This document shows positions 1 through 64,000 of a stretch of 64,000 nucleotides of DNA, in pieces. The notes below the pieces were generated by a model that was given only the letters and a program-made list of their open reading frames with translations, did not search any database and was not told the DNA's origin. Source of the stretch: Acidimicrobiales bacterium. Lineage in GTDB: Bacteria > Actinomycetota > Acidimicrobiia > Acidimicrobiales > Palsa-688. Position numbers and translations under genes: made by a program. Numbering within the stretch: position 1 is the stretch's first letter; each line of letters begins with the position of its first letter. The stretch spans positions 62,001 to 126,000 of the forward strand of contig DASUWA010000032.1 in assembly GCA_036378675.1 (NCBI GenBank), in the 5' to 3' direction.

Positions 1-496
1 CCCCTTGAAGCGGGACGGTGGTTCGGCCTCGACGCGCGCCTTGCTGGCGGCTCGAGAGGTCCTCGAGCAGGGCGGCGCCCTCGGCATCTATCCGGAGGGG
101 ACCCGGTCCCCGGACGGACGCCTCTACAAAGGCCACACCGGAGTCGCGCGCCTAGCCATGCAGACCGGGGCACCGGTGATCCCCGTGGCTCAGTTCGGAA
201 CGGCCGAGGTGCAGCCGATCGGCTCTCGCGCAATCAAGCCGTTCCGGCGGGTCAGGATCAAGATGGGGGAGCCATTGAGGTGGCCAGGGGAAGTGTCGGA
301 GGATGGCGGGACAGACGGCTCGTCTCTTCGGCATTTCACCGAGCAGATCATGGATGCGATCCAGGATCTGTCGGGTCAGGAACGCGTCCACCACTACGCG
401 AAGAGAGACCGCGGTCTGCGGGCTGCACCGGGATCCGAGGCGGAACCGATTCCTCCGGACGCGCCCGAATCGCTCGCTGGACCGGTGTATTCGTAA
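1..496 (+). CDS. 1-acyl-sn-glycerol-3-phosphate acyltransferase (PlsC family), 3' part
   Basis: The open frame runs in from the left edge, so the N-terminus, including the HX4D catalytic motif, lies outside the window. What remains shows the PlsC substrate-binding block EGTRSPDGRLYKGHTG, followed by the conserved stretch containing GAPVIPVAQFGT. These belong to the LPLAT family, which transfers an acyl chain to lysophosphatidic acid at the inner membrane face. The last 40 or so residues are a polar, low-conservation tail. The methionine at position 5 is unlikely to be the true start, because the conserved fold is already under way there. Family assignment is firm. The exact acyl acceptor cannot be told from this fragment. 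Confidence 0.88.
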   Translation, partial: PLKRDGGSASTRALLAAREVLEQGGALGIYPEGTRSPDGRLYKGHTGVARLAMQTGAPVIPVAQFGTAEVQPIGSRAIKPFRRVRIKMGEPLRWPGEVSEDGGTDGSSLRHFTEQIMDAIQDLSGQERVHHYAKRDRGLRAAPGSEAEPIPPDAPESLAGPVYS

Positions 497-552
497 TACT
501 GGCGTGGCCTCTACGTAACAACCGGTTCATACAGCAGCGCTAGCGTCTGGCC

Positions 553-1233
553 GTGCCACTTTTCGTCCTGCGCGTCTGGGTCCCCGACCGCCCCGGGGCC
601 TTGGGGGCGGTGGCCAGCCGCATCGGCGCCGTCCGGGGGGACCTGATCGGTATCGACATCCTCGAACGAGGCGGGGGCCGTGCTATCGACGAGCTGGTGG
701 TGGAACTTCCGGACGAGGGGCTCGTGCAGCTGCTCGTCTCGGAAGTATCGGAGGTCGACGGCGTCGACGTGGAGGACGTGCGCCGGGCGAAAGATTCCCT
801 AGCCGACCCGAGGCTCGACGCGCTCGAGACGGCGGCGGGGTTAGTTGGGCAGCAATCGGTGGTGTCGTTGTTGAGGTCTCTGGCGCGCGGAAGCATGCGC
901 GACTTCCAATCAGACTGGGCCGCCGTCGTCGAGCCGGGAGCACCGGAGCACGTGGTGTCGGTCGGGCAGGTTCCCTCCGGTCAGTGGCTGTCGGCATTCC
1001 TTGCCGGGAGCCGGGCGTCCATATCTCCCAGGGTGGGGGAGAACGGTCCGGACGACGTTGCCTGGGCCGACATGGACGCCGCAGGGCTCGTGCTCGTTCT
1101 TGGCCGGCAGGGCCGTCCGTTTCGGGCCCGGGAGCGCCGGCAGCTCACCGCGCTGACGCGGATCGTCGACGCCCGCTGGTCGGAGTTGGTCGTGCGCGCT
1201 ACGAGGCAGGCTCATCCAAGTGCGCTCCGCTGA
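553..1233 (+). CDS. ACT-domain protein
   Basis: The 226-aa product begins at a GTG. Residues 1-75 form a typical ACT domain, a beta-alpha-beta-beta-alpha-beta ligand-binding fold with the usual opening FVLRVWVPDRPGALGAVASRIG. The rest (about 100-226) has no motif I recognise, though the layout (ACT followed by a GAF-like alpha/beta region) suits a small-molecule-sensing protein. It shares 14 bp with the next gene, so the two are probably co-transcribed. Amino-acid sensing is inferred from the ACT domain only; no catalytic domain is visible. Confidence 0.75.
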   Translation: MPLFVLRVWVPDRPGALGAVASRIGAVRGDLIGIDILERGGGRAIDELVVELPDEGLVQLLVSEVSEVDGVDVEDVRRAKDSLADPRLDALETAAGLVGQQSVVSLLRSLARGSMRDFQSDWAAVVEPGAPEHVVSVGQVPSGQWLSAFLAGSRASISPRVGENGPDDVAWADMDAAGLVLVLGRQGRPFRARERRQLTALTRIVDARWSELVVRATRQAHPSALR

Positions 1234-1888
1234 GCTCCGGGTGGAGGCCAACAGGATCCCGCAGGTCGGTCACTTTGCTCAGGCGGAGCGGCAGGCGCTG
1301 TGTGACCTGTTCATCGAAGTCGGTCCCGACGCGCCAACCCTCTGCTCCGGCTGGAGTACTTCCGACCTTGCCGCTCATCTGGTAGTCCGCGAACGGCGTC
1401 CCGACTCCCTTCCCGGCAACGTCCTCTCTGCCCTATCCGGTCACAGCGAGAAGGTTCGGGTTTCGGCGTTGCACGGGCACGGATGGGACGAGCTGGTGTC
1501 GCTGATCCGATCCGGCCCGCCGGCCCCTCTCCGCCTGGTGGACGAACCGTTCAACACGGTGGAGTTCTTCGTGCATCACGAGGATGTTCGCCGCGCCACG
1601 TCCGGCTGGGAGCCGCGGAAAGTCGAGCCGGAGCAAGACGAAGCATTGTGGGGCCGGCTGAAGGTCATGGGGCGCCTGCTGACCCGCAAGTCTCCGGTCG
1701 GAGTTGCTGGCGAATCGCCGGGGTTCGGTTACATGTCACTGAAGGGAGGAGCCCCGCTGGTGGTCCTGCGTGGCTCTCCGGGAGAGCTGGTGCTGGCCGC
1801 CTTCGGCCGTGGCGCGCACGCACGCGTCGTGTACGAAGGCGACGACCTGTCGGTGGAACGCTTGAAGCACACCAGCCTCGGCGTCTGA
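1220..1888 (+). CDS. TIGR03085 / maleylpyruvate-isomerase-like DinB-fold protein
   Basis: The 222-aa protein starts at a GTG that overlaps the end of the ACT gene. It matches the actinobacterial TIGR03085 family: LCSGWSTSDLAAHLVVRERRP near residue 50, a central EFFVHHEDVRRA, and a C-terminal sterol-carrier-like half. The family belongs to the DinB/maleylpyruvate isomerase superfamily, in which three conserved His residues bind a metal. His at AAHLV and the HHED motif are the probable ligands. Some relatives use mycothiol, but the substrate here is unknown. Family confident, function not. Confidence 0.82.
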   Translation: MRSAELRVEANRIPQVGHFAQAERQALCDLFIEVGPDAPTLCSGWSTSDLAAHLVVRERRPDSLPGNVLSALSGHSEKVRVSALHGHGWDELVSLIRSGPPAPLRLVDEPFNTVEFFVHHEDVRRATSGWEPRKVEPEQDEALWGRLKVMGRLLTRKSPVGVAGESPGFGYMSLKGGAPLVVLRGSPGELVLAAFGRGAHARVVYEGDDLSVERLKHTSLGV

Positions 1889-1891
1889 GAC

Positions 1892-3376
1892 TCAATCCCC
1901 GGCGCGCGAGCGCGCAACGGCTCGCTTCCAGACCTCGTAAGAAGCATCAGCGACCGGTGCGGCTTCCCCAGGCGTCGCGGTGCGGTCACTGCGCCACATG
2001 GCGCCGATCTCGTTCGTCGACGCCCACACCTTTTCGGCCAGCCCGGCGAGCAGCGCGGCCCCCAATGCCGTCGTGTCGCTGACCGCCGACCGAACGACTG
2101 GCACACCGAGAAGGTCGGCCTGGAACTGCAGCAGGAAGTCCATGACGGAAGCTCCGCCGTCCACCCGAAGCTCAGATACGGAGGACCCGATCGCTTTGCA
2201 CATCGAATCGATTACGTCCTTCGTCTGGTAGGCCATGGCCTCGACAGCGGCTCTCGCCACCTGGGCGCGGCCAACCCCGCGCGAGAGGCCGACAAGAGTG
2301 CCGCGCGCGTCTGGATCCCACCACGGGCTTCCCAGTCCGGTGAACGCGGGCACCAAGTAGGCACCGCCCGTGTCGGTGACCGATTCCGCGAGGGGGCCGA
2401 TCTCAGAGGCTTCGGTGATCATCCCGAGCTGGTCTCGGAGCCATTGGATAGCGGCACCGGTAACGAAGATCGATCCTTCGAGCGCGTAGGTGGCGCCTGG
2501 ATGGATGCCCGTCCATGCGACTGTCGTGAGAAGTCCGTCAACTGGGGGAGGTGCTTCACTCCCGATGTTCATGAGGACGAAGCTCCCGGTCCCGTAGGTG
2601 TTCTTGGTCATGCCCGGTTCGAAGCACGCTTGGCCGAAGAGAGCTGCCTGCTGGTCGCCGGCGCACCCACTGATCGGGATGCCTGCCGGGAGGCCTGGAA
2701 CGACCCCTGCTGCAGTGACTCCGATGCGACCGGACGACGGCACCAGATCGGGCAGCACCGAGGTTGGTACGCCGAACAAGTCGCACAGCTCCTGGTCCCA
2801 CGCGAGCTTGTTGATGTCGAGGAGAAGGGTGCGCGACGCGTTGGAATGGTCCGTCGCGTGCGCCCCTCCGCCGGTCAGGCGCCAAATGATCCAGCTGTCA
2901 ACGGTTCCGAAGGCGACGTTCGGACCGGGCTCGACGCCTCCTTCTCGGAACAGCCAGGCGAGTTTCGTCGCCGAGAAGTACGGGTCGAGGACCAGCCCGG
3001 TCCTCTCCCGAATGAGGGGCAGATAGCCGGCATCTCGGAGCCTTTCGCATTCCGCCGCGGTCCTGCGGTCTTGCCACACGATGGCGCGGGCTAGCGGGTT
3101 TCCCGTCGCCCGGTCCCAGACCACCGTGGTTTCACGCTGGTTGGTGATGCCGATCGCGGTAATGCTGTCGCGGTCTTTGCCGAGCTCGTCGACCAGCTCC
3201 GCGATGACCGTTTCAAGGGTCCGCCAGATCTCGCCGGCGTCGTGCTCCACCCATCCCGGTCGCGGAAAGTACTGCGGGAATTCGCGGTAGACGGTGCCTC
3301 TCGGAACCCCGTTTTCCCCAACCGCCATCGCCCTGACGCCGGTGGTTCCTGCGTCAATTGTGAGGACCGCTCCCAT
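1892..3376 (-). CDS. glpK: Glycerol kinase
   Basis: A 494-aa FGGY-family sugar kinase of normal GlpK length. It transfers ATP phosphate to glycerol to give sn-glycerol-3-phosphate in the cytoplasm. N-terminal phosphate loop DAGTTGVRAM, GWVEHDAGEIW, the glycerol-contacting ITNQRETTVVWDR and IVWQDRRT blocks, NTYGTGSFVLMN, and the FGGY signature area GLGSPWWDPDARG are all present. The N-terminal loop reads GTTGVRA instead of the commoner GTTSSRA, a mild deviation. The gene converges on the TIGR03085 gene with a 3-bp gap. No glycerol facilitator or glycerol-3-phosphate dehydrogenase lies nearby. Confidence 0.95.
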   Translation of the reverse strand: MGAVLTIDAGTTGVRAMAVGENGVPRGTVYREFPQYFPRPGWVEHDAGEIWRTLETVIAELVDELGKDRDSITAIGITNQRETTVVWDRATGNPLARAIVWQDRRTAAECERLRDAGYLPLIRERTGLVLDPYFSATKLAWLFREGGVEPGPNVAFGTVDSWIIWRLTGGGAHATDHSNASRTLLLDINKLAWDQELCDLFGVPTSVLPDLVPSSGRIGVTAAGVVPGLPAGIPISGCAGDQQAALFGQACFEPGMTKNTYGTGSFVLMNIGSEAPPPVDGLLTTVAWTGIHPGATYALEGSIFVTGAAIQWLRDQLGMITEASEIGPLAESVTDTGGAYLVPAFTGLGSPWWDPDARGTLVGLSRGVGRAQVARAAVEAMAYQTKDVIDSMCKAIGSSVSELRVDGGASVMDFLLQFQADLLGVPVVRSAVSDTTALGAALLAGLAEKVWASTNEIGAMWRSDRTATPGEAAPVADASYEVWKRAVARSRAGD

Positions 3377-3763
3377 AGCGCGCCGACGTTACCGGCAACC
3401 GGAAGTTGCCAAGTTTGGGCGCGTTATGAAAAGTTCCCCGGCGCGGCCCCCTGTCGAAGGGGCGGGGACGAGAGGGCCGGCGCCAGGGTTATAGACCGCC
3501 GAGGGGGCAGCTTCGGCGGCTCTCCAAAAACTGTACCCGCATCCGATTGCGGTTACACGCACTTCCGTCCACTTTTTTCGGAGAACTTCGCGACTGTGGA
3601 AAACCCCCAATTAATACAGATGTCTTCCACAGTTTTACCCCTCTTTTGCTCCACAGCGCCAACTACTTAACGTTGGAAGGCAGGTCGCCCGGACGAGGGG
3701 GCGGGCCAGAGTGCAAACCTTCGCGAGCGCCCTCTGACCAGCATTTTCGCGGCTTGGAGACCA
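3377..3763. promoter_or_regulatory. Intergenic region between divergent glpK and nrdJ
   Basis: About 390 bp with no credible gene. It must hold the glpK promoter on the minus strand and any nrdJ upstream elements. A short GC-rich hairpin (CCGCCGA at 3496-3502 with TCGGCGG at 3513-3519) and an AT-richer part around 3590-3670 with an inverted repeat (listed separately) are the visible structures. I saw neither a cobalamin-riboswitch B12 box nor a clear NrdR box. Confidence 0.5.
3594..3632. promoter_or_regulatory. Imperfect inverted repeat, DnaA-box-like halves
   Basis: CTGTGGAAAAC (3594-3604) and GTCTTCCACAG (3622-3632) are inverted copies with one mismatch, separated by 17 bp. The outer halves read TTTTCCACA and TCTTCCACA, which differ from the DnaA consensus TTATCCACA by one and two bases. 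The site lies about 130 bp upstream of the proposed nrdJ promoter. It could be a regulator operator or a DnaA site; DnaA control of ribonucleotide reductase genes is known in other bacteria, but here the link is inference. Confidence 0.35.
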
Positions 3764-3793
3764 TTGACATCGATGAAACTACGGTGATGTAAT
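3764..3793 (+). promoter_or_regulatory. Probable nrdJ promoter (sigma-70 type)
   Basis: A perfect -35 hexamer TTGACA at 3764-3769 is followed after 18 bp by TGTAAT at 3788-3793, five of six matches to TATAAT. Transcription would start near 3800 and give a leader of about 90 nt before the nrdJ ATG at 3892. No other gene start lies in between. Confidence 0.6.
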
Positions 3794-3891
3794 CTGTTCC
3801 TCATGTTGTGGGCAGCGGTCTGGTATGGGGCCGTCCACCACTACAGGTTGTGGTCGCAGCACCAGGACACTCTCTAGAAGGTAGGTGGGTA

Positions 3892-6800
3892 ATGGCAATC
3901 GCCCCGGAACGAATGGGCATCGGCATCCAGAGGCGGTTCACCTCGCCTGGTCAGCATCCCTACGACACGGTCGTCTGGGATCGGCGGGACGCGCGCATCG
4001 TGAATTTTGCTACTGGGGCAGTCGCATTCGAGCAACTGGGCGTCGAAGTTCCTTCGACATGGAGCCTCAATGCGACCAACATCCTCGCCCAGAAGTACTT
4101 CAGGGGAACTCTCGGCACGCCGGAACGAGAGTGGTCGCTCAAGCAGGTTGTCGACCGGGTCGTCGACACCATCACCGCGTGGGGCCGTAAGGATGGGTAC
4201 TTCGTCGACGACGCGGAAGCCGAGACGTTTTCCGACGAGCTGAAGTATCTGATCATCCATCAGAAGGCGGCGTTCAACTCGCCCGTCTGGTTCAACATCG
4301 GTGTGCATGGAGTACCTCAGCAGGGAAGCGCGTGCCAGCCCTACGGAGCGCTTGTCTGCACGCCGGAGGGTCTCATCCCGATCGGCAAGCTCGTCGAGAC
4401 CAACGCTGTCGGCACCAAGGTCTACGACGCTCACGGATTGACCAAGATCGTGGCGGTCAAGGCCAACGGTCGTAAGGCCGTCTTGCGGATCCACACCAAA
4501 GCCGGCGTCACTCTCGATGTCACCCCCGACCATCTGGTTTGGCGGGCATCGGGCGACGGGACGGGCCGATTTGTGGAGGCCGGAGAGTTGATTCCCGGGG
4601 ATCAGCTGACCTGGCACCGCACTGGCGAGATAGGCGAGATCTATCCGCTATCGGACGGAGCCGACGTTCAGTTCCTCAAGATCGACAGGATCGAGGAACT
4701 CGGCGTTGACGAGGTCTACGACATTCAAACCGAAAGCGGCGAGTACCTCAGCGGCAACCTGCGAGTGCACAACTGTTTCATCCTCGCTGTCGAAGACTCG
4801 ATGGACTCGATTCTCAACTGGTACACCGAAGAAGGCATCATCTTCAAGGGCGGTTCGGGGGCAGGTGTGAACCTGTCCAAGATCCGTTCTTCGAAGGAAG
4901 GTCTCCGGGGTGGAGGAACTGCGTCCGGACCGGTGAGCTTCATGCGGGGCGCCGACGCGTCGGCGGGGACGATCAAGTCGGGCGGAAAAACGAGGCGCGC
5001 CGCAAAAATGGTCATACTTAACGCCGATCACCCAGACATCGAGGACTTCATCTGGTGCAAGGCGATCGAGGAGCGCAAGGCGCGTGCGCTGCGTGACGCC
5101 GGCTTCGACATGGATCTCGATGGCAAGGACAGTTACTCGATCCAGTACCAGAACGCGAATAACTCCGTCCGCGTCACCGACGAGTTCATGCAAGCCGTTC
5201 TGGACGATGCTGATTGGCACCTTCGAGGTATCAGCACCGGTGAAGTTCTCGAGACCGTTAGAGCTCGGGACCTGTTCCGTCAGATTGCGAAGGCGGCGTG
5301 GGAGTGTGCGGATCCTGGGATGCAATTCGACACAACGATCAACCGTTGGCACACCGCACCGAATACTGACCGGATCAACGCAAGTAATCCTTGTAGTGAG
5401 TACATGCACCTCGACAACTCAGCCTGCAACCTCGCCAGCCTGAATTTGCTCAGTTTCCTTCGGGCCGATGGCACCTTCGATGTCGAGGGATTCAAAGCGG
5501 CGACTGAGGTGATATTTACCGCTCAAGAGATCATCGTCGGAAACGCTGATTATCCGACGGAGAAGATCGCGGAGACGTCCAGGCGCTTCCGGCAACTAGG
5601 CATCGGATTCGCCAATCTCGGAGCGCTGCTCATGGCACAGGGTCTGCCATACGACTCCGACGGCGGCCGTGCTTGGGCTGGCGCTCTCACTGCCCTCCTC
5701 ACCGGACATTCCTACGCAACGTCGGCTAGAACTGCCGCACGGATGGGTCCCTTTGCGGGATACCAAGACAATAAAGAGCCGATGCTCAACGTCCTTCGTA
5801 TGCATCGAGACGGGGCGGCCGGAATCGACGAAGAGTTGGTGCCTCCGGAGCTTCTCTCGGCCGCTCAAGAAGCCTGGGACACTGCCGTCGAGACCGCCGA
5901 ACAGTACGGGGTTCGCAATTCACAGGCGAGTGTTGTGGCCCCGACTGGCACCATCGCTTTGCTCCTCGATTGTGATACGACTGGCATAGAACCAGACCTC
6001 AGTCTCGTGAAGATGAAGAAGCTCGTGGGCGGAGGGACGATGTCAATCGTCAACCAGACTGTTCCCCGAGCATTAAGGCGACTCGGCTACGACGACCAAG
6101 AGATCGGCGACATCGTTGCATATGTAGATGAACATAAGTCGATTGTGGGCGCACCACACCTCTCGTCGGACCACCTTCCGGTGTTCGCTTGCTCCATGGG
6201 TGACAACACGATCCACTACCGCGGACATATCGGAATGATGGGCGCCGTGCAGCCGTTCATCAGCGGCGCTATATCAAAGTGTGTGGTGGGAGACACCTTG
6301 GTGTCCACCGCAGACGGATTGATAAGGATCGAGAGCCTCTACGAGGACGAAACCCCGGATTCTTTCAGGGACGAGATCATCGAAGTCGCGTCTCTGGGTG
6401 GCCCAGCCAAGACTGACGCCTTCTACTACGGCGGCGTTCGGCGTGTCCGGAGGATCGAGCTTCGATCCGGCCACCGAGTGACCGGCACTCCGAATCATCG
6501 AGTCCTTGTCGCAGGTGAGAACGGACTCGACTGGAAGAGACTGGATGAAATCGATCTTGGTGACCAGGTAGCAGTCAGGTACGGACAAAACATGTGGTCA
6601 TCGTTACCCGCTCGGTTCGACAATTTTGTCCCGACTCCGGCATATGGTTCTCAGACGCCGGTCCACATTCCATCCGCGATGACGGAGGAGCTCGCGTTTC
6701 TCTTAGGCGCTTTCGCTTCGGAGGGACACATCACTCGGTCGGTCTGGACAATCAATATCACCAACTCGGTTGAGTCAGTTCTTACGGAGATAGTTGAATC

Positions 6801-8463
6801 CTTCAAGAAGGTCTTCGGCGTCGACGCGGTTATTAGGCGCCCAATCGATCGGTGCATGAGTGTTCAGGTCCACTCGAAGGCAATCGTGGAGTTCTTCGAG
6901 TACCTCGGTTGCGGAGCGGATGCTGGGACCAAGCGCATTCCTGACGCAGTGCTGCGTTCACCTCGTCAGGTGGTGCTCGCATTCCTCCGAGGACTCGCGC
7001 TGGACGCCTACGTCTACACAGGATCAGCAGCAAAATGGGCGATTTGTTTGGATTCATCCCGACTACTCGATGACCTCCAGACCATACTGACGAACCTAAA
7101 CATCGTTCACAGTCGCATTTCAAAGTACAACCCCACGTACCGCAAGTCATATGACGAGGTCTATGCATCTGGGGCTCAGGCCCAGAAGCTTCTCAGGCTG
7201 GTCCCCTTCCCCGAACCAGATAAGGCGGCTCGCGCCCACGCCCTAGCTGGTCGGAAATTCCAGAATCATGCCACCGCCGACGTAGTACCAGGCATAACTC
7301 CAAAGGAACTGTATGCCCTCTTACCTCGGGGGCGGTCAGGCAGGTCGGGCCGTGGTTCGGGGGTTCGAGCCCGGCTTGGTCATCTGTGCGATCCACGCAC
7401 GAAGTTCGTCACTCATCACACCTTGTGTCAGGTAGCGGCTGCGGGAGCAGACCTGCCGGAGTGGCTGTGGAGCGTCCTCGAGGACAACCTGCATTTCAGC
7501 CCCGTCGTGGCTGCGGAAGACACGGGCGAGCGTCAGGTGTTCGATATCTCGGTGCCTGTCACCCATGCTTTTGTTGGTAATGGGATCGTCAACCACAACA
7601 CGGTTAACGTTCCCGAAGAGGTCACGGTCGAGGACCTCGAGCAACTGCACATCGAGGCTTGGCAGCTAGGTCTCAAAGCGATTGCGATTTACCGGGACAA
7701 CTGCAAGGTTGCGCAGCCGTTGGCGACCGCGAAGAAGACCGTTGCTGATCCGACCGCTTCTCCGGCGGAGGTTCACGATGCTGAGCTGGCGCTCAAGGTT
7801 GCAGAGCTCGAGAACGCGCTGCAGCGCCAGACCGTCGTCGTCAAGCAGCCGATCCGCGAGAGGCTGCCGCGGAAGCGGACGTCGTCCACCTTCGCCTTCA
7901 GGGTCGCCGACTGCGAGGGCTACGTAACTGTCGGGGAGTACGAGGACGGCCGGCCGGGCGAGGTATTCATCAAGGTCTCGAAGCAGGGGTCAACGCTGTC
8001 AGGGATCATGGATGCTTTCTCGATCGCGATCAGCCTCGGGCTCCAGCACGGTGTCCCCTTGGCGACCTTCGTCAAGAAGTACACCAACATGCGCTTCGAG
8101 CCCGCAGGTATGACCGACGATCCGGATCTCCGGATTGCCCAGTCGCTGATGGATTACATATTCCGCCGGCTAGCCGTCGACTACCTGCCGTTCGAGGAGA
8201 GGGCTGAGCTGGGCGTGCTCACCACGGCTGAACGGACCCAGCAGACGCTGCCGGGCATCGAGGAGACGGTTACTCAGAACCTGAGCCTCGACGCTGGACC
8301 AGATATGCAGCCACCAAGGGCATCATCGCCGGCTGACCAGCCGGCCATGCCTGTCAAGGCTGAGTCTGATGCGCCGTACTGCTTCCAATGTGGTGTCCAG
8401 ATGCAGAGGGCCGGCAGTTGCCACGCCTGCCCGTCCTGCGGGACCACCAGCGGCTGTTCGTAA
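3892..8463 (+). CDS. nrdJ: Adenosylcobalamin-dependent class II ribonucleotide reductase with two inteins
   Basis: The precursor is 1523 aa; removal of inteins of 147 and 440 aa leaves 936 aa, normal for NrdJ. The enzyme reduces ribonucleotides to deoxyribonucleotides using B12 and independently of oxygen. Visible elements are the redox Cys of ACFILAVEDSMDS (the first extein residue after intein 1), NWYTEEGIIFKGGSGAG, the finger-loop N-P-C-S-E at precursor residues 499-503, the second redox Cys in DNSACNLASLN, ISK/TVN split by intein 2, a TSCPD-type C-terminal domain and a zinc-ribbon tail with CFQC and CPSC pairs. The open frame extends 28 codons upstream, but the ATG at 3892 has a preceding GAAGGTAGGTGG ribosome site and begins the family-like sequence. 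No nrdR is seen nearby. Confidence 0.95.
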   Translation: MAIAPERMGIGIQRRFTSPGQHPYDTVVWDRRDARIVNFATGAVAFEQLGVEVPSTWSLNATNILAQKYFRGTLGTPEREWSLKQVVDRVVDTITAWGRKDGYFVDDAEAETFSDELKYLIIHQKAAFNSPVWFNIGVHGVPQQGSACQPYGALVCTPEGLIPIGKLVETNAVGTKVYDAHGLTKIVAVKANGRKAVLRIHTKAGVTLDVTPDHLVWRASGDGTGRFVEAGELIPGDQLTWHRTGEIGEIYPLSDGADVQFLKIDRIEELGVDEVYDIQTESGEYLSGNLRVHNCFILAVEDSMDSILNWYTEEGIIFKGGSGAGVNLSKIRSSKEGLRGGGTASGPVSFMRGADASAGTIKSGGKTRRAAKMVILNADHPDIEDFIWCKAIEERKARALRDAGFDMDLDGKDSYSIQYQNANNSVRVTDEFMQAVLDDADWHLRGISTGEVLETVRARDLFRQIAKAAWECADPGMQFDTTINRWHTAPNTDRINASNPCSEYMHLDNSACNLASLNLLSFLRADGTFDVEGFKAATEVIFTAQEIIVGNADYPTEKIAETSRRFRQLGIGFANLGALLMAQGLPYDSDGGRAWAGALTALLTGHSYATSARTAARMGPFAGYQDNKEPMLNVLRMHRDGAAGIDEELVPPELLSAAQEAWDTAVETAEQYGVRNSQASVVAPTGTIALLLDCDTTGIEPDLSLVKMKKLVGGGTMSIVNQTVPRALRRLGYDDQEIGDIVAYVDEHKSIVGAPHLSSDHLPVFACSMGDNTIHYRGHIGMMGAVQPFISGAISKCVVGDTLVSTADGLIRIESLYEDETPDSFRDEIIEVASLGGPAKTDAFYYGGVRRVRRIELRSGHRVTGTPNHRVLVAGENGLDWKRLDEIDLGDQVAVRYGQNMWSSLPARFDNFVPTPAYGSQTPVHIPSAMTEELAFLLGAFASEGHITRSVWTINITNSVESVLTEIVESFKKVFGVDAVIRRPIDRCMSVQVHSKAIVEFFEYLGCGADAGTKRIPDAVLRSPRQVVLAFLRGLALDAYVYTGSAAKWAICLDSSRLLDDLQTILTNLNIVHSRISKYNPTYRKSYDEVYASGAQAQKLLRLVPFPEPDKAARAHALAGRKFQNHATADVVPGITPKELYALLPRGRSGRSGRGSGVRARLGHLCDPRTKFVTHHTLCQVAAAGADLPEWLWSVLEDNLHFSPVVAAEDTGERQVFDISVPVTHAFVGNGIVNHNTVNVPEEVTVEDLEQLHIEAWQLGLKAIAIYRDNCKVAQPLATAKKTVADPTASPAEVHDAELALKVAELENALQRQTVVVKQPIRERLPRKRTSSTFAFRVADCEGYVTVGEYEDGRPGEVFIKVSKQGSTLSGIMDAFSIAISLGLQHGVPLATFVKKYTNMRFEPAGMTDDPDLRIAQSLMDYIFRRLAVDYLPFEERAELGVLTTAERTQQTLPGIEETVTQNLSLDAGPDMQPPRASSPADQPAMPVKAESDAPYCFQCGVQMQRAGSCHACPSCGTTSGCS
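4333..4773 (+). other. Intein 1 in nrdJ: 147-aa mini-intein
   Basis: The segment starts with Cys (CQPYGALVCTPEGL, block A), has a block B TPDH motif, block F VYDIQTESGEYLSGN, and ends in VHN before a Cys at +1. Removing it rejoins QQGSA to CFILAVEDS, the normal NrdJ sequence. The length leaves no room for a homing endonuclease, so it is a mini-intein able to splice but not to home. It sits immediately before the redox-active cysteine of the enzyme, so the +1 nucleophile of splicing is itself a catalytic residue. Confidence 0.92.
6280..7599 (+). mobile_element. Intein 2 in nrdJ: 440-aa LAGLIDADG homing intein
   Basis: It starts CVVGDTLVSTADGL and contains the block B TPNH motif. Two LAGLIDADG-type helices follow: LAFLLGAFASEGHI, and VVLAFLRGLALDAYVY in a more degenerate form. 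It ends VNHN with Thr at +1. Removal restores ISK-TVNVPEEVT, the conserved NrdJ motif. The size and both dodecapeptide motifs indicate a full splicing plus endonuclease intein. The second motif lacks the usual Asp-Gly pair (it reads LALDAYV), so endonuclease activity is uncertain. Inteins at this NrdJ/RIR position are known as a recurrent insertion site. Confidence 0.92.
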
Positions 8464-8466
8464 GAC

Positions 8467-8841
8467 TTACTCCCGCTCGAACTGACCGAGATCGAAATAG
8501 TCGCGCCAGGCGGTGATCAGTCCGTCCTGGACCTCGAATATGCCCATGATCGGCAGGGATGACGTCTTCCCAGAGACGGTGAAATGGTCGACGCGCTCTA
8601 CGACGACCCGTCCACCGTCGGAGACGATGTTGGTTACATCGACACTGACGAATCCTCCCATTTCCATGAAGGATTCGAGTGTCTGACGGATGGCATCGCG
8701 ACCACGGACAGGGTCCAGGGGGATGTTGTGGTACACGGCGTCGATACTGAAAAACGGCGCCAGTTCCGAGGCGTCCCTCCGTGGCCAGGCGTCGACGAAG
8801 GACGCCATGAACTGCTCGACGGTATCGGTCGGCGAGGGCAT
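8467..8841 (-). CDS. Limonene-1,2-epoxide hydrolase-like protein (SnoaL/NTF2 fold)
   Basis: A 124-aa small alpha+beta barrel protein. The Arg-x-Asp of the LEH catalytic triad is visible in VVVERVDHF and the third Asp in TAWRDYFDLGQF, matching the Asp-Arg-Asp arrangement of Rhodococcus limonene epoxide hydrolase. Water addition to an epoxide is therefore plausible; the epoxide itself is unknown. It lies 6 bp downstream of a flavin reductase gene on the same strand, which suggests an oxygenase-type pathway, and it converges on nrdJ with a 3-bp gap. Confidence 0.78.
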   Translation of the reverse strand: MPSPTDTVEQFMASFVDAWPRRDASELAPFFSIDAVYHNIPLDPVRGRDAIRQTLESFMEMGGFVSVDVTNIVSDGGRVVVERVDHFTVSGKTSSLPIMGIFEVQDGLITAWRDYFDLGQFERE

Positions 8842-8847
8842 CCCTGC

Positions 8848-9399
8848 TTACGGTAGCTGTCTGTTCCTGGACGCCGCGGTGAAGTACCGGCCCCTGTAGT
8901 GGATGAGAGGTGCAGGCGGTTCATCGGCAAACTCGAATTCACCGAGCGTTGCTCGGACCAAGAGTGAATATCCCACGTCGACATACGAGGTCAGGGTGGC
9001 CTCGGCTCGCGTCCCGACGTCCTCGAGGATGGGACCGTACTCGGATGCAGAGACTCTCAGACCGTCGAATGGACTGACCGGATAGCGAAGGGCGAACTGG
9101 TCCGCAGCCCGGGTCTGCTCTGCACCGAGAACGTGAACGACGAACCGTTTGCTGACCTGCACCGCGTCCCAGAACTCCGACAGAGGGGCGATCAACCCCA
9201 GGATTGTTGGGGCGTCCCCCTCTGCGACCAGAACCGAGGACACGGTAATCCCGGTCTGGGTCCCGCCTGGTCCGTACGCAGTCCACACGGTGACTGGGGC
9301 AGGTAACTGACCGCGCAGTCGTCTGGCGCCATCCTTGGCGTCCGATGGAACGGCATATGGATCGGAACCGATCCGGTGAAATCCATCGTCCAGGCTCAC
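8848..9399 (-). CDS. Flavin reductase family protein (FMN-binding split barrel)
   Basis: The 183-aa protein begins with a short N-terminal extension, then the split-barrel domain: LPAPVTVWTAYGPGGTQTGIT and SSVLVAEGDAPTILGLIAP, followed by the SKRFVVHVLG core seen in flavin reductases of two-component monooxygenases. It would supply reduced FMN/FAD or act as a flavin-dependent oxidoreductase itself. No cognate monooxygenase is adjacent; the P450 5 kb away does not need it. The GTG start has almost no leader between it and an inverted repeat that overlaps a possible -10 region, suggesting a leaderless, regulated transcript. Confidence 0.8.
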   Translation of the reverse strand: MSLDDGFHRIGSDPYAVPSDAKDGARRLRGQLPAPVTVWTAYGPGGTQTGITVSSVLVAEGDAPTILGLIAPLSEFWDAVQVSKRFVVHVLGAEQTRAADQFALRYPVSPFDGLRVSASEYGPILEDVGTRAEATLTSYVDVGYSLLVRATLGEFEFADEPPAPLIHYRGRYFTAASRNRQLP

Positions 9400-9402
9400 C
9401 TA

Positions 9403-9426
9403 TTTACACTATCGCTGTAGTGCAAA
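9403..9426 (-). promoter_or_regulatory. Candidate operator in front of the flavin reductase gene
   Basis: TTTACACTA (9403-9411) and TAGTGCAAA (9418-9426) form an inverted repeat with one mismatch and a 6-bp spacer, ending 4 bp from the flavin reductase start codon. On the minus strand the arm reads TAGTGTAAAT, which could serve as a -10 element. Shape and position suit a dimeric repressor of TetR/MarR type. Confidence 0.45.
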
Positions 9427-9499
9427 TCTCGCGTGTCTGACATATGCAATCGCACGTAACTCGGATGCACTGGCTCCACGTCTTGGCCATTCTTGTGAT

Positions 9500-10000
9500 G
9501 TGCTCCTACGGCAAGTCGGGATCAATGAACTTGAACGGTTGAAGGACCTACGGCTTCGCGCGCTTCTCGACTCTCCGGGCGCCTTCGGCAGCACCTACGA
9601 ACTCGAGGTGGTTCGGAGTCCACTGTGCTGGCGACCTTGGGTGGACGAGGGATGCGTATTCGTTGTCGAGGGTGACGATCGATGGCTCGGTTTGGTAGCC
9701 GTCTTTCTCGACGGCGAGGACCACTCGATCTGCCATCTGGCTTCGATGTGGACGGATCCGGGCAGTCGAGGCCTCGGCCTCGGAAGAAGACTGCTGGAAT
9801 CGGGTATCGAATGGGCGCGCGACCGGGGTGCAACCGTCGTGCGCCTGGGCGTTGTGGAGGACAATGCCACAGCCCTCCGCCTGTACCGAGGAGCGGGTTT
9901 CGAGCCGACAGGAGCGCGGGAGCCCCTGCATTCTGAACCGTCCAAGACTGTCATCTACATGGAACGAAGCCTCAGGCGCAGCCCTAACCCCATCTGTTGA
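9500..10000 (+). CDS. GNAT-family N-acetyltransferase
   Basis: A 166-aa protein with the GNAT fold. The acetyl-CoA pyrophosphate loop is TDPGSRGLGLGRRLLE (R-G-x-G-x-G), and the C-terminal motif B region NATALRLYRGAGFEPTGARE is typical. It transfers an acetyl group from acetyl-CoA to an amine; the substrate is not predictable. The start is a GTG. It is transcribed away from the flavin reductase gene and converges with the diguanylate cyclase gene. Confidence 0.85.
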   Translation: MLLRQVGINELERLKDLRLRALLDSPGAFGSTYELEVVRSPLCWRPWVDEGCVFVVEGDDRWLGLVAVFLDGEDHSICHLASMWTDPGSRGLGLGRRLLESGIEWARDRGATVVRLGVVEDNATALRLYRGAGFEPTGAREPLHSEPSKTVIYMERSLRRSPNPIC

Positions 10001-10012
10001 CTATGGCTTGAT

Positions 10013-11512
10013 TCACCCCGCAGACGGCGCGGCCTCCGCTTGGGGAAAGACTTCGTGCTCTCCGGCGATCAGGTATCCGTTTCTGCCCGAGTCCTTGGCG
10101 CTATACATGGCCAAGTCGGCGTCGCGGAGCATCGTCTCGACGTCATCGTGACCAGAACGGCTGACCGCGACTCCGACGCTGGCCCCAACAGTAACTGTCA
10201 GGTTCCCGATATCTACGGGACGGCTGACTTCGGCCACGATTCGTTCTGCCAGACTACGAACGCATTGAATGTTCTGGACGGTCCCGATGTCCTCCATGAC
10301 GACGGCGAACTCGTCACCGCCCATACGCGCAACCGTGTCTTCGAGTCTCACGACTTGCGCAAGGCGCCTGCCGATTTCGCGGAGAAGGGCATCCCCGACT
10401 TCGTGCCCCTTTGTGTCGTTGACTGTCTTGAACCGGTCGAGGTCCAGGTAAAGGACTGCGACAGCATGGTTCTGTCGCCGCGCTTTCGACAGCGCCTGGT
10501 TCAGACGTTCGAGGAGCATTGGCCGGTTGGCGAGCCCGGTCAGGCTGTCGTGGTACGCCTGGTAAGCAAGCTGTTCCTGGAACTTCCGCCGCGCCATCTC
10601 GCGCTTATACCCGAGGATGATGATCAATACCGAGGCGATCGCGAGGAGAGCCGTGATGGCGACTTCGACCCGAAGGTTGCTGGCGTGGATCGGTCCAAAG
10701 AACTCAGTGGAGGCTTGAATGGTGAAGCCTGACCATCCGCTGACACCAAAAGGTGCGTAGCTGACCAAGGAGCCATTCTGCGTGTAATCCCCGGACAGGC
10801 TGCGTTGCAGAGCAAGGACTGCACGAGGTTGACCAATCGATCTCCCGACGTCGGCAGGATCCGTGCTTGCGGCGATCGTTCCGTGGGAGTCGACGACGTA
10901 TGACTTGCCGGTTTTTCCGTAACGAATCGACTGGACGTAGGTTTCCAGCGCCGACCGATCAAGTCGCACAAAGCCGACGAACAACGCCTTCGTCTGTCCT
11001 CCCACCGTCAAAGGGACGGCCATCGCGACGACGGGAATTCGGCCAACTTCCATGACTGAGCTGACGTCCGGCTGACCCGACGTGAGGGATGCCACCATGG
11101 GTTGGTAACCCGGGTCGCCAGCCGGAGGGAGGCCGGGACCACTCGTGTACGCGTTGATCGTCTTTCCGTCGAGACTTACCAGGGCTGCGCCATAGTTGAG
11201 CAGGACCGCGTGGGTTACAAAGGTCTGAAGCCGGGAGGTGTCGGCGGGGTCCCCGGGGCGAAGCGACCAAGTCCCGGTGGAGGAGTAGTCGAGACCCTCT
11301 TTGAGGCTGAACAGCACGTATTGCTTGCCGAGCGAAGCCAGGGTCGCCTGGAGGACCTCTCGATCATGCCGATGCAGGGCTGCGGACTTTGAACCCGCAG
11401 ATGACGAAAGCGCTACGCCCAGAGCTCCCGTAGCGAGAACCAGGACCACGCTTACCGCGAAGGGGACGACTCGGCGATATCCGGGCACTCGGTTCTGATC
11501 GGCCTGACGCAA
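10013..11512 (-). CDS. Membrane diguanylate cyclase with extracellular sensor domain
   Basis: 499 aa: transmembrane helix near residues 14-36, an extracytoplasmic dCache/CHASE-like sensor (about 40-275, with GKTGKSYVVDSHGTIAAS), a second helix near 280-302, then a GGDEF domain. The active-site motif is intact (ARMGGDEFAVV) and so is the substrate region YLDLDRFKTVND. An RxxD inhibitory I-site (RLED) stands five residues before GGDEF, so product feedback is likely. The enzyme makes c-di-GMP from two GTP. No EAL domain is present. It lies 103 bp downstream of a surface-protein gene on the same strand. Confidence 0.93.
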   Translation of the reverse strand: MRQADQNRVPGYRRVVPFAVSVVLVLATGALGVALSSSAGSKSAALHRHDREVLQATLASLGKQYVLFSLKEGLDYSSTGTWSLRPGDPADTSRLQTFVTHAVLLNYGAALVSLDGKTINAYTSGPGLPPAGDPGYQPMVASLTSGQPDVSSVMEVGRIPVVAMAVPLTVGGQTKALFVGFVRLDRSALETYVQSIRYGKTGKSYVVDSHGTIAASTDPADVGRSIGQPRAVLALQRSLSGDYTQNGSLVSYAPFGVSGWSGFTIQASTEFFGPIHASNLRVEVAITALLAIASVLIIILGYKREMARRKFQEQLAYQAYHDSLTGLANRPMLLERLNQALSKARRQNHAVAVLYLDLDRFKTVNDTKGHEVGDALLREIGRRLAQVVRLEDTVARMGGDEFAVVMEDIGTVQNIQCVRSLAERIVAEVSRPVDIGNLTVTVGASVGVAVSRSGHDDVETMLRDADLAMYSAKDSGRNGYLIAGEHEVFPQAEAAPSAG

Positions 11513-11615
11513 TGATCACTGAAGGACATTTTGTCTACCCGGGGTTGCCCGAAGTTTCCGGGGATCGACAGGGTATGTCGGGCCCGCGTGCGCAGGCCCG
11601 AGTGGTCGCGTTTTG

Positions 11616-12821
11616 CTACGAGCGGGACTGGATCCAGCGCCGGCTCGTGCCCAGGACCAGGCCGCCGGCGAGGACCAGGATGAGCCCGATCGCCGCCAAC
11701 TCCTCAGACATCGAACCGGTGAAGGCGAGGGCCGAGACAGGGTGCGAGGCGGGCGTCGTGCTCGCCGGGGCGCTCGTCGTGCTGGATCCACCGGGAGTTG
11801 AAGCGTGCGCGGGATCGGTAGTCGCCGGGTCGGTCGGCGGCGGGACGTGGCTGGACGTCGGGCCGTTCCCCGGATCCGAGACCGTGGCAGTCTGCAGGAC
11901 CGGAGCTGTGGTCGGAGAGCTTGTGCCCGGATCAACCGGAACGGTGGTGGTGGGATCGACGGTGGTGGTCGGCGCCACGGTGGTGGTGGGATCGTCGGTG
12001 GTGGTCGGCGCCACGGTGGTGGTGGGATCGTCGGTCGTGGCCGGCGCCACGGTTGTGGTCGGATCGACGGTCGTCGTGGGTGCGACGGTCGTCGTGGGTG
12101 CGACGGTGGTGGTCGGGTCGACGGTGGTGGTCGGGTCGACGGTGGTGGTCGGCGAATCCGATGCACCGAGGACCGGCGGCTTGACGCTGACCGTCGCAAC
12201 GTTTCCCGAACCCCCAGAGATCACCCACAGGTCGCTCTTCGAGCTGTTCAGCTGGCCACTCGGCTGGTTCAGAACCGTGAGGGCCCAAGTGCAGACGATG
12301 TTCCCGTTCGAGTCAGCGGTGACTTGGGGAAGGCTGCCGCTGCTGATCGTCGGGGGAGTCTGAGGAAAACTACCCGAGCCCGGCGCGATCACGTAGTGGC
12401 TTGTGACGGGGTTCGCCGACCCGGACACACAGCCGAGGACGAGCGTGTAGTTCCCGTAGTAGAAGTTGTGCGACGACAGACCTTCATAGGCATCCTCGAG
12501 GGTCAATACCTGGCCGGGCTGAAGACCCGTGTCGGCCAGGTATCCGCTCATTAGGGAGGTGCCCTCTGCCACGTCGCACCCCATCGACGTGTTGATGTTC
12601 TGCTGTAGGCCGGAGCCGGTTGGGACGCCGCAAAGGGAGGGGGTGGCGTTGGCGGAAGGAACGAACACGCTGGAGACTGTCAGCAACCCGCCGGTCGCGA
12701 GGGTCATGGAACCGACAAGCGAGAGGGCCTTGACGACCGGGAGTCGCCGGCCGCCGAAGGCACCGTGGCGTGCTGCCCGTGAGTGCCGCTTGGCCGTTTG
12801 ATTGTCTGCCTGGATTGTCAT
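11616..12821 (-). CDS. Secreted surface protein with PTTTV(D/A) repeats and LAFTG wall anchor
   Basis: Translation from the ATG at 12821 (GAGGG 9 nt upstream) gives 401 aa with a long, basic N-terminus and signal peptide ending near SANA. An extracellular domain of about 170 residues with several Cys follows, then 12 hexapeptide repeats (PTTTVD/PTTTVA/PTTTDD), a Pro/Thr/Ser-rich stalk and a C-terminal sorting signal: LAFTG, hydrophobic helix, RRWIQSRS. LAxTG is the motif of class E sortases in Actinobacteria. The globular domain is not one I recognise. The open frame extends 46 codons upstream but that part lacks a signal-peptide start. No sortase gene is in the window. Confidence 0.85.
   Translation of the reverse strand: MTIQADNQTAKRHSRAARHGAFGGRRLPVVKALSLVGSMTLATGGLLTVSSVFVPSANATPSLCGVPTGSGLQQNINTSMGCDVAEGTSLMSGYLADTGLQPGQVLTLEDAYEGLSSHNFYYGNYTLVLGCVSGSANPVTSHYVIAPGSGSFPQTPPTISSGSLPQVTADSNGNIVCTWALTVLNQPSGQLNSSKSDLWVISGGSGNVATVSVKPPVLGASDSPTTTVDPTTTVDPTTTVAPTTTVAPTTTVDPTTTVAPATTDDPTTTVAPTTTDDPTTTVAPTTTVDPTTTVPVDPGTSSPTTAPVLQTATVSDPGNGPTSSHVPPPTDPATTDPAHASTPGGSSTTSAPASTTPASHPVSALAFTGSMSEELAAIGLILVLAGGLVLGTSRRWIQSRS
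11937..12152 (-). repeat. Twelve 18-bp tandem repeats coding PTTTVx
   Basis: 216 bp made of 12 units of 18 bp, each coding Pro-Thr/Ala-Thr-Thr-Val/Asp-Asp/Ala/Pro. They form the stalk of the LAFTG-anchored protein. Several neighbouring units are almost identical at DNA level, so copy number may vary between strains. Confidence 0.9.
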
Positions 12822-13277
12822 GTCCGGTGACCCTCGCTCGCTTCTTTGGAATGAGTTCGATAAGAACGGTAAAAGTCCCATGACAAGGACAATGAGGGAT
12901 AAACCCAACGGACACTCAACACCCAAATACGGCTCCGAATTCGTGCCAGAAAGGGCCAAAAAATCGGCCCATAAAGGTACGAACCGTCAAAATTCTCCAG
13001 GTGGCTGGGAGGCTCCTGTGTTCTGGCTTTTCTCCGATTCGTTCCTGGATTTCGGGTTCGTTCCCCACTGCATCCACCTGCGGGTTCGTGTCGCACCATC
13101 CAGTAGGGCCATAACAACGCCTAGTCCCCCCGAATTGGGGTCCGACAGCGGCCCCGCGTGGCTAAATCGTCGAAAGTTCTGGACGAATACATCTCCACCC
13201 CAGCCGAATTGGTGGGGGAGTTGACGTCGGTCTTATGGTGACCCTGAGAGGCTGACTCGGGTCCGCCGGGAGGCCCC
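12822..13277 (-). promoter_or_regulatory. Long leader/promoter region of the LAFTG surface protein
   Basis: 456 bp without a credible gene. It must contain the promoter of the surface protein. Features seen are a perfect 7-bp pair, CAGGTGG (12998-13004) with CCACCTG (13074-13080), enclosing about 70 nt, and the small inverted repeat CCCC-GAATT-GGGG near 13128-13140. Read on the minus strand, the stretch from about 13105 to 13040 contains GCGACACG, GTGGGGA and CGAACCCGA in the same order as the RNA-like elements at 24077 and 24397. It may be a divergent third copy, but this is weak. Confidence 0.35.
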
Positions 13278-14648
13278 TTAGATCGCTCCGATACCACGAG
13301 CGCAGCGCACCATCGCCTCGACACTCCTTGTCACGTCTGATTCCGTCGTGGACCACCCCGAAACGCTGATCCTCATCGCCGCGTGTCCGTCCCAGTTGGT
13401 CGGCCCGCACCAACAAGTGCCGTCCTGCTGAATCGACCGGATCCATCGGGACGTCAGCTCGTCTGACCGGGCACGAACGACAACCTGGTTGAGGACCACC
13501 TCGTTGAGGACCTCGAGCCCAGAGTCACTGAGACCCCGGGCGATGGTCGCCGCGTGGGTGCAGCACCGGTCCACAAGAGCTGCCACGCCGGATCGGCCCA
13601 GGGTCCGGAGAACCGCCCAGATTTCGATCTGGCGTGCCCGCTGCGACGACTGGGGGGTGTGGTGCATCGCCTCGTAGCCACCGTCGGGCGGGAGGTAGCC
13701 GGCGACAGAGGCGAACGTGCGCCGAAGATCCTCGCCCCTACGGACGAACGCAATCCCCGAGTCGTAGGTCACATTGAGCCACTTGTGGGCGTCGGTGGCC
13801 CACGAGTCAGCGTCCGCCAACCCCACGCAGAGCCTGTCGGCCAGGGCCGGCGAAGCCAGCGCCCACAAGCCGAACGCGCCGTCGACGTGAACCCAACCGT
13901 CACGCCAGCGGGCCCACCGAACGACCTCTGCGAACGGGTCGAAGGCCCCACCGTTCACCTCGCCGGCCTGAAGGCAGACAATCGCCGGACCATCGATATC
14001 CGGTAGGAGCTCCGCACGCAGGCGTCCCGCGTGGTCGGTCGGGACCGTGATCACCCGGCTGCGGCCCAGGCCGACGAATCCAAGTGCTTTCAGCACCGTC
14101 GAATGCGCCTGCGCACCGACCACGACCGGAATCTCGGGCGCCCCGAAGAGGCCGGAAGCTTGAACGTCCCAACCCCGACGAGAAAGCAGGTGGTCGCGGG
14201 CGGCAGCCAGGCACGAGGCGTTCGCCTCAGTCGCGCCCGTGACGAACGCCGCTTCGGTGCCTTCTGGCAGCCCGAGCAGTTCCACCAGCCACCGCCGGGC
14301 AACTGTTGACAAAGAGTCGGCCACAGGAGACATGACCGGCAGCGCTGAGTTCTGGTCCCAGGCCGCACCGATCCAGGAAGCCGCGACGGCTACCGGGAAG
14401 GCGCCGCCGATCACGAAGCCGAAGTAGCGACTCCCGGCTGTCGCGACGGTCGCGGGCGACCCAGCTTCGTCAAGCAGAGCAATCGTCTCCGCGGGATCGC
14501 TGGGGCGACTCGGCAGCTTTTCGTCGAACCGTCCGAGAGCCTCCAATGCGGCCTGTGCCGGCGCTACGGCCCGGTCGTCGATGTGGTCCAGATAGCGCGC
14601 CGCTCTTCGGGCGGCGTCGGCAAGGAGCTGGTCTGAGTCAGCGGTCAA
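13278..14648 (-). CDS. PLP-dependent group II decarboxylase family protein
   Basis: About 456 aa if started at the TTG at 14648, which overlaps the P450 stop in a TTGA junction. Upstream codons of the open frame antisense/overlap the P450 and look non-coding. The fold-type I core has HVDGAFGLWA (pyridine-ring Asp) and TDAHKWLNVTYDSG with the Schiff-base Lys; the TGATEANASCLAAARDHL stretch binds phosphate. The family contains aromatic-L-amino-acid, glutamate and tyrosine decarboxylases as well as lyases; the substrate is unknown. The coupling with a P450 and a lipoprotein hydrolase on the same strand suggests a shared pathway. Confidence 0.82.
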   Translation of the reverse strand: MTADSDQLLADAARRAARYLDHIDDRAVAPAQAALEALGRFDEKLPSRPSDPAETIALLDEAGSPATVATAGSRYFGFVIGGAFPVAVAASWIGAAWDQNSALPVMSPVADSLSTVARRWLVELLGLPEGTEAAFVTGATEANASCLAAARDHLLSRRGWDVQASGLFGAPEIPVVVGAQAHSTVLKALGFVGLGRSRVITVPTDHAGRLRAELLPDIDGPAIVCLQAGEVNGGAFDPFAEVVRWARWRDGWVHVDGAFGLWALASPALADRLCVGLADADSWATDAHKWLNVTYDSGIAFVRRGEDLRRTFASVAGYLPPDGGYEAMHHTPQSSQRARQIEIWAVLRTLGRSGVAALVDRCCTHAATIARGLSDSGLEVLNEVVLNQVVVRARSDELTSRWIRSIQQDGTCWCGPTNWDGHAAMRISVSGWSTTESDVTRSVEAMVRCARGIGAI

Positions 14649-15904
14649 GACTTGAAGGAGTACGCCACGGGGAGGTGCTTGACCCCGGACACGAACGCCG
14701 ATTCCGACCACTCGGCCTTCCCGGCAGGTTCGATGTGATCGAGTTGTGGTGCCAGCTTCGCAAGCATCGTACGGATCTCCCGGCGCGCGAATTGGCTGCC
14801 CAAACAGAAGTGCGCCCCGAGGCCGAAGGATAGGAGCTTGTCCGCGTTGGGGCGGCGGACGTCGAAGGAGTTCGGTTGGTCGAACAGGTCCTCGTCCCGG
14901 TTGGCGCTCGGATAGGAAAGCAGCACCCTGCCCCCTCCTGGGATGTTTACGCCACCCACGGCCGAATCTTCGGTGGCGTACCTGAGAAAATGACGAACGG
15001 GTGACGTCCACCGGATGCACTCGTCCGCGGCATTCCCCGCAAGCGAGGGGTCGTCAGCGATGAGCTGCAGCTGCGAAGGATCCCGCAGGATTGCTTCCAT
15101 GCCGCCGGCAAGGGCGAACGACGTCGTGTCGTGGCCCGCGGTCGCCACGATGATGTAGTACCAGAGCCGGTGAGCCTCGTCCATTTCGTGCCCGCCTGGC
15201 TTTCCATTGGCGATGACGGTCGCGAGGTCGTCGGTTGGATGGCTGCGCCGTTCGTCGGTGAGCTCGTTGAAGTACTGGATGAACTTCATCACCGACTCGA
15301 TCAAGCGCGCCTCGGGGTCTGCCGCCTCGCCCATGAACTCGGGATCGGCTGCACCGAACAGCCCCTGGGTCAGCTCGAGCATCAGTGGTTCGTCCGCCTC
15401 GGGGACGCCGTAGATGTCCATGATCACTCGAAGGGTGTACGGCTGGGCGATGTCACTGGCGAAGTCGCACCCACCGCCCATTTCGCGCAACTTGCCGATG
15501 AAATGGTCGGCGATCGCCTCTATGCGCGGTTGCCGTTGCTTGACCGTCGCAGGTTTGAACCAGTCGTTGGTTACCTGGCGATGCTCGCGATGGTCCTGGC
15601 CGTCAAGGTGGATGAGCGTCTTCGGCTCAGGAATTCCCTGGGCGAGCATCCGGTGCCAGTCTTCGTCCGGCCCCAGGACCGAGCGCGTGGTGTTGATCCA
15701 GTGGTCGTTGTCGCGGGACACGGCGAACACGTCCGCGTAACGCGTCAGCACCCAGAACGGGGTGAATCCGTCGAGTTCTACATAGAGGACGGGAGTCGAC
15801 CTCCTTATCTCGGCGACTTGTGCGTGCCAACGGTCCATGTCCGCCCATTCCCCGGGGTAGGCGAACAGCTCCCCCAACTTGCCGGTGCCCATGTCAACTG
15901 TCAC
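14645..15904 (-). CDS. Cytochrome P450
   Basis: A 419-aa bacterial P450. I-helix oxygen motif AGHDTTS, K-helix ExxR in DECIRWTSPVRH, and the heme-binding loop FGLGAHFCLGSQFAR with the thiolate Cys are all present. It is soluble with no N-terminal anchor, so it would use separate ferredoxin/reductase partners, none of which are nearby. The sequence flavour (HLDGQDHREHRQVTNDWF) suggests relatives of mycobacterial and Acidimicrobiia CYPs acting on lipids, steroids or terpenes; that is inference. The gene starts 16 bp after the hydrolase gene and its stop overlaps the decarboxylase start. Confidence 0.94.
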   Translation of the reverse strand: MTVDMGTGKLGELFAYPGEWADMDRWHAQVAEIRRSTPVLYVELDGFTPFWVLTRYADVFAVSRDNDHWINTTRSVLGPDEDWHRMLAQGIPEPKTLIHLDGQDHREHRQVTNDWFKPATVKQRQPRIEAIADHFIGKLREMGGGCDFASDIAQPYTLRVIMDIYGVPEADEPLMLELTQGLFGAADPEFMGEAADPEARLIESVMKFIQYFNELTDERRSHPTDDLATVIANGKPGGHEMDEAHRLWYYIIVATAGHDTTSFALAGGMEAILRDPSQLQLIADDPSLAGNAADECIRWTSPVRHFLRYATEDSAVGGVNIPGGGRVLLSYPSANRDEDLFDQPNSFDVRRPNADKLLSFGLGAHFCLGSQFARREIRTMLAKLAPQLDHIEPAGKAEWSESAFVSGVKHLPVAYSFKS

Positions 15905-15920
15905 GAAGCCGAACGTACTC

Positions 15921-16904
15921 TCAACCTGACGAGAGTGCGAACAAAGGTGAACCGGCAGTCGCGGATCCGATCCGGGCCACTGGACCGTCGGATGCGACGT
16001 ACGCGTCGACGAAGCCCTCGGTCACCGCCTCGATCCCCGCAAGCCACGCACTCCCGGCTTGCAGCGGGGGAAGGTGTCCTCCACCTTTGATGACGAGCAG
16101 GAACTTTGGCGAAGCCCCGTCCTGGTACGTCGTATATCCGTATGAGGGCGGATTGATGTTGTCGGCGTCTCCCTGGGTGACGAGCATCGGCGGGTTGGAG
16201 GTGTGGCTCACCCCCGGGAGCTCCTGTACCGACATCGCTACCAGCGCCCGAAACGCCGGCTCGCCCGCGGGAGTTGGTGCGATGCTCGCCGCCAGGGCGC
16301 TCTCGGCTCCATCGCTGTGGCCCGCTACGCAGACACGTAGAGGATCGATTCGCGCGGCCACGGCGGATCCCGTTGCCACCAGTGAGTCGGTTACGAAGCG
16401 AATGTCGTCGGGCTGGTTGTTGATGTCGTTTTCGTCCAGGTTCGCTCCTGCGATGTCCTGGTCGGTCAGAGGGAACTCTGGCGCGGCGACCACGTACCCG
16501 TGGGCGACCCACGCCTGGAGCATCGACTCGTACGGCGCAGGTCCGACCTGATAACCGTGGGCGAAGACGATGAGCGGGGACCGCCGCGAAACCAGTGGGT
16601 ACCAGACCAACGTGGTCAAGGCACGGGAGTTGCTTACGGTGTGACCGTGGCTCACGGTCGGCCGGCTGGAGTCGACCAGTTGCACAGTCGTCGATCCGAC
16701 CTGGTACGGCGGACCGGGCGGCAGAGTCGGCTTAGGCGGCGCGCTCGTCGGCGTGGTCGACGAGGTGGACGAGGTCGATGTGGTCGATGGACCAGCCGTA
16801 GGGGGCACCGTCACGGCTGGAGGAGTCCCGCGAGACGCGGCAGCCCCGCTGCACGCCGCCGCGCCGACAAGGACGCATACCCCTACTGCCGCCATGGGCC
16901 GCAC
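15921..16904 (-). CDS. Alpha/beta-hydrolase lipoprotein
   Basis: The 327-aa protein begins with a lipoprotein signal peptide (VLVGAAAC-SG), then a Thr/Ser/Pro-rich linker (residues 25-65), then an alpha/beta-hydrolase domain. Nucleophile elbow GHSDGAES, oxyanion region FAHGYQVGP, acidic residue probably in TQGDADNIN and the His in GGGHLPPL. The architecture resembles PAF-acetylhydrolase/chlorophyllase-like esterases secreted and anchored outside the membrane. It is the first gene of a three-gene minus-strand group with the P450 and decarboxylase. Substrate unknown. Confidence 0.82.
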   Translation of the reverse strand: MRPMAAVGVCVLVGAAACSGAAASRGTPPAVTVPPTAGPSTTSTSSTSSTTPTSAPPKPTLPPGPPYQVGSTTVQLVDSSRPTVSHGHTVSNSRALTTLVWYPLVSRRSPLIVFAHGYQVGPAPYESMLQAWVAHGYVVAAPEFPLTDQDIAGANLDENDINNQPDDIRFVTDSLVATGSAVAARIDPLRVCVAGHSDGAESALAASIAPTPAGEPAFRALVAMSVQELPGVSHTSNPPMLVTQGDADNINPPSYGYTTYQDGASPKFLLVIKGGGHLPPLQAGSAWLAGIEAVTEGFVDAYVASDGPVARIGSATAGSPLFALSSG

Positions 16905-16958
16905 ACCTTGAACCTAGACGACTCAAGCAAAGCCCTTGTATCGCCGTACCCTGATGTC

Positions 16959-17468
16959 ATGCCCGTCACCCGCATGAATCACGCCGTCCTGTACGTGCGA
17001 GATGTCAAGAAGACCGTCGCCTTCTACAAGGACGTGCTTGACTTCCGGGTCAAGTTCGAGATCCCCGGGCAAGCGGCCTTCCTGCAGGCCCCGGCGAGCC
17101 AGAACGACCACGATCTCGGGCTGTTCCAGATCGGCGCGGACGCGCGTCCATCCGAGGCGGGGCGCGGCACCGTCGGCCTCTACCACATCGCCTGGGAGGT
17201 CGACACCCTGGACGAACTCGAACGGGCCGCCGGCAAGCTCCGCGACGCTGGCGCTCTGGTGGGTGCGTCCGACCATGGGACCACGAAGGCGCTGTACGCC
17301 CACGATCCCGACGGTCTCGAGTTCGAGGTGTGCTGGCTCGTGCCAGCCGACCGGTTGCCTGTTGAGATCGACGCCATCACCAAGCCTCTCGACCTGGCGG
17401 CGGAAAAGGCTCGCTATGGAGGCTCGACCAGAGGCGGAGTCGGCGTGTCATTTCCCGCTTTGGTCTGA
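16959..17468 (+). CDS. VOC-family (glyoxalase/dioxygenase-fold) protein
   Basis: A 169-aa protein starting at the ATG in front of PVTRMNHAVLYVRD. The open frame runs far upstream, but that part lies antisense to the hydrolase gene. It has the paired beta-alpha-beta-beta-beta modules of the vicinal-oxygen-chelate fold: NHAVLYVRDVKKTVAFYKDVL at the N-terminus, LYHIAWEVDTLDELERA in the middle and YAHDPDGLEFEVCW near the end. His and Glu at these places are likely metal ligands. Catechol-dioxygenase-like or glyoxalase-like chemistry is possible; the sequence does not decide. Confidence 0.85.
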   Translation: MPVTRMNHAVLYVRDVKKTVAFYKDVLDFRVKFEIPGQAAFLQAPASQNDHDLGLFQIGADARPSEAGRGTVGLYHIAWEVDTLDELERAAGKLRDAGALVGASDHGTTKALYAHDPDGLEFEVCWLVPADRLPVEIDAITKPLDLAAEKARYGGSTRGGVGVSFPALV

Positions 17469-17498
17469 ATCCACCAACCCGGCCATACTGACCCAGCC

Positions 17499-19331
17499 AT
17501 GGCCACGCTGACTCCCACTTGCGCGCCGATGGTCGGAACCATCGCTGCAGTGCTCGCGTCGCCAGGGGATCAGGTCGTCGCCGGTCGTCCTGTCGTCGTC
17601 ATCGAGTCGATGAAGATGGAGCATGAGGTAGTGGCGGCATCGAGTGGCACGGTGCGGGACGTGATCGTGAGCCTCGGCCAAACCGTCGGGGCTGGAGACG
17701 AGCTTCTCTTGATCGAAGACGGTGTGGTTGCCGAATCGACGGCGGGCCCTGTCCAGAGTGCCGACCCGACTGCGATCCGTCCCGATCTCCAAGAGGTTCT
17801 CGACCGCCGTGCCGCCACGCAGGACGCGGCGAGACCCGACATTGTCGCCAAGCGCCACTCCTATGGGCGGAGAACGGCCAGGGAGAACCTCAACGACCTG
17901 TGTGACCCCGGCACATTCGTCGAGTACGGGGGTTTCGCAGTAGCCGCGCAGCGCGCCCGGCGTACCGTTGACGATTTGATCATGAACACCGTCGCGGACG
18001 GTTTCATCGGCGGCACCGCGCACATCAACGGCCACCTCTTTTCGGATGAACTTTCGCGCTGCGCAGTCATGTCCTACGACTACATGGTTCTCGCCGGCAC
18101 TCAGGGATACCAGGGGCACCGGAAGAAGGACCGGCTGTTCGAGCTGGCCGAGCGTTCTCGTCTCCCGGTGGTTCTGTTCGCTGAAGGCGGCGGGGGCCGT
18201 CCAGGCGACACCGACGCGCCCGGCGTTTCCGGGCTCGACGTCATGGCGTTCGCACTCTTCGGCAGGCTGAGCGGGCTGGTGCCGATGGTCGGCATCGCTT
18301 CCGGGCGCTGCTTCGCGGGCAACGCCGCGCTCCTCGGGTGCTGCGATGTGATCATCGCTACCGAGGATGCGAGCGTCGGCATGGCCGGGCCGGCGATGAT
18401 CGAAGGCGGAGGGCTCGGCCAGTTCGAGCCCGATGAGGTAGGCCCCGTCAGCGTGCAGTACCCGAACGGCGTGATCGACGTTCTCGTAGAGGACGATGCC
18501 GCTTCTGTTAGCGCGGCCAAGCAGTACCTGAGCTACTTCCAAGGGAAAGTTGGCGATTGGGAGGCCGCCGACCAACGCGAACTTCGGGCCGCGATCCCCG
18601 AAGACAGGCTGCGCGTCTACGACGTCCGGAGGGTGATCAAGGGGGTGGCGGACATCGGGTCTGTGCTCGAGCTGCGCGGAGGGTGGGCACCTGGAATCGT
18701 GACATCGCTGGCCCGCCTCGAAGGCAGGCCCGTCGGTGTCATCGCCAACAATCCCGGGCATCTGGGCGGCGCGATCGACTCTGACGGTGCTGACAAGGCA
18801 GCCCGGTTCATGCAGCTGTGCGACGCGCACGATCTTCCGATTGTTTTCCTGTGTGACACCCCGGGGTTCATGGTCGGTCCCGAGGCGGAGAAGACGGCGC
18901 AGGTGCGCCACTTCTCCCGAATGTTCGTCGTCGGCGCCAGCCTCACAGTTCCCTTCGCCACTGTCGTGCTCCGAAAGGGCTACGGGCTCGGGGCGCAAGC
19001 GATGGCCGGCGGCAGCTTCCACGCCCCGGCGCTGACCGTGGCGTGGCCTACCGGCGAGATCGGAGGGATGGGCCTCGAGGGCGCGGTCAGGCTCGGCTTC
19101 CGGAAGGAGCTGGAAGCGGAGGAGGATCCAGGTCAGCGTCAGGCACTGTTCGAGCGGTTGGTTGCCTCTGCATACCGCAACGGCAAAGCCCTCAATGCGG
19201 CGACCCACTTCGAGCTGGACGACGTCATCGACCCGGCGGAAACACGCTCCCGACTGATTTCGGTCTTGCGAGCGGCGCCCGTTCCGCCCCATCGTGATGG
19301 CAAGAAGAGGCCCTGGATAGACACGTGGTAG
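17499..19331 (+). CDS. Fused biotin carrier / acyl-CoA carboxylase carboxyltransferase
   Basis: 610 aa. Residues 1-75 are a biotinyl domain with the biotin-accepting Lys in ESMKMEHEV. Residues about 95-600 are a complete acyl-CoA carboxyltransferase with both N and C halves (crotonase fold): RRTARENLNDLCDPGTFVEYG, GRCFAGNAALLGCCDVIIATE, GVIANNPGHLGGAIDSDGADKAARF, FLCDTPGFMVG. It would transfer CO2 from biotin to an acyl-CoA. The usual actinobacterial layout puts the carrier on the biotin carboxylase subunit; here it is fused to the N-terminus of the transferase. No biotin carboxylase gene is in the window, so it must come from elsewhere. Substrate (acetyl-, propionyl- or another CoA) is not decided. 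Confidence 0.9.
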   Translation: MATLTPTCAPMVGTIAAVLASPGDQVVAGRPVVVIESMKMEHEVVAASSGTVRDVIVSLGQTVGAGDELLLIEDGVVAESTAGPVQSADPTAIRPDLQEVLDRRAATQDAARPDIVAKRHSYGRRTARENLNDLCDPGTFVEYGGFAVAAQRARRTVDDLIMNTVADGFIGGTAHINGHLFSDELSRCAVMSYDYMVLAGTQGYQGHRKKDRLFELAERSRLPVVLFAEGGGGRPGDTDAPGVSGLDVMAFALFGRLSGLVPMVGIASGRCFAGNAALLGCCDVIIATEDASVGMAGPAMIEGGGLGQFEPDEVGPVSVQYPNGVIDVLVEDDAASVSAAKQYLSYFQGKVGDWEAADQRELRAAIPEDRLRVYDVRRVIKGVADIGSVLELRGGWAPGIVTSLARLEGRPVGVIANNPGHLGGAIDSDGADKAARFMQLCDAHDLPIVFLCDTPGFMVGPEAEKTAQVRHFSRMFVVGASLTVPFATVVLRKGYGLGAQAMAGGSFHAPALTVAWPTGEIGGMGLEGAVRLGFRKELEAEEDPGQRQALFERLVASAYRNGKALNAATHFELDDVIDPAETRSRLISVLRAAPVPPHRDGKKRPWIDTW

Positions 19332-19346
19332 CCGTACCCTGGAGGT

Positions 19347-19745
19347 ATGGCACAAGAAGTATCCAAGACTGAAGAAGAGTGGCGAACCCAGTTGAGCCCA
19401 GAGCAGTACGAGGTACTGCGTAAGGCAGGAACGGAGCGCCCGTGGTCAGGCAAATACGTCAATAACCACGACGACGGCACCTATGCGTGCGCGGCTTGTG
19501 GGGCCGTCCTGTTCGGCTCGTCGACCAAGTTTGACTCAGGGACCGGGTGGCCGAGCTTTTTCGAGCCGGCTGTCGCCGAAGCGGTCGAGGTGATCGAGGA
19601 CCGCAGTCACGGCATGATCCGCACGGAGGTGCGGTGCCGTCGTTGCGGCAGTCACCTCGGGCACGTCTTCAACGACGGCCCCCAACCGACCGGGCTCCGC
19701 TACTGCATGAACTCGCTGGCTCTGGAGTTCGAGCCGAAGAGCTAG
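19347..19745 (+). CDS. msrB: Peptide-methionine (R)-S-oxide reductase
   Basis: 132 aa, complete for MsrB. The SelR domain shows GTGWPSF, two zinc-binding CxxC pairs (CAAC and CRRC), GSHLGHVFNDGP and the catalytic Cys in RYCMNSLALEF. It reduces methionine-R-sulfoxide in proteins, recycling through thioredoxin. A good ribosome site (CTGGAGG) precedes the ATG. It follows the carboxylase gene by 15 bp and may be read through from it. Confidence 0.96.
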   Translation: MAQEVSKTEEEWRTQLSPEQYEVLRKAGTERPWSGKYVNNHDDGTYACAACGAVLFGSSTKFDSGTGWPSFFEPAVAEAVEVIEDRSHGMIRTEVRCRRCGSHLGHVFNDGPQPTGLRYCMNSLALEFEPKS

Positions 19746-20075
19746 TTACTCCTGTTCGAGGATGCGCCGGGTGGCCGCGTTGCGTTCAGCCCACAGTTGC
19801 CTGCGTCGCTTCCAGAAAGGTGTCTTCCACACCTTGAAGCCGGCACGCCTTCCGGGCTTTGGCTCGTCCTTCTTCCTCGGTGATGATTTGCGCCCAAGAT
19901 CGTGAGGGACCTGTGGGCAGAGTAGGTCGGCGTCTTCGAGAAGTTCGTCATCGCCGGCCAGCTCGTGAAGCCGTATTCGTGCTTCGTGGCGTGCTACCCG
20001 GGCGGTTCTGCGCCTGTGCCCGGGGGCATCCTCGACGACATGGTTGGCTGGTTCGCTCGCCTGCTCTACGCGCAC
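19746..20075 (-). CDS. Possible small basic protein, not recognised
   Basis: A 109-aa open frame from a GTG whose stop abuts the end of msrB. The N-terminal half looks like translated high-GC noise. The C-terminal part (KKDEPKPGRRAGFKVWKTPFWK, then RQLWAERNAATRR) is strongly basic, with two Trp, and reads more like a real protein. I do not recognise a family. The true start could be further in. If it is not a gene, 19746-20200 holds nothing else I can support, apart from the orn 3' end downstream. Confidence 0.35.
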   Translation of the reverse strand: MRVEQASEPANHVVEDAPGHRRRTARVARHEARIRLHELAGDDELLEDADLLCPQVPHDLGRKSSPRKKDEPKPGRRAGFKVWKTPFWKRRRQLWAERNAATRRILEQE

Positions 20076-20200
20076 GAGACCTCCCTGCTATGTCGCCGGC
20101 GAGAGTCCCCGCCGGCCCGTAAAAACCATGGTGCCATGGACAGGCCCGAAGCGCTAGGGAGGAATGGCCGGATTTAACAGACTTTCAAAGTTCTGCGTGG

Positions 20201-20758
20201 CTACTCCGGGTCGCCTTCCTGTTCTGCGGGTTTGAAAACCATCTGTCGGTAGTAGCGCAGCTCGTCGACGCTCTCCCGTATGTCGTCCAGCGCACGGTGG
20301 GCACCCTGCTTCTTGGGGGCGTTTGCGTACACGGACGGGTACCAGCGCCTCACCAGCTCCTTGACCGTCGAGACGTCGATCGACCGGTAGTGCAGGTAGG
20401 AATCGATCTCAGGGAGCTGGGCTGCGAGGAAACGTCTGTCGGTCCCGATGGAATTCCCGCACAGCGGTACCGTGCTCGGGGTCGAGATGTGCTCGCGGAG
20501 GAAGTCCATGGTCAACTTTCCGGCTTCGTCCAGTGTCGTCGTCGACTGCTTGACCGCGTCCAGGAGCCCGCTTCGGGTGTGCATCCCCCGCACCACGTCG
20601 TCCATGTGGCCGAGGTCGTCGGCGCTCGCCGCAACGACGATGTCGGGACCCTCGGCGATGATGTTCAGATCGTCGTCGGTGATCAGCGTGGCGATCTCCA
20701 CGATGGTGTGGACGGACGGGTCCAGCCCCGTCATCTCGAGATCGAGCCACGCCAACAT
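20201..20758 (-). CDS. orn: Oligoribonuclease
   Basis: 185 aa from the ATG in front of LAWLDLEMTGLDP, the standard Orn N-terminus; the open frame extends 21 codons upstream but that part overlaps the dut start. DEDDh exonuclease motifs are visible: D-x-E in LDLEMTG, Asp in NSIGTDRRFL, and H-x4-D in GAHRALDDIRES. It degrades 2-5-nt RNA, including pGpG, the breakdown product of c-di-GMP, to mononucleotides. That links it functionally, though not physically, to the diguanylate cyclase in this window. Confidence 0.95.
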   Translation of the reverse strand: MLAWLDLEMTGLDPSVHTIVEIATLITDDDLNIIAEGPDIVVAASADDLGHMDDVVRGMHTRSGLLDAVKQSTTTLDEAGKLTMDFLREHISTPSTVPLCGNSIGTDRRFLAAQLPEIDSYLHYRSIDVSTVKELVRRWYPSVYANAPKKQGAHRALDDIRESVDELRYYRQMVFKPAEQEGDPE

Positions 20759-20813
20759 GGCGGGGACGTTACCCAAATACGGTGAGGTGGTCTGTGCTCG
20801 GTACCCTCGGAGC

Positions 20814-21248
20814 GTGGACATACCGATGGTGCTTCTCGACCCCGACCTTCCACCACCCGTCTACGCCCGGACCGGCGACGCCGGCGCCGACCTGGTCGCC
20901 CGCACCGGAGCGCTCGTCGAGGCCGGCGGCGGGAGGGCCCTGGTTCCCACTGGTGTCAGGGTCGCCATACCCGAGGGATATGCCGGCTTCGTGCAGCCGC
21001 GCAGCGGACTCGCTTTGCGCCACGGGATCACCCTCGCCAACAGCCCGGGCCTCATCGACTCCGGGTACCGCGATGAGTTGGCGGTCATCGTGATCAACAC
21101 CGATCCGAAGAAAGACTTCGAGATCAACCGCGGCGATCGGATCGCCCAACTGGTCATCCAAAGAGTCGAGCATGCCAGCTTCATTCAGGTCGACGCACTT
21201 CCAGAGTCCGACCGGGGTCTCGGCGGCTTCGGGCACACGGGGCTGTAG
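20814..21248 (+). CDS. dut: dUTP pyrophosphatase (dUTPase)
   Basis: About 144 aa from the GTG at 20814 (the ATG at 20826 is the alternative). All five trimeric dUTPase motifs are present in order: GDAGADL, PRSGLA, GLIDSGYRDE, RIAQLVI and the C-terminal RGLGGFGHTG arm. It hydrolyses dUTP to dUMP, preventing uracil incorporation and feeding dTMP synthesis. The next gene starts directly after its stop and codes a DNA glycosylase, so the two form a base-quality pair. orn is divergent, 55 bp away. Confidence 0.96.
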   Translation: MDIPMVLLDPDLPPPVYARTGDAGADLVARTGALVEAGGGRALVPTGVRVAIPEGYAGFVQPRSGLALRHGITLANSPGLIDSGYRDELAVIVINTDPKKDFEINRGDRIAQLVIQRVEHASFIQVDALPESDRGLGGFGHTGL

Positions 21249-22109
21249 ATGCCCGAGCTTCCTGAGGTAGAGGCGCTCACTCGTTTTCTGGACGAGCGCT
21301 GCGCCGGCAAAACGCTCTCGCGGATCGAGGTCGCGGCCCTGTCCGCCTTGAAGACCTACGACCCTCCGATCGAATCACTTCGTGGTTCGAAGATCGAAAG
21401 CGTAAGTCGCACAGGGAAGTACCTCCTCTTCGATGTTGCGCCCTCGTGGATGGTGCTTCACCTCGCCCGCGGAGGCTGGGTGCAGTGGCGAGATTCCTTG
21501 GCCCCGGCGCGGGCCAAACCGGGCAGGGGCCCGCTCGCCTTGCGTGTCGGCCTCGATGACGGGTCCGGATTCGACGTGACTGAGCAAGGTACCGAGAAAC
21601 GTTTGGCGGTATGGGTCGTGCGTTCTCCTACGGAGGTCGAGGGCGTGGCGCGTCTCGGTCCCGACCCTCTCGATCCCTCGTTTGACACGGCTGCACTCGG
21701 GAAACTGCTCGACGGTCAGCCTGGCAATCTGAAGACGGTCCTCACCGACCAGTCGATCATCGCCGGAGTCGGAAACGCCTACTCCGACGAGGCCCTCCAC
21801 GCGGCGAAGATGTCACCGTACAAACCGGCGGGGAAGCTGACCGACGCCGAGGTCGCGGTTCTCTATGCAGCTCTCGTCGGGGTCTTGCGCGACGCAGTCG
21901 ATCGTTCCCTCGGTCTGCCGGCCAGCGGTTTGAAGTCGGAGAAAAAGAGTGGGCTGTCCGTGCACGGGCGCACTGGCCAACCTTGCCCGGTCTGTGGCGA
22001 CACCGTCAGGGAGGTGTCGTTTTCGAGCAAGTCAATGCAGTACTGCGCTACCTGCCAGACCGGCGGAAAACCATTGGCCGATCGCCGGCTCTCGCGTCTT
22101 CTTAAGTGA
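21249..22109 (+). CDS. Formamidopyrimidine-DNA glycosylase / endonuclease VIII family
   Basis: 286 aa. It begins MPELPEVEALTRFL, with the catalytic Pro2 and Glu3, and ends with a zinc finger of C-x2-C and C-x2-C type (QPCPVCGD, QYCATCQTG). The helix-two-turn-helix region contains DQSIIAGVGNAYSDEALHAAKM, including the DNA-intercalation Asn. It excises oxidised bases and nicks the abasic strand. Actinobacteria carry several Fpg/Nei paralogues; the divergent N-terminal half does not let me choose between mutM and nei. Confidence 0.9.
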   Translation: MPELPEVEALTRFLDERCAGKTLSRIEVAALSALKTYDPPIESLRGSKIESVSRTGKYLLFDVAPSWMVLHLARGGWVQWRDSLAPARAKPGRGPLALRVGLDDGSGFDVTEQGTEKRLAVWVVRSPTEVEGVARLGPDPLDPSFDTAALGKLLDGQPGNLKTVLTDQSIIAGVGNAYSDEALHAAKMSPYKPAGKLTDAEVAVLYAALVGVLRDAVDRSLGLPASGLKSEKKSGLSVHGRTGQPCPVCGDTVREVSFSSKSMQYCATCQTGGKPLADRRLSRLLK

Positions 22110-22654
22110 CATCCTCTGGTTCCTCGATCGAGGAGACGGTCCATCGGGGAATCCGGTGGGAGCGCTCCGGCGACGGCTCAATTCGATTCTTCGATCCCGA
22201 CGGCGAGAAGTGGGTCGACTGGGCGCCGGGTATCGATGCGCCGCCGAGGCCGCCTGATTGGGAGGTTTCTGGTGCTCGGCCTCCCCGTCCCGGATGGCGA
22301 ACGGCCTGGCGACTCGTCCCGCTGGCTGTCACCGTGCTAGTGGTGGTAATCGCTCTGTTTCAAGTGCTGAGCCCGTCATCGAACGCGGTCAAGAAGGAGG
22401 CGGCAGCCACCGCGGCAACGCTCGGAAAGTGCCTCGCCCAGCACGGCACTGAAAACGGTCACCCCCGCTACTCGCCCGACCCAGTCCCATGTTCTTCGCC
22501 GTCAGCGGCCGTAAAGGTCGTGCAGGTCGTCCCCTCGAACCCAGGTAGCCCTCTCTGCCCGTCCGGGACCATTGGTTACGAAGAGCTCTATCCGGGGGTT
22601 CAGTACCCTCACGTCCTCTGCCTGCAACCTGTTCAGCAGGGCGGCATCAAGTAA
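22106..22654 (+). CDS. Single-pass membrane protein of unknown function
   Basis: 182 aa from a GTG overlapping the glycosylase stop. Residues 15-45 have a DUF2510-like turn (RFFDPDGEKWVDWAPG). One transmembrane helix lies near residues 70-90 (LVPLAVTVLVVVIALF). The C-terminal part outside contains three or four Cys (GKCLAQHG, VPCSSP, PLCPSG, VLCLQP), likely forming disulfides. This is the layout of actinobacterial small-domain membrane proteins with no known role. The overlap suggests co-transcription with dut and the glycosylase gene. Confidence 0.65.
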   Translation: MTSSGSSIEETVHRGIRWERSGDGSIRFFDPDGEKWVDWAPGIDAPPRPPDWEVSGARPPRPGWRTAWRLVPLAVTVLVVVIALFQVLSPSSNAVKKEAAATAATLGKCLAQHGTENGHPRYSPDPVPCSSPSAAVKVVQVVPSNPGSPLCPSGTIGYEELYPGVQYPHVLCLQPVQQGGIK

Positions 22655-22702
22655 TCGGCACTGCCGGCGAACTAGGTGTCTCTGCTAGCCTTGCTAGCCG
22701 CT

Positions 22703-22775
22703 GCGGACGTGGCTCAGTTGGTAGAGCACAACCTTGCCAAGGTTGGGGTCGCGGGTTCGAATCCCGTCGTCCGCT
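22703..22775 (+). tRNA. tRNA-Gly (anticodon GCC)
   Basis: A complete cloverleaf of 73 nt: acceptor GCGGACG pairs with CGTCCGC, discriminator T. The D-arm contains GGCTCAGTTGGTAGAGC. The anticodon stem CAACC/GGTTG encloses TTGCCAA with anticodon GCC, and the T-arm has GGTTCGAATCC. CCA is not encoded. No integrase or att-like duplicate is seen at its 3' end. Confidence 0.97.
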
Positions 22776-22958
22776 CTCACGAAGCACCTGGTCGGGCCCG
22801 GCACTGTATCTCGAACGCCGCTTGTGGCTCTCTTTGGTCGTGGCGTTGAGTCCCGGTCCTGAGGGCTCTGGGTGCTGATCGACTGATCTGCCGGTGCACC
22901 GGGGCGGGGCTGGGACTTCGCCACGCCGAGCGAGAACGTCATCTGGTGGCATGCCAGG

Positions 22959-23969
22959 ATGTCCGGCGTGCCACGCCTGACCGCTGCTGACGAGCTGTTC
23001 GTTCACCAGATCCCCGAACCGCTCCCGAACGTCGCGGTTCACCATGAGCATTGGCGGGAGAGCTACTTCTTTGTCCTCCACCCGCCTTCGGGTGAGGGCG
23101 ACGTTGTCATCCTCACGATGGCCACCTTCCCAGCAAGGGAGGAGCTGGACTCGCTGCAGCTGGGTCGGGTCGACGGCGAGTTCATATACGCGCGGCACAG
23201 CCGGCCGTACGGTGACGACCCCCAGACGACGGTCGCGGGTCCCCTCTCAGTCGAGATCCTCGAGCCGTACCGCGCGGTTCGCCTTCAGGTCGAGGACAGA
23301 CAAGGAGTTCCCGTCGCGCTCGACCTGACGTTCGAGGCCCGCACCGCCGCGTACGGGCTGCGTCGCGGAACCATGAAGCGGGGGGAGGAGATCATCTGGG
23401 ACCAATCCCACATGATTCAGTCCGGGAACTTCAATGGCACCTACGCCCGCGATGGAAAGACTCACAGCGTCGAGAACTGGGTCGGCCAGCGCGATCACTC
23501 TTGGGGCATTCGCGATCATGCTCGCTGCCCTTTCTGGATGTGGCTGGCGATTCAATTGCCGGACGGGATGCTCGGCGTCTGGCACTGGGAGTACGCGAAC
23601 GGAGCGCGGGTCTTCACCGACGGATGTTTCGCGCCGGCCGATGGTTCCGACCCGATCCCGGTCGTCGATTTCCGCCACGAGCTCAACTGGACCGATGCCG
23701 ATGGCAAACCGGTTTCTTACGACCGTGACGGTCTAGAGGTGCGGGGGCTCTCCGGTTCAGTTGAATTCACGCTGGCTGGCGGGACCTCGATCGTCGTCGT
23801 CGGAGTAGGAACCTGGGCCATCCCATATGGTCCGGTTGGTGGGGGACAGCACCTTATGAAAGTGCGGACAAACGATGGTCGAACTGGTAGCGCGATCTAT
23901 GAACTCACGGGTGCTCACCATCATCGCTACTTTCCCGTCGCCCGCGCGGATCGACTCCCGCCTGGCTAA
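22959..23969 (+). CDS. Conserved hypothetical protein (lipocalin-like/DUF7065-type)
   Basis: A 336-aa soluble protein without signal peptide or membrane helix. It is rich in beta-strand patterns with many Trp and His: VENWVGQRDHSWGIRDHA, FWMWLAIQLPDG, VWHWEYANG, TGAHHHRYFPVARAD. This resembles the actinobacterial DUF7064/DUF7065 proteins, which are thought to have a CrtC/AttH-like double lipocalin fold. No function is established to my knowledge. It stands alone between the tRNA gene and a terminator-like hairpin. Confidence 0.7.
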   Translation: MSGVPRLTAADELFVHQIPEPLPNVAVHHEHWRESYFFVLHPPSGEGDVVILTMATFPAREELDSLQLGRVDGEFIYARHSRPYGDDPQTTVAGPLSVEILEPYRAVRLQVEDRQGVPVALDLTFEARTAAYGLRRGTMKRGEEIIWDQSHMIQSGNFNGTYARDGKTHSVENWVGQRDHSWGIRDHARCPFWMWLAIQLPDGMLGVWHWEYANGARVFTDGCFAPADGSDPIPVVDFRHELNWTDADGKPVSYDRDGLEVRGLSGSVEFTLAGGTSIVVVGVGTWAIPYGPVGGGQHLMKVRTNDGRTGSAIYELTGAHHHRYFPVARADRLPPG

Positions 23970-23985
23970 ACCGCGCTTCGCGGTT
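23969..23985 (+). terminator. Terminator-like hairpin
   Basis: AACCGCG and CGCGGTT form a perfect 7-bp stem with a 3-nt loop directly at the stop of the preceding gene. A real T-run is missing, as is common in high-GC genomes. Confidence 0.55.
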
Positions 23986-24076
23986 GGTTCATCGTTGTTC
24001 CCGTATTGCCGAAACCCACCTCTTTTGTAGTGATTGATACAGCATCTTGATGGTCGCCGAGCCGAATGCTCGGAAG

Positions 24077-24152
24077 AGGGCGAGAGCTTTGAACCTCAGG
24101 CCGCATTTGGTCGCCTGATCTGAGGGGAGCTAGTGGCGAAACCGACGCCTTA
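24077..24152 (+). ncRNA. Structured leader RNA element, copy A
   Basis: This copy and the one at 24397 share about three quarters of their bases, including long invariant stretches (TTGAACC, ATTTGGTCGCC, AGTGGCGAA, CCGACGCC). The outer stem is AGGGCG with CGCCTT. The inner hairpin pairs CCTCAG (24094-24099) with CTGAGG (24120-24125). The hairpin loop has TCGCC (24111-24115), which can pair with GGCGA (24135-24139) as a pseudoknot. Inner-hairpin bases differ from copy B while pairing is kept, which is covariation. No Rfam class that I know matches. It lies in the non-coding region upstream of the secreted-protein operon. Confidence 0.6.
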
Positions 24153-24396
24153 GTTAAAGGTCAAGTCGTCGTCACGAAGGGGCAGAAGCCGTTGAAGCAC
24201 GCCGCTCAAACACGAGCAGCACTCCGCGCCCGCTTCTCTTCCTTGGCGATTACTTGTCCCACCGACGGTGTTGGGGGGTTACCCCCGACCGTCTCCCCCT
24301 CAGCCACCCCGCACCGGTGGGTGAGTCCGCTGGGGGATCCAGTCGCAGGCTCTGCGCCTGCTGATTCCAACACAGGACCCCAGCGGTTCCTGGAGA

Positions 24397-24472
24397 AGGG
24401 CGACACGTTGAACCACGGGCCCAATTTGGTCGCCCGGCCCGTGGGGAGTGAGTGGCGAACCCGACGCCCTAG
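24397..24472 (+). ncRNA. Structured leader RNA element, copy B
   Basis: Outer stem AGGGCG (24397-24402) pairs with CGCCCT (24465-24470). The inner hairpin is nine perfect pairs, CCACGGGCC (24413-24421) with GGCCCGTGG (24436-24444). The 14-nt loop contains TCGCC (24430-24434), which can pair with GGCGA (24454-24458); it could also pair with the 5' GGGCGA of the outer stem, giving two exclusive folds. It ends about 40 nt before the first secreted-protein gene. Upstream of it, CCGCTGGGG and CCCCAGCGG (about 24327-24385) form a further strong stem. Function as a riboswitch or protein-binding leader is inferred. Confidence 0.65.
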
Positions 24473-24511
24473 TCGAGTAACCAACCAACTCCCAAGGAGA
24501 ACATTCAACCA

Positions 24512-25081
24512 ATGAGCAAGTTCAGCAACCTCAAGTTGCGTCACAAGATCGGCGTCGGTGTTGCTACCGGTGCCGCTGTCCTCGGCGCCGCCGGCGGTGG
24601 CGCATTCGCTTACTGGGGCTCGTCCGGTAGCGGTACCGGATCGGCTTCGACCGACACTGCGCATTCGAGCCTCACCTACTCCAACACCACGATCAGCGGG
24701 CTTGGTCCGGGGGTTGCGGCGGCGACGTTCACCGCCACGGTTGGTAATACCGGGACGCAGAACTCCTATGTGAGCAGCCTCTCGGCCTACCTCACCGTCA
24801 CCGAAACTGCCAGCGAGATCGCTCTTTGGGGTGATCCCTCCACATCTTCGGCTGGGTCGCAGGGTACCTATTACTGCTCCTCCGCCGACTACACCCTTGA
24901 CGGCACCGCCGGGACAAGCTCCAGCAGCAAGCAGGCCCTGAACTGGACCGCCCAGGACATCAATCATGGCTCGCAGGCTTCTAACAACGGCACCGACACG
25001 GTCGGCTTCAAGGACCTCCCGACCACGGACCAGGACGCTTGCCAGGGCGCAACCGTCACCATCCACTACAGCAGCAACTAG
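24512..25081 (+). CDS. Secreted TasA/camelysin-like protein with SipW-type signal
   Basis: 189 aa. The N-terminus (basic start, then VGVATGAAVLGAAGGGAFAYW) has the form of SipW-dependent signal peptides, which precede TasA and camelysin in Bacillus. The mature part is a small Ser/Thr/Gly-rich beta protein with VTVTETASEI-like strands and two Cys. The likely role is an extracellular fibre or surface-layer component; that is inferred from the signal type and composition. AAGGAGA lies 12 nt before the ATG. It is followed by a strong terminator, so it may be made in excess over the genes downstream. Confidence 0.7.
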   Translation: MSKFSNLKLRHKIGVGVATGAAVLGAAGGGAFAYWGSSGSGTGSASTDTAHSSLTYSNTTISGLGPGVAAATFTATVGNTGTQNSYVSSLSAYLTVTETASEIALWGDPSTSSAGSQGTYYCSSADYTLDGTAGTSSSSKQALNWTAQDINHGSQASNNGTDTVGFKDLPTTDQDACQGATVTIHYSSN

Positions 25082-25093
25082 CAACTCGCGTGC

Positions 25094-25129
25094 CTTCTGG
25101 GGGACGGTGCAGGCACCGTCCCCCAGAAG
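25094..25129 (+). terminator. Strong 17-bp perfect hairpin terminator
   Basis: CTTCTGGGGGACGGTGC (25094-25110) and its exact complement (25113-25129) flank 2 nt, so the helix is 16-17 bp with a tiny loop. It lies 13 nt after the stop of the TasA-like gene. No poly-T follows, but the helix strength suggests termination or 3'-end protection. Confidence 0.75.
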
Positions 25130-25227
25130 CATCTTCGGTCCGCTGAGGACAGCGACATTCTCCCTTGGTTTCCCCGGGGGATTGTCGGTGATCTCACCAG
25201 TTGTTTGCGAGTCGTAGGAGCCTGTGA

Positions 25228-27024
25228 GTGAGAAAGTCGAGACACATGCGAGGTGCAGTCAAGGTCAGCGTGATGGCGCTGGTCCTTGCCGCGCTTGCTG
25301 CGGCTGGCTCCGGTGTGGCTCCCAAGGCTCTACCGAAGTACTCCCTTCTGACCTCCACCGCAGGAGATTTCACCATCCACGGCACTGTTTACCCGTGGCC
25401 CTCGTGCGCTGGTGCTAGCCCTGCATCTCTTGCCCCAGGCCGGTCCGATTGTCTACTGCTGTCGGTGACCGACAACTTGCAGGTAGCGATTTCCGTTACC
25501 CAGATCACAGCGCAGATCACGTCCGCGGTGTACGCAGATTCGGGCGCGGCACCTAGTCACTGTGTTACCTACCTCAGCCCGAAGTTCACCGCCGCTCCAT
25601 TGTCATCGCCTAGCTATCCTTATCCCTACAGCTACACCTGGACTGGGCTAACGCTTCACCCGAGTGGCCACAACCAGAGTGATCAGGTCGCTGAGCCGTT
25701 CTCGTTCACGGATTTGCCGGCGTCCAATCAGAGCGACTGCGAAGGGGTCAAGTACACCTTCAACTACACAGGCGCCGGTACCTACACCGAGGTCTATGGC
25801 ACCTCGACAGCGCTCGGCTCCTCTCTGAACCCGTCGGCGTTCGGCCAGCCGGTCACCTACACGGCGACGGTGACGGCCTCGGCTACAGCCAGCCAGGACC
25901 CAGTGCCGTCCAGCCCGACCGGCACGGTGACCTTCAAGGACAACGGCGCGACGATCTGCAACGCAGTGGCGGTCACGAGCGCATCGACCACCACGGCCAC
26001 GGCTTCGTGCGTGGCTCCGGCCAACATGAGCGTCGGCACTCATCCGATCACCGCGGCATATTCGAACAGCGACGGAAACTTCTCCGGCAGCACCTCCTCC
26101 ACGCTGAACCAGGTGGTCAACCGGGCGACGACATCCACTGCTGTGACGACCTCGCCGAACCCGTCGAACTACGGCCAGTCGGTGACCCTGAACGCTACTG
26201 TCACACCCTCATCTGGGCCTGCCCCGGCAGGCTCGGTCAGCTTCTACCTCGGAGCGCCGACCGCCAACCACACACTCATCGGTTCCGGGACGCTCAACGC
26301 CTCGGGTAAGGCGACCGTCTCGACCACAACACTCCCCGGCGGCAGCGACAGCCTGTATGCGGTCTACGCCGGCAGCACCAGCGACTCTGGGAGCACCTCG
26401 CCGGTCGTCAGCCAGACCGTCAACTTCAGTTCCACTATCAGCGGCAAGAGCAACGGAAACGTGACGGTCGCGTCCGGCCAGGACGTGGCGATCACGTCGA
26501 CCGGGTCCGTCACCGGCAACATCACCGTGAGCACCGGCGGACGCCTCGACATCCTCGGCGGCAGCGTCGGAGGCAACGTCACCGTCGCTTCGGGTGGTGG
26601 CATCAACGTTCAGACCGGCACCATCGGCGGAAGTCTCAATGCCACCAGCCCCAACTACTTCACCGTATGCGGTGCCAAGGTCTCCGGCAACCTGTCGGCG
26701 ACCGGCTCCACCGCCTTCGCCCTAGTCGGCGACGGCGGCGACGACGGCAGCCCCGCCTGCGCCGGCAACACGATCAGCGGCAACCTCACCCTGACCAACA
26801 GCACCGCCGGGGCAGAGATCGGCGGCAACACCGTCTCCGGCGGGATCAGCCTGACCGGCACGACCGGCACGGGACCCAGCACTGAGAACTCCGTTCCTGA
26901 GGTTGAGAAGAACACCGTCGGCAGTGGGCTGGCGTGCTCCTCGAATACGCCGGCCCCCACGAGCGACGGGCTGCCCAACAAGGTGTCCGGCAAGAGTTCC
27001 GGCCAATGCGTGGCGGGCTTCTGA
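25228..27024 (+). CDS. Large secreted protein with Ig-like repeats and a beta-solenoid end
   Basis: 598 aa from a GTG with TAGGAG 7 nt upstream. A hydrophobic signal segment (about residues 8-30) is followed by a camelysin-like N-terminal domain of about 165 residues. Two bacterial Ig-like (Big_5-type) domains follow, of the pattern TTSPNPSNYGQSVTLNATVTP...GSVSFY. From residue about 405, short Gly-rich repeats of the NGNVTVASGQDVAITS/GNITVSTGG type suggest a right-handed beta-helix. No LPxTG-like motif or C-terminal helix is present, so it is probably released or bound by partners. Its stop overlaps the next start (TGATG). Confidence 0.72.
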   Translation: MRKSRHMRGAVKVSVMALVLAALAAAGSGVAPKALPKYSLLTSTAGDFTIHGTVYPWPSCAGASPASLAPGRSDCLLLSVTDNLQVAISVTQITAQITSAVYADSGAAPSHCVTYLSPKFTAAPLSSPSYPYPYSYTWTGLTLHPSGHNQSDQVAEPFSFTDLPASNQSDCEGVKYTFNYTGAGTYTEVYGTSTALGSSLNPSAFGQPVTYTATVTASATASQDPVPSSPTGTVTFKDNGATICNAVAVTSASTTTATASCVAPANMSVGTHPITAAYSNSDGNFSGSTSSTLNQVVNRATTSTAVTTSPNPSNYGQSVTLNATVTPSSGPAPAGSVSFYLGAPTANHTLIGSGTLNASGKATVSTTTLPGGSDSLYAVYAGSTSDSGSTSPVVSQTVNFSSTISGKSNGNVTVASGQDVAITSTGSVTGNITVSTGGRLDILGGSVGGNVTVASGGGINVQTGTIGGSLNATSPNYFTVCGAKVSGNLSATGSTAFALVGDGGDDGSPACAGNTISGNLTLTNSTAGAEIGGNTVSGGISLTGTTGTGPSTENSVPEVEKNTVGSGLACSSNTPAPTSDGLPNKVSGKSSGQCVAGF

Positions 27025-27506
27025 TGTCAACTCTTCGTCGCAGGCAGCGACAACTTGTAGTCAGTCTGGCGGTCGCCGTCGCGGTTCTCGCAATCGGCAG
27101 CGGATTGGCCTTCGCCTATTTCAAGTCATCTGGATCCGGCTCAGGCACCGCATCCGTTGGAAACCCGGTAGCCGTCACCGTCGCCGCAGCCACGGCTGCC
27201 AACGACCTCTACCCGGGGCAGTCTGGCACCGTTAAGTTCACCCTCAAGAACACCAACTCGTTCACCGCCAACTTCACCTCTGTCACGGGCGCCACGGTCA
27301 CGTCGGGTAACCCGAGCGGCTGCCCTGCCGGCAACATCGTCGTCGCCACCCTGCCACTGACAATCTCCAAGATCACGGTGACATCAGGTCAAACGACCGG
27401 GACGCAAACGATCTCCACCCTGATCTCCATGTCCGGTACGGCCCCCAACGCCTGCCAGGGGGTCGCCTTCACAGTCTCTCTGACCTTGTCAGGGCAGACC
27501 TCCTAA
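27024..27506 (+). CDS. Secreted SipW-signal-type small protein
   Basis: 160 aa from the ATG overlapping the previous stop; an upstream extension of the frame is antiparallel noise over the preceding gene. The N-terminus RRRQRQLVVSLAVAVAVLA then AFAYFKSSGSGSGTA is a SipW-type signal peptide. The mature domain is a Thr/Ser-rich beta protein (DLYPGQSGTVKFTLKNTNSF, then a conserved CQGVAFTVSL end). The two Cys may form a disulfide. Similar end motifs (ANGCQGATFTMPV, DACQGATVTIHY) occur in its neighbours, showing they are paralogues. Confidence 0.72.
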   Translation: MSTLRRRQRQLVVSLAVAVAVLAIGSGLAFAYFKSSGSGSGTASVGNPVAVTVAAATAANDLYPGQSGTVKFTLKNTNSFTANFTSVTGATVTSGNPSGCPAGNIVVATLPLTISKITVTSGQTTGTQTISTLISMSGTAPNACQGVAFTVSLTLSGQTS

Positions 27507-27539
27507 CCAGTCAAAGAAACCACGAAGGAACGAGTCCTA

Positions 27540-28193
27540 ATGAACCTCCGCAGCCACCGAAACCAAGGTTTGGGCGAGTCCAAGCCCGGCCGCAAGAGCT
27601 ATCTCCGTCATGTCGTCGCAGGGGGGACCGCCGTTTTAATCCTCTCCGCCGGAGGCATTGCCTGGGCGACTTGGACCAACACCGCCACTGGTAGCTCCGC
27701 TGCCGGTGGCGGGACGCTGAGTCTGACGGTCGTGTCCGCTGGCTCCTCGTTCACCAACAAGCTGTTCCCTGGATCCGTCGCTGGTCAAGCCTCAGGTGCC
27801 ACCGAGGGTGGTGACCTCGTATTGAACGTGACCAATCCGCAGAACTTTGCTGTCAAGATCACCGCGGTCACACAGAACGGCCCGGTGACACAATCGGGTG
27901 GTTCGGGTTCGCCAGCTTGCACCAGCGATACTCAGGGCACCGCCAATAGTTCCGGTGGATTCAACATTTCTACCTTTGGCAACAGTGGCGTGTGGATCAG
28001 CGCGACGCAACCGACCGGCACGAGCCCCACCGTCTACACAACGTTCACCATAGGTTCGGCGGTCACCGTCGCAGCCAACGCCACCAACACTTCGGTCACC
28101 TTGCCGAACGTTGTATCAATGGCGACCAGCTCAGCAAATGGTTGCCAGGGTGCAACCTTCACAATGCCCGTGATCCTCTCGATCAGCATGTAG
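27540..28193 (+). CDS. Secreted SipW-signal-type protein, paralogue
   Basis: 217 aa, 33 bp after the previous gene, with GAAGGAACGAG before the ATG. Signal segment HVVAGGTAVLILSAGGIAWATWTN, then a beta-rich domain with KLFPGSVAGQASGATEGGDLVL aligned with the LYPGQSGTVKFTL block of its neighbour, and the shared C-terminal NGCQGATFTMPV. It is another small surface or fibre component candidate. The localisation is inferred from the signal and lack of membrane anchor. Confidence 0.7.
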   Translation: MNLRSHRNQGLGESKPGRKSYLRHVVAGGTAVLILSAGGIAWATWTNTATGSSAAGGGTLSLTVVSAGSSFTNKLFPGSVAGQASGATEGGDLVLNVTNPQNFAVKITAVTQNGPVTQSGGSGSPACTSDTQGTANSSGGFNISTFGNSGVWISATQPTGTSPTVYTTFTIGSAVTVAANATNTSVTLPNVVSMATSSANGCQGATFTMPVILSISM

Positions 28194-28248
28194 CAGGAGG
28201 AAGAGAAGAATTCAGATCCAGGCTCGACGGGTGGTGGGATCGACCGCG

Positions 28249-28803
28249 ATGAGGTTCTTTCATCACTCGTCCGAGATCGTGCCCTCATACATGAACAGGT
28301 TGATATCTAAGACAATGAGCGGAAGACTAGGACACGTTGGAGGCGCCGAACGGAAGTCGTTTGGGCGGTGGTCGAAGTGTGTCGTCACGATCCTTTCGGT
28401 CGTAGGCCTTCTCTCCACCGGGGGCGTCGCTTTCGCCGCATGGACCAACAAATCCGGTAGCGGGAACGGCGCCGCGGGCGCGGGTACATTAGGTACGCCA
28501 AGTAGCTTTGCTGCGACGTGCCACAGTGGCACCTCTCGTCAAATAGACTTTTCGTGGAGCACGGTGACGAATGCGGGGGGCTACACCATCCTCGACTCGT
28601 CGACGCTCAGTGGAACTTATAGCCAATTGCAAACTGTCTCTGGTGGCAGCACAACGAGCGCAAACTCCGGTAACAATCTGAACGCTGGTACGTACTACTT
28701 CAAAATTGAGGCAACTACTGGCTCCTGGACCGGCGGCCTATCATCGGCCTCGGGCCCGCGCACGATCGTGCATGTGTCTGGTAACTCGTACACCTGCTCC
28801 TAG
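28249..28803 (+). CDS. Secreted SipW-signal-type protein with FN3-like domain
   Basis: 184 aa from the ATG at 28249; GTG 28231 and ATGs at 28291 and 28315 are alternatives. Signal segment CVVTILSVVGLLSTGGVAFAAWTNKSGSGNGAAG is of the same kind as in the preceding genes. The mature part reads like a fibronectin type III domain (PSSFAATCHSGTSRQIDFSWS, YTILDSSTLSGTYSQLQTV, AGTYYFKIEA). It ends in a lone Cys. Base composition is less GC-rich than its neighbours. Last gene of the cluster, convergent with the DUF222 gene. Confidence 0.66.
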   Translation: MRFFHHSSEIVPSYMNRLISKTMSGRLGHVGGAERKSFGRWSKCVVTILSVVGLLSTGGVAFAAWTNKSGSGNGAAGAGTLGTPSSFAATCHSGTSRQIDFSWSTVTNAGGYTILDSSTLSGTYSQLQTVSGGSTTSANSGNNLNAGTYYFKIEATTGSWTGGLSSASGPRTIVHVSGNSYTCS

Positions 28804-28814
28804 GAGCGATTCCT

Positions 28815-30092
28815 TTAACCGGCGCATGGTTGGTGGGTAGTGATCGCTGCTACGACTGGCCGGCGAGGTTGGCTCGTCCCGATGAGCGTCCGGTCAGGCC
28901 GGTAGAAGGTCAGAACTCCGTTTGGTTCACCTTCGACGATGTACCCACCCTTATGGATCAGGTCATGATGGTGAGTGCACTGGAGATACCCGTTGGCCAC
29001 GTCGGTGGGACCACCCTTCGACCACCAGTGGTGATGGTGGATATCGACGAACTGGCGGTGGGTGCAGCCGGGGAACCGGCATATGCCGCCGTCTCTCACG
29101 ATGATGGCCCGCCTCTGAGCGGTGCTCCATTCCCTGGTCTTGCGACCCAGAGCGAGCGGCTCGCCGCCCTCACCGACCAGGTGAGTAACCGTCGACGCTT
29201 CGCAGGCGATCCGATTGGCAAGGTCGTCCTCAATCGGGGTGCCGTCGAGCATGAAGGTATGGCCGTCCTGAACAACTAGATGGACCATGTAACGGTCGGC
29301 GCCGGCTATTGGAGGGCCGTCGATGTGCTGAAGAGCGACTCGCGCCATGTCTACGAACGCCCGCGCCATTCGAGTCCACAACGGTGCCTCATCGGCGGGA
29401 TCGAGTTGGCAGTCCGCAGCTGCGGAATCATCCACAGCCTCGTCGTGTAACCCGCAATCGTCAGCGGGGCTTTCCGCAGCTGCGGACTCGTCCACAGCCG
29501 GAGCGGGCCATAGTCCGCTGAAGTTTGACTTGCCAAAGGCATCCGCTCGATCGACAAAGGCACGCACGATGGCGAGCAACTCCTCGATCTCAACTTCGGG
29601 CAGCGTTATCTGAAGCGTGGCGGTCCCGTCGCGGTTCGAGCGCACGCCAAGCGTCTGAGGTGGCGCCAGACTCCGGAGCGGCCGCTCCTGGTCGGCGTGC
29701 AGCTTGTAGAAGCGCGCCGCCTTTTCTAGATCGGCGACGGTTCCTGCCTCTGCCAGATCTACGAGAGCCTCGTCGACCTCAGGATCCGGATTCTCGATAC
29801 GGGTGATCACGCGAACAGCCGAGTACGACAGGCTGCCTTCCTGAAATGCCGCAGCGATAATCGGCCGGCGTCGTAGTTCGTGAGCGACTTGGAGCTTCTC
29901 GTAGGCGGTGGAACGGGCCATCTTCAACCGCCATGAAAGCCAGTCGACGCACGTGTACTGACCATCTGCAGCCCATTCACCGGTCAAGTCGAACTCCGCC
30001 AGGCGCTGGAGCCAGACCGCCTCGCCGCGCTCCATTTCCAACCGATGAGCAACCAGCCACTCACCGGTCCGTTCTTCGAGCAACAAGCTCAA
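28815..30092 (-). CDS. DUF222 domain / HNH endonuclease protein (13E12-repeat type)
   Basis: 425 aa from a TTG at 30092 that has a perfect AGGAGG (30099-30104) six bases upstream. A further 77 codons are open upstream but overlap the divergent membrane-protein gene. The DUF222 region (LSWRLKMARSTAYEKLQVAHELRRR) leads to a C-terminal HNH domain: CRFPGCTHRQFVDIHHHHWW, then LQCTHHHDLIHKGG, with Cys pairs and catalytic His intact. Members are multi-copy in mycobacteria (REP13E12) and other Actinobacteria; their role, probably DNA cutting tied to mobility or defence, is not established. An Asp/Ala-rich acidic spacer (residues about 205-240) separates the two parts. Confidence 0.85.
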   Translation of the reverse strand: MSLLLEERTGEWLVAHRLEMERGEAVWLQRLAEFDLTGEWAADGQYTCVDWLSWRLKMARSTAYEKLQVAHELRRRPIIAAAFQEGSLSYSAVRVITRIENPDPEVDEALVDLAEAGTVADLEKAARFYKLHADQERPLRSLAPPQTLGVRSNRDGTATLQITLPEVEIEELLAIVRAFVDRADAFGKSNFSGLWPAPAVDESAAAESPADDCGLHDEAVDDSAAADCQLDPADEAPLWTRMARAFVDMARVALQHIDGPPIAGADRYMVHLVVQDGHTFMLDGTPIEDDLANRIACEASTVTHLVGEGGEPLALGRKTREWSTAQRRAIIVRDGGICRFPGCTHRQFVDIHHHHWWSKGGPTDVANGYLQCTHHHDLIHKGGYIVEGEPNGVLTFYRPDRTLIGTSQPRRPVVAAITTHQPCAG

Positions 30093-30267
30093 GAGGGACC
30101 TCCTAACAACAAACCTCAGAACGCGTGTTCGAAAGTCTACGAAAGGGGTGTGACGACAACGATGGGTCCCAAGACGGAATGTGACGGCACGCCAATCCGG
30201 CAATGCGTCATACTCATCGGGTGGACCGGAACAAGGGTTCGCTTGCCTGCGAAACAACGCCTCACCG

Positions 30268-31110
30268 ATGAGCACCTCCGAAGCCGTCCCGACCGGCGTC
30301 CAGGCCCAGGCCGGTGCGAGCACGACCGCCCGTCCGCCGCTTCCACCGCCCCTGGTCCACCTCTACCGCCACCCGATCCGGTGGGTCAAGAACAAGGCGA
30401 TCCTGCTACTCGACGCAATCGTCCTCGCCCACATCGGTGTCCTGGTCGTCGCTGCTCTCTACTTCCTGATAACCCAGACCAATCACGACGTAAAACACTG
30501 GTGGGACACGACCGTCACTCCGGCGAGCCTTCGACACGACATTCGCGATGTTGGAGAAGGTGTCCTGGCCTCCTGCTTCGCCCAGGCGATCGTTTGGAAC
30601 TCGTTTACCCGCAGCCACCTGCGCGCGGGCCACACGCTCCGCGAGTGGAGCAAGAAGTACCACGTCCCGGTAGGCATCCTCTCGGTCGCCGCGGCAACCC
30701 TCATCGGTGCCGCGGCCTTCGCGATCGGAGAGCTGATCCTTCACACCGCCGCGGTGCACGCAGCCAACCACAAGGTGACCGGGTCGATCTGGAACCGGAC
30801 CCTGACGCTATGGAACTCCAACTGGGACAAGAAGGCGCTCGGCTTCGTCGCTGCCCTGGTCGCCCGTCGTCCGCTTCACATCCTCTTCGACAGGACCCAG
30901 GCGTATTTCGCCGGGCGGCGGGCCGCGTCGGGCAAACCGTTGCGTTGGTACCACCCGCCGGTGTTCCAGGCCCGGTACAACTACCTGAAGGAGAACCTCC
31001 ACGAGGTCCGCAGGTATCCGATCCTCCTGAGCGCGGCCCTGACCCTTCTGCTGACTATCGGTGTCGGTCTCGCCGGCTACGGCTACTACATCCTCACCTA
31101 CAAGGCGTAG
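30268..31110 (+). CDS. Membrane protein of unknown function
   Basis: 280 aa from the ATG before STSEAVPTGVQAQAG; codons upstream of that lie antisense to the DUF222 leader. Three clear membrane helices: LLLDAIVLAHIGVLVVAALYFL near 45, VGILSVAAATLIGAAAFAIGEL near 135 and ILLSAALTLLLTIGVGLAGYGYYIL at the C-terminus. Basic loops lie between them (PIRWVKNKAIL, RRPLHILFDRTQAYFAGRRA). I do not recognise a family. It converges on livF with a 22-bp gap. Confidence 0.7.
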   Translation: MSTSEAVPTGVQAQAGASTTARPPLPPPLVHLYRHPIRWVKNKAILLLDAIVLAHIGVLVVAALYFLITQTNHDVKHWWDTTVTPASLRHDIRDVGEGVLASCFAQAIVWNSFTRSHLRAGHTLREWSKKYHVPVGILSVAAATLIGAAAFAIGELILHTAAVHAANHKVTGSIWNRTLTLWNSNWDKKALGFVAALVARRPLHILFDRTQAYFAGRRAASGKPLRWYHPPVFQARYNYLKENLHEVRRYPILLSAALTLLLTIGVGLAGYGYYILTYKA

Positions 31111-31132
31111 ACGCGCGAGCGGGAAGCGCGGG

Positions 31133-31879
31133 CTACAACCGCTCGAGCGCCGACGCCCGCTGTTCCGCCGGCGCGCCCTGTAGGAAGACCGACCTCAGCA
31201 AATCGTCCCGCTCGAGCAGGTCAGCGCTCGGACCCTCGAAACGTACCTGGCCGCGTTCGAGGAAGTACGCCCGTTCTGCGACGGACAAGGCGAGGGTCAC
31301 GTGCTGCTCCACAAGCAGGATCGCCACGCCGCGGTCGTCCCGAAGCCGACGAAGCAACGCGATGAGATCATCGACGACGGCCGGCGCCAGCCCCAGTGAG
31401 AGCTCGTCCACCATCAGCAAGCGCGGCGAGGAAACCAGCGCGCGAGCGATCGCCAGCATCTGCTGTTCCCCACCCGACAGCGTTCCGGCCGTCTGCCTGC
31501 GCCTTTCGGCCATCCAAGGAAAAAGGGAAGCCGCCTCTTCGACGGCCCTTCCCAGCGAAGACCGTGAAAGCAGATGACCGCCCAGCCGCAGGTTCTCCTC
31601 CACGGTCAACGACGACAGAAGCCCCCTTCCACCGGGCACGTGACCCACTCCAGCGCGGACCACCACCTCCGGGGCCGCACCTGCGAGCTCCATGCCATCG
31701 AAAGAAATGCTCCCGGCGCCGATGGGGATGATTCCCGACACGGCCTTCAAGATCGTCGACTTGCCGGCGCCGTTCGTGCCGAGCAGGGCGACGATCTCTC
31801 CGGGACGCACGCTTACGTCGACTCCGTCGATCACCCGGATCGCGCCGTAGGAGACCTCCAGCCCGCGGACATCAAGCAC
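31133..31879 (-). CDS. livF: Liv-type ABC transporter ATPase (LivF-like)
   Basis: About 249 aa from a GTG at 31879 that overlaps the livG stop by 8 bp; codons upstream are part of livG in another frame. Walker A GTNGAGKST, LSGGEQQM signature, Walker B LLMVDELSLGLAP, and a His in VEQHVTLAL. It energises import of amino acids or other hydrophobic/carboxylic solutes with LivG, the fused LivHM and a binding protein. It is the last gene of a coupled operon. Substrate cannot be told from the ATPase. Confidence 0.92.
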   Translation of the reverse strand: MLDVRGLEVSYGAIRVIDGVDVSVRPGEIVALLGTNGAGKSTILKAVSGIIPIGAGSISFDGMELAGAAPEVVVRAGVGHVPGGRGLLSSLTVEENLRLGGHLLSRSSLGRAVEEAASLFPWMAERRRQTAGTLSGGEQQMLAIARALVSSPRLLMVDELSLGLAPAVVDDLIALLRRLRDDRGVAILLVEQHVTLALSVAERAYFLERGQVRFEGPSADLLERDDLLRSVFLQGAPAEQRASALERL

Positions 31880-32714
31880 CGGATGGCACCACCTTCTTGC
31901 GGGACCTGCGAGCGGGCCTCGATGACTCTGACCGCCACTGATCACCCAGATAGCTCTCAACGACCGCAGGATTGGAAAGCACGTCCGCCGGCGAACCGGA
32001 CGCGATGACGGCGCCCTTGGCCATGGCGACGATCCGATCGGACATCTTCAGCACGAACGGCATGTCGTGCTCCACCAACACGATCGACGCCCGCAGATGG
32101 GCCCTGACCGACTCGAGGATCGGCGGGAGCGCCTCGACCTCCCGTTGAGCCATCCCGCTGGACGGCTCGTCGAGCAACAACAATCGGGGGCCCAGCGCGA
32201 CCACGCACGCCAGCTCGCACAACCGCAACATCCCGTACGACAGTTCCTGAACCGGCTTGTCCAGATGAGCTTCGAGCCCGACCAGGACGAGCACGTCCCG
32301 CGCCCGATCGGCGATCTCTCGCTCCTCCCGCCGGCCCAGCCCGAACACACTCGACCAGAAGCCGGTGGATGCCCGCGAATGCTGAACCGTCCTCAGGTTG
32401 TCGAGGACGGACAAGGATCCGAACAGCCGAGCGTTCTGGAAGGTCCGGCCCACGCCGAGCAGTGCACGATGGTGGGCGGGCAGCGCAGCGAGGTCGACCA
32501 ACGACCCGTCCGCGGAGCGGAGGACCATCGACCCCCGATCAGGTTGAACGAACCCTGATATGGCGTCGAACGCGGTCGTCTTGCCGGCGCCGTTGGCACC
32601 GATCATCCCGACGACCTCCTCGTCGCCGACCGCGAAGCTGACGCCGTCCAACGCCACCACACCGCCGAAACGTTTGGCGATGCCGTCGACTTCCAACAGG
32701 GGAGCGGAACTCAT
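31872..32714 (-). CDS. livG: Liv-type ABC transporter ATPase (LivG-like)
   Basis: 280 aa; its ATG overlaps the livHM stop (ATGA). Walker A GANGAGKTT, Q-loop region GRTFQNARLF, signature LSYGMLRLCELA in the reduced form usual for LivG, Walker B LLLLDEPSSGM and switch His in VLVEHDMPFVLKM. The C-terminal tail GDQWRSESSRPARRSRKK is basic. Partner of LivF in the Liv complex at the cytoplasmic membrane face. Confidence 0.93.
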   Translation of the reverse strand: MSSAPLLEVDGIAKRFGGVVALDGVSFAVGDEEVVGMIGANGAGKTTAFDAISGFVQPDRGSMVLRSADGSLVDLAALPAHHRALLGVGRTFQNARLFGSLSVLDNLRTVQHSRASTGFWSSVFGLGRREEREIADRARDVLVLVGLEAHLDKPVQELSYGMLRLCELACVVALGPRLLLLDEPSSGMAQREVEALPPILESVRAHLRASIVLVEHDMPFVLKMSDRIVAMAKGAVIASGSPADVLSNPAVVESYLGDQWRSESSRPARRSRKKVVPSGA

Positions 32715-34822
32715 CGACCGACCACCGGACTGATGGAAACGGTCTCTGACGCCGGCGATTCGCCGTGTACGGTGGCGCGCCGGCGCACGAACCGCAGCAT
32801 CGAGGCGATCCCACCGGGGTTGATGATCATCACGAGAATCAGGAGGACGCCCGCGACGATGAGCGACCCCGATCCGGTGCTAGTAGCGCTTGCACGGGAT
32901 GTGAACACCAGCGGGAGGAGCCCGAAGACTCCCGCCGCCAGCGCGGCGCCCCCGATCGAGCCGATGCCCGCCACGACCGCATAGGCAAGCCAGGTGATCG
33001 AGAAGAAGATGTCCGTGTATCCCTGGCCTGGTTGGCCGATGACATACGTGAGCACCGACCCGGCTACCGCTGCGACGGCGCCGGCGAGCACGAATCCGGC
33101 GATCTTTGTCCTCGTGGTGTTGATCCCGTAGGCAGAAGCGACGGCTTCCGAGTCGCGGACCGCGAAGAAGGCACGGCCCGGGCGAGTCTTCGACACCCTC
33201 CAGCAGAGCAACGTGACAGCCAAGGCGATCGCTGCGAGGCAGTAGTACTCCTCCAACGTCGTCCGCGCGTGCCAGCCGAACAGGTTGACGACTGGAGCTG
33301 TGCCGCGACCCAGACTCAGATTTCCGGCGACGAGCCGGGAAGCGCCGTACCCAAACGCCAATGTCGCGATGGCCAGGTACAAGCCTCGCAAGCGCAGCGC
33401 GGGGATTCCGATCAGGAGGCTGAACGGCATCGAAAACAACGCTGCGAACACCACGGGAAGCGGGAACGGCAAGTGCAGGCTGTTCGCGCCGATCAACGTC
33501 CCGACCCCACCAACAGCGATGAAAGCGCCCTGCGCGAGGCTGATCTGGCCAACCCACCCCGTCAACACGACCAGCGACAGAGCCAGAAGGAAGTACACCA
33601 GCCCGATGGTGAAGTCGAGCCCGTACACATCGTGGTTCAGCCCCACCAACGGCCAGCCGAGGAGCACGGCGGCAAGCACAACGCCCAAGCCGCGGCGCAC
33701 CAGCCGGCCACGACCCTCGTCCACTGACGTCCAATCGAGGCCGAGGGCCGATCGCCAAGATCTCCAGCCCTGAACCGGATCGAAGGCGCGAGCGAGAAGG
33801 GGCAGCTGCGACAGCGGCCGCAAGGTGACACCCGAGTCCTCGTCTTCGCGAGAACCTCCGAAGATCCATCTCGGCCGGGATACCAGCACCGCCAACGCCA
33901 GGAGCACACTCACCGCCTCAGGCATGCCGGTTTGGCTGAATGTGTGGCCGAGGAAGTGGATGCCGCCTGACGGGTAGTAGGCCTGGACCAGCTCCTGCAC
34001 GATGCCGAGTCCGATCCCGGCGCCGAAGGCGATCGGCAGCGAGGTCATCCCGCCGATCACTGCGGCGATGAAACCGGCGACCGAGGTCACAGTCAGGTTG
34101 GTCGTGTTCAATGTCACCTGCTCCGCCGACAGGAGGATCCCGATCATCCCGGCGAGCATGGTCCCTACGACCCAGGTGAGCACCGACAGGCGCCGCGCCG
34201 AAACACCACAGAGTTGGGTGACATCACGGCTCGCCGCGAGAGCCCGGATCGCCAGCCCGGTGCGGGCGTAGCGGAAGAAGGCGAAGATCGCCGCCGCGAT
34301 CGCGAGGCTGATCAACAGGATCCCGAGCCGCTCGTATGTGAGGTACACACCGAGCACGTGCACCGTGTGCGCTCTCGAGAAAGGCGCTTCGTTGCCCGTA
34401 ACGAAGCGATCGTTGAGGCCGAAGAGCTTCCCAGATATCCCCGTTATCACCAGGTACAGCGCGACTGAGACGATAATCAGGGCGATGGTGGGGGACTCGG
34501 CGAATGGTCGCATGACCAGCCGTTCCACCGCCAGCCCGACGAGCGCCGCGAGGGCGAGGCTGATCGGAACCATCTGCCAGAACTGCGGATGGAAGTGTTC
34601 GTGCCAGTTCAGGTGAAAAAACCACGCGTGGATGTGGAGCCCGTAGGTGTGGCCGCCGACGGCCTGATAGTGAAAGAGCGCGATGAACGTCGCGGTCGCC
34701 CCGAAAGCAAAGTTCGGAACCCTGGTGGCCTTGAACATCGCCACGATTCCCAGCGCCATGATCGAGTACACGGCCCCGGCGATGGCACCCAGGGCGATAA
34801 CGGTGGGCAGTGCGAGGCGCAT
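32711..34822 (-). CDS. livHM: Fused Liv permease LivH-LivM
   Basis: 703 aa from the ATG at 34822 (RLALPTVIALGAIAGAVYSI). The first ~300 residues are a LivH-type permease with the EAA-like ASRDVTQLCGVSARRLSVLTW loop; from about 390 a LivM-type permease with the LivM signature LTGWVGQISLAQGAFIAVGG and RDSEAVASAYGINTTRTKI. These are separate genes in E. coli; fusion halves the subunit count. A basic linker (RPRWIFGGSREDEDSGV) joins the halves. Start lies 4 bp after the upstream gene's stop. Confidence 0.92.
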   Translation of the reverse strand: MRLALPTVIALGAIAGAVYSIMALGIVAMFKATRVPNFAFGATATFIALFHYQAVGGHTYGLHIHAWFFHLNWHEHFHPQFWQMVPISLALAALVGLAVERLVMRPFAESPTIALIIVSVALYLVITGISGKLFGLNDRFVTGNEAPFSRAHTVHVLGVYLTYERLGILLISLAIAAAIFAFFRYARTGLAIRALAASRDVTQLCGVSARRLSVLTWVVGTMLAGMIGILLSAEQVTLNTTNLTVTSVAGFIAAVIGGMTSLPIAFGAGIGLGIVQELVQAYYPSGGIHFLGHTFSQTGMPEAVSVLLALAVLVSRPRWIFGGSREDEDSGVTLRPLSQLPLLARAFDPVQGWRSWRSALGLDWTSVDEGRGRLVRRGLGVVLAAVLLGWPLVGLNHDVYGLDFTIGLVYFLLALSLVVLTGWVGQISLAQGAFIAVGGVGTLIGANSLHLPFPLPVVFAALFSMPFSLLIGIPALRLRGLYLAIATLAFGYGASRLVAGNLSLGRGTAPVVNLFGWHARTTLEEYYCLAAIALAVTLLCWRVSKTRPGRAFFAVRDSEAVASAYGINTTRTKIAGFVLAGAVAAVAGSVLTYVIGQPGQGYTDIFFSITWLAYAVVAGIGSIGGAALAAGVFGLLPLVFTSRASATSTGSGSLIVAGVLLILVMIINPGGIASMLRFVRRRATVHGESPASETVSISPVVGR

Positions 34823-34826
34823 ATTC

Positions 34827-36326
34827 CTACAGCTCCGGGTGTCCGGGAGGAGCGAGAGACACCCGCCACGGTGATACAAGCGCCAGGGCGGCGATGATGA
34901 GAAGCCCTCCAACGGCGAGCCCGCCCAGCTCGAGCCCACTCCGCAGTCCGATGAGTGCTCCTGTAACGACGGTCGCCCTCGGAGCAACGGTTGTGGGCGT
35001 CAGGCGGGCGGTCACCGCAGGGGCAGGGGGGTTGGACAGCGACGGCGATGCCGGGACCGCAACTCCAGAAGGGGACGCCGATATAGGCGCGGCGAGCCCG
35101 GCCGAGTAAGTCGACTGCCCGGTTGACGGCCCGTTGTCGTTGCCCGGGCCGATTCCGAACTGGGGCGCCTGAGTGCTGGCGTGCGCTTCGGTTCCGACGA
35201 ACCCGAAGAGGATTTGCAGGATCAGCGGCTTGAAGTTGGTCGTGTTGATGGATTCGGGAACGACACAACGAATCACCAGGCCCGCCGCGGTGGATCCAGC
35301 GTCGGTTCCGTCAGGGTTTACGCGGTTCGGCAACGGCGGGCGCGCGAAGAGAGGACCCTGAGGATATGTGGAGGGGCTCGAAAGGACGGTCAGCTCGCAA
35401 CCGACCGACGAAGCCACCTGGTTGAACGAAGCTACGAGGGGTTGAGCAGAGTCGACCGGTACGGGAGGAGAGGAACCGAGGCTCACTCCCTTGGATCCGA
35501 GAGAGATGGCCGCGCCACCGATTTCGAGATCGCTGACGCTGACGTCGGCGTGCGTCGATGCGCTCCCCGGCCTTCCCCCGACGGCCGTCCACCCGGTCGC
35601 GGAAACATGGGATACCTGCAACATCCCCGGTATCGAGAAGCTGGTCGCTTCGGCATCGGCCGACATCCGTGCGGTGCCTGTCGTTGCGTCCGGTGCCAAC
35701 GATGCGTGCCCCTCTGTGGCTCCGTTGATCCCGAGAGGCAAGGCGGAAACGCCCAGGGTCTGAAGTTCGTTCGAATTGGTGACGCCGGCGTTTCCGCCGA
35801 TCTGCGCCGAGTAGGCGAGTGCCGTAGCACTCGGGCCCTCGCGGCACGTGACCTCCGACTGCGCTGTCTGCTGATCCGAGCCTTGAAGCGGGTAGCTCTG
35901 CGCCGCCGTGCTCGCCGGCGGGAAGTTGCAGGCAGCTTGTGGGTCCTGCGCGTATTGGTGCCCGTCTCCGGTCGGATCCGCAAGCTTGGGGCCGGTGACG
36001 GCACCGAGTAGGTCCACCGCCGCCTGCGCCTTGGAGATGCCTTCGTCGGAGTTGACTTCGCCGGACATGCTCGGGATGTCGCCCGAACCAGCAGGCAATG
36101 GTTCGTCGGCTTCGATCCGAATCGCAACCGCCTGGACATCCCCGGCGAAGCTGGCCGGAACCGACGGCGGGGTCACGTCAGAGGCACGCACCTCAGGCGC
36201 CGCGGCTCGGGTTCCTGCCGATCCGGGTGGCGAGCTTGGAGTCGCCGCCATCGCTGCGCCGGCAGATGCAGCGAGAGCGATAGCGATAGCCGCGAGGGCG
36301 AGCCCTACGCGGTGCCGGCGAGTCAT
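34827..36326 (-). CDS. Secreted protein with C-terminal membrane anchor, in Liv operon 1
   Basis: 499 aa from the ATG at 36326, which overlaps the previous stop (ATGA). Signal peptide near residues 6-28 (VGLALAAIAIALAASAGAAMA). The long extracellular part contains about five Cys and a block FSIPGMLQVSHVSATGWTAV, GRPGSASTHADVSV, DLEIGGAAISLGSKGV. A Pro/Ala/Ser stalk precedes a C-terminal helix (GLELGGLAVGGLLIIAALALV) and short tail. The central block aligns by eye with the protein at 51222 in the second Liv cassette (PGNLITFSHVVSKAWSGLV, ATVDVGQVTIAGVISLSG). No known Liv component has this layout; a solute-capturing or scaffold role is inferred from position only. Confidence 0.75.
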   Translation of the reverse strand: MTRRHRVGLALAAIAIALAASAGAAMAATPSSPPGSAGTRAAAPEVRASDVTPPSVPASFAGDVQAVAIRIEADEPLPAGSGDIPSMSGEVNSDEGISKAQAAVDLLGAVTGPKLADPTGDGHQYAQDPQAACNFPPASTAAQSYPLQGSDQQTAQSEVTCREGPSATALAYSAQIGGNAGVTNSNELQTLGVSALPLGINGATEGHASLAPDATTGTARMSADAEATSFSIPGMLQVSHVSATGWTAVGGRPGSASTHADVSVSDLEIGGAAISLGSKGVSLGSSPPVPVDSAQPLVASFNQVASSVGCELTVLSSPSTYPQGPLFARPPLPNRVNPDGTDAGSTAAGLVIRCVVPESINTTNFKPLILQILFGFVGTEAHASTQAPQFGIGPGNDNGPSTGQSTYSAGLAAPISASPSGVAVPASPSLSNPPAPAVTARLTPTTVAPRATVVTGALIGLRSGLELGGLAVGGLLIIAALALVSPWRVSLAPPGHPEL

Positions 36327-37756
36327 ACGCGAACGGCTCCCGAACCAACCGCGCCGGTGTCCACCTCGCCGGCCTCGTTCAAGGCTCCCGCAACTGCTCC
36401 AAGGCCGAATCCGGCAATCCCAGCCAGGAAGCTGGTTACCGCTCGGAACGTGACCGCCGCGGCGACCGGCGGTGGATGGGGGATTGCGTGACCGAGAAGG
36501 TTCAGCGCGATGAGTTCGGCGATCATGAAGTACAGCAGCCCCTGAGCACCAAGGCGGACCTTTGCGGGCAGGCGAAGGCGATCCGGCACCAGCAAGCGGC
36601 CCGCCTGCCAATCGGTGCGCCCAGACTGGCGACCGAGGACGTAAAGCAGACCCCCCGTGATGATCACCGAACCGAAGATGTCGGAGCTCAGAGTCTTGGT
36701 GGAGACCCCGAAGCGGTAGGCGCTCCACGCCAGACCGGCGTTCACCACCGTCGTGGAGAGGGCGAAGGGCAGGGCACCGATAAGCCAGACTCGGCGAAGC
36801 ATCCCGACTGGTTGTTCCGAGCGGACCACAAGCCCGTACGCGCGGCGCCCCGCTAACAGGATTCCCCGCTTGCGGCCGAACGCGGATGCAACAGAAACAG
36901 AGGTCGCGCCGGCCGCGGCGGCCCATGCCCACAGCAGCCAGAACCCGACCGGCCTTCCGAGCATGGCGAACGAGAGAAGCCCCAGAACCGCTGCCGCGGT
37001 GATACCTGCCGTCGCGCCAGCCTGCGCAGCTACCTGCCAACGCGCTCGCGGTGCGGAAAGCAGGTCGGTGGGATCCGTGCCTGCCACCTCGGAGCGAAGC
37101 GGATGCACGGTGCGTTGGCCCTGGTCGTCCTCGCCCCCGATCAGACCGGCAGGGTACGCGACCGCCGCTCCCAAGCCCGCAAGCGCAGCGCAGAACCCGA
37201 TGAGAAACCCGAAGCTCACTTGGTGATGCGGAGCGTGAAGAACGGCGAGGTGGCAGAAGTAGCCGATGGCAGCCGCTAGCACCACAGCGCTGGTCGCGGT
37301 GGAGAGAAGCAGGTAGTCCTCGACGCGCCACGGTGCATTGACGATCGCGAGACCCCGGCTCCTGCGCTCCTCCACACGTACCTGGATGCCGACGGGACCG
37401 CTCAAGACCACACTCCGAACTCCCTCCGGGCTCAGGGCCGGAGGAATCAGGATGTCGGAACCTCGCGACTTGGCCCGCTCGAGCAGCGAATCGAGGTCGT
37501 CGGTCACCGCGCTGAGAGAAAGGACCGGCTGCGCGTCGTCGGGACTATCGACCAGCGTGACGTTCAGCCGGCTCGCCCGTGTCAACCCCGTCCACCCGAG
37601 AGGGCCCTGCTGGGGTAACGGCGGTTGGAGCCCGACCGTCTCGCACCATACGTCGAGGTCTCGCTGCCAGCCCGGAGCGGAAATGGTTAGCCCGGTCAAC
37701 CTGGCGCGTCCGGATCTTTGCCTCCGCCACCCGGTGGCCGGAAGCGCCAAGCTCAC
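36323..37756 (-). CDS. Membrane protein with N-terminal VOC-like domain, in Liv operon 1
   Basis: 477 aa, GTG start overlapping the binding-protein stop (GTGA). Residues 1-130 resemble one half of a VOC fold (DLDVWCETVGLQPPLPQQG, VDSPDDAQPVLSLS, SVVLSGPVGIQVRVEE). The rest has about eight hydrophobic helices with short loops, e.g. YLLLSTATSAVVLAAAIGYF and GAQGLLYFMIAELIALNLL. I do not know this combination. It is not a permease of the LivH/M type. Cytoplasmic sensing coupled to a membrane domain is one possibility, unproven. Confidence 0.65.
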   Translation of the reverse strand: MSLALPATGWRRQRSGRARLTGLTISAPGWQRDLDVWCETVGLQPPLPQQGPLGWTGLTRASRLNVTLVDSPDDAQPVLSLSAVTDDLDSLLERAKSRGSDILIPPALSPEGVRSVVLSGPVGIQVRVEERRSRGLAIVNAPWRVEDYLLLSTATSAVVLAAAIGYFCHLAVLHAPHHQVSFGFLIGFCAALAGLGAAVAYPAGLIGGEDDQGQRTVHPLRSEVAGTDPTDLLSAPRARWQVAAQAGATAGITAAAVLGLLSFAMLGRPVGFWLLWAWAAAAGATSVSVASAFGRKRGILLAGRRAYGLVVRSEQPVGMLRRVWLIGALPFALSTTVVNAGLAWSAYRFGVSTKTLSSDIFGSVIITGGLLYVLGRQSGRTDWQAGRLLVPDRLRLPAKVRLGAQGLLYFMIAELIALNLLGHAIPHPPPVAAAVTFRAVTSFLAGIAGFGLGAVAGALNEAGEVDTGAVGSGAVRV

Positions 37757-39285
37757 GGTTCGGCCTGCCTGCAGGTGTACAGCGGGTTGGTCGAGGCTGG
37801 CTTGTCAACCAAGAAGGGCTGGAAAGGAGATGCCTGATAGAACTCGTAGTCGCTGGAGTTACTTGGGTTCTGGCGGACCTGCAGGTAGTAGAAGCTGCCC
37901 AAGCCGACGTGGCAGTTGGGCCGGAATGTGTAGTGGGGTTCCTGACTGTCGGACGGATTCAGGAACGACGGCACCCAGTCGGTGAAGGTGTTCAGTACCG
38001 AGCGGAGTCGCTGCCGGGTGATGTCGCTGCCGAGTTGCTGGATACCCGACGCCATTAGCCACGCAGCCGTGTACATGCCTGCAGTCGGCGACGAAACGGC
38101 CTCTACCTGCGGGTTGACATTGTGGACGGCTTGCAGGTACGTCGGGTTTCCGTAGATGGGAGCGAACGCGTCGACCGCCCACATGCCGGCGGAGTAGGCG
38201 CCGATTCCCTGCGGCGTCGCGGGAACTCCGATCAGGTATCCGCCCCAGCCTTTGGCGGGTTTGTAATTCTCCTCTTGAGCCGACAGAACGCAGGGGATGG
38301 TGTGGCCGACGTCGAGTTCGAAGTCGATGAAGTCGACTCCCTGCGTCGAGGCCTTGGTCATGCCGTCGGTGCAGTCGCTCTGGGTCGGTTGCATCGACTC
38401 GGTGAATGCGACGGATATCCCGAGTGATTGAAAGTCCCCTGCAACCGTCTGGGCGTACGCGTCGGTGTAATTGCCGCCGCCCGCGTTGAGGTAGAAGATC
38501 GCCGCCTTCTTTGCGCCCATCTGGGCCGCCTTTTCGGCGATGGCGATGGATCCGGAGCGTTGAGGGCCGCCCGTGGCAAACCACCAAGGGTTGATGAACT
38601 CTTCGTCGAACTGCCCCTCGGTGAAGACCGGGACTCCTTGAGAAGCCACGTACTGGCCCAGTTGTCCCGGGGCGTAGATCATGGTCAAGGCGAAGACGTG
38701 GTCGACTTCCACGAGGCGCTTCGTGTTGGCGAGCTGCTTGGCGGGATCCGCCCCGTCGTCATAGAGGATCAGCTTGAACTTCCGCCCGTTGACCCCTCCT
38801 TGCGAGTTGATGACGTTGAGAGCGGCCTGGAGGCCGGTCGCCAGTTGATCCCCGTAGACCGCGGCGGGTCCGGACAGGAACGTTGAACCGCCGACGGTTA
38901 TCGATGTGTCGGTGACCCCCGGGTCGTAGACCGCCTGACTTCCGGAAGCCCCGGCGACTGCAGGACCGGATCCAATCCTGGGGCCCGATCCCGATGACGA
39001 CGACGAGCTCGCAGACGCTGCCGAGACCGCACCGGCCGCTCCAGAACCACTCGAAGCGCCGGAGCCGCCGGCCGACTCGTTGGCGCCCGGCGATTGCGAC
39101 GATGAACCGCTGTTCGACACCACGCCAGGCCCAACCACAAGGTGCCGCGCCCCACGATCGCGATCGAGCCGATTCTGCCCAGCGGCTGCAGACACAGCCA
39201 CCAGAACCGCCACCAACACACCGATCACGGCAAGCGCCGAGGCGCGTTTCGCTCCTTCTCGCGTGGTGAAGCTGGTTGGTGTCAT
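37753..39285 (-). CDS. Liv-type ABC transporter substrate-binding protein
   Basis: 510 aa. N-terminal hydrophobic segment (residues ~15-36, no lipobox), then a Ser/Gly-rich linker of about 70 residues, then a periplasmic-binding-protein type 1 domain: DTSITVGGSTFLSGPAAVYGD, GGVNGRKFKLILYDDGADPA, YASQ-type core and TQSDCTDGMTKASTQGVDFI. The uncleaved-looking anchor and flexible linker would tether it to the outer face of the membrane. First coupled gene of the operon that includes livHM, livG and livF. The ligand is not predictable; actinobacterial Liv systems near CoA-ester genes often take up non-amino-acid carboxylates. Confidence 0.88.
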   Translation of the reverse strand: MTPTSFTTREGAKRASALAVIGVLVAVLVAVSAAAGQNRLDRDRGARHLVVGPGVVSNSGSSSQSPGANESAGGSGASSGSGAAGAVSAASASSSSSSGSGPRIGSGPAVAGASGSQAVYDPGVTDTSITVGGSTFLSGPAAVYGDQLATGLQAALNVINSQGGVNGRKFKLILYDDGADPAKQLANTKRLVEVDHVFALTMIYAPGQLGQYVASQGVPVFTEGQFDEEFINPWWFATGGPQRSGSIAIAEKAAQMGAKKAAIFYLNAGGGNYTDAYAQTVAGDFQSLGISVAFTESMQPTQSDCTDGMTKASTQGVDFIDFELDVGHTIPCVLSAQEENYKPAKGWGGYLIGVPATPQGIGAYSAGMWAVDAFAPIYGNPTYLQAVHNVNPQVEAVSSPTAGMYTAAWLMASGIQQLGSDITRQRLRSVLNTFTDWVPSFLNPSDSQEPHYTFRPNCHVGLGSFYYLQVRQNPSNSSDYEFYQASPFQPFLVDKPASTNPLYTCRQAEP

Positions 39286-39385
39286 GCTCCTGGACCACCC
39301 CCACGGCCCGCGTCCCTCAGCGTTCGAGCCAATCTAAGACCTGAATCATCGCTCAGGTCAAGTCCGATTCGCGAAGTTCCCGGGC

Positions 39386-40180
39386 TCAGACAGCGTGAGC
39401 GATCTCGCTGAGGTAGGTCGCCAGTTCGCTGAGCGCACTTGACTGCCCCGCGGCGGTCAGTCCGGCGGCACGGGAGGCCCGATTGGCCTCGTCCGCGATC
39501 AGCTGCGACAAGCGGCGACGTACTTCCGGTCCGCCGGTGACCGGGGGATTTGGCCTTGCGACCGATGCCTGTGGCGCCGGCGCGAGCGGCGGACCGGGGG
39601 CAAGCCCCTCGGCGGTCCAATCGGGGACCGGCGACGGCAGCTCGACCTTCGCGCCCGATAGCCCCCCGGAAACGAGGCTCTGTCCGGTCAGGACCCGTCC
39701 CTGGTCGAACACCCGGTCGCCGAGCACCCGCAGCCGTTCAGCGAGAAGGGCGACCTGGCGCCGGAGGTCCGTCGTTGCTAAATCGAGGCTCGCCTCATCC
39801 GCCTGCGCCGAAGCGACATAGAGATTCATCGATGCCAGATAGAGGGAATCGACCAACGGCTGGCCTGGAAACTGGGGCAGCTTGCTCACGCCATCGCGCG
39901 CACGGATCGTCACTGCCAGAGTGGTTGCAAGCTCCGGCCGGTAATCAGAAGCGCTCAAGGTGTCCTGCTCCCACTCCGACGCCTCCTGGGCCATGACCGG
40001 CACTCGCTGCGCCATCGGCGTTATCGCCGCCGCAGTAGCCCTCTGCCAGTCCACTATCCGCGGGGAAGTGCCGCCGGCGTTGTCGCCGCGACATGCCGAA
40101 AGCCCGACCGCCGTGAGGACTGCCAAGGCCACCACCGACCCTTGCAGCGCCCGACTGAGTCTGGTAGAGGTTTCTGACAT
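39386..40180 (-). CDS. Lipoprotein of unknown function, in Liv operon 1
   Basis: 264 aa with a lipoprotein signal (VLTAVGLSAC-RGD). The mature part is predicted largely helical (residues 40-170, heptad-like SLDLATTDLRRQVALLAERLRVL), then a Pro-rich segment and a C-terminal helix. No domain recognised. It precedes the binding-protein gene by 100 bp on the same strand and is divergent from the TetR gene, so it is probably the first gene of the Liv transcript. An accessory surface role is inferred. Confidence 0.65.
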   Translation of the reverse strand: MSETSTRLSRALQGSVVALAVLTAVGLSACRGDNAGGTSPRIVDWQRATAAAITPMAQRVPVMAQEASEWEQDTLSASDYRPELATTLAVTIRARDGVSKLPQFPGQPLVDSLYLASMNLYVASAQADEASLDLATTDLRRQVALLAERLRVLGDRVFDQGRVLTGQSLVSGGLSGAKVELPSPVPDWTAEGLAPGPPLAPAPQASVARPNPPVTGGPEVRRRLSQLIADEANRASRAAGLTAAGQSSALSELATYLSEIAHAV

Positions 40181-40236
40181 GAACGCGGCTTCAGGTTACA
40201 ACGGGCGGCGATGACGGGCCTGATGCCCAACGCTCG

Positions 40237-40929
40237 ATGAAGCAGAGGCGGTCGGTAGACGAACTGGCAAAGGCGATACTCCGAGCAGCCGAGGCTGCGC
40301 TCGCCCCGGAGGATGTGCGCTTCGAACGCGGGTCCGAACGGCCTTTGGGACACAAAGGGCGCCGGACGCGAACGACCATTCTGAAGGCGGCCGCGGACGT
40401 TTTCCAGCAGGCGGGCTGGAACCGAGCGAGCATCGCCGCGATCGCCGACCGGGCTGGAGTCGGTGTCGGGACCGTCTACCAGTACTTCCGCTCGAAAGAG
40501 GAGATGGTCGCCGCCATCGTCGGCGAGTGGACGGTGAGATCGCTGACCGAGGTCAAGGCCTGGAACCCGGAGGAAGGGATTGACGGTCTGCGCCGGCTCA
40601 TCCACCGGTTCGTGACTATCTACGCCACGACCGCCGGTTTCCAGCAACTTTGGGAAGAGGTCAGCCTGGTGGATCCCGCGCTCGGGAGGCTGCGCGACGA
40701 CGTAACAGAGCTGTTCGTCAACTTGTTCGCCGAATCGTTCGTGGCAGCGTCGAAAGCTCGCATTCTCGACGCCGGCCCGGATCCGGTGGAAACCTCGCGC
40801 GCAGTGAACGCAATGATCGAGCGCTACTGCCTTCAGGTGTTCGTGCGCCATACGAGAACGGTGACTCCCAACCAGGCCGCGGACCTGTTGACCGATCTGG
40901 TATTCGGAGCTCTTCGGGTGAAGGCATGA
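40237..40929 (+). CDS. TetR-family transcriptional regulator
   Basis: 230 aa. The DNA-binding domain lies at residues ~40-90 instead of the very N-terminus: RRTRTTILKAAADVFQQAGW, then IAAIADRAGVGVGTVYQYFRSKEE, the TetR helix-turn-helix. The N-terminal 35 residues are an unusual basic/acidic extension. The ligand domain shows no special motif. It starts a five-gene coupled operon (stop overlaps next start, ATGA) and is divergent from the Liv operon with 56 bp between them, so it may control both. The ligand could be an acyl-CoA, as in other fatty-acid TetRs. Confidence 0.9.
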   Translation: MKQRRSVDELAKAILRAAEAALAPEDVRFERGSERPLGHKGRRTRTTILKAAADVFQQAGWNRASIAAIADRAGVGVGTVYQYFRSKEEMVAAIVGEWTVRSLTEVKAWNPEEGIDGLRRLIHRFVTIYATTAGFQQLWEEVSLVDPALGRLRDDVTELFVNLFAESFVAASKARILDAGPDPVETSRAVNAMIERYCLQVFVRHTRTVTPNQAADLLTDLVFGALRVKA

Positions 40930-42032
40930 CTTCCCTGGCCCCGGACCGCTCGGGTCTTCCGATTGCTGAGGCGCCGGACCAGCTCACTGAGGGCTGGATG
41001 ACCGATGCCCTGCGATGGGCCGGAGTCATCTCCGACCAAGTCGGGGTGAGCCAGGTCACTCACGAAATGATCGGGACCGGCCAGATGTCGGGCAGCGCCC
41101 GGCTAACCCTTCGCTACGACCGGCCCACGACAGCCCCTTCGACCATCATCGCCAAGCTTCCGTCGGCCGATCCGACCAGCCGTGCCACGGCGCTCGCCCT
41201 GGGCAGCTACGAGAACGAAGTGCGCTTCTACCAGCAGATCGCCCCCCGCGTGGAGATCCGCACGCCGCGCGTCTTCTACGCCGACATCGACGTGGCCACC
41301 GCGGCGTTTGTCCTGTTGCTCGAGGATCTGCATCCCGCCCGCACCGGGGATCAGCTTGCCGGTTGCGACCTGCAAGAAGCGAGGGTTGCGATCGACGAGC
41401 TCGTAGGACTCCATGCCCCGGTGTGGGGAGATCCCTGGCTCGAGCAGTTGCCGTGGCTCCATCGCGACCGTGCGCAGCAGCAGATGTTCTTGCTCGGTCT
41501 GCTTCCGCAGCTGTGGTCTGGATTCAACGACCGATACCGAGACCGGCTCGGGCCGGACGTACGAAGCGCGGGCGGCGTCCTCTTCGAACGACTCGACGCG
41601 TACGTGCATGCAGACACTGAGCCGTGGACAGTGGTCCATGGTGATTACCGGCTCGACAACCTGCTCTTCAACCCTGACACTACGAAGGTCGCGGTCGTGG
41701 ACTGGCAAACATGTACTCACGGACCGGCGATGCAGGACGTCGCCTACTTCATAGGGGCCGGTCTGATGCCCGACACGCGACGAGAAGCAGAGCATGACCT
41801 GGTCGGGCGCTACCACCGGGGTCTCCTGGCCGCGGGGATCGGTAGCTACGACTGGGACCGGTGCTGGCACGACTACCGCCGGCTGACCTGGGCAGGCCTG
41901 GTCATGGCCGTCGCAGCATCGATGCTCGTCGAACAGACCGACCGCGGTGACGAGATGTTCATGGCGATGGCTCAACGTCACGCCCGCCACGCGCTGGACC
42001 TGGGCGCCGACCGGCTTCTGCGAGCCCAATGA
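40926..42032 (+). CDS. Phosphotransferase family protein (APH/EcKinase-like)
   Basis: 368 aa from the ATG that overlaps the TetR stop; the same frame is open further back but that stretch is antisense-like. Kinase-like fold with catalytic loop VVHGDYRLDNLLF and metal loop VAVVDWQTCTHGPAMQDVAY; ATP loop around TGQMSGSARLTLRY. Resembles the CHK/ecdysteroid-kinase branch of aminoglycoside phosphotransferases (FVLLLEDLHPARTGDQ). A phosphoryl acceptor of the hydroxyacyl type is suggested by its partners, not by its own sequence. Overlaps the next gene by 4 bp. Confidence 0.85.
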   Translation: MTSLAPDRSGLPIAEAPDQLTEGWMTDALRWAGVISDQVGVSQVTHEMIGTGQMSGSARLTLRYDRPTTAPSTIIAKLPSADPTSRATALALGSYENEVRFYQQIAPRVEIRTPRVFYADIDVATAAFVLLLEDLHPARTGDQLAGCDLQEARVAIDELVGLHAPVWGDPWLEQLPWLHRDRAQQQMFLLGLLPQLWSGFNDRYRDRLGPDVRSAGGVLFERLDAYVHADTEPWTVVHGDYRLDNLLFNPDTTKVAVVDWQTCTHGPAMQDVAYFIGAGLMPDTRREAEHDLVGRYHRGLLAAGIGSYDWDRCWHDYRRLTWAGLVMAVAASMLVEQTDRGDEMFMAMAQRHARHALDLGADRLLRAQ

Positions 42033-42991
42033 CCGACCTCGCCGGCGACCCCCGGCCGCTCCAGGAAGTTCTTGAGAAGGCGCTGGGTCCGCACCCGTCG
42101 CCGCCCGCCAACCTTCTGCGCCTCTCCGCCGGTGCCACCAGCGCGATCTGGTCGTTCGAATACGGGGACCCTCCTACGGGCTACATCCTCCGTGTCGCCG
42201 CGCAGGGGTCCAACCGGGTTCCGATAAGCACCGAGGCGGCGGCGATGGAAGCAGCACGGTCGGCGGGGGTTCCCGTGCCTCCCATCTTGACCGCCGGTGA
42301 CGATTCCGACCCCTTCGGGCGCCCGTACATGATCATGCAACGGATCGAGGGCGAGACTCTGGCCCGCCACATATTGAGGGACGAGGAGTTCGCCGGGGCA
42401 CGAACCAACTTCGCGGGCCAGTGCGGTCGGATCCTTGCCCGCCTGCGGACCACCGATCAGCAGGACGTTCCGGGACTTGCCTACGACGACCAGCTGGACC
42501 GATGGACCGAGATCCTTCGGCTCACCGACGCACCCGTACCGACATTCGAGTGGGCGCTGCGCTATCTCCAACGCGAACGACCACCGGAAAACGACCCGAC
42601 CGTCGTTCACGGCGATTTCCGGCTCGGCAACCTCATCGTCGGGCCGGAAGGCGTCAGGGCGGTGCTCGACTGGGAGCTTGTCCACCTGGGAGATCCCATG
42701 GAGGATCTCGGCTGGCTGTGCGCCCGCCCGTGGCGTTTTCGGGGACCCAAGCCGGTCGGCGGGATGGGGGAGTACACCGATCTTCTCGACGCTTACGAAA
42801 AGGAAAGCGGCATCCAGGTGGACATCGACCAGCTGCGATGGTGGGAGGTCTTCGCCACGCTTCGCTGGGGGATCATCTGCCTGCTACAGGCCGCGAGGCA
42901 TCTGACCGGTTCGGAGCGATCGGTCGAGCTGGCGACCATAGGGAGGCGCGTCGCTGAGACCGAACTCGACCTGCTGGACTGCGTCCCGTGA
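42029..42991 (+). CDS. LvaA-like acyl-CoA kinase (APH family)
   Basis: 320 aa. APH-fold kinase with LSAGATSAIWSFEY, MIMQRIEGETLARHIL, catalytic loop VVHGDFRLGNLIVG, and VRAVLDWELVHLGDPMEDLGWL. This is the family of P. putida LvaA and the kinase domain of mammalian ACAD10/11, which phosphorylate 4-hydroxyacyl-CoA. It is followed directly by a DUF6285 gene and an acyl-CoA dehydrogenase, the same order as lvaA-lvaB-lvaC. The substrate chain length is unknown. Overlaps both neighbours by 4 bp. Confidence 0.85.
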   Translation: MTDLAGDPRPLQEVLEKALGPHPSPPANLLRLSAGATSAIWSFEYGDPPTGYILRVAAQGSNRVPISTEAAAMEAARSAGVPVPPILTAGDDSDPFGRPYMIMQRIEGETLARHILRDEEFAGARTNFAGQCGRILARLRTTDQQDVPGLAYDDQLDRWTEILRLTDAPVPTFEWALRYLQRERPPENDPTVVHGDFRLGNLIVGPEGVRAVLDWELVHLGDPMEDLGWLCARPWRFRGPKPVGGMGEYTDLLDAYEKESGIQVDIDQLRWWEVFATLRWGIICLLQAARHLTGSERSVELATIGRRVAETELDLLDCVP

Positions 42992-43338
42992 GCGATGAAC
43001 CCTACGGGGTCCCAGCCGCAGCCGAGCTCGTCGAAGCAGCGGTCGAGTTTTTGGAAAAAGACGTCGCCGGTGAGCTGTCGGGCCGGCGCCGTTTCCACCT
43101 GCGGGTCGCGGTCAACGCGCTGAACATCGTGAAGCGGCAGCTCGAACTCAACGACGCGCACGCATCAGTCCGTGAACGGGCCCTGTCAAGCGTTGGGGTC
43201 ACATCCGAACGGGAGCTGGCCGGCGCGATCCGAGCCGGCGAGCTGGACGGCAACGAGGAGCTCCGCGGCGCATTACGGACGCTCGTAACTGCGCGCCTGC
43301 AAGTCAACAACCCCACCTACCTGGAGACCTATACCTAA
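42988..43338 (+). CDS. DUF6285 protein, LvaB-like kinase partner
   Basis: A 116-aa soluble helical protein with the DUF6285 pattern: AAELVEAAVEFLEKDVAGEL, RFHLRVAVNALNIVKRQLEL, and the terminal NNPTYLETY. In P. putida the corresponding LvaB is needed for LvaA to phosphorylate hydroxyvaleryl-CoA. Position between the kinase and the dehydrogenase, with overlapping stop/start codons on both sides, supports the same role here. Confidence 0.82.
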   Translation: MSDEPYGVPAAAELVEAAVEFLEKDVAGELSGRRRFHLRVAVNALNIVKRQLELNDAHASVRERALSSVGVTSERELAGAIRAGELDGNEELRGALRTLVTARLQVNNPTYLETYT

Positions 43339-44600
43339 TGGACTTCACCCTGCCGAAGGACCTGGTCGACTACCTGGCCGAGCTCGACGATTTCATCGAG
43401 CGGGAGATCAAGCCGCTCGAACAGCAGGATGACAACATCCGCTTCTTCGACCACCGTCGCGAGGACGCCAGGACCGACTGGGAGAGGGGCGGCCTACCTA
43501 ACCAGCAGTGGGAGCTCCTGCTGGCCGAGGCGCGCCGCCGTGCAGACTCGGCAGGTCACTACCGCTACGCGTTCCCCGCCGAGTACGGCGGACGCGACGG
43601 AACCAATCTGGGAATGGCGGTGATCCGCGAGCATCTCGCCACCAAGGGGCTGGGCCTGCACAACGACCTGCAGAATGAGCACTCCATCGTGGGGAACAAC
43701 GTCGGGCTGCTGCTGATGATCAACTACGGAAGCGAAGAGCAGAAGTCCGAGTGGATCGACGACCTCGCCGCGGGCAGGCGTGGTTTCGCGTTCGGGATCA
43801 CCGAGCCGAACCACGGTTCGGACGCGACCTACATGGAGACGAACGCCCGGCGCGAAGGCAACGAATGGATCATCAACGGCGAGAAGACGTGGAACACGGG
43901 CATACACCACGCCGGCCACGATCTCGTCTTCGCCAGGACGTCCGGCAACCCGGGCGACGGCCGGGGCATCACCGGGTTCCTGGTTCCGACCGATTCGCCC
44001 GGGTTCAAGATCGAGGAATTCCTCTGGACGTTCAACATGCCCACCGACCACGGTCGGATTTCCCTGACCAACGTTCGGGTCCCCCACAGCGCGATTCTGG
44101 GCGACGAAGGGCGCGGCCTCGCGGTCGTGCAGCACTTCTTCAACGAGAACCGTATCCGCCAAGCGGCGTCGAGCCTCGGCGCGGCGCAGTACTGCATAAG
44201 CGAGTCGGTCGAATACGCAAGGGAGCGCAAGCCGTTCGGCAAGCCGCTCGCCGAGAACCAAGGGATCCAGTTCCCGCTCGTCGAGTTACAGACCCAGTGC
44301 GAGATGCTGCGGGCCCTGATCCACAAGACCGCGTGGCTTATGGACGCCGAAGGGGCTTTCTCACAGTCCCAGCAGGTTTCGATGTGCAACTACTGGTCCA
44401 ACCGGCTCTGCTGCGAGGCGGCGGACCGTGCCATGCAGGTCCACGGCGGCCTTGGGTACTCCAGGCACAAGCCGTTCGAGCACATCTACCGCCACCATCG
44501 CCGCTACCGCATAACCGAGGGAGCCGAGGAGATCCAGATGCGCAGGGTCGCCGGCTACATGTTCGGCTTCATGGGCCAGAGGGAGCCCAAAGGCGTCTAG
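43338..44600 (+). CDS. Acyl-CoA dehydrogenase, LvaC/ACAD11-like
   Basis: 420 aa. FAD-dependent acyl-CoA dehydrogenase: GFAFGITEPNHGSDATYMET, AGHDLVFARTSG, FNENRIRQAASSLGAAQYCI, and QVHGGLGYSRHKPFEHIYRHHRRYRITEGAEE. The EPNHGSD form (instead of EPGAGSD) and the long N-terminus are typical of ACAD11-like enzymes paired with APH kinases. The expected reaction is removal of phosphate from 4-phosphoacyl-CoA to rearrange to a 3-hydroxyacyl-CoA. Last gene of the five-gene operon. Confidence 0.88.
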   Translation: MDFTLPKDLVDYLAELDDFIEREIKPLEQQDDNIRFFDHRREDARTDWERGGLPNQQWELLLAEARRRADSAGHYRYAFPAEYGGRDGTNLGMAVIREHLATKGLGLHNDLQNEHSIVGNNVGLLLMINYGSEEQKSEWIDDLAAGRRGFAFGITEPNHGSDATYMETNARREGNEWIINGEKTWNTGIHHAGHDLVFARTSGNPGDGRGITGFLVPTDSPGFKIEEFLWTFNMPTDHGRISLTNVRVPHSAILGDEGRGLAVVQHFFNENRIRQAASSLGAAQYCISESVEYARERKPFGKPLAENQGIQFPLVELQTQCEMLRALIHKTAWLMDAEGAFSQSQQVSMCNYWSNRLCCEAADRAMQVHGGLGYSRHKPFEHIYRHHRRYRITEGAEEIQMRRVAGYMFGFMGQREPKGV

Positions 44601-44604
44601 CCAC

Positions 44605-45753
44605 CTAGAAGCCGAGGCTACGGCCGACGATCTCCTTCATTATCTCCGTGGTGCCGCCATAGATCGTCGTGACGCGGGCATCCACATAGGCGCGCGCGAT
44701 GGGGTACTCCATCATGTAGCCATAGCCGCCGTGGAGCTGTAGGCAGCGATCGATGACCTTCTTCTGCAGCTCGGTGCACCACCACTTCGCCATTGCGGCT
44801 TCCTCGGCGGAGAGCTCACGTCGGTTCAGAGCTACGACGCAGTCGTCGATGAACGACTGACCGATCCGGATCTCCGTCTCGCACTCGGCGAGAACGAAGC
44901 GACTGTTCTGGAAGTTGCCGACCGGCTGACCGAACGCCTTGCGGTCCTTGCAGTACTCGATCGTCCAGTCCAGTGCTGCACGTGCGCCGGCGACACCTGC
45001 GATGGCGATCGACAGCCGTTCCTGGGGGAGGTTGGTGACCAGGCTCGTGAATCCCGTGCCCTCGTCACCCAGGCGGTTCTCGATCGGCACATGTACGTCG
45101 TGAAAGAACAGCTCGGCGGTGTCCTGGGAGTGGAGCCCGATCTTCTCCAAGTTGCGGCCGCGGTCGAAACCGGGCATGCCCCGCTCGATGACCAGCAGCG
45201 ACATCCCTCGGTGTTTCTGGGTCGGGTCGGTCTTGACCGCTGTGATCACCAGGTCTGCGTTGATGCCGTTGGTTATGAACGTCTTCGCCCCGTTGACCAC
45301 GTAGTGGTCGCCGTCTCGGATCGCCGTTGTCGACATGGATGCGAGGTCGGACCCGATCCCCGGCTCGGTCATGGCTATGGCTGTGATCAGCTCCCCCGAG
45401 CAGATGCCGGGCAGCCAACGGGCTTTCTGCTCGTCGTTGGCGAGGCTCAGGAAGTAGGGGAGGCATATGTCGTTGTGCAAGGTGAGCCCCAGGCCCGCGC
45501 CTCCGAGGCCCAGGTACTGCACCTCCTCGTCGATCACCAGGTTGTATCGGAAATCGTCCACGCCTCCGCCGCCGAATTCCGCCGGCGCGGACATGGCGAG
45601 AAAACCGTTGGCCCCGGCCTTCTTGAACAGGGAGCGGTCGGCGATCCCGTCGCGTTCCCATTCGTTGAGGTGCGGAACGGCCTCTCTCTCGAAGAAGGCT
45701 CTGACGCTCGAGCGGAACTGCTCGTGCTCGTCATCGAAGACGGTGCGCTGCAT
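44605..45753 (-). CDS. Acyl-CoA dehydrogenase
   Basis: 382 aa, standard ACAD length. ITAIAMTEPGIGSDLASMST binds FAD/substrate, NGAKTFITNGINADLVITAV is the usual lid, and QLHGGYGYMMEYPIARAYVDARV, TTIYGGTTEIMKEIVGRSLGF is the C-terminal signature. The catalytic Glu is expected in the TTIYGGTTE block (IVD/long-chain position) and is present. It oxidises a CoA-ester at alpha-beta. Convergent with the LvaC-like gene, 4 bp apart. It does not have an obvious partner ETF gene here. Confidence 0.93.
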   Translation of the reverse strand: MQRTVFDDEHEQFRSSVRAFFEREAVPHLNEWERDGIADRSLFKKAGANGFLAMSAPAEFGGGGVDDFRYNLVIDEEVQYLGLGGAGLGLTLHNDICLPYFLSLANDEQKARWLPGICSGELITAIAMTEPGIGSDLASMSTTAIRDGDHYVVNGAKTFITNGINADLVITAVKTDPTQKHRGMSLLVIERGMPGFDRGRNLEKIGLHSQDTAELFFHDVHVPIENRLGDEGTGFTSLVTNLPQERLSIAIAGVAGARAALDWTIEYCKDRKAFGQPVGNFQNSRFVLAECETEIRIGQSFIDDCVVALNRRELSAEEAAMAKWWCTELQKKVIDRCLQLHGGYGYMMEYPIARAYVDARVTTIYGGTTEIMKEIVGRSLGF

Positions 45754-45816
45754 ACGTGAGCACGCTACAGCCGGCTCACGCCGGGGCGTGGGGTTGGGGC
45801 CCCATCCGGATACGGG

Positions 45817-46785
45817 TTACACAGCGAAGACGATCTTGCCGAATACGTCACCCGCGAGCATCCGGGCGAAACCGTCCCTCGCGTCAGAAAGAGGTATCAC
45901 CGAATCGATGACCGGTCGTGCTCCGGTGGCGCACAGGAAGCCGGTCACTCCTTCCAATTCGGTCCGGCTGCCCATCGTGGAGCCGAGGATGTCGATCTGC
46001 TGGAAGAACACCCTGGGCAGTTCGACCGCCACGGTGAGGCCGGTGGTGGCGCCGCACACGACGATCGTGCCGCCAGGTCGGACCGACCTTAGAGAGTGGC
46101 CGAACGTCGCCTCGCCGACCGTCTCCATAACCGAGTCGACCCGTTCAGGCAGCCGGGCACCCGACTCGAACACCTCGTGCGCTCCGATCTCGAGCGCCCT
46201 CGACCTCTTTTCCTCGCTGCGGCTGGTGGCCCACACGCGGTAGCCGGCGGACCGGGCGAGGACTATCGCGGCGGTGGCTACCCCGCCGCCGGCGCCCTGG
46301 ATGAGAACGGTGTCGCCCGGCAGCAATCGGGATCGACTGAACAGCATCTTGTAGGCGGTCAACCAGGCGGTCGGCAGGCAGGCAGCCTCTTCGAACGAGA
46401 GGGCCGCGGGCTTGGGGATCATGTTGCGGCGGGGGACGACGACCTTCTCGGCCATCGCACCCTGATGGCGCTCTGAAAGAAGCGACCGCTTCGGGTCGAG
46501 GGTCTCGTCGCCCCTGCCGGCGTCGGGATCCCCTATGACCGCGTGCACGATCACCTCGTTGCCATCCTCGTCGACGCCGGCCGCGTCGCAACCGAGGATC
46601 ATCGGAGTCTGCTCAGCGGTGAGACCGACCCCCCGGAGCGACCAAAGGTCGTGGTAGTTGAGAGAAGCTGCTCGCACCGAGACGGTCGTCCAGCCGACCG
46701 GAGCGACCGGTTCAGGCTGGTCTCCTATCTCGAGGGCGGACAGGGGGTCGTCGGAGGAGACGCGAGCGGCGTAGGCGGCGAGCAT
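45817..46785 (-). CDS. Zinc-type alcohol dehydrogenase / quinone oxidoreductase family (MDR)
   Basis: 322 aa from the ATG at 46785 (LAAYAARVSSDDP); the frame is open 15 codons further up. MDR superfamily: GroES-like N-terminus (SLNYHDLWSLRGVG, GCDAAGVDEDGNEV), Rossmann motif VLIQGAGGGVATAAIVLAR, and an active-site-like RVDSVMETVGEATF. The structural-zinc Cys cluster is missing, so it belongs to the quinone-oxidoreductase-like branch using NADPH. Reduces an alpha,beta-unsaturated carbonyl or enoyl-CoA; not decided. Confidence 0.87.
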   Translation of the reverse strand: MLAAYAARVSSDDPLSALEIGDQPEPVAPVGWTTVSVRAASLNYHDLWSLRGVGLTAEQTPMILGCDAAGVDEDGNEVIVHAVIGDPDAGRGDETLDPKRSLLSERHQGAMAEKVVVPRRNMIPKPAALSFEEAACLPTAWLTAYKMLFSRSRLLPGDTVLIQGAGGGVATAAIVLARSAGYRVWATSRSEEKRSRALEIGAHEVFESGARLPERVDSVMETVGEATFGHSLRSVRPGGTIVVCGATTGLTVAVELPRVFFQQIDILGSTMGSRTELEGVTGFLCATGARPVIDSVIPLSDARDGFARMLAGDVFGKIVFAV

Positions 46786-46880
46786 GGCTTCCGAACTTAG
46801 CGATACGGTTCGTGGACGCGTAAGGTGCATCGATCGCCTAACCCGATGAACCTAGCCCGATGAATCGAAACGGAGGGGAG

Positions 46881-47276
46881 ATGGGCCAGCAGGTCCCCAT
46901 GGTCAGCTACCTGGTGCTCGGTGACCACCCGCACCTGGTCGCGAGCGAATGCACATCCTGCGGAGCTCGTTTCTTTGACCGCAGGAACGCGTGTGCGTCG
47001 TGCAGCGGCACGGAGTTCAAGAGCTTCGACGTATCCCCCGAAGGGGAGTTGCGGACGTTCACGATCGTTTCCTACGCGGCCCCGGGGATTCCCGTCCCCT
47101 TCGTCGCGGGTGTGGTGGACTGCGACGGCACGAGCGTGCGGGGCAACGTCATCAACACTCCGGCGGACGCTGAGCACGTTCGGACCGGGATGAAGGTCCG
47201 GCTCGCGACCTACGTGGTGGGTACCGACGACGAGGGAACTGAAGCGATCGGCTTCGGTTTCGAACCAGCAGAGTAA
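46881..47276 (+). CDS. DUF35 OB-fold / zinc-ribbon acyl-CoA-associated protein
   Basis: 131 aa from the ATG after GGAGGGGAG; the ATG at 46860 is an alternative. A rubredoxin-like zinc ribbon (CTSCGARFFDRRNACASC, two CxxC pairs) is followed by an OB fold (GELRTFTIVSYAAPGIPVPF, GVVDCDGTSVRGNVINT, GMKVRLATY). Such proteins bind the CoA substrate for SCP2-type thiolases and aldolases (as ChsH2 and its DUF35 domain do with Ltp2). The thiolase gene follows 11 bp downstream. Confidence 0.88.
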   Translation: MGQQVPMVSYLVLGDHPHLVASECTSCGARFFDRRNACASCSGTEFKSFDVSPEGELRTFTIVSYAAPGIPVPFVAGVVDCDGTSVRGNVINTPADAEHVRTGMKVRLATYVVGTDDEGTEAIGFGFEPAE

Positions 47277-47287
47277 GGAGATCGGTC

Positions 47288-48490
47288 ATGGCTAGCGACG
47301 ACATCTGGATTCTCGGGATTCACATGACCAAGTTCGGGAAGCACCCGGACAAGGACCCGATCGACCTCGCTTCCGAGGCCGCGCTCAGCGCAATCGCCGA
47401 CGCCGACGTGAACATGAAGGACATCGGGGTTCTGGCCTACGGGAACCTGGTCGGCCAGACGATGGGGCAGATGCTCCAGAAGCAGATCGGCCAGACCGGC
47501 ATACCCGTGTACAACGTGGCGAACGCATGCGCTACCGGTGCCACCGCCCTCCGGACCGCGATCATGTCGGTCAAGGCCTGCGAGACGGACATGGGGCTCG
47601 CGGTCGGGGTCGAGAAACTCGCCGGCGCCGGATTGCTGGGCGGCGGCGGACGGGCGAAGAAGGACGGCAACAAGTTCGAGCCGCAAGGCCGGTACGGGGC
47701 CGTCGTCCCGGTCGATGGACGAATCGGCACGGAGACGATGCCAGGCGTGTTCGCCCAGATAGGCATGGAATACGGGCATCAATACGGTGGAGCGTCGTTC
47801 GAGTTGTTCGCGCGGATCAGCGAGAAGAACCACGCCCACTCGACCCTGAACCCCCTCGCTGCCTACAACAAGAAGATGAGCCTCGACGAGATCATGAACG
47901 ACGTCATGATCGCTTATCCGAACACCAGGCCGATGTGCTCGGCCAACTGCGACGGCGCCGCGGCCGCGGTGGTCGTGTCGGGAGCGAAGCTGAAGACCCT
48001 CTCGCCCGTTCAGCAGCGCCGGGCGGTGAAGGTCAGCGCGTCGGTGCTGACGACCGATCCGTGGCAGGAGGCGTGCCAGGTCCTGCCCGACGTCAACACC
48101 CTGACTCGCAACGCCGCCCAACAAGCGTATTCACAAGCGGGAGTCGCGCCGGAGGACCTGGATCTGGTCGAGTTGCACGACTGCTTCGCGACCGCGGAGC
48201 TGGTCCACTACGACAACCTCATGCTTTGTCCGCCAGGAGAGGCAGTTCCGTTCTTCGAGTCGGGAGCCCCTTGGCGCGACGGCAAGACACCGGTCAACGT
48301 CTCTGGAGGCCTGCAGTCCAAGGGCCACCCCATCGCAGCGACTGGCATCGCCAACATCTGGGAGGTATGCCAGCACCTGCGGGGCGAAGGTGGCCCCAGG
48401 CAGATCGAGAACGCCAAGGTCGGCCTGGCCCACGTCATCGGGCTCGGATCCGCCTGTGGGGTGCACATCCTGGAGCGCGCCGCCGCGTAG
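47288..48490 (+). CDS. SCP2-type thiolase / acetyl-CoA acetyltransferase family
   Basis: 400 aa. Thiolase fold with the nucleophile Cys in NVANACATGATALRTA, His in VELHDCFATAE, and the C-terminal SGGLQSKGHPIAATGIAN. The SCP-x/Ltp subgroup lacks the standard C-terminal Cys. Partnered with the DUF35 protein before it, it may be a thiolase or a retro-aldolase on a steroid or branched acyl-CoA side chain. A good ribosome site (AAGGAG) precedes the start. Acts in the cytoplasm; substrate not decided. Confidence 0.88.
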   Translation: MASDDIWILGIHMTKFGKHPDKDPIDLASEAALSAIADADVNMKDIGVLAYGNLVGQTMGQMLQKQIGQTGIPVYNVANACATGATALRTAIMSVKACETDMGLAVGVEKLAGAGLLGGGGRAKKDGNKFEPQGRYGAVVPVDGRIGTETMPGVFAQIGMEYGHQYGGASFELFARISEKNHAHSTLNPLAAYNKKMSLDEIMNDVMIAYPNTRPMCSANCDGAAAAVVVSGAKLKTLSPVQQRRAVKVSASVLTTDPWQEACQVLPDVNTLTRNAAQQAYSQAGVAPEDLDLVELHDCFATAELVHYDNLMLCPPGEAVPFFESGAPWRDGKTPVNVSGGLQSKGHPIAATGIANIWEVCQHLRGEGGPRQIENAKVGLAHVIGLGSACGVHILERAAA

Positions 48491-48499
48491 GGTTTCTGC

Positions 48500-48646
48500 A
48501 TGGACGATCGTCAAGGCGGAATCCCCGCATCAGACGACACTGCTGCGTTCCAGCGCTTCTACGCCCAGGAGCCGGTGGTCGAGCACGTACCGTCGCGGAG
48601 CATTCTTTACCGGGTATTCGTCGGCTGGTGGCGGGACCGCTCTTGA
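48500..48646 (+). CDS. Possible 48-aa protein
   Basis: ATG-started small frame of 48 aa between the thiolase and the adenylate cyclase (10 bp after the thiolase stop, 16 bp before the next GTG). Composition (DDTAAFQRFYAQEPVVEHVP, ending RVFVGWWRDRS) is protein-like, with a Trp-rich basic end. I recognise no family. The short distances fit an operon member, but so short a frame may be chance. Confidence 0.35.
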   Translation: MDDRQGGIPASDDTAAFQRFYAQEPVVEHVPSRSILYRVFVGWWRDRS

Positions 48647-48661
48647 GACGGCGCCGCCGGC

Positions 48662-49645
48662 GTGGAACCTGAGCAGCTGCTCGAACGCGCCCTCGAGTCG
48701 GTCGCACAAGGAACCGTCTCAGGTAATCGCCGGTACACCGGGAGAGAACTAGCCGAGCTGACAGGCGTCGACCTCGAGCTCGCCCGGCGGCTTCGCCGGG
48801 CGATGGGGCTTCCCGACGTCCCAGAGGACGAACCGGCCTTTTTCGAGGACGACCTGAAAGCCCTGGAAAGGGCGAAGATCCTCATGGATGAGGACGGCTT
48901 GACGCAGCCGGAGCTCCTGCATCTGACCCGGACGCTCGGTCTGGCGGCCTCGCGCATGGCCGATGCGGTCGTCGGTTTCTGGACCGATCGCGTCTTGACC
49001 GGTCTGGCCGGTGGGGAGGATGCCGACGGGCTGTTGCCCTCTCCCAAGCGGGTCGACGACCTCGAGGTGGTGGTGGGCTATCTGTTGCGGCGCCACCTGC
49101 TGGACTCGATATCGAGGCGCGTGGGAGACGCTTCCGACAGCGATGCCGGGAACGTCGTGTCGGTGGGATTCGCCGACCTGGTCGGCTTCACATCGTTGGC
49201 AGAGCAGCTCAGCGACACCGAAACGGCGGAATTGATCGAGCGGTTCGAGAGGCTCGCTACCGACATCGTCGTCGGCGGCGGCGGCAGGGTGGTGAAGATG
49301 ATCGGCGACGAGGTGATGTTCACGGCCGAGCCGTCCATGGTCGCCGAGATAGCCCTTCGGCTCGCCGAAACATTCGACTCCCCGGATGTGCCGTCGGTTC
49401 GGGTGGGTGTCGCCGTGGGCAACGTCGTGTCGCAGTCGGGCGACCTGTACGGCCCGGTCGTCAACCTCGCTTCGCGGGCGACCATGGCCGCCCGTCCAGG
49501 ATCGGTGTTGATCTCACCCAGCCTCGCCGAGGTGGTTGCGGGCGACGACCGTTATTCCGTCAGTCCTATCCGGGCCCACAAGCTCAAGGGCATCGGGACG
49601 GTGCAATTGAGCGTGCTTCGCCGGCGAGGCGACAATCGTCGCTGA
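48662..49645 (+). CDS. Class III adenylate cyclase with Rv1264-type regulatory domain
   Basis: 327 aa from a GTG. Residues ~10-145 form an all-helical N-terminal region of the type found in mycobacterial Rv1264, a pH-responsive autoinhibitory module (SGNRRYTGRELAELTGV, DEDGLTQPELLHLTRTLG). Residues ~160-320 are a class III cyclase domain: VGFADLVGFTSLAEQL with the first metal Asp, VVKMIGDEVMF with the second, and YGPVVNLASRATMAARPG carrying the transition-state Asn/Arg. Makes cAMP from ATP, probably soluble and dimeric. Its stop overlaps the amidase start. Confidence 0.92.
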   Translation: MEPEQLLERALESVAQGTVSGNRRYTGRELAELTGVDLELARRLRRAMGLPDVPEDEPAFFEDDLKALERAKILMDEDGLTQPELLHLTRTLGLAASRMADAVVGFWTDRVLTGLAGGEDADGLLPSPKRVDDLEVVVGYLLRRHLLDSISRRVGDASDSDAGNVVSVGFADLVGFTSLAEQLSDTETAELIERFERLATDIVVGGGGRVVKMIGDEVMFTAEPSMVAEIALRLAETFDSPDVPSVRVGVAVGNVVSQSGDLYGPVVNLASRATMAARPGSVLISPSLAEVVAGDDRYSVSPIRAHKLKGIGTVQLSVLRRRGDNRR

Positions 49646-51039
49646 TGCCCGAGCCAACCCTGGAATCCCAAGCCGCCCGCCTCGTGTCGCGGGACGTGAG
49701 CAGCGCCGAACTGGTCGGCGACGCGCTCGAGCGTGCGAGGGCAGTGCAGTCCAAGCTCAATCCGTTCAGGATGATCCGGGAGGAAAAAGCCACGGCCGAG
49801 GCGGCGCAAGCCGACCGCAGGCTGTCGAGCGGTGAGCGGCTGCCGCTTCTCGGTGTTCCCATCGCCATCAAGGACGACAGTGACCTGGAAGGTGAGACGA
49901 CCGAGTTCGGTTGTCCCGGCGACTTCACGCCGAAGACGGCCGACTGCGAGGCGGTCCGGAGGCTCCGCGCGGCAGGGGCGATCATCATCGGCAAGACCAA
50001 CACACCCGAGTTCGGACAGTGGCCGTGGACCGAGAGCACCGCTTGCGGCCCGACCCGCAACCCGTGGAGCCCCGACTTCAGCCCCGGTGGCTCTTCGGGC
50101 GGGTCAGCCGTTGCCGTCGCCACGGGAGTCGTCGCGGCCGCAATGGGGTCCGATGGGGCGGGGTCGGTTCGCATCCCCGCGTCGTGGACCAACCTTGTCG
50201 GAATCAAGCCGCAGCGCGGCCGGATCTCCACCTGGCCCGACCCTGAGGCGTTCAACGGGATCACGTGCCACGGTCCACTGGCGCGCAACGTCGCGGACGT
50301 GGCATTCCTGCTGGACGTGCTCCGGGGCAACCACCCCGGAGACCTCCACAAACCGCCGCCCCCGCGGCGGCCGTACGCCGAGGCGGCCCGGACCACTCCT
50401 CCCCGGCTTCGGATCGCCTTCTCCAAGAAGATCCCGTTCAGCCTGGTGTCCACCAAGCTCGACCCGGAGGTGGAGCTTGCAGTCGCTTCCATCGCGGAGC
50501 GAATCAGCGGGCTCGGGCACGAGGTCGAGGAGGCTGATCCGGCCTACGGTCTGGTCGGCATCTCGTTCGTGCCCCGCTCTACCGCCGGTGTGGCCGATTG
50601 GTGCCGGCGGGTTCCCGACGAGGCCGTCCTCGACCCTCGTACGCGCGCTAACGGCCGGATGGGCCGGCTTCTCGGCGGCCCGATCCTCCGTGCCGCGAAA
50701 CGGCTCGAACGTCCGTTTGCCAAACGAATCGGAGCCGTGTTCGAGCGGTTCGACATCGTGGTCACTCCTACGACCGCCAAGCCGGCGATTCCCATAGGAG
50801 CATTCGAGGGCCTGAGCGGCTGGGCGACGGATCAGCTCATGGCGGGAGCATGCCCCTACGCCTGGCCGTGGAACGTGCTCGGCTGGCCGGCGGTGAACAT
50901 TCCCGCCGGGTTCACCTCGGCCGGGCTGCCGGTGGGAGCGCAGCTGGTGGGCCCGGCGAACAGCGAAGACCTGCTCATCTCGCTGGCCGCGGAAGTGGAG
51001 GCAGTCTCCGATTGGACCCGCCAGCAACCCGTCTTCTGA
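49645..51039 (+). CDS. Amidase-signature family hydrolase
   Basis: 464 aa, overlapping the cyclase stop by one base. Ser-cisSer-Lys catalytic triad visible: Lys in VPIAIKDDSD, the Gly/Ser-rich FSPGGSSGGSAVAVA with cis-Ser, and the nucleophile Ser in DGAGSVRIPAS. C-terminal NIPAGFTSAGLPVGAQLVG. It hydrolyses a carboxamide to acid and ammonia. Not GatA (no gatB/C nearby and the specificity loops differ). Substrate unknown. Last gene before the structured region at 51088. Confidence 0.9.
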   Translation: MPEPTLESQAARLVSRDVSSAELVGDALERARAVQSKLNPFRMIREEKATAEAAQADRRLSSGERLPLLGVPIAIKDDSDLEGETTEFGCPGDFTPKTADCEAVRRLRAAGAIIIGKTNTPEFGQWPWTESTACGPTRNPWSPDFSPGGSSGGSAVAVATGVVAAAMGSDGAGSVRIPASWTNLVGIKPQRGRISTWPDPEAFNGITCHGPLARNVADVAFLLDVLRGNHPGDLHKPPPPRRPYAEAARTTPPRLRIAFSKKIPFSLVSTKLDPEVELAVASIAERISGLGHEVEEADPAYGLVGISFVPRSTAGVADWCRRVPDEAVLDPRTRANGRMGRLLGGPILRAAKRLERPFAKRIGAVFERFDIVVTPTTAKPAIPIGAFEGLSGWATDQLMAGACPYAWPWNVLGWPAVNIPAGFTSAGLPVGAQLVGPANSEDLLISLAAEVEAVSDWTRQQPVF

Positions 51040-51087
51040 ACCCCGACAGGTATAGGCCGGATACGGGTATTACTCTCACAATCCGTT

Positions 51088-51130
51088 GCTTTGCGGACAT
51101 TCCGGGGGGAACCGGGGCCGCCCGCAAAGC
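51088..51130 (+). terminator. GC-rich hairpin after the amidase gene
   Basis: GCTTTGCGG (51088-51096) and CCGCAAAGC (51122-51130) pair perfectly over 9 bp. Inside, TTCC-GGGG-GGAA forms a small second helix. It may terminate the amidase transcript or serve as a structured leader for the Liv cassette at 51222. No T-run follows. The remaining 90 bp to the next start would contain the promoter (a TTGACC at about 51180). Confidence 0.5.
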
Positions 51131-51221
51131 AGGACCGGAGAGAGAACCGTCGAACTAGGTGTTACATCCGTCACGTCGTTTGACCGGAAGTTGTTAGTCC
51201 AGCATCGGGGGATCGCGCATT

Positions 51222-52712
51222 TTGAGTGCACGGCGTAGTGGTCTTTGGCGGTACAGCCGTTGGGCGGTCGCAGTTGCGGCCGTCGGAATGGTGGTAACCG
51301 GCGCAGCGGGGATGATCACGGGTGGAAAGGCGGCCGCCGCCGACAGTCCCGGGGTCGGTTCCGCCTCGGCTGAAGGCTTCGAAGTGACCCCACACGAGGG
51401 GTCGCTCGCCGTAGGGGGGATCTTCGACGAGGCCCTGGCCGGGCACACCGACAAGATCGCACGAGCCCAATCGCAGGGGCTCGACCTCGGCGCGGTCGGA
51501 GCCGCGATCAAGGGGTACAACTGCGGGCAACCGCCGACTGCGCTCGCGCAGTTCGTCCCCGACCCCCTGCAAGCCGAGACGCCGTCGGCCGGCGGCTCCG
51601 ACCAACACTCGGCCGGCCCGACGGTGAGCGACAACAACTCCGACGGCAGCACCGAGCACGTCGTAGCGGACGGCACCCCCTACGGCGAGGCCGACACCAT
51701 CTTCGGGGGGACCGTCGCGGCACCCGGCAACCTGATCACCTTCTCACACGTCGTGAGCAAGGCGTGGTCCGGCCTGGTGAACGGCGCCCGCCAGGCCGCC
51801 GCGACGGTGGATGTCGGTCAGGTCACCATCGCCGGCGTGATCAGCCTGAGCGGTCTCCACTGGGAGTCCATCTATCCCACGGGCAGCGGCGGGGGACAGC
51901 CCACCAGCTACTTCCAGATCGGCAAGGTGAACGTCAACGGTCAGTCGATCCCTGCTACTGATCTGTCACAGGTGTCGAACGCGATCAATACGGTCCTCGG
52001 CCAGATCGGCATCGCTGTGAACTTCCCGACCGCGACGAATGCACAGGGGATTCAGTTCGAGTCCCCGCTTTCGATCCAGGTCGTTCCGAACACCACCCGG
52101 AACGGAATCACCGACCCGGTCATCGCCGGCGTGATCGAGCCGAACTACTTCCCGATTGCTAGCGGTCTCGAGAACGGATTCGCCAACACCTCACCCCCCT
52201 ACAACTCGCTTGCACCGATCGAGCAGAACGACCCGACCCACCAGTTGCAAGCCGCCCTTTGCCAGACCGACACGCCAATCACCGTCGCCGACATCACCAT
52301 CGCCTCCTTCACCGCCGGCGGCTTCTTCAACATCTCCCTCGGAGGGGTTAACGCTTCGAGCGGCGACCTGCCGAGCAACCCCTACAACCTCGCATTCGGC
52401 GGGTTCGGGGACCTGAGCGTCCCGGGAACCAGCCAGTTCACCGCTGGCACCCCAAGCGTCGCCGGGACGTCAGACACGGGGACCGCGCTCGCGGGTGCGT
52501 CTTCCACCCCAACCACTTCTTCAACTCCATCGAGCGGCACCCCGGCCCGTTCGGGACCGAGCACCGCTATTCCGGCTGCGACCGTGACGGGCGAGGCGGC
52601 CGGCCCGCTTCTCGGAATCGGTCTCGGAATTCTCGGGCTGCTCGCGCTTCTTGCTGAGGCCGACCGGCGGATGATCCGCCACGGCGTCAAGACCGACATT
52701 TTTGAGGAGTAG
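51222..52712 (+). CDS. Secreted protein with C-terminal membrane anchor, in Liv cassette 2
   Basis: 496 aa from a TTG with GGGGGAT upstream. Signal peptide near residues 12-40 (VAVAAVGMVVTGAAGMITGG). Extracellular domain with ATVDVGQVTIAGVISLSGLHWE, YFQIGKVNVNGQSIPATDLS and ITVADITIASFTAGGFF; a Thr/Ser/Pro-rich stalk; a C-terminal helix (LLGIGLGILGLLALLAEA) with short basic tail. It aligns by eye with the protein at 34827 in Liv operon 1 over the PG-x-L...SHV...W...A-x2-x-VxV block. It precedes the binding-protein gene by 6 bp; GAGGAG near its stop serves the next gene. A role in binding or presenting substrate is inferred. Confidence 0.76.
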   Translation: MSARRSGLWRYSRWAVAVAAVGMVVTGAAGMITGGKAAAADSPGVGSASAEGFEVTPHEGSLAVGGIFDEALAGHTDKIARAQSQGLDLGAVGAAIKGYNCGQPPTALAQFVPDPLQAETPSAGGSDQHSAGPTVSDNNSDGSTEHVVADGTPYGEADTIFGGTVAAPGNLITFSHVVSKAWSGLVNGARQAAATVDVGQVTIAGVISLSGLHWESIYPTGSGGGQPTSYFQIGKVNVNGQSIPATDLSQVSNAINTVLGQIGIAVNFPTATNAQGIQFESPLSIQVVPNTTRNGITDPVIAGVIEPNYFPIASGLENGFANTSPPYNSLAPIEQNDPTHQLQAALCQTDTPITVADITIASFTAGGFFNISLGGVNASSGDLPSNPYNLAFGGFGDLSVPGTSQFTAGTPSVAGTSDTGTALAGASSTPTTSSTPSSGTPARSGPSTAIPAATVTGEAAGPLLGIGLGILGLLALLAEADRRMIRHGVKTDIFEE

Positions 52713-52718
52713 CTGCTG

Positions 52719-54395
52719 ATGCCAGTTTCTTCCAACGGCACCTCTCCCGGTGTCCGTACCCGGTTACTGCGTGGATACGGGCCAGTCGCCGCTCTCGCGG
52801 CACTGGTGGTTATCGTCGCCTTGTCCGTCCCGTCCAAGGTGCCGACCAAACGGGCGGTGAGTACCGGACCAGGGAACGGGGCATCGAGCCAGACGTTCCA
52901 GGGAGGTCCGTCGGCGGCGGGAAGTACCGGGGCGTCCGGCTCTACCGCTACAGGCACCCCCGCGTCTGGTGGGGCCACCGGTTCTTCCGGCCAGGCGGGG
53001 GCCGCGGGAAGCACCGTGAACACGCCTGGGAAGGTCCTGCCATGCAACGGGCAGACCCAGCAAATCCCGGGAGATCCGTACTCGCCCGCGTGCGTCACGT
53101 TCTCGGGCAGCAACGGCGGTGCAACCTCGACCGGGATCACGCCGACCGCCGTCAACGTGGCGGTGCGCTTGACGACCGACCAGAGCTTCCAGAACACCCT
53201 GGCGCAGCTCGCCGGGGCCCAGCTGCGTGACACGAACGCGGACAACCAACGAACCATCCAGGCGATGGCCGACTACTACAACTCACACTTCCAGTTCTAC
53301 GGCCGGAAGATCGTGCTTCACTTCTACACAGGTCAAGGATCGCTCGGCAACGAGCTCCAGGGATACGGGCAGGCCGCCGCCGAAGCGGACGCGCAGACCG
53401 ACAAGAGCCTGGGGGTGTTCGCCGACCTGACGGCTGAGTCCGAGCCGTTCGCGACTGCGTTGTGGAACCAGCACATCCTCGGATTCGGTGACCCCTACAT
53501 GCCGAACTTCTGGCACCAGCAGCACGCCCCTTATGACTGGTCGCTAGCCACCGACGGCACCAAGGTGGCGACTGAGGCCGCCAACTACGTGCTCAACAAG
53601 ATGTGCCCGGCCGGCACCCCGGCGGCGTACGCGGGGGGGAGCATGCACGGCGCGCCTCGCAAAATCGCCGGAATCGCCCCGCAGAACGAGCTGTACAAGG
53701 TCTCCGCCGACGTGTTCCACCAGATCCTCGGCCCCTGCAGCACCGGGCAGTACTACTACCAGCTCGACCTAGGGACAGAGTCGCAACAGGCGGCCAACCT
53801 GGTGGCCCAGCTGAAGGCCGGTGGATACACGACCATAGTCTGCGGTTGCGATCCGATCTTCCCGGTCTACCTGTCCGGGCAGGCTGCTCAGCAGGGGTAC
53901 TACCCGGAGTTCGTCGAGATCGGCGCCGCTCTTGTCGACCAGGACTACGTGGGGCAGCTCTACAACCAGCAGTTCTTCTCCCACGCTTTGGGTATCAGCC
54001 CTAACGCGCCGACGCTTCCGTACACCCAGACGATCGGGTACGCCGCCTACAAGACTCAACGCACCGACGAGCCAGCCTTCTTCGTCAACATCATCTACCT
54101 GCAGTTCGACATGATGGCGATAGGTCTCGAGATGGCCGGGCCCAACCTCAATCCGCAGACCTTCGCACAGGGCATGTTCAACTTCAGCCCGAGACAGGGC
54201 CCCGCCGGGTTGTGGGGATGGAACTCCAGTCAGTACACCATCCCGAACGACGTGCGTGAGGTTTGCTGGAGCCCCAACACGGTCTCGGCGTACAACGGGA
54301 AGATGGGCGCCTACATCAACACCAATGGGAACCAACGTTGGACGATCGACAACATCCCCAAGGGGGCTCCCGGCTGCCCGATACCTAAGTCATGA
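52719..54395 (+). CDS. Liv-type substrate-binding protein with N-terminal membrane anchor
   Basis: 558 aa. A transmembrane helix at residues ~20-37 (GPVAALAALVVIVALS) with no lipobox, then a Ser/Gly/Ala linker of about 60 residues, then a type 1 periplasmic-binding fold: TPTAVNVAVRLTTDQSFQNT, YYNSHFQFYGRKIVLHFYTG, IVCGCDPIFPVYLSGQAAQQ. It is longer than classic LivJ/LivK (~370 aa), mainly by the linker. The domain is far from its counterpart at 37753. Ligand unknown. Stop overlaps the next ATG. Confidence 0.85.
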   Translation: MPVSSNGTSPGVRTRLLRGYGPVAALAALVVIVALSVPSKVPTKRAVSTGPGNGASSQTFQGGPSAAGSTGASGSTATGTPASGGATGSSGQAGAAGSTVNTPGKVLPCNGQTQQIPGDPYSPACVTFSGSNGGATSTGITPTAVNVAVRLTTDQSFQNTLAQLAGAQLRDTNADNQRTIQAMADYYNSHFQFYGRKIVLHFYTGQGSLGNELQGYGQAAAEADAQTDKSLGVFADLTAESEPFATALWNQHILGFGDPYMPNFWHQQHAPYDWSLATDGTKVATEAANYVLNKMCPAGTPAAYAGGSMHGAPRKIAGIAPQNELYKVSADVFHQILGPCSTGQYYYQLDLGTESQQAANLVAQLKAGGYTTIVCGCDPIFPVYLSGQAAQQGYYPEFVEIGAALVDQDYVGQLYNQQFFSHALGISPNAPTLPYTQTIGYAAYKTQRTDEPAFFVNIIYLQFDMMAIGLEMAGPNLNPQTFAQGMFNFSPRQGPAGLWGWNSSQYTIPNDVREVCWSPNTVSAYNGKMGAYINTNGNQRWTIDNIPKGAPGCPIPKS

Positions 54396-56587
54396 GCGTC
54401 GCGGCGGTAAGCCTCGAGCGCTGGGAGGGGCTGTCGGTCAAGGCGCGGGTGTGGATCGGCATCTCCGCCGTTATCGCCGGCTACTTCATCGCTCTCGCCA
54501 TCACGGGCCCTCACGGCTGGGTGCACAGCCACGCGCCCATCGGGTTCATCCTCGTCGGCGTCGTCTATGGCTCGGTGAACGCGCTCGGGGCGATGGGTCT
54601 GATCCTCGTTTACCGCGCCAACCGGTTCATCAACTTCGCCCATGGAGCGATGGGCAGCCTCATCGGAGTGCTGGCGATCGGACTGGTGAAGGTGCATGGC
54701 CTCAACTACTGGATAGCTCTTCCGCTCGCGGTGATCGCCGGCGGGCTGCTCGGCGCACTGATTGAGGTTTCTACCATCCGCAAGTTCGCCAACCATCCGC
54801 GGCTTATCCTGCTGGTGGCGAGCGTAGGGTTGGCTCAGGGTTTGGGAGGACTCGAGTTGATCGGGTCCAAGCGCGAGCACTTCACCTCGTTCACCGGAGC
54901 GTTCGCCCCACCCTTCAACATCTCGCTGCACATCGATGTCTACACCTTCCATAGCGCCGAGATCCTTGCGGTGGCCGCGGTTCCATTGGTGCTCGCATTC
55001 CTGGCCTGGTTCTTGCTCAGGACGAATGCAGGAATCGCCGTCCGGGCGGCCGCCGAGAACAGCGACCGGGCCCAGCTTCTGGGCGTGCCGGTTCGCCGTT
55101 TGTGGACGATTGTTTGGACCATCGCGGGTGCTCTTGCGGTCCTGACCTACATGCTCTCGGCCCCATTCGAAGGAGTGAAGCCGGGCGTGGCCAGCAACGG
55201 GCCGACCGTACTTGTGCCCATGCTCGCTGTCGCCATCGTCGCCAGGATGGAATCCCTGCCCACCGCGTTCGCGGCAGGTATCGCACTCGGGATAATGGAA
55301 GCGCTGGTCCGCTGGAATACGACCGGCAATCCCGCGCTGATCTGGCCGATCTACATGGGCGTCATCATCGTCGCCCTGCTCGCGCAATCCGGTCGTCTGT
55401 CAAGGGCGCAGGAAGCGGGAACGTCCTCGTGGTCCGCCATCAAGGTGCTCAAGCCGATTCCTGACGAGTTGCGAAAGCTGCCGGAGGTCGCGTGGGCGCG
55501 AAGGCTCCTGTTCGTGGCCGTCGCTGCGGCATTCGTGTTCGTCCCCTGGATGTGGGGCCCGAGCAACCAACTACTGGCCGGATTCGCGATCGTCTGGGCC
55601 ATCGTCGCGGTGTCGCTGGTGATTCTCACCGGCTGGTCCGGTCAGATCAGCCTCGGCCAGTTCGGCATAGCAGGAGTTGCCGGAGTCATCGCAGGCAACA
55701 TGGTTGCGCACTGGAACGCCGACTTTTTCTTTGTGATCCTTGCCGCGGGCGGCGTCGGCGCGGCCGTGGCGATACTGGTCGGGCTCCCAGCTCTCCGAAT
55801 CAAAGGTCTGTTCCTGGCAGTTACGACTCTGTCGGTGGCTGTCGCGCTCGACCAGTACTTCCTCAACCAGTCGACCTTTCCGCAATTCATTCCGATCAAC
55901 GGGGTGCCCCGTCCACTGTTGTTGCAGAGGTTCGACCTCAACAACAACTACACGATGTACCTGGTGTGCCTGGGCTTCCTGGGACTCGCCATCCTTGTCA
56001 CCAAGGGCATGCGCAAGGCCCGGGCCGGACGGGTGCTGATCGGCACGAACGACAACGAACGAGCCGCAGCAGCTGTATCCGTGCCGACGACGGCCGTGAA
56101 GCTCGCCGGCTTTGCAACGGCCGGAGTCATCGCCGGCATAGCGGGCGCCCTCGACGTGTACCTGCTTCAGGCACTCAACCCGGGAAGCTTCCCGCCGGTG
56201 GACAGCATCACCGTGTTCGGCTACTCCGTTATAGGTGGCCTCGGCTCAGTCACCGGAGTTCTCCTCGGGGTGCTGATCTTCAAATATCTCGAGTCGATAA
56301 CTGCTTTCGGCCAGTACCACTTGGCGATCAGCGGCGCCGCGCTCCTTTGGGTTCTTCTCTTCATTCCGGGTGGCTTCGGGCAGGTTGTCTACGACGTCCG
56401 GGACCGGATCCTCCGGGGAGTCGCCAACCGCAGGAACATGATCGTGCCGAGTCTTATCGCCGACAAGCGCGGTGCCCCACCAGAACAGCAGGAAGACCTC
56501 TTGGCGACGATCGCTGCGCAAGGAACCAACGGTGCTTCCGACGGGAAGTCAACTGACGATACCGTCCCGCTGGAGATCCACACATGA
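54392..56587 (+). CDS. livHM: Fused Liv permease LivH-LivM, cassette 2
   Basis: 731 aa. LivH half in residues ~40-330 (RFINFAHGAMGSLIGVLAIG, SDRAQLLGVPVRRLWTIVW), LivM half in ~370-680 (ILTGWSGQISLGQFGIAGVAG, NDNERAAAAVSVPTTAVKLAG, GLGSVTGVLLGVLIFKYLE). A cytoplasmic linker (~335-365) and a C-terminal tail of about 55 hydrophilic residues are extra. Overlaps both neighbours by 4 bp. Same fusion as in operon 1 but the sequences have diverged widely. Confidence 0.93.
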   Translation: MSVAAVSLERWEGLSVKARVWIGISAVIAGYFIALAITGPHGWVHSHAPIGFILVGVVYGSVNALGAMGLILVYRANRFINFAHGAMGSLIGVLAIGLVKVHGLNYWIALPLAVIAGGLLGALIEVSTIRKFANHPRLILLVASVGLAQGLGGLELIGSKREHFTSFTGAFAPPFNISLHIDVYTFHSAEILAVAAVPLVLAFLAWFLLRTNAGIAVRAAAENSDRAQLLGVPVRRLWTIVWTIAGALAVLTYMLSAPFEGVKPGVASNGPTVLVPMLAVAIVARMESLPTAFAAGIALGIMEALVRWNTTGNPALIWPIYMGVIIVALLAQSGRLSRAQEAGTSSWSAIKVLKPIPDELRKLPEVAWARRLLFVAVAAAFVFVPWMWGPSNQLLAGFAIVWAIVAVSLVILTGWSGQISLGQFGIAGVAGVIAGNMVAHWNADFFFVILAAGGVGAAVAILVGLPALRIKGLFLAVTTLSVAVALDQYFLNQSTFPQFIPINGVPRPLLLQRFDLNNNYTMYLVCLGFLGLAILVTKGMRKARAGRVLIGTNDNERAAAAVSVPTTAVKLAGFATAGVIAGIAGALDVYLLQALNPGSFPPVDSITVFGYSVIGGLGSVTGVLLGVLIFKYLESITAFGQYHLAISGAALLWVLLFIPGGFGQVVYDVRDRILRGVANRRNMIVPSLIADKRGAPPEQQEDLLATIAAQGTNGASDGKSTDDTVPLEIHT

Positions 56588-58296
56588 ACGTGATCTCCGC
56601 GACGCGAGGCCGACGAAAGGAGCAAACCGTCGACTTGACCAGCGAGATGGTACCGATCGACGGGCCGTTGTTGTCGTGCCGTTCGATCGATATGGCCTAC
56701 GGGCCGGTGCAGATCCTGTTCGGCGTCGACTTCGACGTGTATCCGGGGGAGATCGTCGCGCTGTTGGGAACCAACGGTGCCGGCAAGTCGACTCTGCTCA
56801 AGGGCATCTGCGGCCTGGTCAGACCGAAGAACGGATCGGTGAAGTTCAAGGCCGAGGACATCACCAAACTGCCCGCTGACGTGACCGCGAAGCGCGGGAT
56901 CTCCTTGATGCCCGGCGGCAAGGGAGTATTCCCGACGCTGTCGGTCGACGAGAACCTGCGCATGGCCGCATGGCTGATCCGCGACGATCCCGACCGGATC
57001 GAGATGGCCAAGGGCGAGGTCCTCGATCTTTTTCCCGTGCTGGCCGAGCGCCACAACCAGATGGCGGGGAACCTGTCCGGCGGGGAGCAGCAGATGCTCG
57101 CCCTCGGGTCGGCGCTGATGACACAGCCCGAGCTGCTGATGATCGACGAGCTATCCCTGGGCCTTGCGCCCACCATCGTCGGCCAGCTGCTCGAAGTTGT
57201 TCAGGAGGTTCACGACCGCGGGACCACGATCGTCATCGTTGAGCAGTCCGTCAACGTGGCCCTTAACCTCGCCAAGAGGGCGGTGTTCATGGAGAAGGGG
57301 GAGGTCCGCTTCGAAGGCCCGGCCTCTGATCTGCTCGAGCGGCCGGACATCCTCAGGTCGGTTTTCATCGCCGGTGCCGCCAGCCAGGACGCTGCCGAGT
57401 CGGCGCTGCACGTTGACGGGCAGAAGCAGCCGACCCGGCGGCGCCGGACCACCAAGAAAGCCGAAGTCGAGACCGAGTCGAGGATCCCAGAGGACGCCAA
57501 GGTCGTTCTGGCGTGCCGAGACTTGGTGAAGAGGTTCGGCGGTATCACTGCGGTCGACCACGTCGACCTCGAGGTGCGCCAGGGCGAGATCCTCGGCTTG
57601 ATCGGGCACAACGGAGCCGGCAAGACCACGCTTATGGATTGCGTGTCCGGCTTCCTTCAGGCCGACGGCGGCCGCATAATCCTTCGGGGTATCGACGTGA
57701 CCGACTGGGCGCCGCACCTCCGCTCCCGGGGCGCGATGGGTAGGTCGTTCCAAGACGCCCTGTTGTTCCCGACCTTGACCGTCTTCGAGACCATCGCAGT
57801 TGCGCGCGAGAGGCATTTGGCGAGCCGGGACATGTTCGCTGCCGCCCTGCAACTGCCGGCGTCCTACGAGTCGGAGCTCGAGGTCGAGTTCGTAGTCAAC
57901 GATCTCATCGACTTGATGGGCCTCGACGCGTACCGCGAGAAGCTGACTGGCGAGCTGTCTACCGGTACGAGGCGAATAGTTGATCTCGCGTGCATACTTG
58001 CCCAGGAACCGAAGGTGCTGCTGCTCGACGAGCCCTCGGGCGGTGTGGCGCAAAAGGAGACCGAAGCTCTCGGACCGCTGCTACGGCGCGTGCAACAGCG
58101 GACTGGATGCTCGATACTGATCATCGAACACGACATGCCACTGCTCTCCGGGCTGTGCGATCGCCTAGTGGCGCTCGAGCTCGGAGGAGTGATCGCGGAA
58201 GGCACTCCGACCGGGGTGCTGAACCATCCCGCTGTGATCGCCTCGTATCTCGGCACCGACGAAAAGGCGATTGCCCGCTCGGGCGTGCGCGGCTAG
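56584..58296 (+). CDS. Fused Liv ATPases (LivF-like + LivG-like) in one chain
   Basis: 570 aa. First cassette (residues ~30-270) is LivF-like: Walker A GTNGAGKST, GISLMPGGKGVFPTLSVDEN, signature LSGGEQQML, Walker B LLMIDELSLG, switch IVEQSVNVAL. A basic linker (~275-305, RRRRTTKKAEVE) leads to a LivG-like second cassette: Walker A GHNGAGKTT, MGRSFQDALLFPTLTV, modified signature LSTGTRRIVDL, Walker B LLLDEPSGGV, switch IIEHDMPLLS. Normally these are two genes; here the whole transporter has three membrane/ATP proteins less. Ends the cassette, 2 bp from the MFS gene end. Confidence 0.93.
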   Translation: MNVISATRGRRKEQTVDLTSEMVPIDGPLLSCRSIDMAYGPVQILFGVDFDVYPGEIVALLGTNGAGKSTLLKGICGLVRPKNGSVKFKAEDITKLPADVTAKRGISLMPGGKGVFPTLSVDENLRMAAWLIRDDPDRIEMAKGEVLDLFPVLAERHNQMAGNLSGGEQQMLALGSALMTQPELLMIDELSLGLAPTIVGQLLEVVQEVHDRGTTIVIVEQSVNVALNLAKRAVFMEKGEVRFEGPASDLLERPDILRSVFIAGAASQDAAESALHVDGQKQPTRRRRTTKKAEVETESRIPEDAKVVLACRDLVKRFGGITAVDHVDLEVRQGEILGLIGHNGAGKTTLMDCVSGFLQADGGRIILRGIDVTDWAPHLRSRGAMGRSFQDALLFPTLTVFETIAVARERHLASRDMFAAALQLPASYESELEVEFVVNDLIDLMGLDAYREKLTGELSTGTRRIVDLACILAQEPKVLLLDEPSGGVAQKETEALGPLLRRVQQRTGCSILIIEHDMPLLSGLCDRLVALELGGVIAEGTPTGVLNHPAVIASYLGTDEKAIARSGVRG

Positions 58297-58298
58297 TT

Positions 58299-59774
58299 TC
58301 AGGCGGTTGCTGCGGCGGGCTCGGCCTGCTCGGCGCCACGCGCGGCGGACGCACCTGCGCGGCGGCGCCGAGGCACCATCGTCTTCGCGGCGTCCGAGTC
58401 GTTCACGGTGAGAGCCGCCACCGCAGCCAGCAGCGCTATCGCCGCGGCGACGAGGAAAGCGGTGTGGTAGGCGCTCAGGTTGGGAACCGCGTGGTGAGCG
58501 ACCTGCTTGACTGGCCCGACCGTGGCAACAACCGTCGTCAATAGGGCGACTCCGATCGCGCCGCCCAGCTGGCGCTCGGCGTTGAAAAGAGTTGAGGCTC
58601 GCCCGGTGTCGGCCGGGGAGATGGTCGCGAACCCCGCCGCTTGCGACGGGACGAAAACGTGGGCCATGCCGTACCCGGCGACGAACAGAAGAACCCTCAT
58701 CCACCACAAGTTGGTGCTCTTGTCGATAAGGGTCATGAGTGAGAGGGTCCCCGCCAGGATCAGAAGCCCGGCGATCAGGATCCGGCGAGGACCGATCACC
58801 GGATAGAGCAACCTGGTCACGACTTGGGCGCCGAGCATCACCCCGATGGCCTCGGGAAAGGTGCTCAGCCCAGACTGGAGAGCCGAAAGTCCGAGACCAT
58901 CCTGGAAGAACAGGGCCACCAGAAAGAGCAGTCCGAGGAATGCCGCCGACCCGATTCCGAGCACCGCGGTGGAGCTTCGGAACAGGCGGTCCTTGAAGAG
59001 CCTTACGTCGATCATCGGGTACGCGGTCCGCAGCTCCACCAACACGGTCGCCGCCAGGAACACAGCCCCTACCACGATTGTGCTGACGATGAGCGGTGTT
59101 CCCCATCCCTTGAACGGTCCTTCGGACACGCCATACATGAGCGACCCGAGGCCTGCAGCCGAGAGCAGGAAGCCGGCGAGATCGAAGGATCCCGGTGACA
59201 GTTCCTTTTGTTCCTGGAGGAAAACCGAGCCGAACACGAGGGCGGCGATGCCGATCGGTACGTTCACGTAGAACACCCAGCGCCACGATGCCTCGGTGAC
59301 GAGAATGCCGCCCAGAACCGGACCGAGTGCGGGAGCCATCGCCGTCGGAATGACCAGGATGCTCGAGGCTCTCACCCGCTCCGCCGGAGGGAACGTCCGG
59401 TACAGCAGCGCCATGCCAACTGGCACCATTAGGCCGCCGCCGATCCCTTGAATGATCCGGAAGACAACAAGCTCGCCGAGGCTCGTCGCTGCTCCGCACA
59501 GCGCCGACGCGACAGTGAAGATGACGACGGAGGCGAGCATGATCCGCTTGCCGCCGAATCGGTCGCCGAGCCACCCGGAGGCCGGGATGAACACGGCCAG
59601 GCTCACCAGGTACCCGATGGCGACCGTGTCGACCGAATCGGGACGGACGTGGAACTCCCGCCCGAGCGTCGGCAACGCCACGTTGACGATGGTCGCGTCC
59701 ATGATGTTGAGGAACATCGCGGAGACGAACACCACGCTGACGGCGATCTTCTGGTTCATCGGGCGCGTCAGCAC
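58299..59774 (-). CDS. DHA2-family (EmrB/QacA) MFS efflux transporter
   Basis: 491 aa from the GTG; an ATG five codons in (59759, MNQKIAVSV) may be the real start. Fourteen hydrophobic helices expected for DHA2; motif IVNVALPTLGREF in helix 1, GYLVSLAVFIPASGWLGDRFGGK (motif A), and the motif C region IPTAMAPALGPVLGGILV. A basic Ala-rich tail closes it. Proton-driven export of drugs or amphiphiles is likely; no repressor gene is adjacent. Confidence 0.92.
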   Translation of the reverse strand: MLTRPMNQKIAVSVVFVSAMFLNIMDATIVNVALPTLGREFHVRPDSVDTVAIGYLVSLAVFIPASGWLGDRFGGKRIMLASVVIFTVASALCGAATSLGELVVFRIIQGIGGGLMVPVGMALLYRTFPPAERVRASSILVIPTAMAPALGPVLGGILVTEASWRWVFYVNVPIGIAALVFGSVFLQEQKELSPGSFDLAGFLLSAAGLGSLMYGVSEGPFKGWGTPLIVSTIVVGAVFLAATVLVELRTAYPMIDVRLFKDRLFRSSTAVLGIGSAAFLGLLFLVALFFQDGLGLSALQSGLSTFPEAIGVMLGAQVVTRLLYPVIGPRRILIAGLLILAGTLSLMTLIDKSTNLWWMRVLLFVAGYGMAHVFVPSQAAGFATISPADTGRASTLFNAERQLGGAIGVALLTTVVATVGPVKQVAHHAVPNLSAYHTAFLVAAAIALLAAVAALTVNDSDAAKTMVPRRRRAGASAARGAEQAEPAAATA

Positions 59775-59818
59775 GACAAGTGAGGCTACCTAACCTTCTC
59801 TTGCAAACAAAGCGTGAT

Positions 59819-60934
59819 TTATCGGGAGATCATCCGCGCGAGGGTTTCGGCGTTCATGATCAGCTCGTCGACGGTTGCCGGCATCGGGCGGTCCCCGAAG
59901 TGGACTTGCCGCCAGCTGGTTCGCATGAACACGATCGCCAGCTGCAGGCAGGAGTAGTTGATGTACCAGTCGAGGTCCCGAGGGCTCCTTCCCGTGATCC
60001 CCTCGTAGGTCGCGGCTACGTCGTCGGTTCGGAGGAAGTGCGGCATCCCCGGCAGCCCCATCTGGGACGAAATGTCCTCGAACATCAGGTGCAGGTAGAC
60101 CAACCAGCCCAGGTCGAGCTCCGCCGGGCCGACACCTGCCATTTCCCAGTCGAGCACCGCGACCGGCTCGAACTCCCTGTAAAGGATGTTTCCGATCCTG
60201 GAATCACCCCACGAGAACACCGTTTCGCTCTCATGAGCGGGCCAGTGGTCGTCGAGCCAAGCGAATCCGTTTTCCACCAGCTCCGACCGACCACACGACT
60301 TGGCGGCGAACTCGTACCAAGCTCGCCTTCCCGCGACGTGGCGGCGCAGCGCGGTGTCGCCCGGATACGGGTGCTGCAGGTGCGCGAACCTATCTTCGGG
60401 GTTCGGTATCGCGTGCAGCCTGGCGATCGCCGAGACGGTCGATTCCTGTAGCTTCTTCTGGCTCTCCGGGGGGGCGTCGTACAACCAGTTGTCACCGAAC
60501 GTGTACGGCATGACATCTGGGGGTACCAGTCCTTCCACCTTGCCCATGATGAAGAACGGTGACCCGATCACCTCGGCGTCCGGCTCGCACCAGAGTGGCG
60601 GTGGGACCGGCACGTCCGTCAGCTCGGCGACCGTCTGGATCGTCTTGAATTGGCCTGGCATGTCGTAGCTCGGGAACACCGGTACGTCGGCGGCAGCGGG
60701 GGCGACCCTCGCCACCAGGTTCAACGTGGTCGACTTCGCGTTTGGCTCGTCGAACGTGAGGTCGAACAACAGGGTTTCGCTCGACATGCCATTCGTCGAC
60801 GTCCCCTCCAGCCCGGAGACCTTGTGGTTCCTTCCTTCCGGCCAGTGCGTCGCACATGCCGCCTCGAGTGCGTCGCTCACCGCGTCGAGGTCTCTGCTCG
60901 ACCGATGCGATACGTCCGAAGTGTCGCTGCTCAT
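59819..60934 (-). CDS. Phosphotransferase family protein (APH-like)
   Basis: 371 aa from the ATG at 60934; the frame is open upstream only over the end of the ALDH gene. APH-fold with ATP loop region near SGLEGTSTNGMSSETLLF, FIMGKVEGLVPPDVMPYTF, catalytic loop VFSWGDSRIGNILY, and VAVLDWEMAGVGPAELDLGW. The catalytic HGD of most APHs reads WGD here: the His is missing, though the Asp is kept. This is a known variant of the branch with mammalian ACAD10/11-type kinases. 37 bp downstream of the ALDH gene, so probably co-transcribed. Confidence 0.84.
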   Translation of the reverse strand: MSSDTSDVSHRSSRDLDAVSDALEAACATHWPEGRNHKVSGLEGTSTNGMSSETLLFDLTFDEPNAKSTTLNLVARVAPAAADVPVFPSYDMPGQFKTIQTVAELTDVPVPPPLWCEPDAEVIGSPFFIMGKVEGLVPPDVMPYTFGDNWLYDAPPESQKKLQESTVSAIARLHAIPNPEDRFAHLQHPYPGDTALRRHVAGRRAWYEFAAKSCGRSELVENGFAWLDDHWPAHESETVFSWGDSRIGNILYREFEPVAVLDWEMAGVGPAELDLGWLVYLHLMFEDISSQMGLPGMPHFLRTDDVAATYEGITGRSPRDLDWYINYSCLQLAIVFMRTSWRQVHFGDRPMPATVDELIMNAETLARMISR

Positions 60935-60971
60935 CTTTTGTCCTATCCCCCCGGTTTCGGTGTTTTTCCAA

Positions 60972-62534
60972 TCAGCGTTCCGGCAAGAGCGAGTAGCTGG
61001 GGAAGTTCCCGTACAGCTGCTCGTCGGCGCCTTCCGACCCGTAGGTGACCGCTCTAACGAGCAGATCTCCCCCGACGAAGGCGCCCTTCCAAGAATGCCC
61101 GAGGCCGCCGAAGACTTCTTCGCGGTCGCCCCGGCTGCGCGGCTTGTTGACTCCCACTTTGAATGCCTGAACCTGTTCTGCGATCCGCGCGGCGAAATCC
61201 ATGTCATCTGTGGCGATGCTCGAGACCAGAGACCCGTTGCTGGCGTTCATGGCGGCGAGAAGCTCCGCTTCGGTATCCACGATGACTACCGAATCGAGGG
61301 GGCCGAAGGGTTCGGCATGATGCAGCGACCACGATGCGGGAGGTTGCAGCACGCAAGCCGGCGCAACATATGCGGAGCAGTCTTGGGCATCGAGGAACGC
61401 TCCGTCGCCCACGGATCCGCGATAGAGAGGTATCCCTCCGCCTCGGAGAGCTTCCTGCCACTGCGTGGCGAGGTCGGCCGCCTTGGTGGAATGGATCACC
61501 GGCCCGAAGTCCAGGTCCGGATGCGGGTCCGACGGCGATGCCACCGCGAGGGGATGCCCAAACCTGATCGAGCGCACCACCGGCAGGTAGGTGTCGAGGA
61601 ATGCCGGGAACAACCTTCGCTGCACGACATATCTCGGATACGCGGTGCACCGCTGCTTGGCGTATTCGAAGCCCTTGCGCAGGTGCTGGGCCAGCAGGTG
61701 CCACTGGCTGAAGTCCCATATCCCCCAGGTGTTGAGGCCCTCCTGCTCGAGCATGTGCCGCCTGCCGGTGTCGGCGAGAGATACCGCAGCCAGGCGGCCG
61801 TTCGCCCGACCTCCCACGAACGCGAGGGCGCCGATGCCTTCGCTCCGGATGAGCGCCTCGCCGAGATGGCTCCCTACTCCGGAAAGCAGCGTGACAGGAA
61901 GATCGGCGCGCTTCATCAGCGCGTGCGCCAGAGTGAGGGTGTGGAAGCCGCCCTGGCTCGGCGTCTTGGCGACCACCGCGTTGCCGGCAAGAAGCTGCAC
62001 CAGCTCCGCGTGCACCTGGACGCTCATCGGGTAGTTCCAGCTGGCGATGTTCGACACGGGTCCCGGAAGCGGCGACCGCTCGTCGGGCGAGTTGGCCGAC
62101 AGCTGACGATCGATCTCGCCGACGTACCACCGGACGCCGTCGAGGCACCGGTCCACGTCCGCGCATGCGAGGCGCCACGGCTTTCCGATCTCCCATACCA
62201 GCAGGAGCGCGAGAAGGTCCCTGTTCTCGGTCATCGCGTCGACCGCAGCAGTCACTCTGGCCTTGCGTTCGTCCAGATCGACGCCGGCCCATTCGGCATG
62301 CTCCTTGCAAGCGTAAGAAACGGCATCGACAGCTTCGTCGTAGTTGACTCTTGGAGGGCCGGGAATCGGGGTTCCGTCAACCGGCGTCACGTGATCCCCC
62401 GGGATTCCGACGCGCCTCCACTCGCCGCGCACCAGGTTGCGCAGGCGGTCCGAGTCGAAGGCTTCGGGGGCCACGGACACGCACCGGCCGTAGGTCTCCC
62501 ACCAGGACGTGCCAGGCTTGAGGGTCAGCGCCAT
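60972..62534 (-). CDS. Divergent aldehyde dehydrogenase family protein
   Basis: 520 aa. ALDH fold: NIASWNYPMSVQVHAELVQL, nucleophile region KQRCTAYPRYVVQRRLF with the catalytic Cys, and the general-base Glu in LEQEGLNTWGI. The C-terminal NKPRSRGDREEVFGGLGHSWKG replaces the usual NRPxTG...PFGG. The cofactor glycine motif GSTxxG reads GGRANG, so NAD binding may be altered. The substrate is probably a larger aldehyde or acyl-type intermediate; unknown. Its start codon sits in the centre of a perfect palindrome. Confidence 0.82.
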   Translation of the reverse strand: MALTLKPGTSWWETYGRCVSVAPEAFDSDRLRNLVRGEWRRVGIPGDHVTPVDGTPIPGPPRVNYDEAVDAVSYACKEHAEWAGVDLDERKARVTAAVDAMTENRDLLALLLVWEIGKPWRLACADVDRCLDGVRWYVGEIDRQLSANSPDERSPLPGPVSNIASWNYPMSVQVHAELVQLLAGNAVVAKTPSQGGFHTLTLAHALMKRADLPVTLLSGVGSHLGEALIRSEGIGALAFVGGRANGRLAAVSLADTGRRHMLEQEGLNTWGIWDFSQWHLLAQHLRKGFEYAKQRCTAYPRYVVQRRLFPAFLDTYLPVVRSIRFGHPLAVASPSDPHPDLDFGPVIHSTKAADLATQWQEALRGGGIPLYRGSVGDGAFLDAQDCSAYVAPACVLQPPASWSLHHAEPFGPLDSVVIVDTEAELLAAMNASNGSLVSSIATDDMDFAARIAEQVQAFKVGVNKPRSRGDREEVFGGLGHSWKGAFVGGDLLVRAVTYGSEGADEQLYGNFPSYSLLPER

Positions 62535-62545
62535 GCGCTGACCCT
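62521..62545. promoter_or_regulatory. Perfect 11-bp palindrome across the ALDH start codon
   Basis: AGGGTCAGCGC (62521-62531) and GCGCTGACCCT (62535-62545) are exact inverted repeats with CAT, the ALDH start codon complement, in the centre. As DNA it could be a dimeric operator between the divergent ALDH and EthD-like genes. As RNA it would fold with the ATG in a 3-nt loop and might reduce translation. Both are inferred. Confidence 0.6.
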
Positions 62546-62569
62546 AGCGGGGTGCTCTACTTTCTCTCC

Positions 62570-63268
62570 ATGGAGAAGGTGGTGGCTGTCATGGTCGGGG
62601 ACCCGGCGGGAGGCGGGGAGGCTCTCAGGGAGCGCCTTCTCGGGCCGGCTGCCGACGAGCTCCGACGCCGGGGCGCTTCCCGGCTGCAGTTCAACGTGGT
62701 GGACCCGTCTCTCGGGCACCCTCACGCAGTAGCTCCCGATCCGAACGTGCCCCACGTAGGGGCCACCCTGTCGTACTGGGTAGCCGCTGCAGGGGAGGTC
62801 GGTCTCCACGCCGAGTGCCTTCCTGTCGACGACGGATGGGAGTGGGACGCGTACCTCGTCTCGGAGTCGTTGCAACTCCACGGCCCTCCGCCGCCGGCAG
62901 ACGGCGCACGCTGCTCGGGCTTCACCCAGATCGTTCCCCTGACCGTTCCGCCGGCGCTCAGCTGGGCGGAGTGGCGCCGGCGTTGGCAAGGCGAGCACAC
63001 CCGGGTCGCGGTCGAGACCCAGTCCAGCTTTCGCTACGTGCAGAACCTGGTGGTGAGACCGCTCAACGAGGGGGCGCCGGGATTCGCTGCGATAGTGGAG
63101 GAGTCGTTCCCGCTGGCCGCCGCGAGCGATCCGGCGGTGTTCTACGACTCCGAGGGCGACGACGCCAAGTTCCAGGCCAATCTCACCCGGATGATGGACA
63201 GCTGTGCGCGCTTCATCCACGGGGCCGTCCCGATCGCCTGGACCGCGGAGTACCGCCCACACGACTGA
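62570..63268 (+). CDS. EthD-domain-like protein
   Basis: 232 aa from the ATG at 62570 (a GTG lies six codons earlier). Two ferredoxin-like halves: the first around VVAVMVGDPAGGGEALRERLL, the second around FTQIVPLTVPPALSWAEWRRRWQGEHTRVAVETQSSFRYVQN, the usual EthD pattern of W-x-x-H-x10-R-Y. EthD-like dimeric alpha/beta-barrels often help P450 or monooxygenase pathways or bind small polyketide-like molecules; here the function is unknown. Divergent from the ALDH gene. Confidence 0.75.
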   Translation: MEKVVAVMVGDPAGGGEALRERLLGPAADELRRRGASRLQFNVVDPSLGHPHAVAPDPNVPHVGATLSYWVAAAGEVGLHAECLPVDDGWEWDAYLVSESLQLHGPPPPADGARCSGFTQIVPLTVPPALSWAEWRRRWQGEHTRVAVETQSSFRYVQNLVVRPLNEGAPGFAAIVEESFPLAAASDPAVFYDSEGDDAKFQANLTRMMDSCARFIHGAVPIAWTAEYRPHD

Positions 63269-63272
63269 CAAG

Positions 63273-63342
63273 ATAAGTGTCCAAATAAGTGTCCAAATAA
63301 GTGTCGAAATAAGTGTCCAAATAAGTGTCCAAAATAAGTGTT
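63273..63342. repeat. 12-bp tandem repeat (five units and a part)
   Basis: Unit ATAAGTGTCCAA, five copies at 63273-63332 (the third has one change, GTCGAA), then one extra A and a partial sixth (ATAAGTGTT). It is AT-rich against its surroundings and lies between two convergent genes, 4 bp after the EthD gene stop. In no reading frame does it look like protein. Copy number may vary between strains. Confidence 0.85.
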
Positions 63343-63357
63343 ATGGCCCCATCCGGG

Positions 63358-64000
63358 CTATGTTCCAGCGGCCCAGCCGGCACGGCGACCGAAGAAGGTT
63401 CCGTCACCGAGGGACGTTCCGCTCGCGTAGCCCCATGACGGGATTCCAGAGGTCGCCCTCCCGGCTGCAAACAGCCCGGGGATCGCGTCGCCGCCGGGCC
63501 CGACAACCCTGCCTTCGACCGTGGTGACCAGCCCGCCGAGCGTGAAGACAGCGTAGGGGAGACCGGTCAGGCGGATTCCGCCGAACGGGGACTTCAGCGG
63601 CCTCAAGAACTCCGCCCGCTTGTGGAAAATCGGGTCGTTACCCTGCTCGGCGTGCCGGTTGTAAAGGTCGACCGTCGCCTGAAGGGAGCCCTTGGGAAGC
63701 GCCATCTCCGCTTCGAGCTCGTCCACCGTCTCGCAAACCCAGGTAGGCCGGGCGCCCCAGCGGTCGGCTTCCGGCACGGACTCGAAGATCGACTCGTCGA
63801 GAACGAGTGAGCACTTCGCCTGCTGGTGAAATATCGCGGCCTGCCCCATACGCCCGCAGTAGGTGTCCTCGTTGATGAACCGCTGGCCGAACTGGTTGAC
63901 CAGGATCGACGGGTACACCAGCGGGGGATTGCTCGGCAGCGCGGTTTGTGCTGCATCTAGATGGGCCACCGCGGCGGCCACTCCCTGACCGAGACGCAGC
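63358..64000 (-). CDS. FAD-dependent oxidoreductase, ketosteroid-dehydrogenase-like, C-terminal part
   Basis: The gene enters from the right edge; only the last ~214 residues are inside and the FAD-binding N-terminal GxGxxG is not. The fragment has NQFGQRFINEDTYCGRMG, ALPKGSLQATVDLYNRHAEQ, and the closing FAD segment VVGPGGDAIPGLFAAGRAT and GYASGTSLGDGTFFGRRAG. This pattern is shared by fumarate-reductase/3-ketosteroid-1-dehydrogenase family flavoproteins. A steroid role is possible given the thiolase/DUF35 pair and P450 in the window, but not shown. Confidence 0.82.
   Translation of the reverse strand, partial: LRLGQGVAAAVAHLDAAQTALPSNPPLVYPSILVNQFGQRFINEDTYCGRMGQAAIFHQQAKCSLVLDESIFESVPEADRWGARPTWVCETVDELEAEMALPKGSLQATVDLYNRHAEQGNDPIFHKRAEFLRPLKSPFGGIRLTGLPYAVFTLGGLVTTVEGRVVGPGGDAIPGLFAAGRATSGIPSWGYASGTSLGDGTFFGRRAGWAAGT

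Follow-up and report, generated by a model that had tools for sequence, protein, structure and literature searches.

The closest described relatives of the RNA elements reported here are the c-di-GMP-II riboswitches (RF01786), for which the ligand contacts in 3Q3Z include U37, C68, A69, A70, C71, C72, G73 and A74 (PMC7288161). The class-II switches of C. difficile are ON switches and regulate type IV pili as well as adhesins of the collagen-binding and thioester kinds (PMC11477304), and in Actinomycetota translational platforms are favoured (PMC12452182). Class-II aptamers are also known in tandem, as 59 doublets and 9 triplets, mostly from Paraclostridium (PMC9481103). Two variant models accompany the parent: the consensus of c-di-GMP-II-GAG (RF03169) is GGCGA-G-A-CC-G and that of c-di-GMP-II-GCG (RF03170) is GGCGA-G-C-CC-G, the parent having A-A-CC-G, and we infer that the letters of the variant names stand for positions 69, 70 and 73. 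The abstract of the source study reportedly suggests that variants of this kind may have other signalling molecules as ligands.

The locus described here lies in a 64 000 nt stretch of DNA from an Acidimicrobiales bacterium (the window). As in the known tandems (PMC9481103), a single leader upstream of surface-protein genes holds two class-II aptamers; unlike in those, one of the ligand contacts is not the same in the two copies, and a structured spacer of 236 nt lies between them. The locus is new and its kind, a tandem c-di-GMP-II pair, is already known.

Two elements in one leader

The region from 23986 to 24511 sits between an Rv3169-family gene (22959–23969) and a five-gene operon for secreted proteins (24512–28803). 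It contains two RNA elements in tandem on the forward strand, A (24073–24155) and B (24392–24475), with a non-coding spacer and no gene between them. They share a 66 nt direct repeat, beginning at 24089 and 24408, with 80 % identity (53 of the 66 core bases are the same). An earlier note on this DNA had described two conserved RNA-like copies with starts 320 nt apart; both copies are present, and the measured offset is 319 nt. The stems and the TCGCC/GGCGA loop pairing that it proposed are also found in each copy. Judged from the sequence and from the pairing of this helix in relatives, the pseudoknot is formed by TCGCC at 24111–24115 with GGCGA at 24135–24139 in A, and by TCGCC at 24430–24434 with GGCGA at 24454–24458 in B.

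The observation of two copies is far beyond chance, given cmscan E-values within the 64-kb window of 2e-11 for B and 5e-7 for A and the scores on our own, independent Acidimicrobiia model R1 (78.2 bits for B and 67.1 bits for A). A coding repeat could be argued from an ORF (24192–24515) that spans B and overlaps the start of gene 1 as ATGA, but the GC content of its codon positions is flat (0.63/0.63/0.65), unlike that of real genes. As this is the sole long ORF across the A/B region, the stretch carrying A and B is non-coding. With the E-values also standing against it, a chance or coding repeat has practically no probability left, and covariation across genomes (see below) rules it out. A simple scan of 23900–24600 found no sigma-70-like promoter, and there is no Rho-independent terminator on the forward strand between A and B.

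Class assignment

At the Rfam gathering cut-offs (53.5 bits for RF01786, 47.9 for RF03170 and 40 for RF03169), cmscan assigned B to RF01786, c-di-GMP-II, and A to RF03169, c-di-GMP-II-GAG. A scored 50.6 bits on RF03169, 49.9 on RF01786, just under the cut-off of that model, and 45.0 on RF03170; the corresponding scores of B were 60.0, 61.9 and 65.6 bits. Membership of clan CL00127 thus follows for B from RF01786 and for A from RF03169, and A and B are the only copies in the host genome matched by the three models. P1, P2, P3 and the loop pseudoknot are present in both, as read from the sequence and from covariation in relatives. By their sequence, A and B are class-II c-di-GMP riboswitch aptamers of clan CL00127.

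The earlier note had placed the elements in no known Rfam class, having dismissed c-di-GMP-II, and had read them as a new riboswitch class; it had itself named a match to a known class as evidence against that reading, and running cmscan on Rfam produced such matches for both copies. Nothing beyond sequence divergence from Clostridium members speaks for a new class, which is scarcely credible given that the elements share their fold, pseudoknot and core words with c-di-GMP-II and is ruled out by the Rfam matches over the cut-off. The note was right in the more general part of its reading, that a regulatory RNA or riboswitch in tandem precedes an operon for secreted proteins.

Both copies resemble RF01786 in P1, P2, P3, the loop pseudoknot, the U37–A69 platform and G73; the AAG core is complete in A, and the targets are surface or secreted proteins. 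They depart from it in their GC-rich actinobacterial scaffold, in a pseudoknot made of UCGCC and GGCGA, in having no intrinsic terminator and, for B, in a C at position 70. The likeness to RF03169 lies in the overall sequence, with A and B both over its cut-off, but both have U37–A69 where the GAG consensus has C37–G69. Similarly, RF03170 gives B its best bit score and shares C70 and G73 with it, but B has A69 and U37 where GCG has G69 and C37.

Relatives and covariation

Matches were found in 79 to 80 of 296 Acidimicrobiia genomes, and model R1 matched 104 of the 395 genomes from the class and, in a sample of the phylum, 120 of 396. Relatives are therefore present in about a quarter of the sampled Acidimicrobiia genomes. 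The set of relatives comprised the fetched loci and 119 further stretches that a pattern scan picked out in named genomes, and its counts are not independent, as some of the named records duplicate other genomes in the set.

In an alignment of 63 relatives, 82 % of cells pair, compared with 34–44 % when the partners are slid, and for the pseudoknot, which shows compensatory changes, the figure is 99.7 %. The covariation score of this alignment was 0.49, against 0.19 for shuffled sequences and 0.07–0.13 for slid partners. The compensatory pairing that the earlier note had claimed is thus borne out, with homologues outside the locus and strong covariation that includes the pseudoknot.

The ligand-contact core

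Positions 37, 69, 70 and 73 are U24108, A24140, A24141 and G24144 in A, the canonical AAG core, and U24427, A24459, C24460 and G24463 in B, an ACG core (i.e. A70C). A has all four of these contacts, while B has C at position 70 with the U37–A69 platform and G73 unchanged. In overall sequence each copy fits a variant model, but neither carries the core of that model: A has A69, A70 and G73 with U37, not the GAG core (G69, A70 and G73 with C37), and B has A69, C70 and G73 with U37, not the GCG core (G69, C70 and G73 with C37). Among 269 parsed aptamers the cores are AAG (143), ACG (56), GAG (53), GCG (3) and a few others, and positions 37 and 69 covary (U–A in 200, C–G in 57). The SipW-type target family (see below) lies behind 8 of 61 ACG and 15 of 151 AAG aptamers, rates that are similar (p 0.48). 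Since ACG is common and stands ahead of the same target family as AAG, c-di-GMP is likely to be the ligand of both A and B.

Seven moaA leaders (L128, L076, L060, L033, L086, L106 and L155) carry c-di-GMP-II-like aptamers 50–262 nt upstream of the gene on the same strand. All seven are of ACG or ACA type and come from one family (f35), and that of L128 is over the RF03170 cut-off. A different ligand is possible for these aptamers, as control of molybdenum-cofactor synthesis by c-di-GMP would be odd.

The target operon and the host's GGDEF domains

The five genes behind B are all on the forward strand. Gene 1 (24512–25081) encodes a small secreted protein with a putative SipW-type signal peptide (AFAYW..GSGTGSA), in which aromatic residues follow the predicted A-x-A cleavage site (AFA-YW). 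Gene 2 (25228–27024) encodes a secreted protein with Ig-like Big_3_5 domains (PF16640, E 2.6e-29). Gene 3 (27024–27506), for another SipW-type secreted protein, is listed as an ORF opening at 26934, but the ATG at 27024, overlapping the gene 2 stop, is the more likely start. A SipW-type secreted protein with a homologue in the L259 operon is encoded by gene 4 (27540–28193), and a secreted protein with the motif AFAAW..GSGNGAAGAG by gene 5 (28231–28803). The earlier note had called these products TasA/camelysin-like; that they are secreted proteins holds, while the TasA/camelysin label is weakly supported, genes 1 and 3 matching PF12389 at 17.4 and 17.9 bits (E 0.004 and 0.003), under the gathering score of 22.5. 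The putative SipW/TasA label draws on these sub-threshold matches, the AxA-aromatic motif and the genome's archaeal-type signal peptidase (TIGR02228, 65.2 bits, over the cut-off). A structure model of the gene 1 product (mean pLDDT 64.6) had no significant PDB match.

Most aptamers among the examined loci lie 15–60 nt upstream of a gene whose product has a Sec signal peptide. SipW-type small secreted proteins of the gene 1 kind are one target family behind aptamers elsewhere, and the targets of GAG aptamers tend to be long secreted proteins. In L095 and L105, GAG-type aptamers stand about 280–310 nt upstream of genes for type IV pilin-like proteins (GGFTLVELLIVIVILGILAAIVV).

The host genome has 20 GGDEF matches, 19 of them over the Pfam cut-off. 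One of the 20 lies inside the window (10079–10558, reverse strand, 169 bits), and a match to an archaeal-type (SipW-like) signal peptidase, at G000:C33:42456-44740, has a GGDEF domain about 1.4 kb away. Elsewhere in the window, a DUF222 gene (28815–30323, reverse strand) is directly 3′ of the operon and convergent with it, and a tandem repeat array with a period of 18/36 bp and about 12 copies occupies 11941–12154.

The proposed expression platform of B

The Shine–Dalgarno sequence of gene 1 (AAGGAG, 24494–24499; ATG at 24512) is found at the same place in four aligned leaders. It is preceded by a linker (24481–24493, CCAACCAACTCCC) that can pair with the B strand at about 24443–24456 (GGGGAGTGAGTGG), with a predicted duplex energy of −14.8 kcal/mol. 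In seven homologous SipW-type loci the linker just upstream of the Shine–Dalgarno sequence is complementary to the aptamer strand GGAGxxAGxGG, and the linker of each matches its own core (on average −17.1 kcal/mol for own linkers against −13.7 kcal/mol for swapped linkers, permutation p 0.004). The pairing is missing in two further SipW-type loci (G019). As the region between B and the Shine–Dalgarno sequence pairs and covaries with the aptamer strand, translational control by linker–aptamer pairing is suggested, and this predicted pairing and the ligand-bound fold are mutually exclusive.

Folding of the B leader gave no clear change in access to the Shine–Dalgarno sequence (0.6–0.97 in the free state against 0.6–1.0 in the bound-like state at most positions). 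In this model the switch of B is therefore not explained by thermodynamics alone. As to its sign, ON is somewhat favoured, by analogy with the C. difficile switches and from the terminators of a tandem in G436 (see below).

Across all loci a general link between linker and Shine–Dalgarno sequence had a mean z of 0.00, and clear alternative pairing was confined to two groups, the SipW-type loci and, as judged by eye, a set of AAG loci whose linker is anti-P1. In the latter (L059, L080, L092, L101, L114 and L122) the linker has a sequence complementary to the 3′ strand of P1 and to the core (GGGGCCGGTCTCG versus CGAAACCGGCCCC) and would form a terminator-like stem without a T run, beside the Shine–Dalgarno sequence.

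The spacer between A and B

The spacer (24156–24391) is predicted to be highly structured (MFE −111.3 kcal/mol, z −4.76), with hairpins at about 24159–24259, 24264–24293, 24299–24325 and 24327–24386. It is single copy in the genome, and a genomic repeat was rejected. No anti-aptamer partner for A was found in it above chance (z 0.2–0.6). The part from 24263 to 24391, including the hairpin beside B, differs in sequence from its counterpart in L201 but shares its architecture (MFE −70.7 and −70.5). Three segments of the forward strand, X (24295–24304), Y (24329–24336) and Z (24378–24386), could form an alternative pairing in which X:Y competes with Y:Z. The same set is found in L201 (1215–1302; CCCUCAGC, GCUGAGGG and CCCUCAGUGG), with a third segment of the CCCUCAGYGG type and two exclusive predicted pairings. 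A strong upstream hairpin was rejected as a general leader feature, the window and L201 being the extremes of a weak overall tendency.

Tandem arrangement and alternative readings

Among the examined loci and match lists, same-leader tandems are rare, the others being L285 and G436. In L285 (3014–3205, reverse strand), from an Actinomycetota MAG, abutting AAG then GAG aptamers precede a gene for a secreted protein. In G436/L293 (4005–4206, reverse strand) two AAG aptamers 118 nt apart each have a terminator using the P1 3′ strand, and since the terminators are built on that strand the ligand would turn this tandem ON. A rule that tandems are always mixed was ruled out by this AAG pair. G438 has two aptamer copies with a short ORF between them. 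In L259 a homologous operon lies behind one ACG aptamer. Copy A may thus have been gained locally, or L259 may have lost its counterpart.

We consider it very probable that A and B are two c-di-GMP-II aptamers in one c-di-GMP-responsive leader, with B the proximal switch and A a second sensor. This reading is supported by the clan-model passes, the covariation, including that of the pseudoknot and of positions 37 and 69, the GGDEF proteins and the secreted targets, and also by the target parity of ACG and AAG, the L259 operon, the linker covariation, the G436/L293 terminators and the translational platforms of Actinomycetota. Counted against it are the non-canonical base that B has at position 70, where the ligand is contacted, the flat Shine–Dalgarno access in folding, and the lack of an above-chance spacer partner for A.

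The difference between A and B at position 70, a ligand contact (PMC7288161), could instead mean that A senses c-di-GMP and B another nucleotide signal, making a logic gate; the C70 aptamers of one family ahead of moaA (ACG or ACA in 7 of 7) and the mixed tandem in L285 would fit this. It is nevertheless quite improbable, as B keeps the U37–A69 platform and G73, the same SipW-type family lies behind ACG and AAG aptamers alike, a single ACG aptamer serves the homologous L259 operon, and the G436 tandem is AAG with AAG. A broader form, in which the A70C pocket of B differs from A in affinity or ligand and yields a two-threshold or two-input switch, is unlikely; if true, ACG would be an unnamed natural c-di-GMP-II variant, widespread in Acidimicrobiia and used at moaA too. 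It is likewise doubtful that B works alone and that A is a relic or recent copy, once serving another gene and now passive in the leader. Neighbouring aptamers elsewhere do lie 1 to 4 kb from one another, each ahead of a gene of its own, the B-like leaders of L201 and L259 have no second copy, and the spacer offered A no switching partner; however, a relic is expected to decay, and A keeps a canonical core, an intact P3 and pseudoknot and 67 bits on R1.

Proposed mechanism and significance

Under the preferred reading, of two c-di-GMP sensors probably co-transcribed on one RNA, c-di-GMP from the host's many GGDEF proteins would bind to both pockets, each of them built from P1, P2, P3 and the loop pseudoknot. 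In ligand-free B, the strand at 24443–24456 would pair with the linker at 24481–24493; binding would abolish this pairing and change access to the adjacent Shine–Dalgarno sequence. A would act as an upstream second sensor beyond the structured spacer, its simplest role being to steepen the response to the same ligand.

A seemingly unknown RNA is thus assigned to a known class of c-di-GMP sensors. Two pockets in one leader that differ at a single ligand contact are a natural test of the effect of that base on affinity and specificity. The Acidimicrobiia, which are largely uncultured soil and water bacteria, appear to use c-di-GMP-II widely for the control of secreted and surface proteins.
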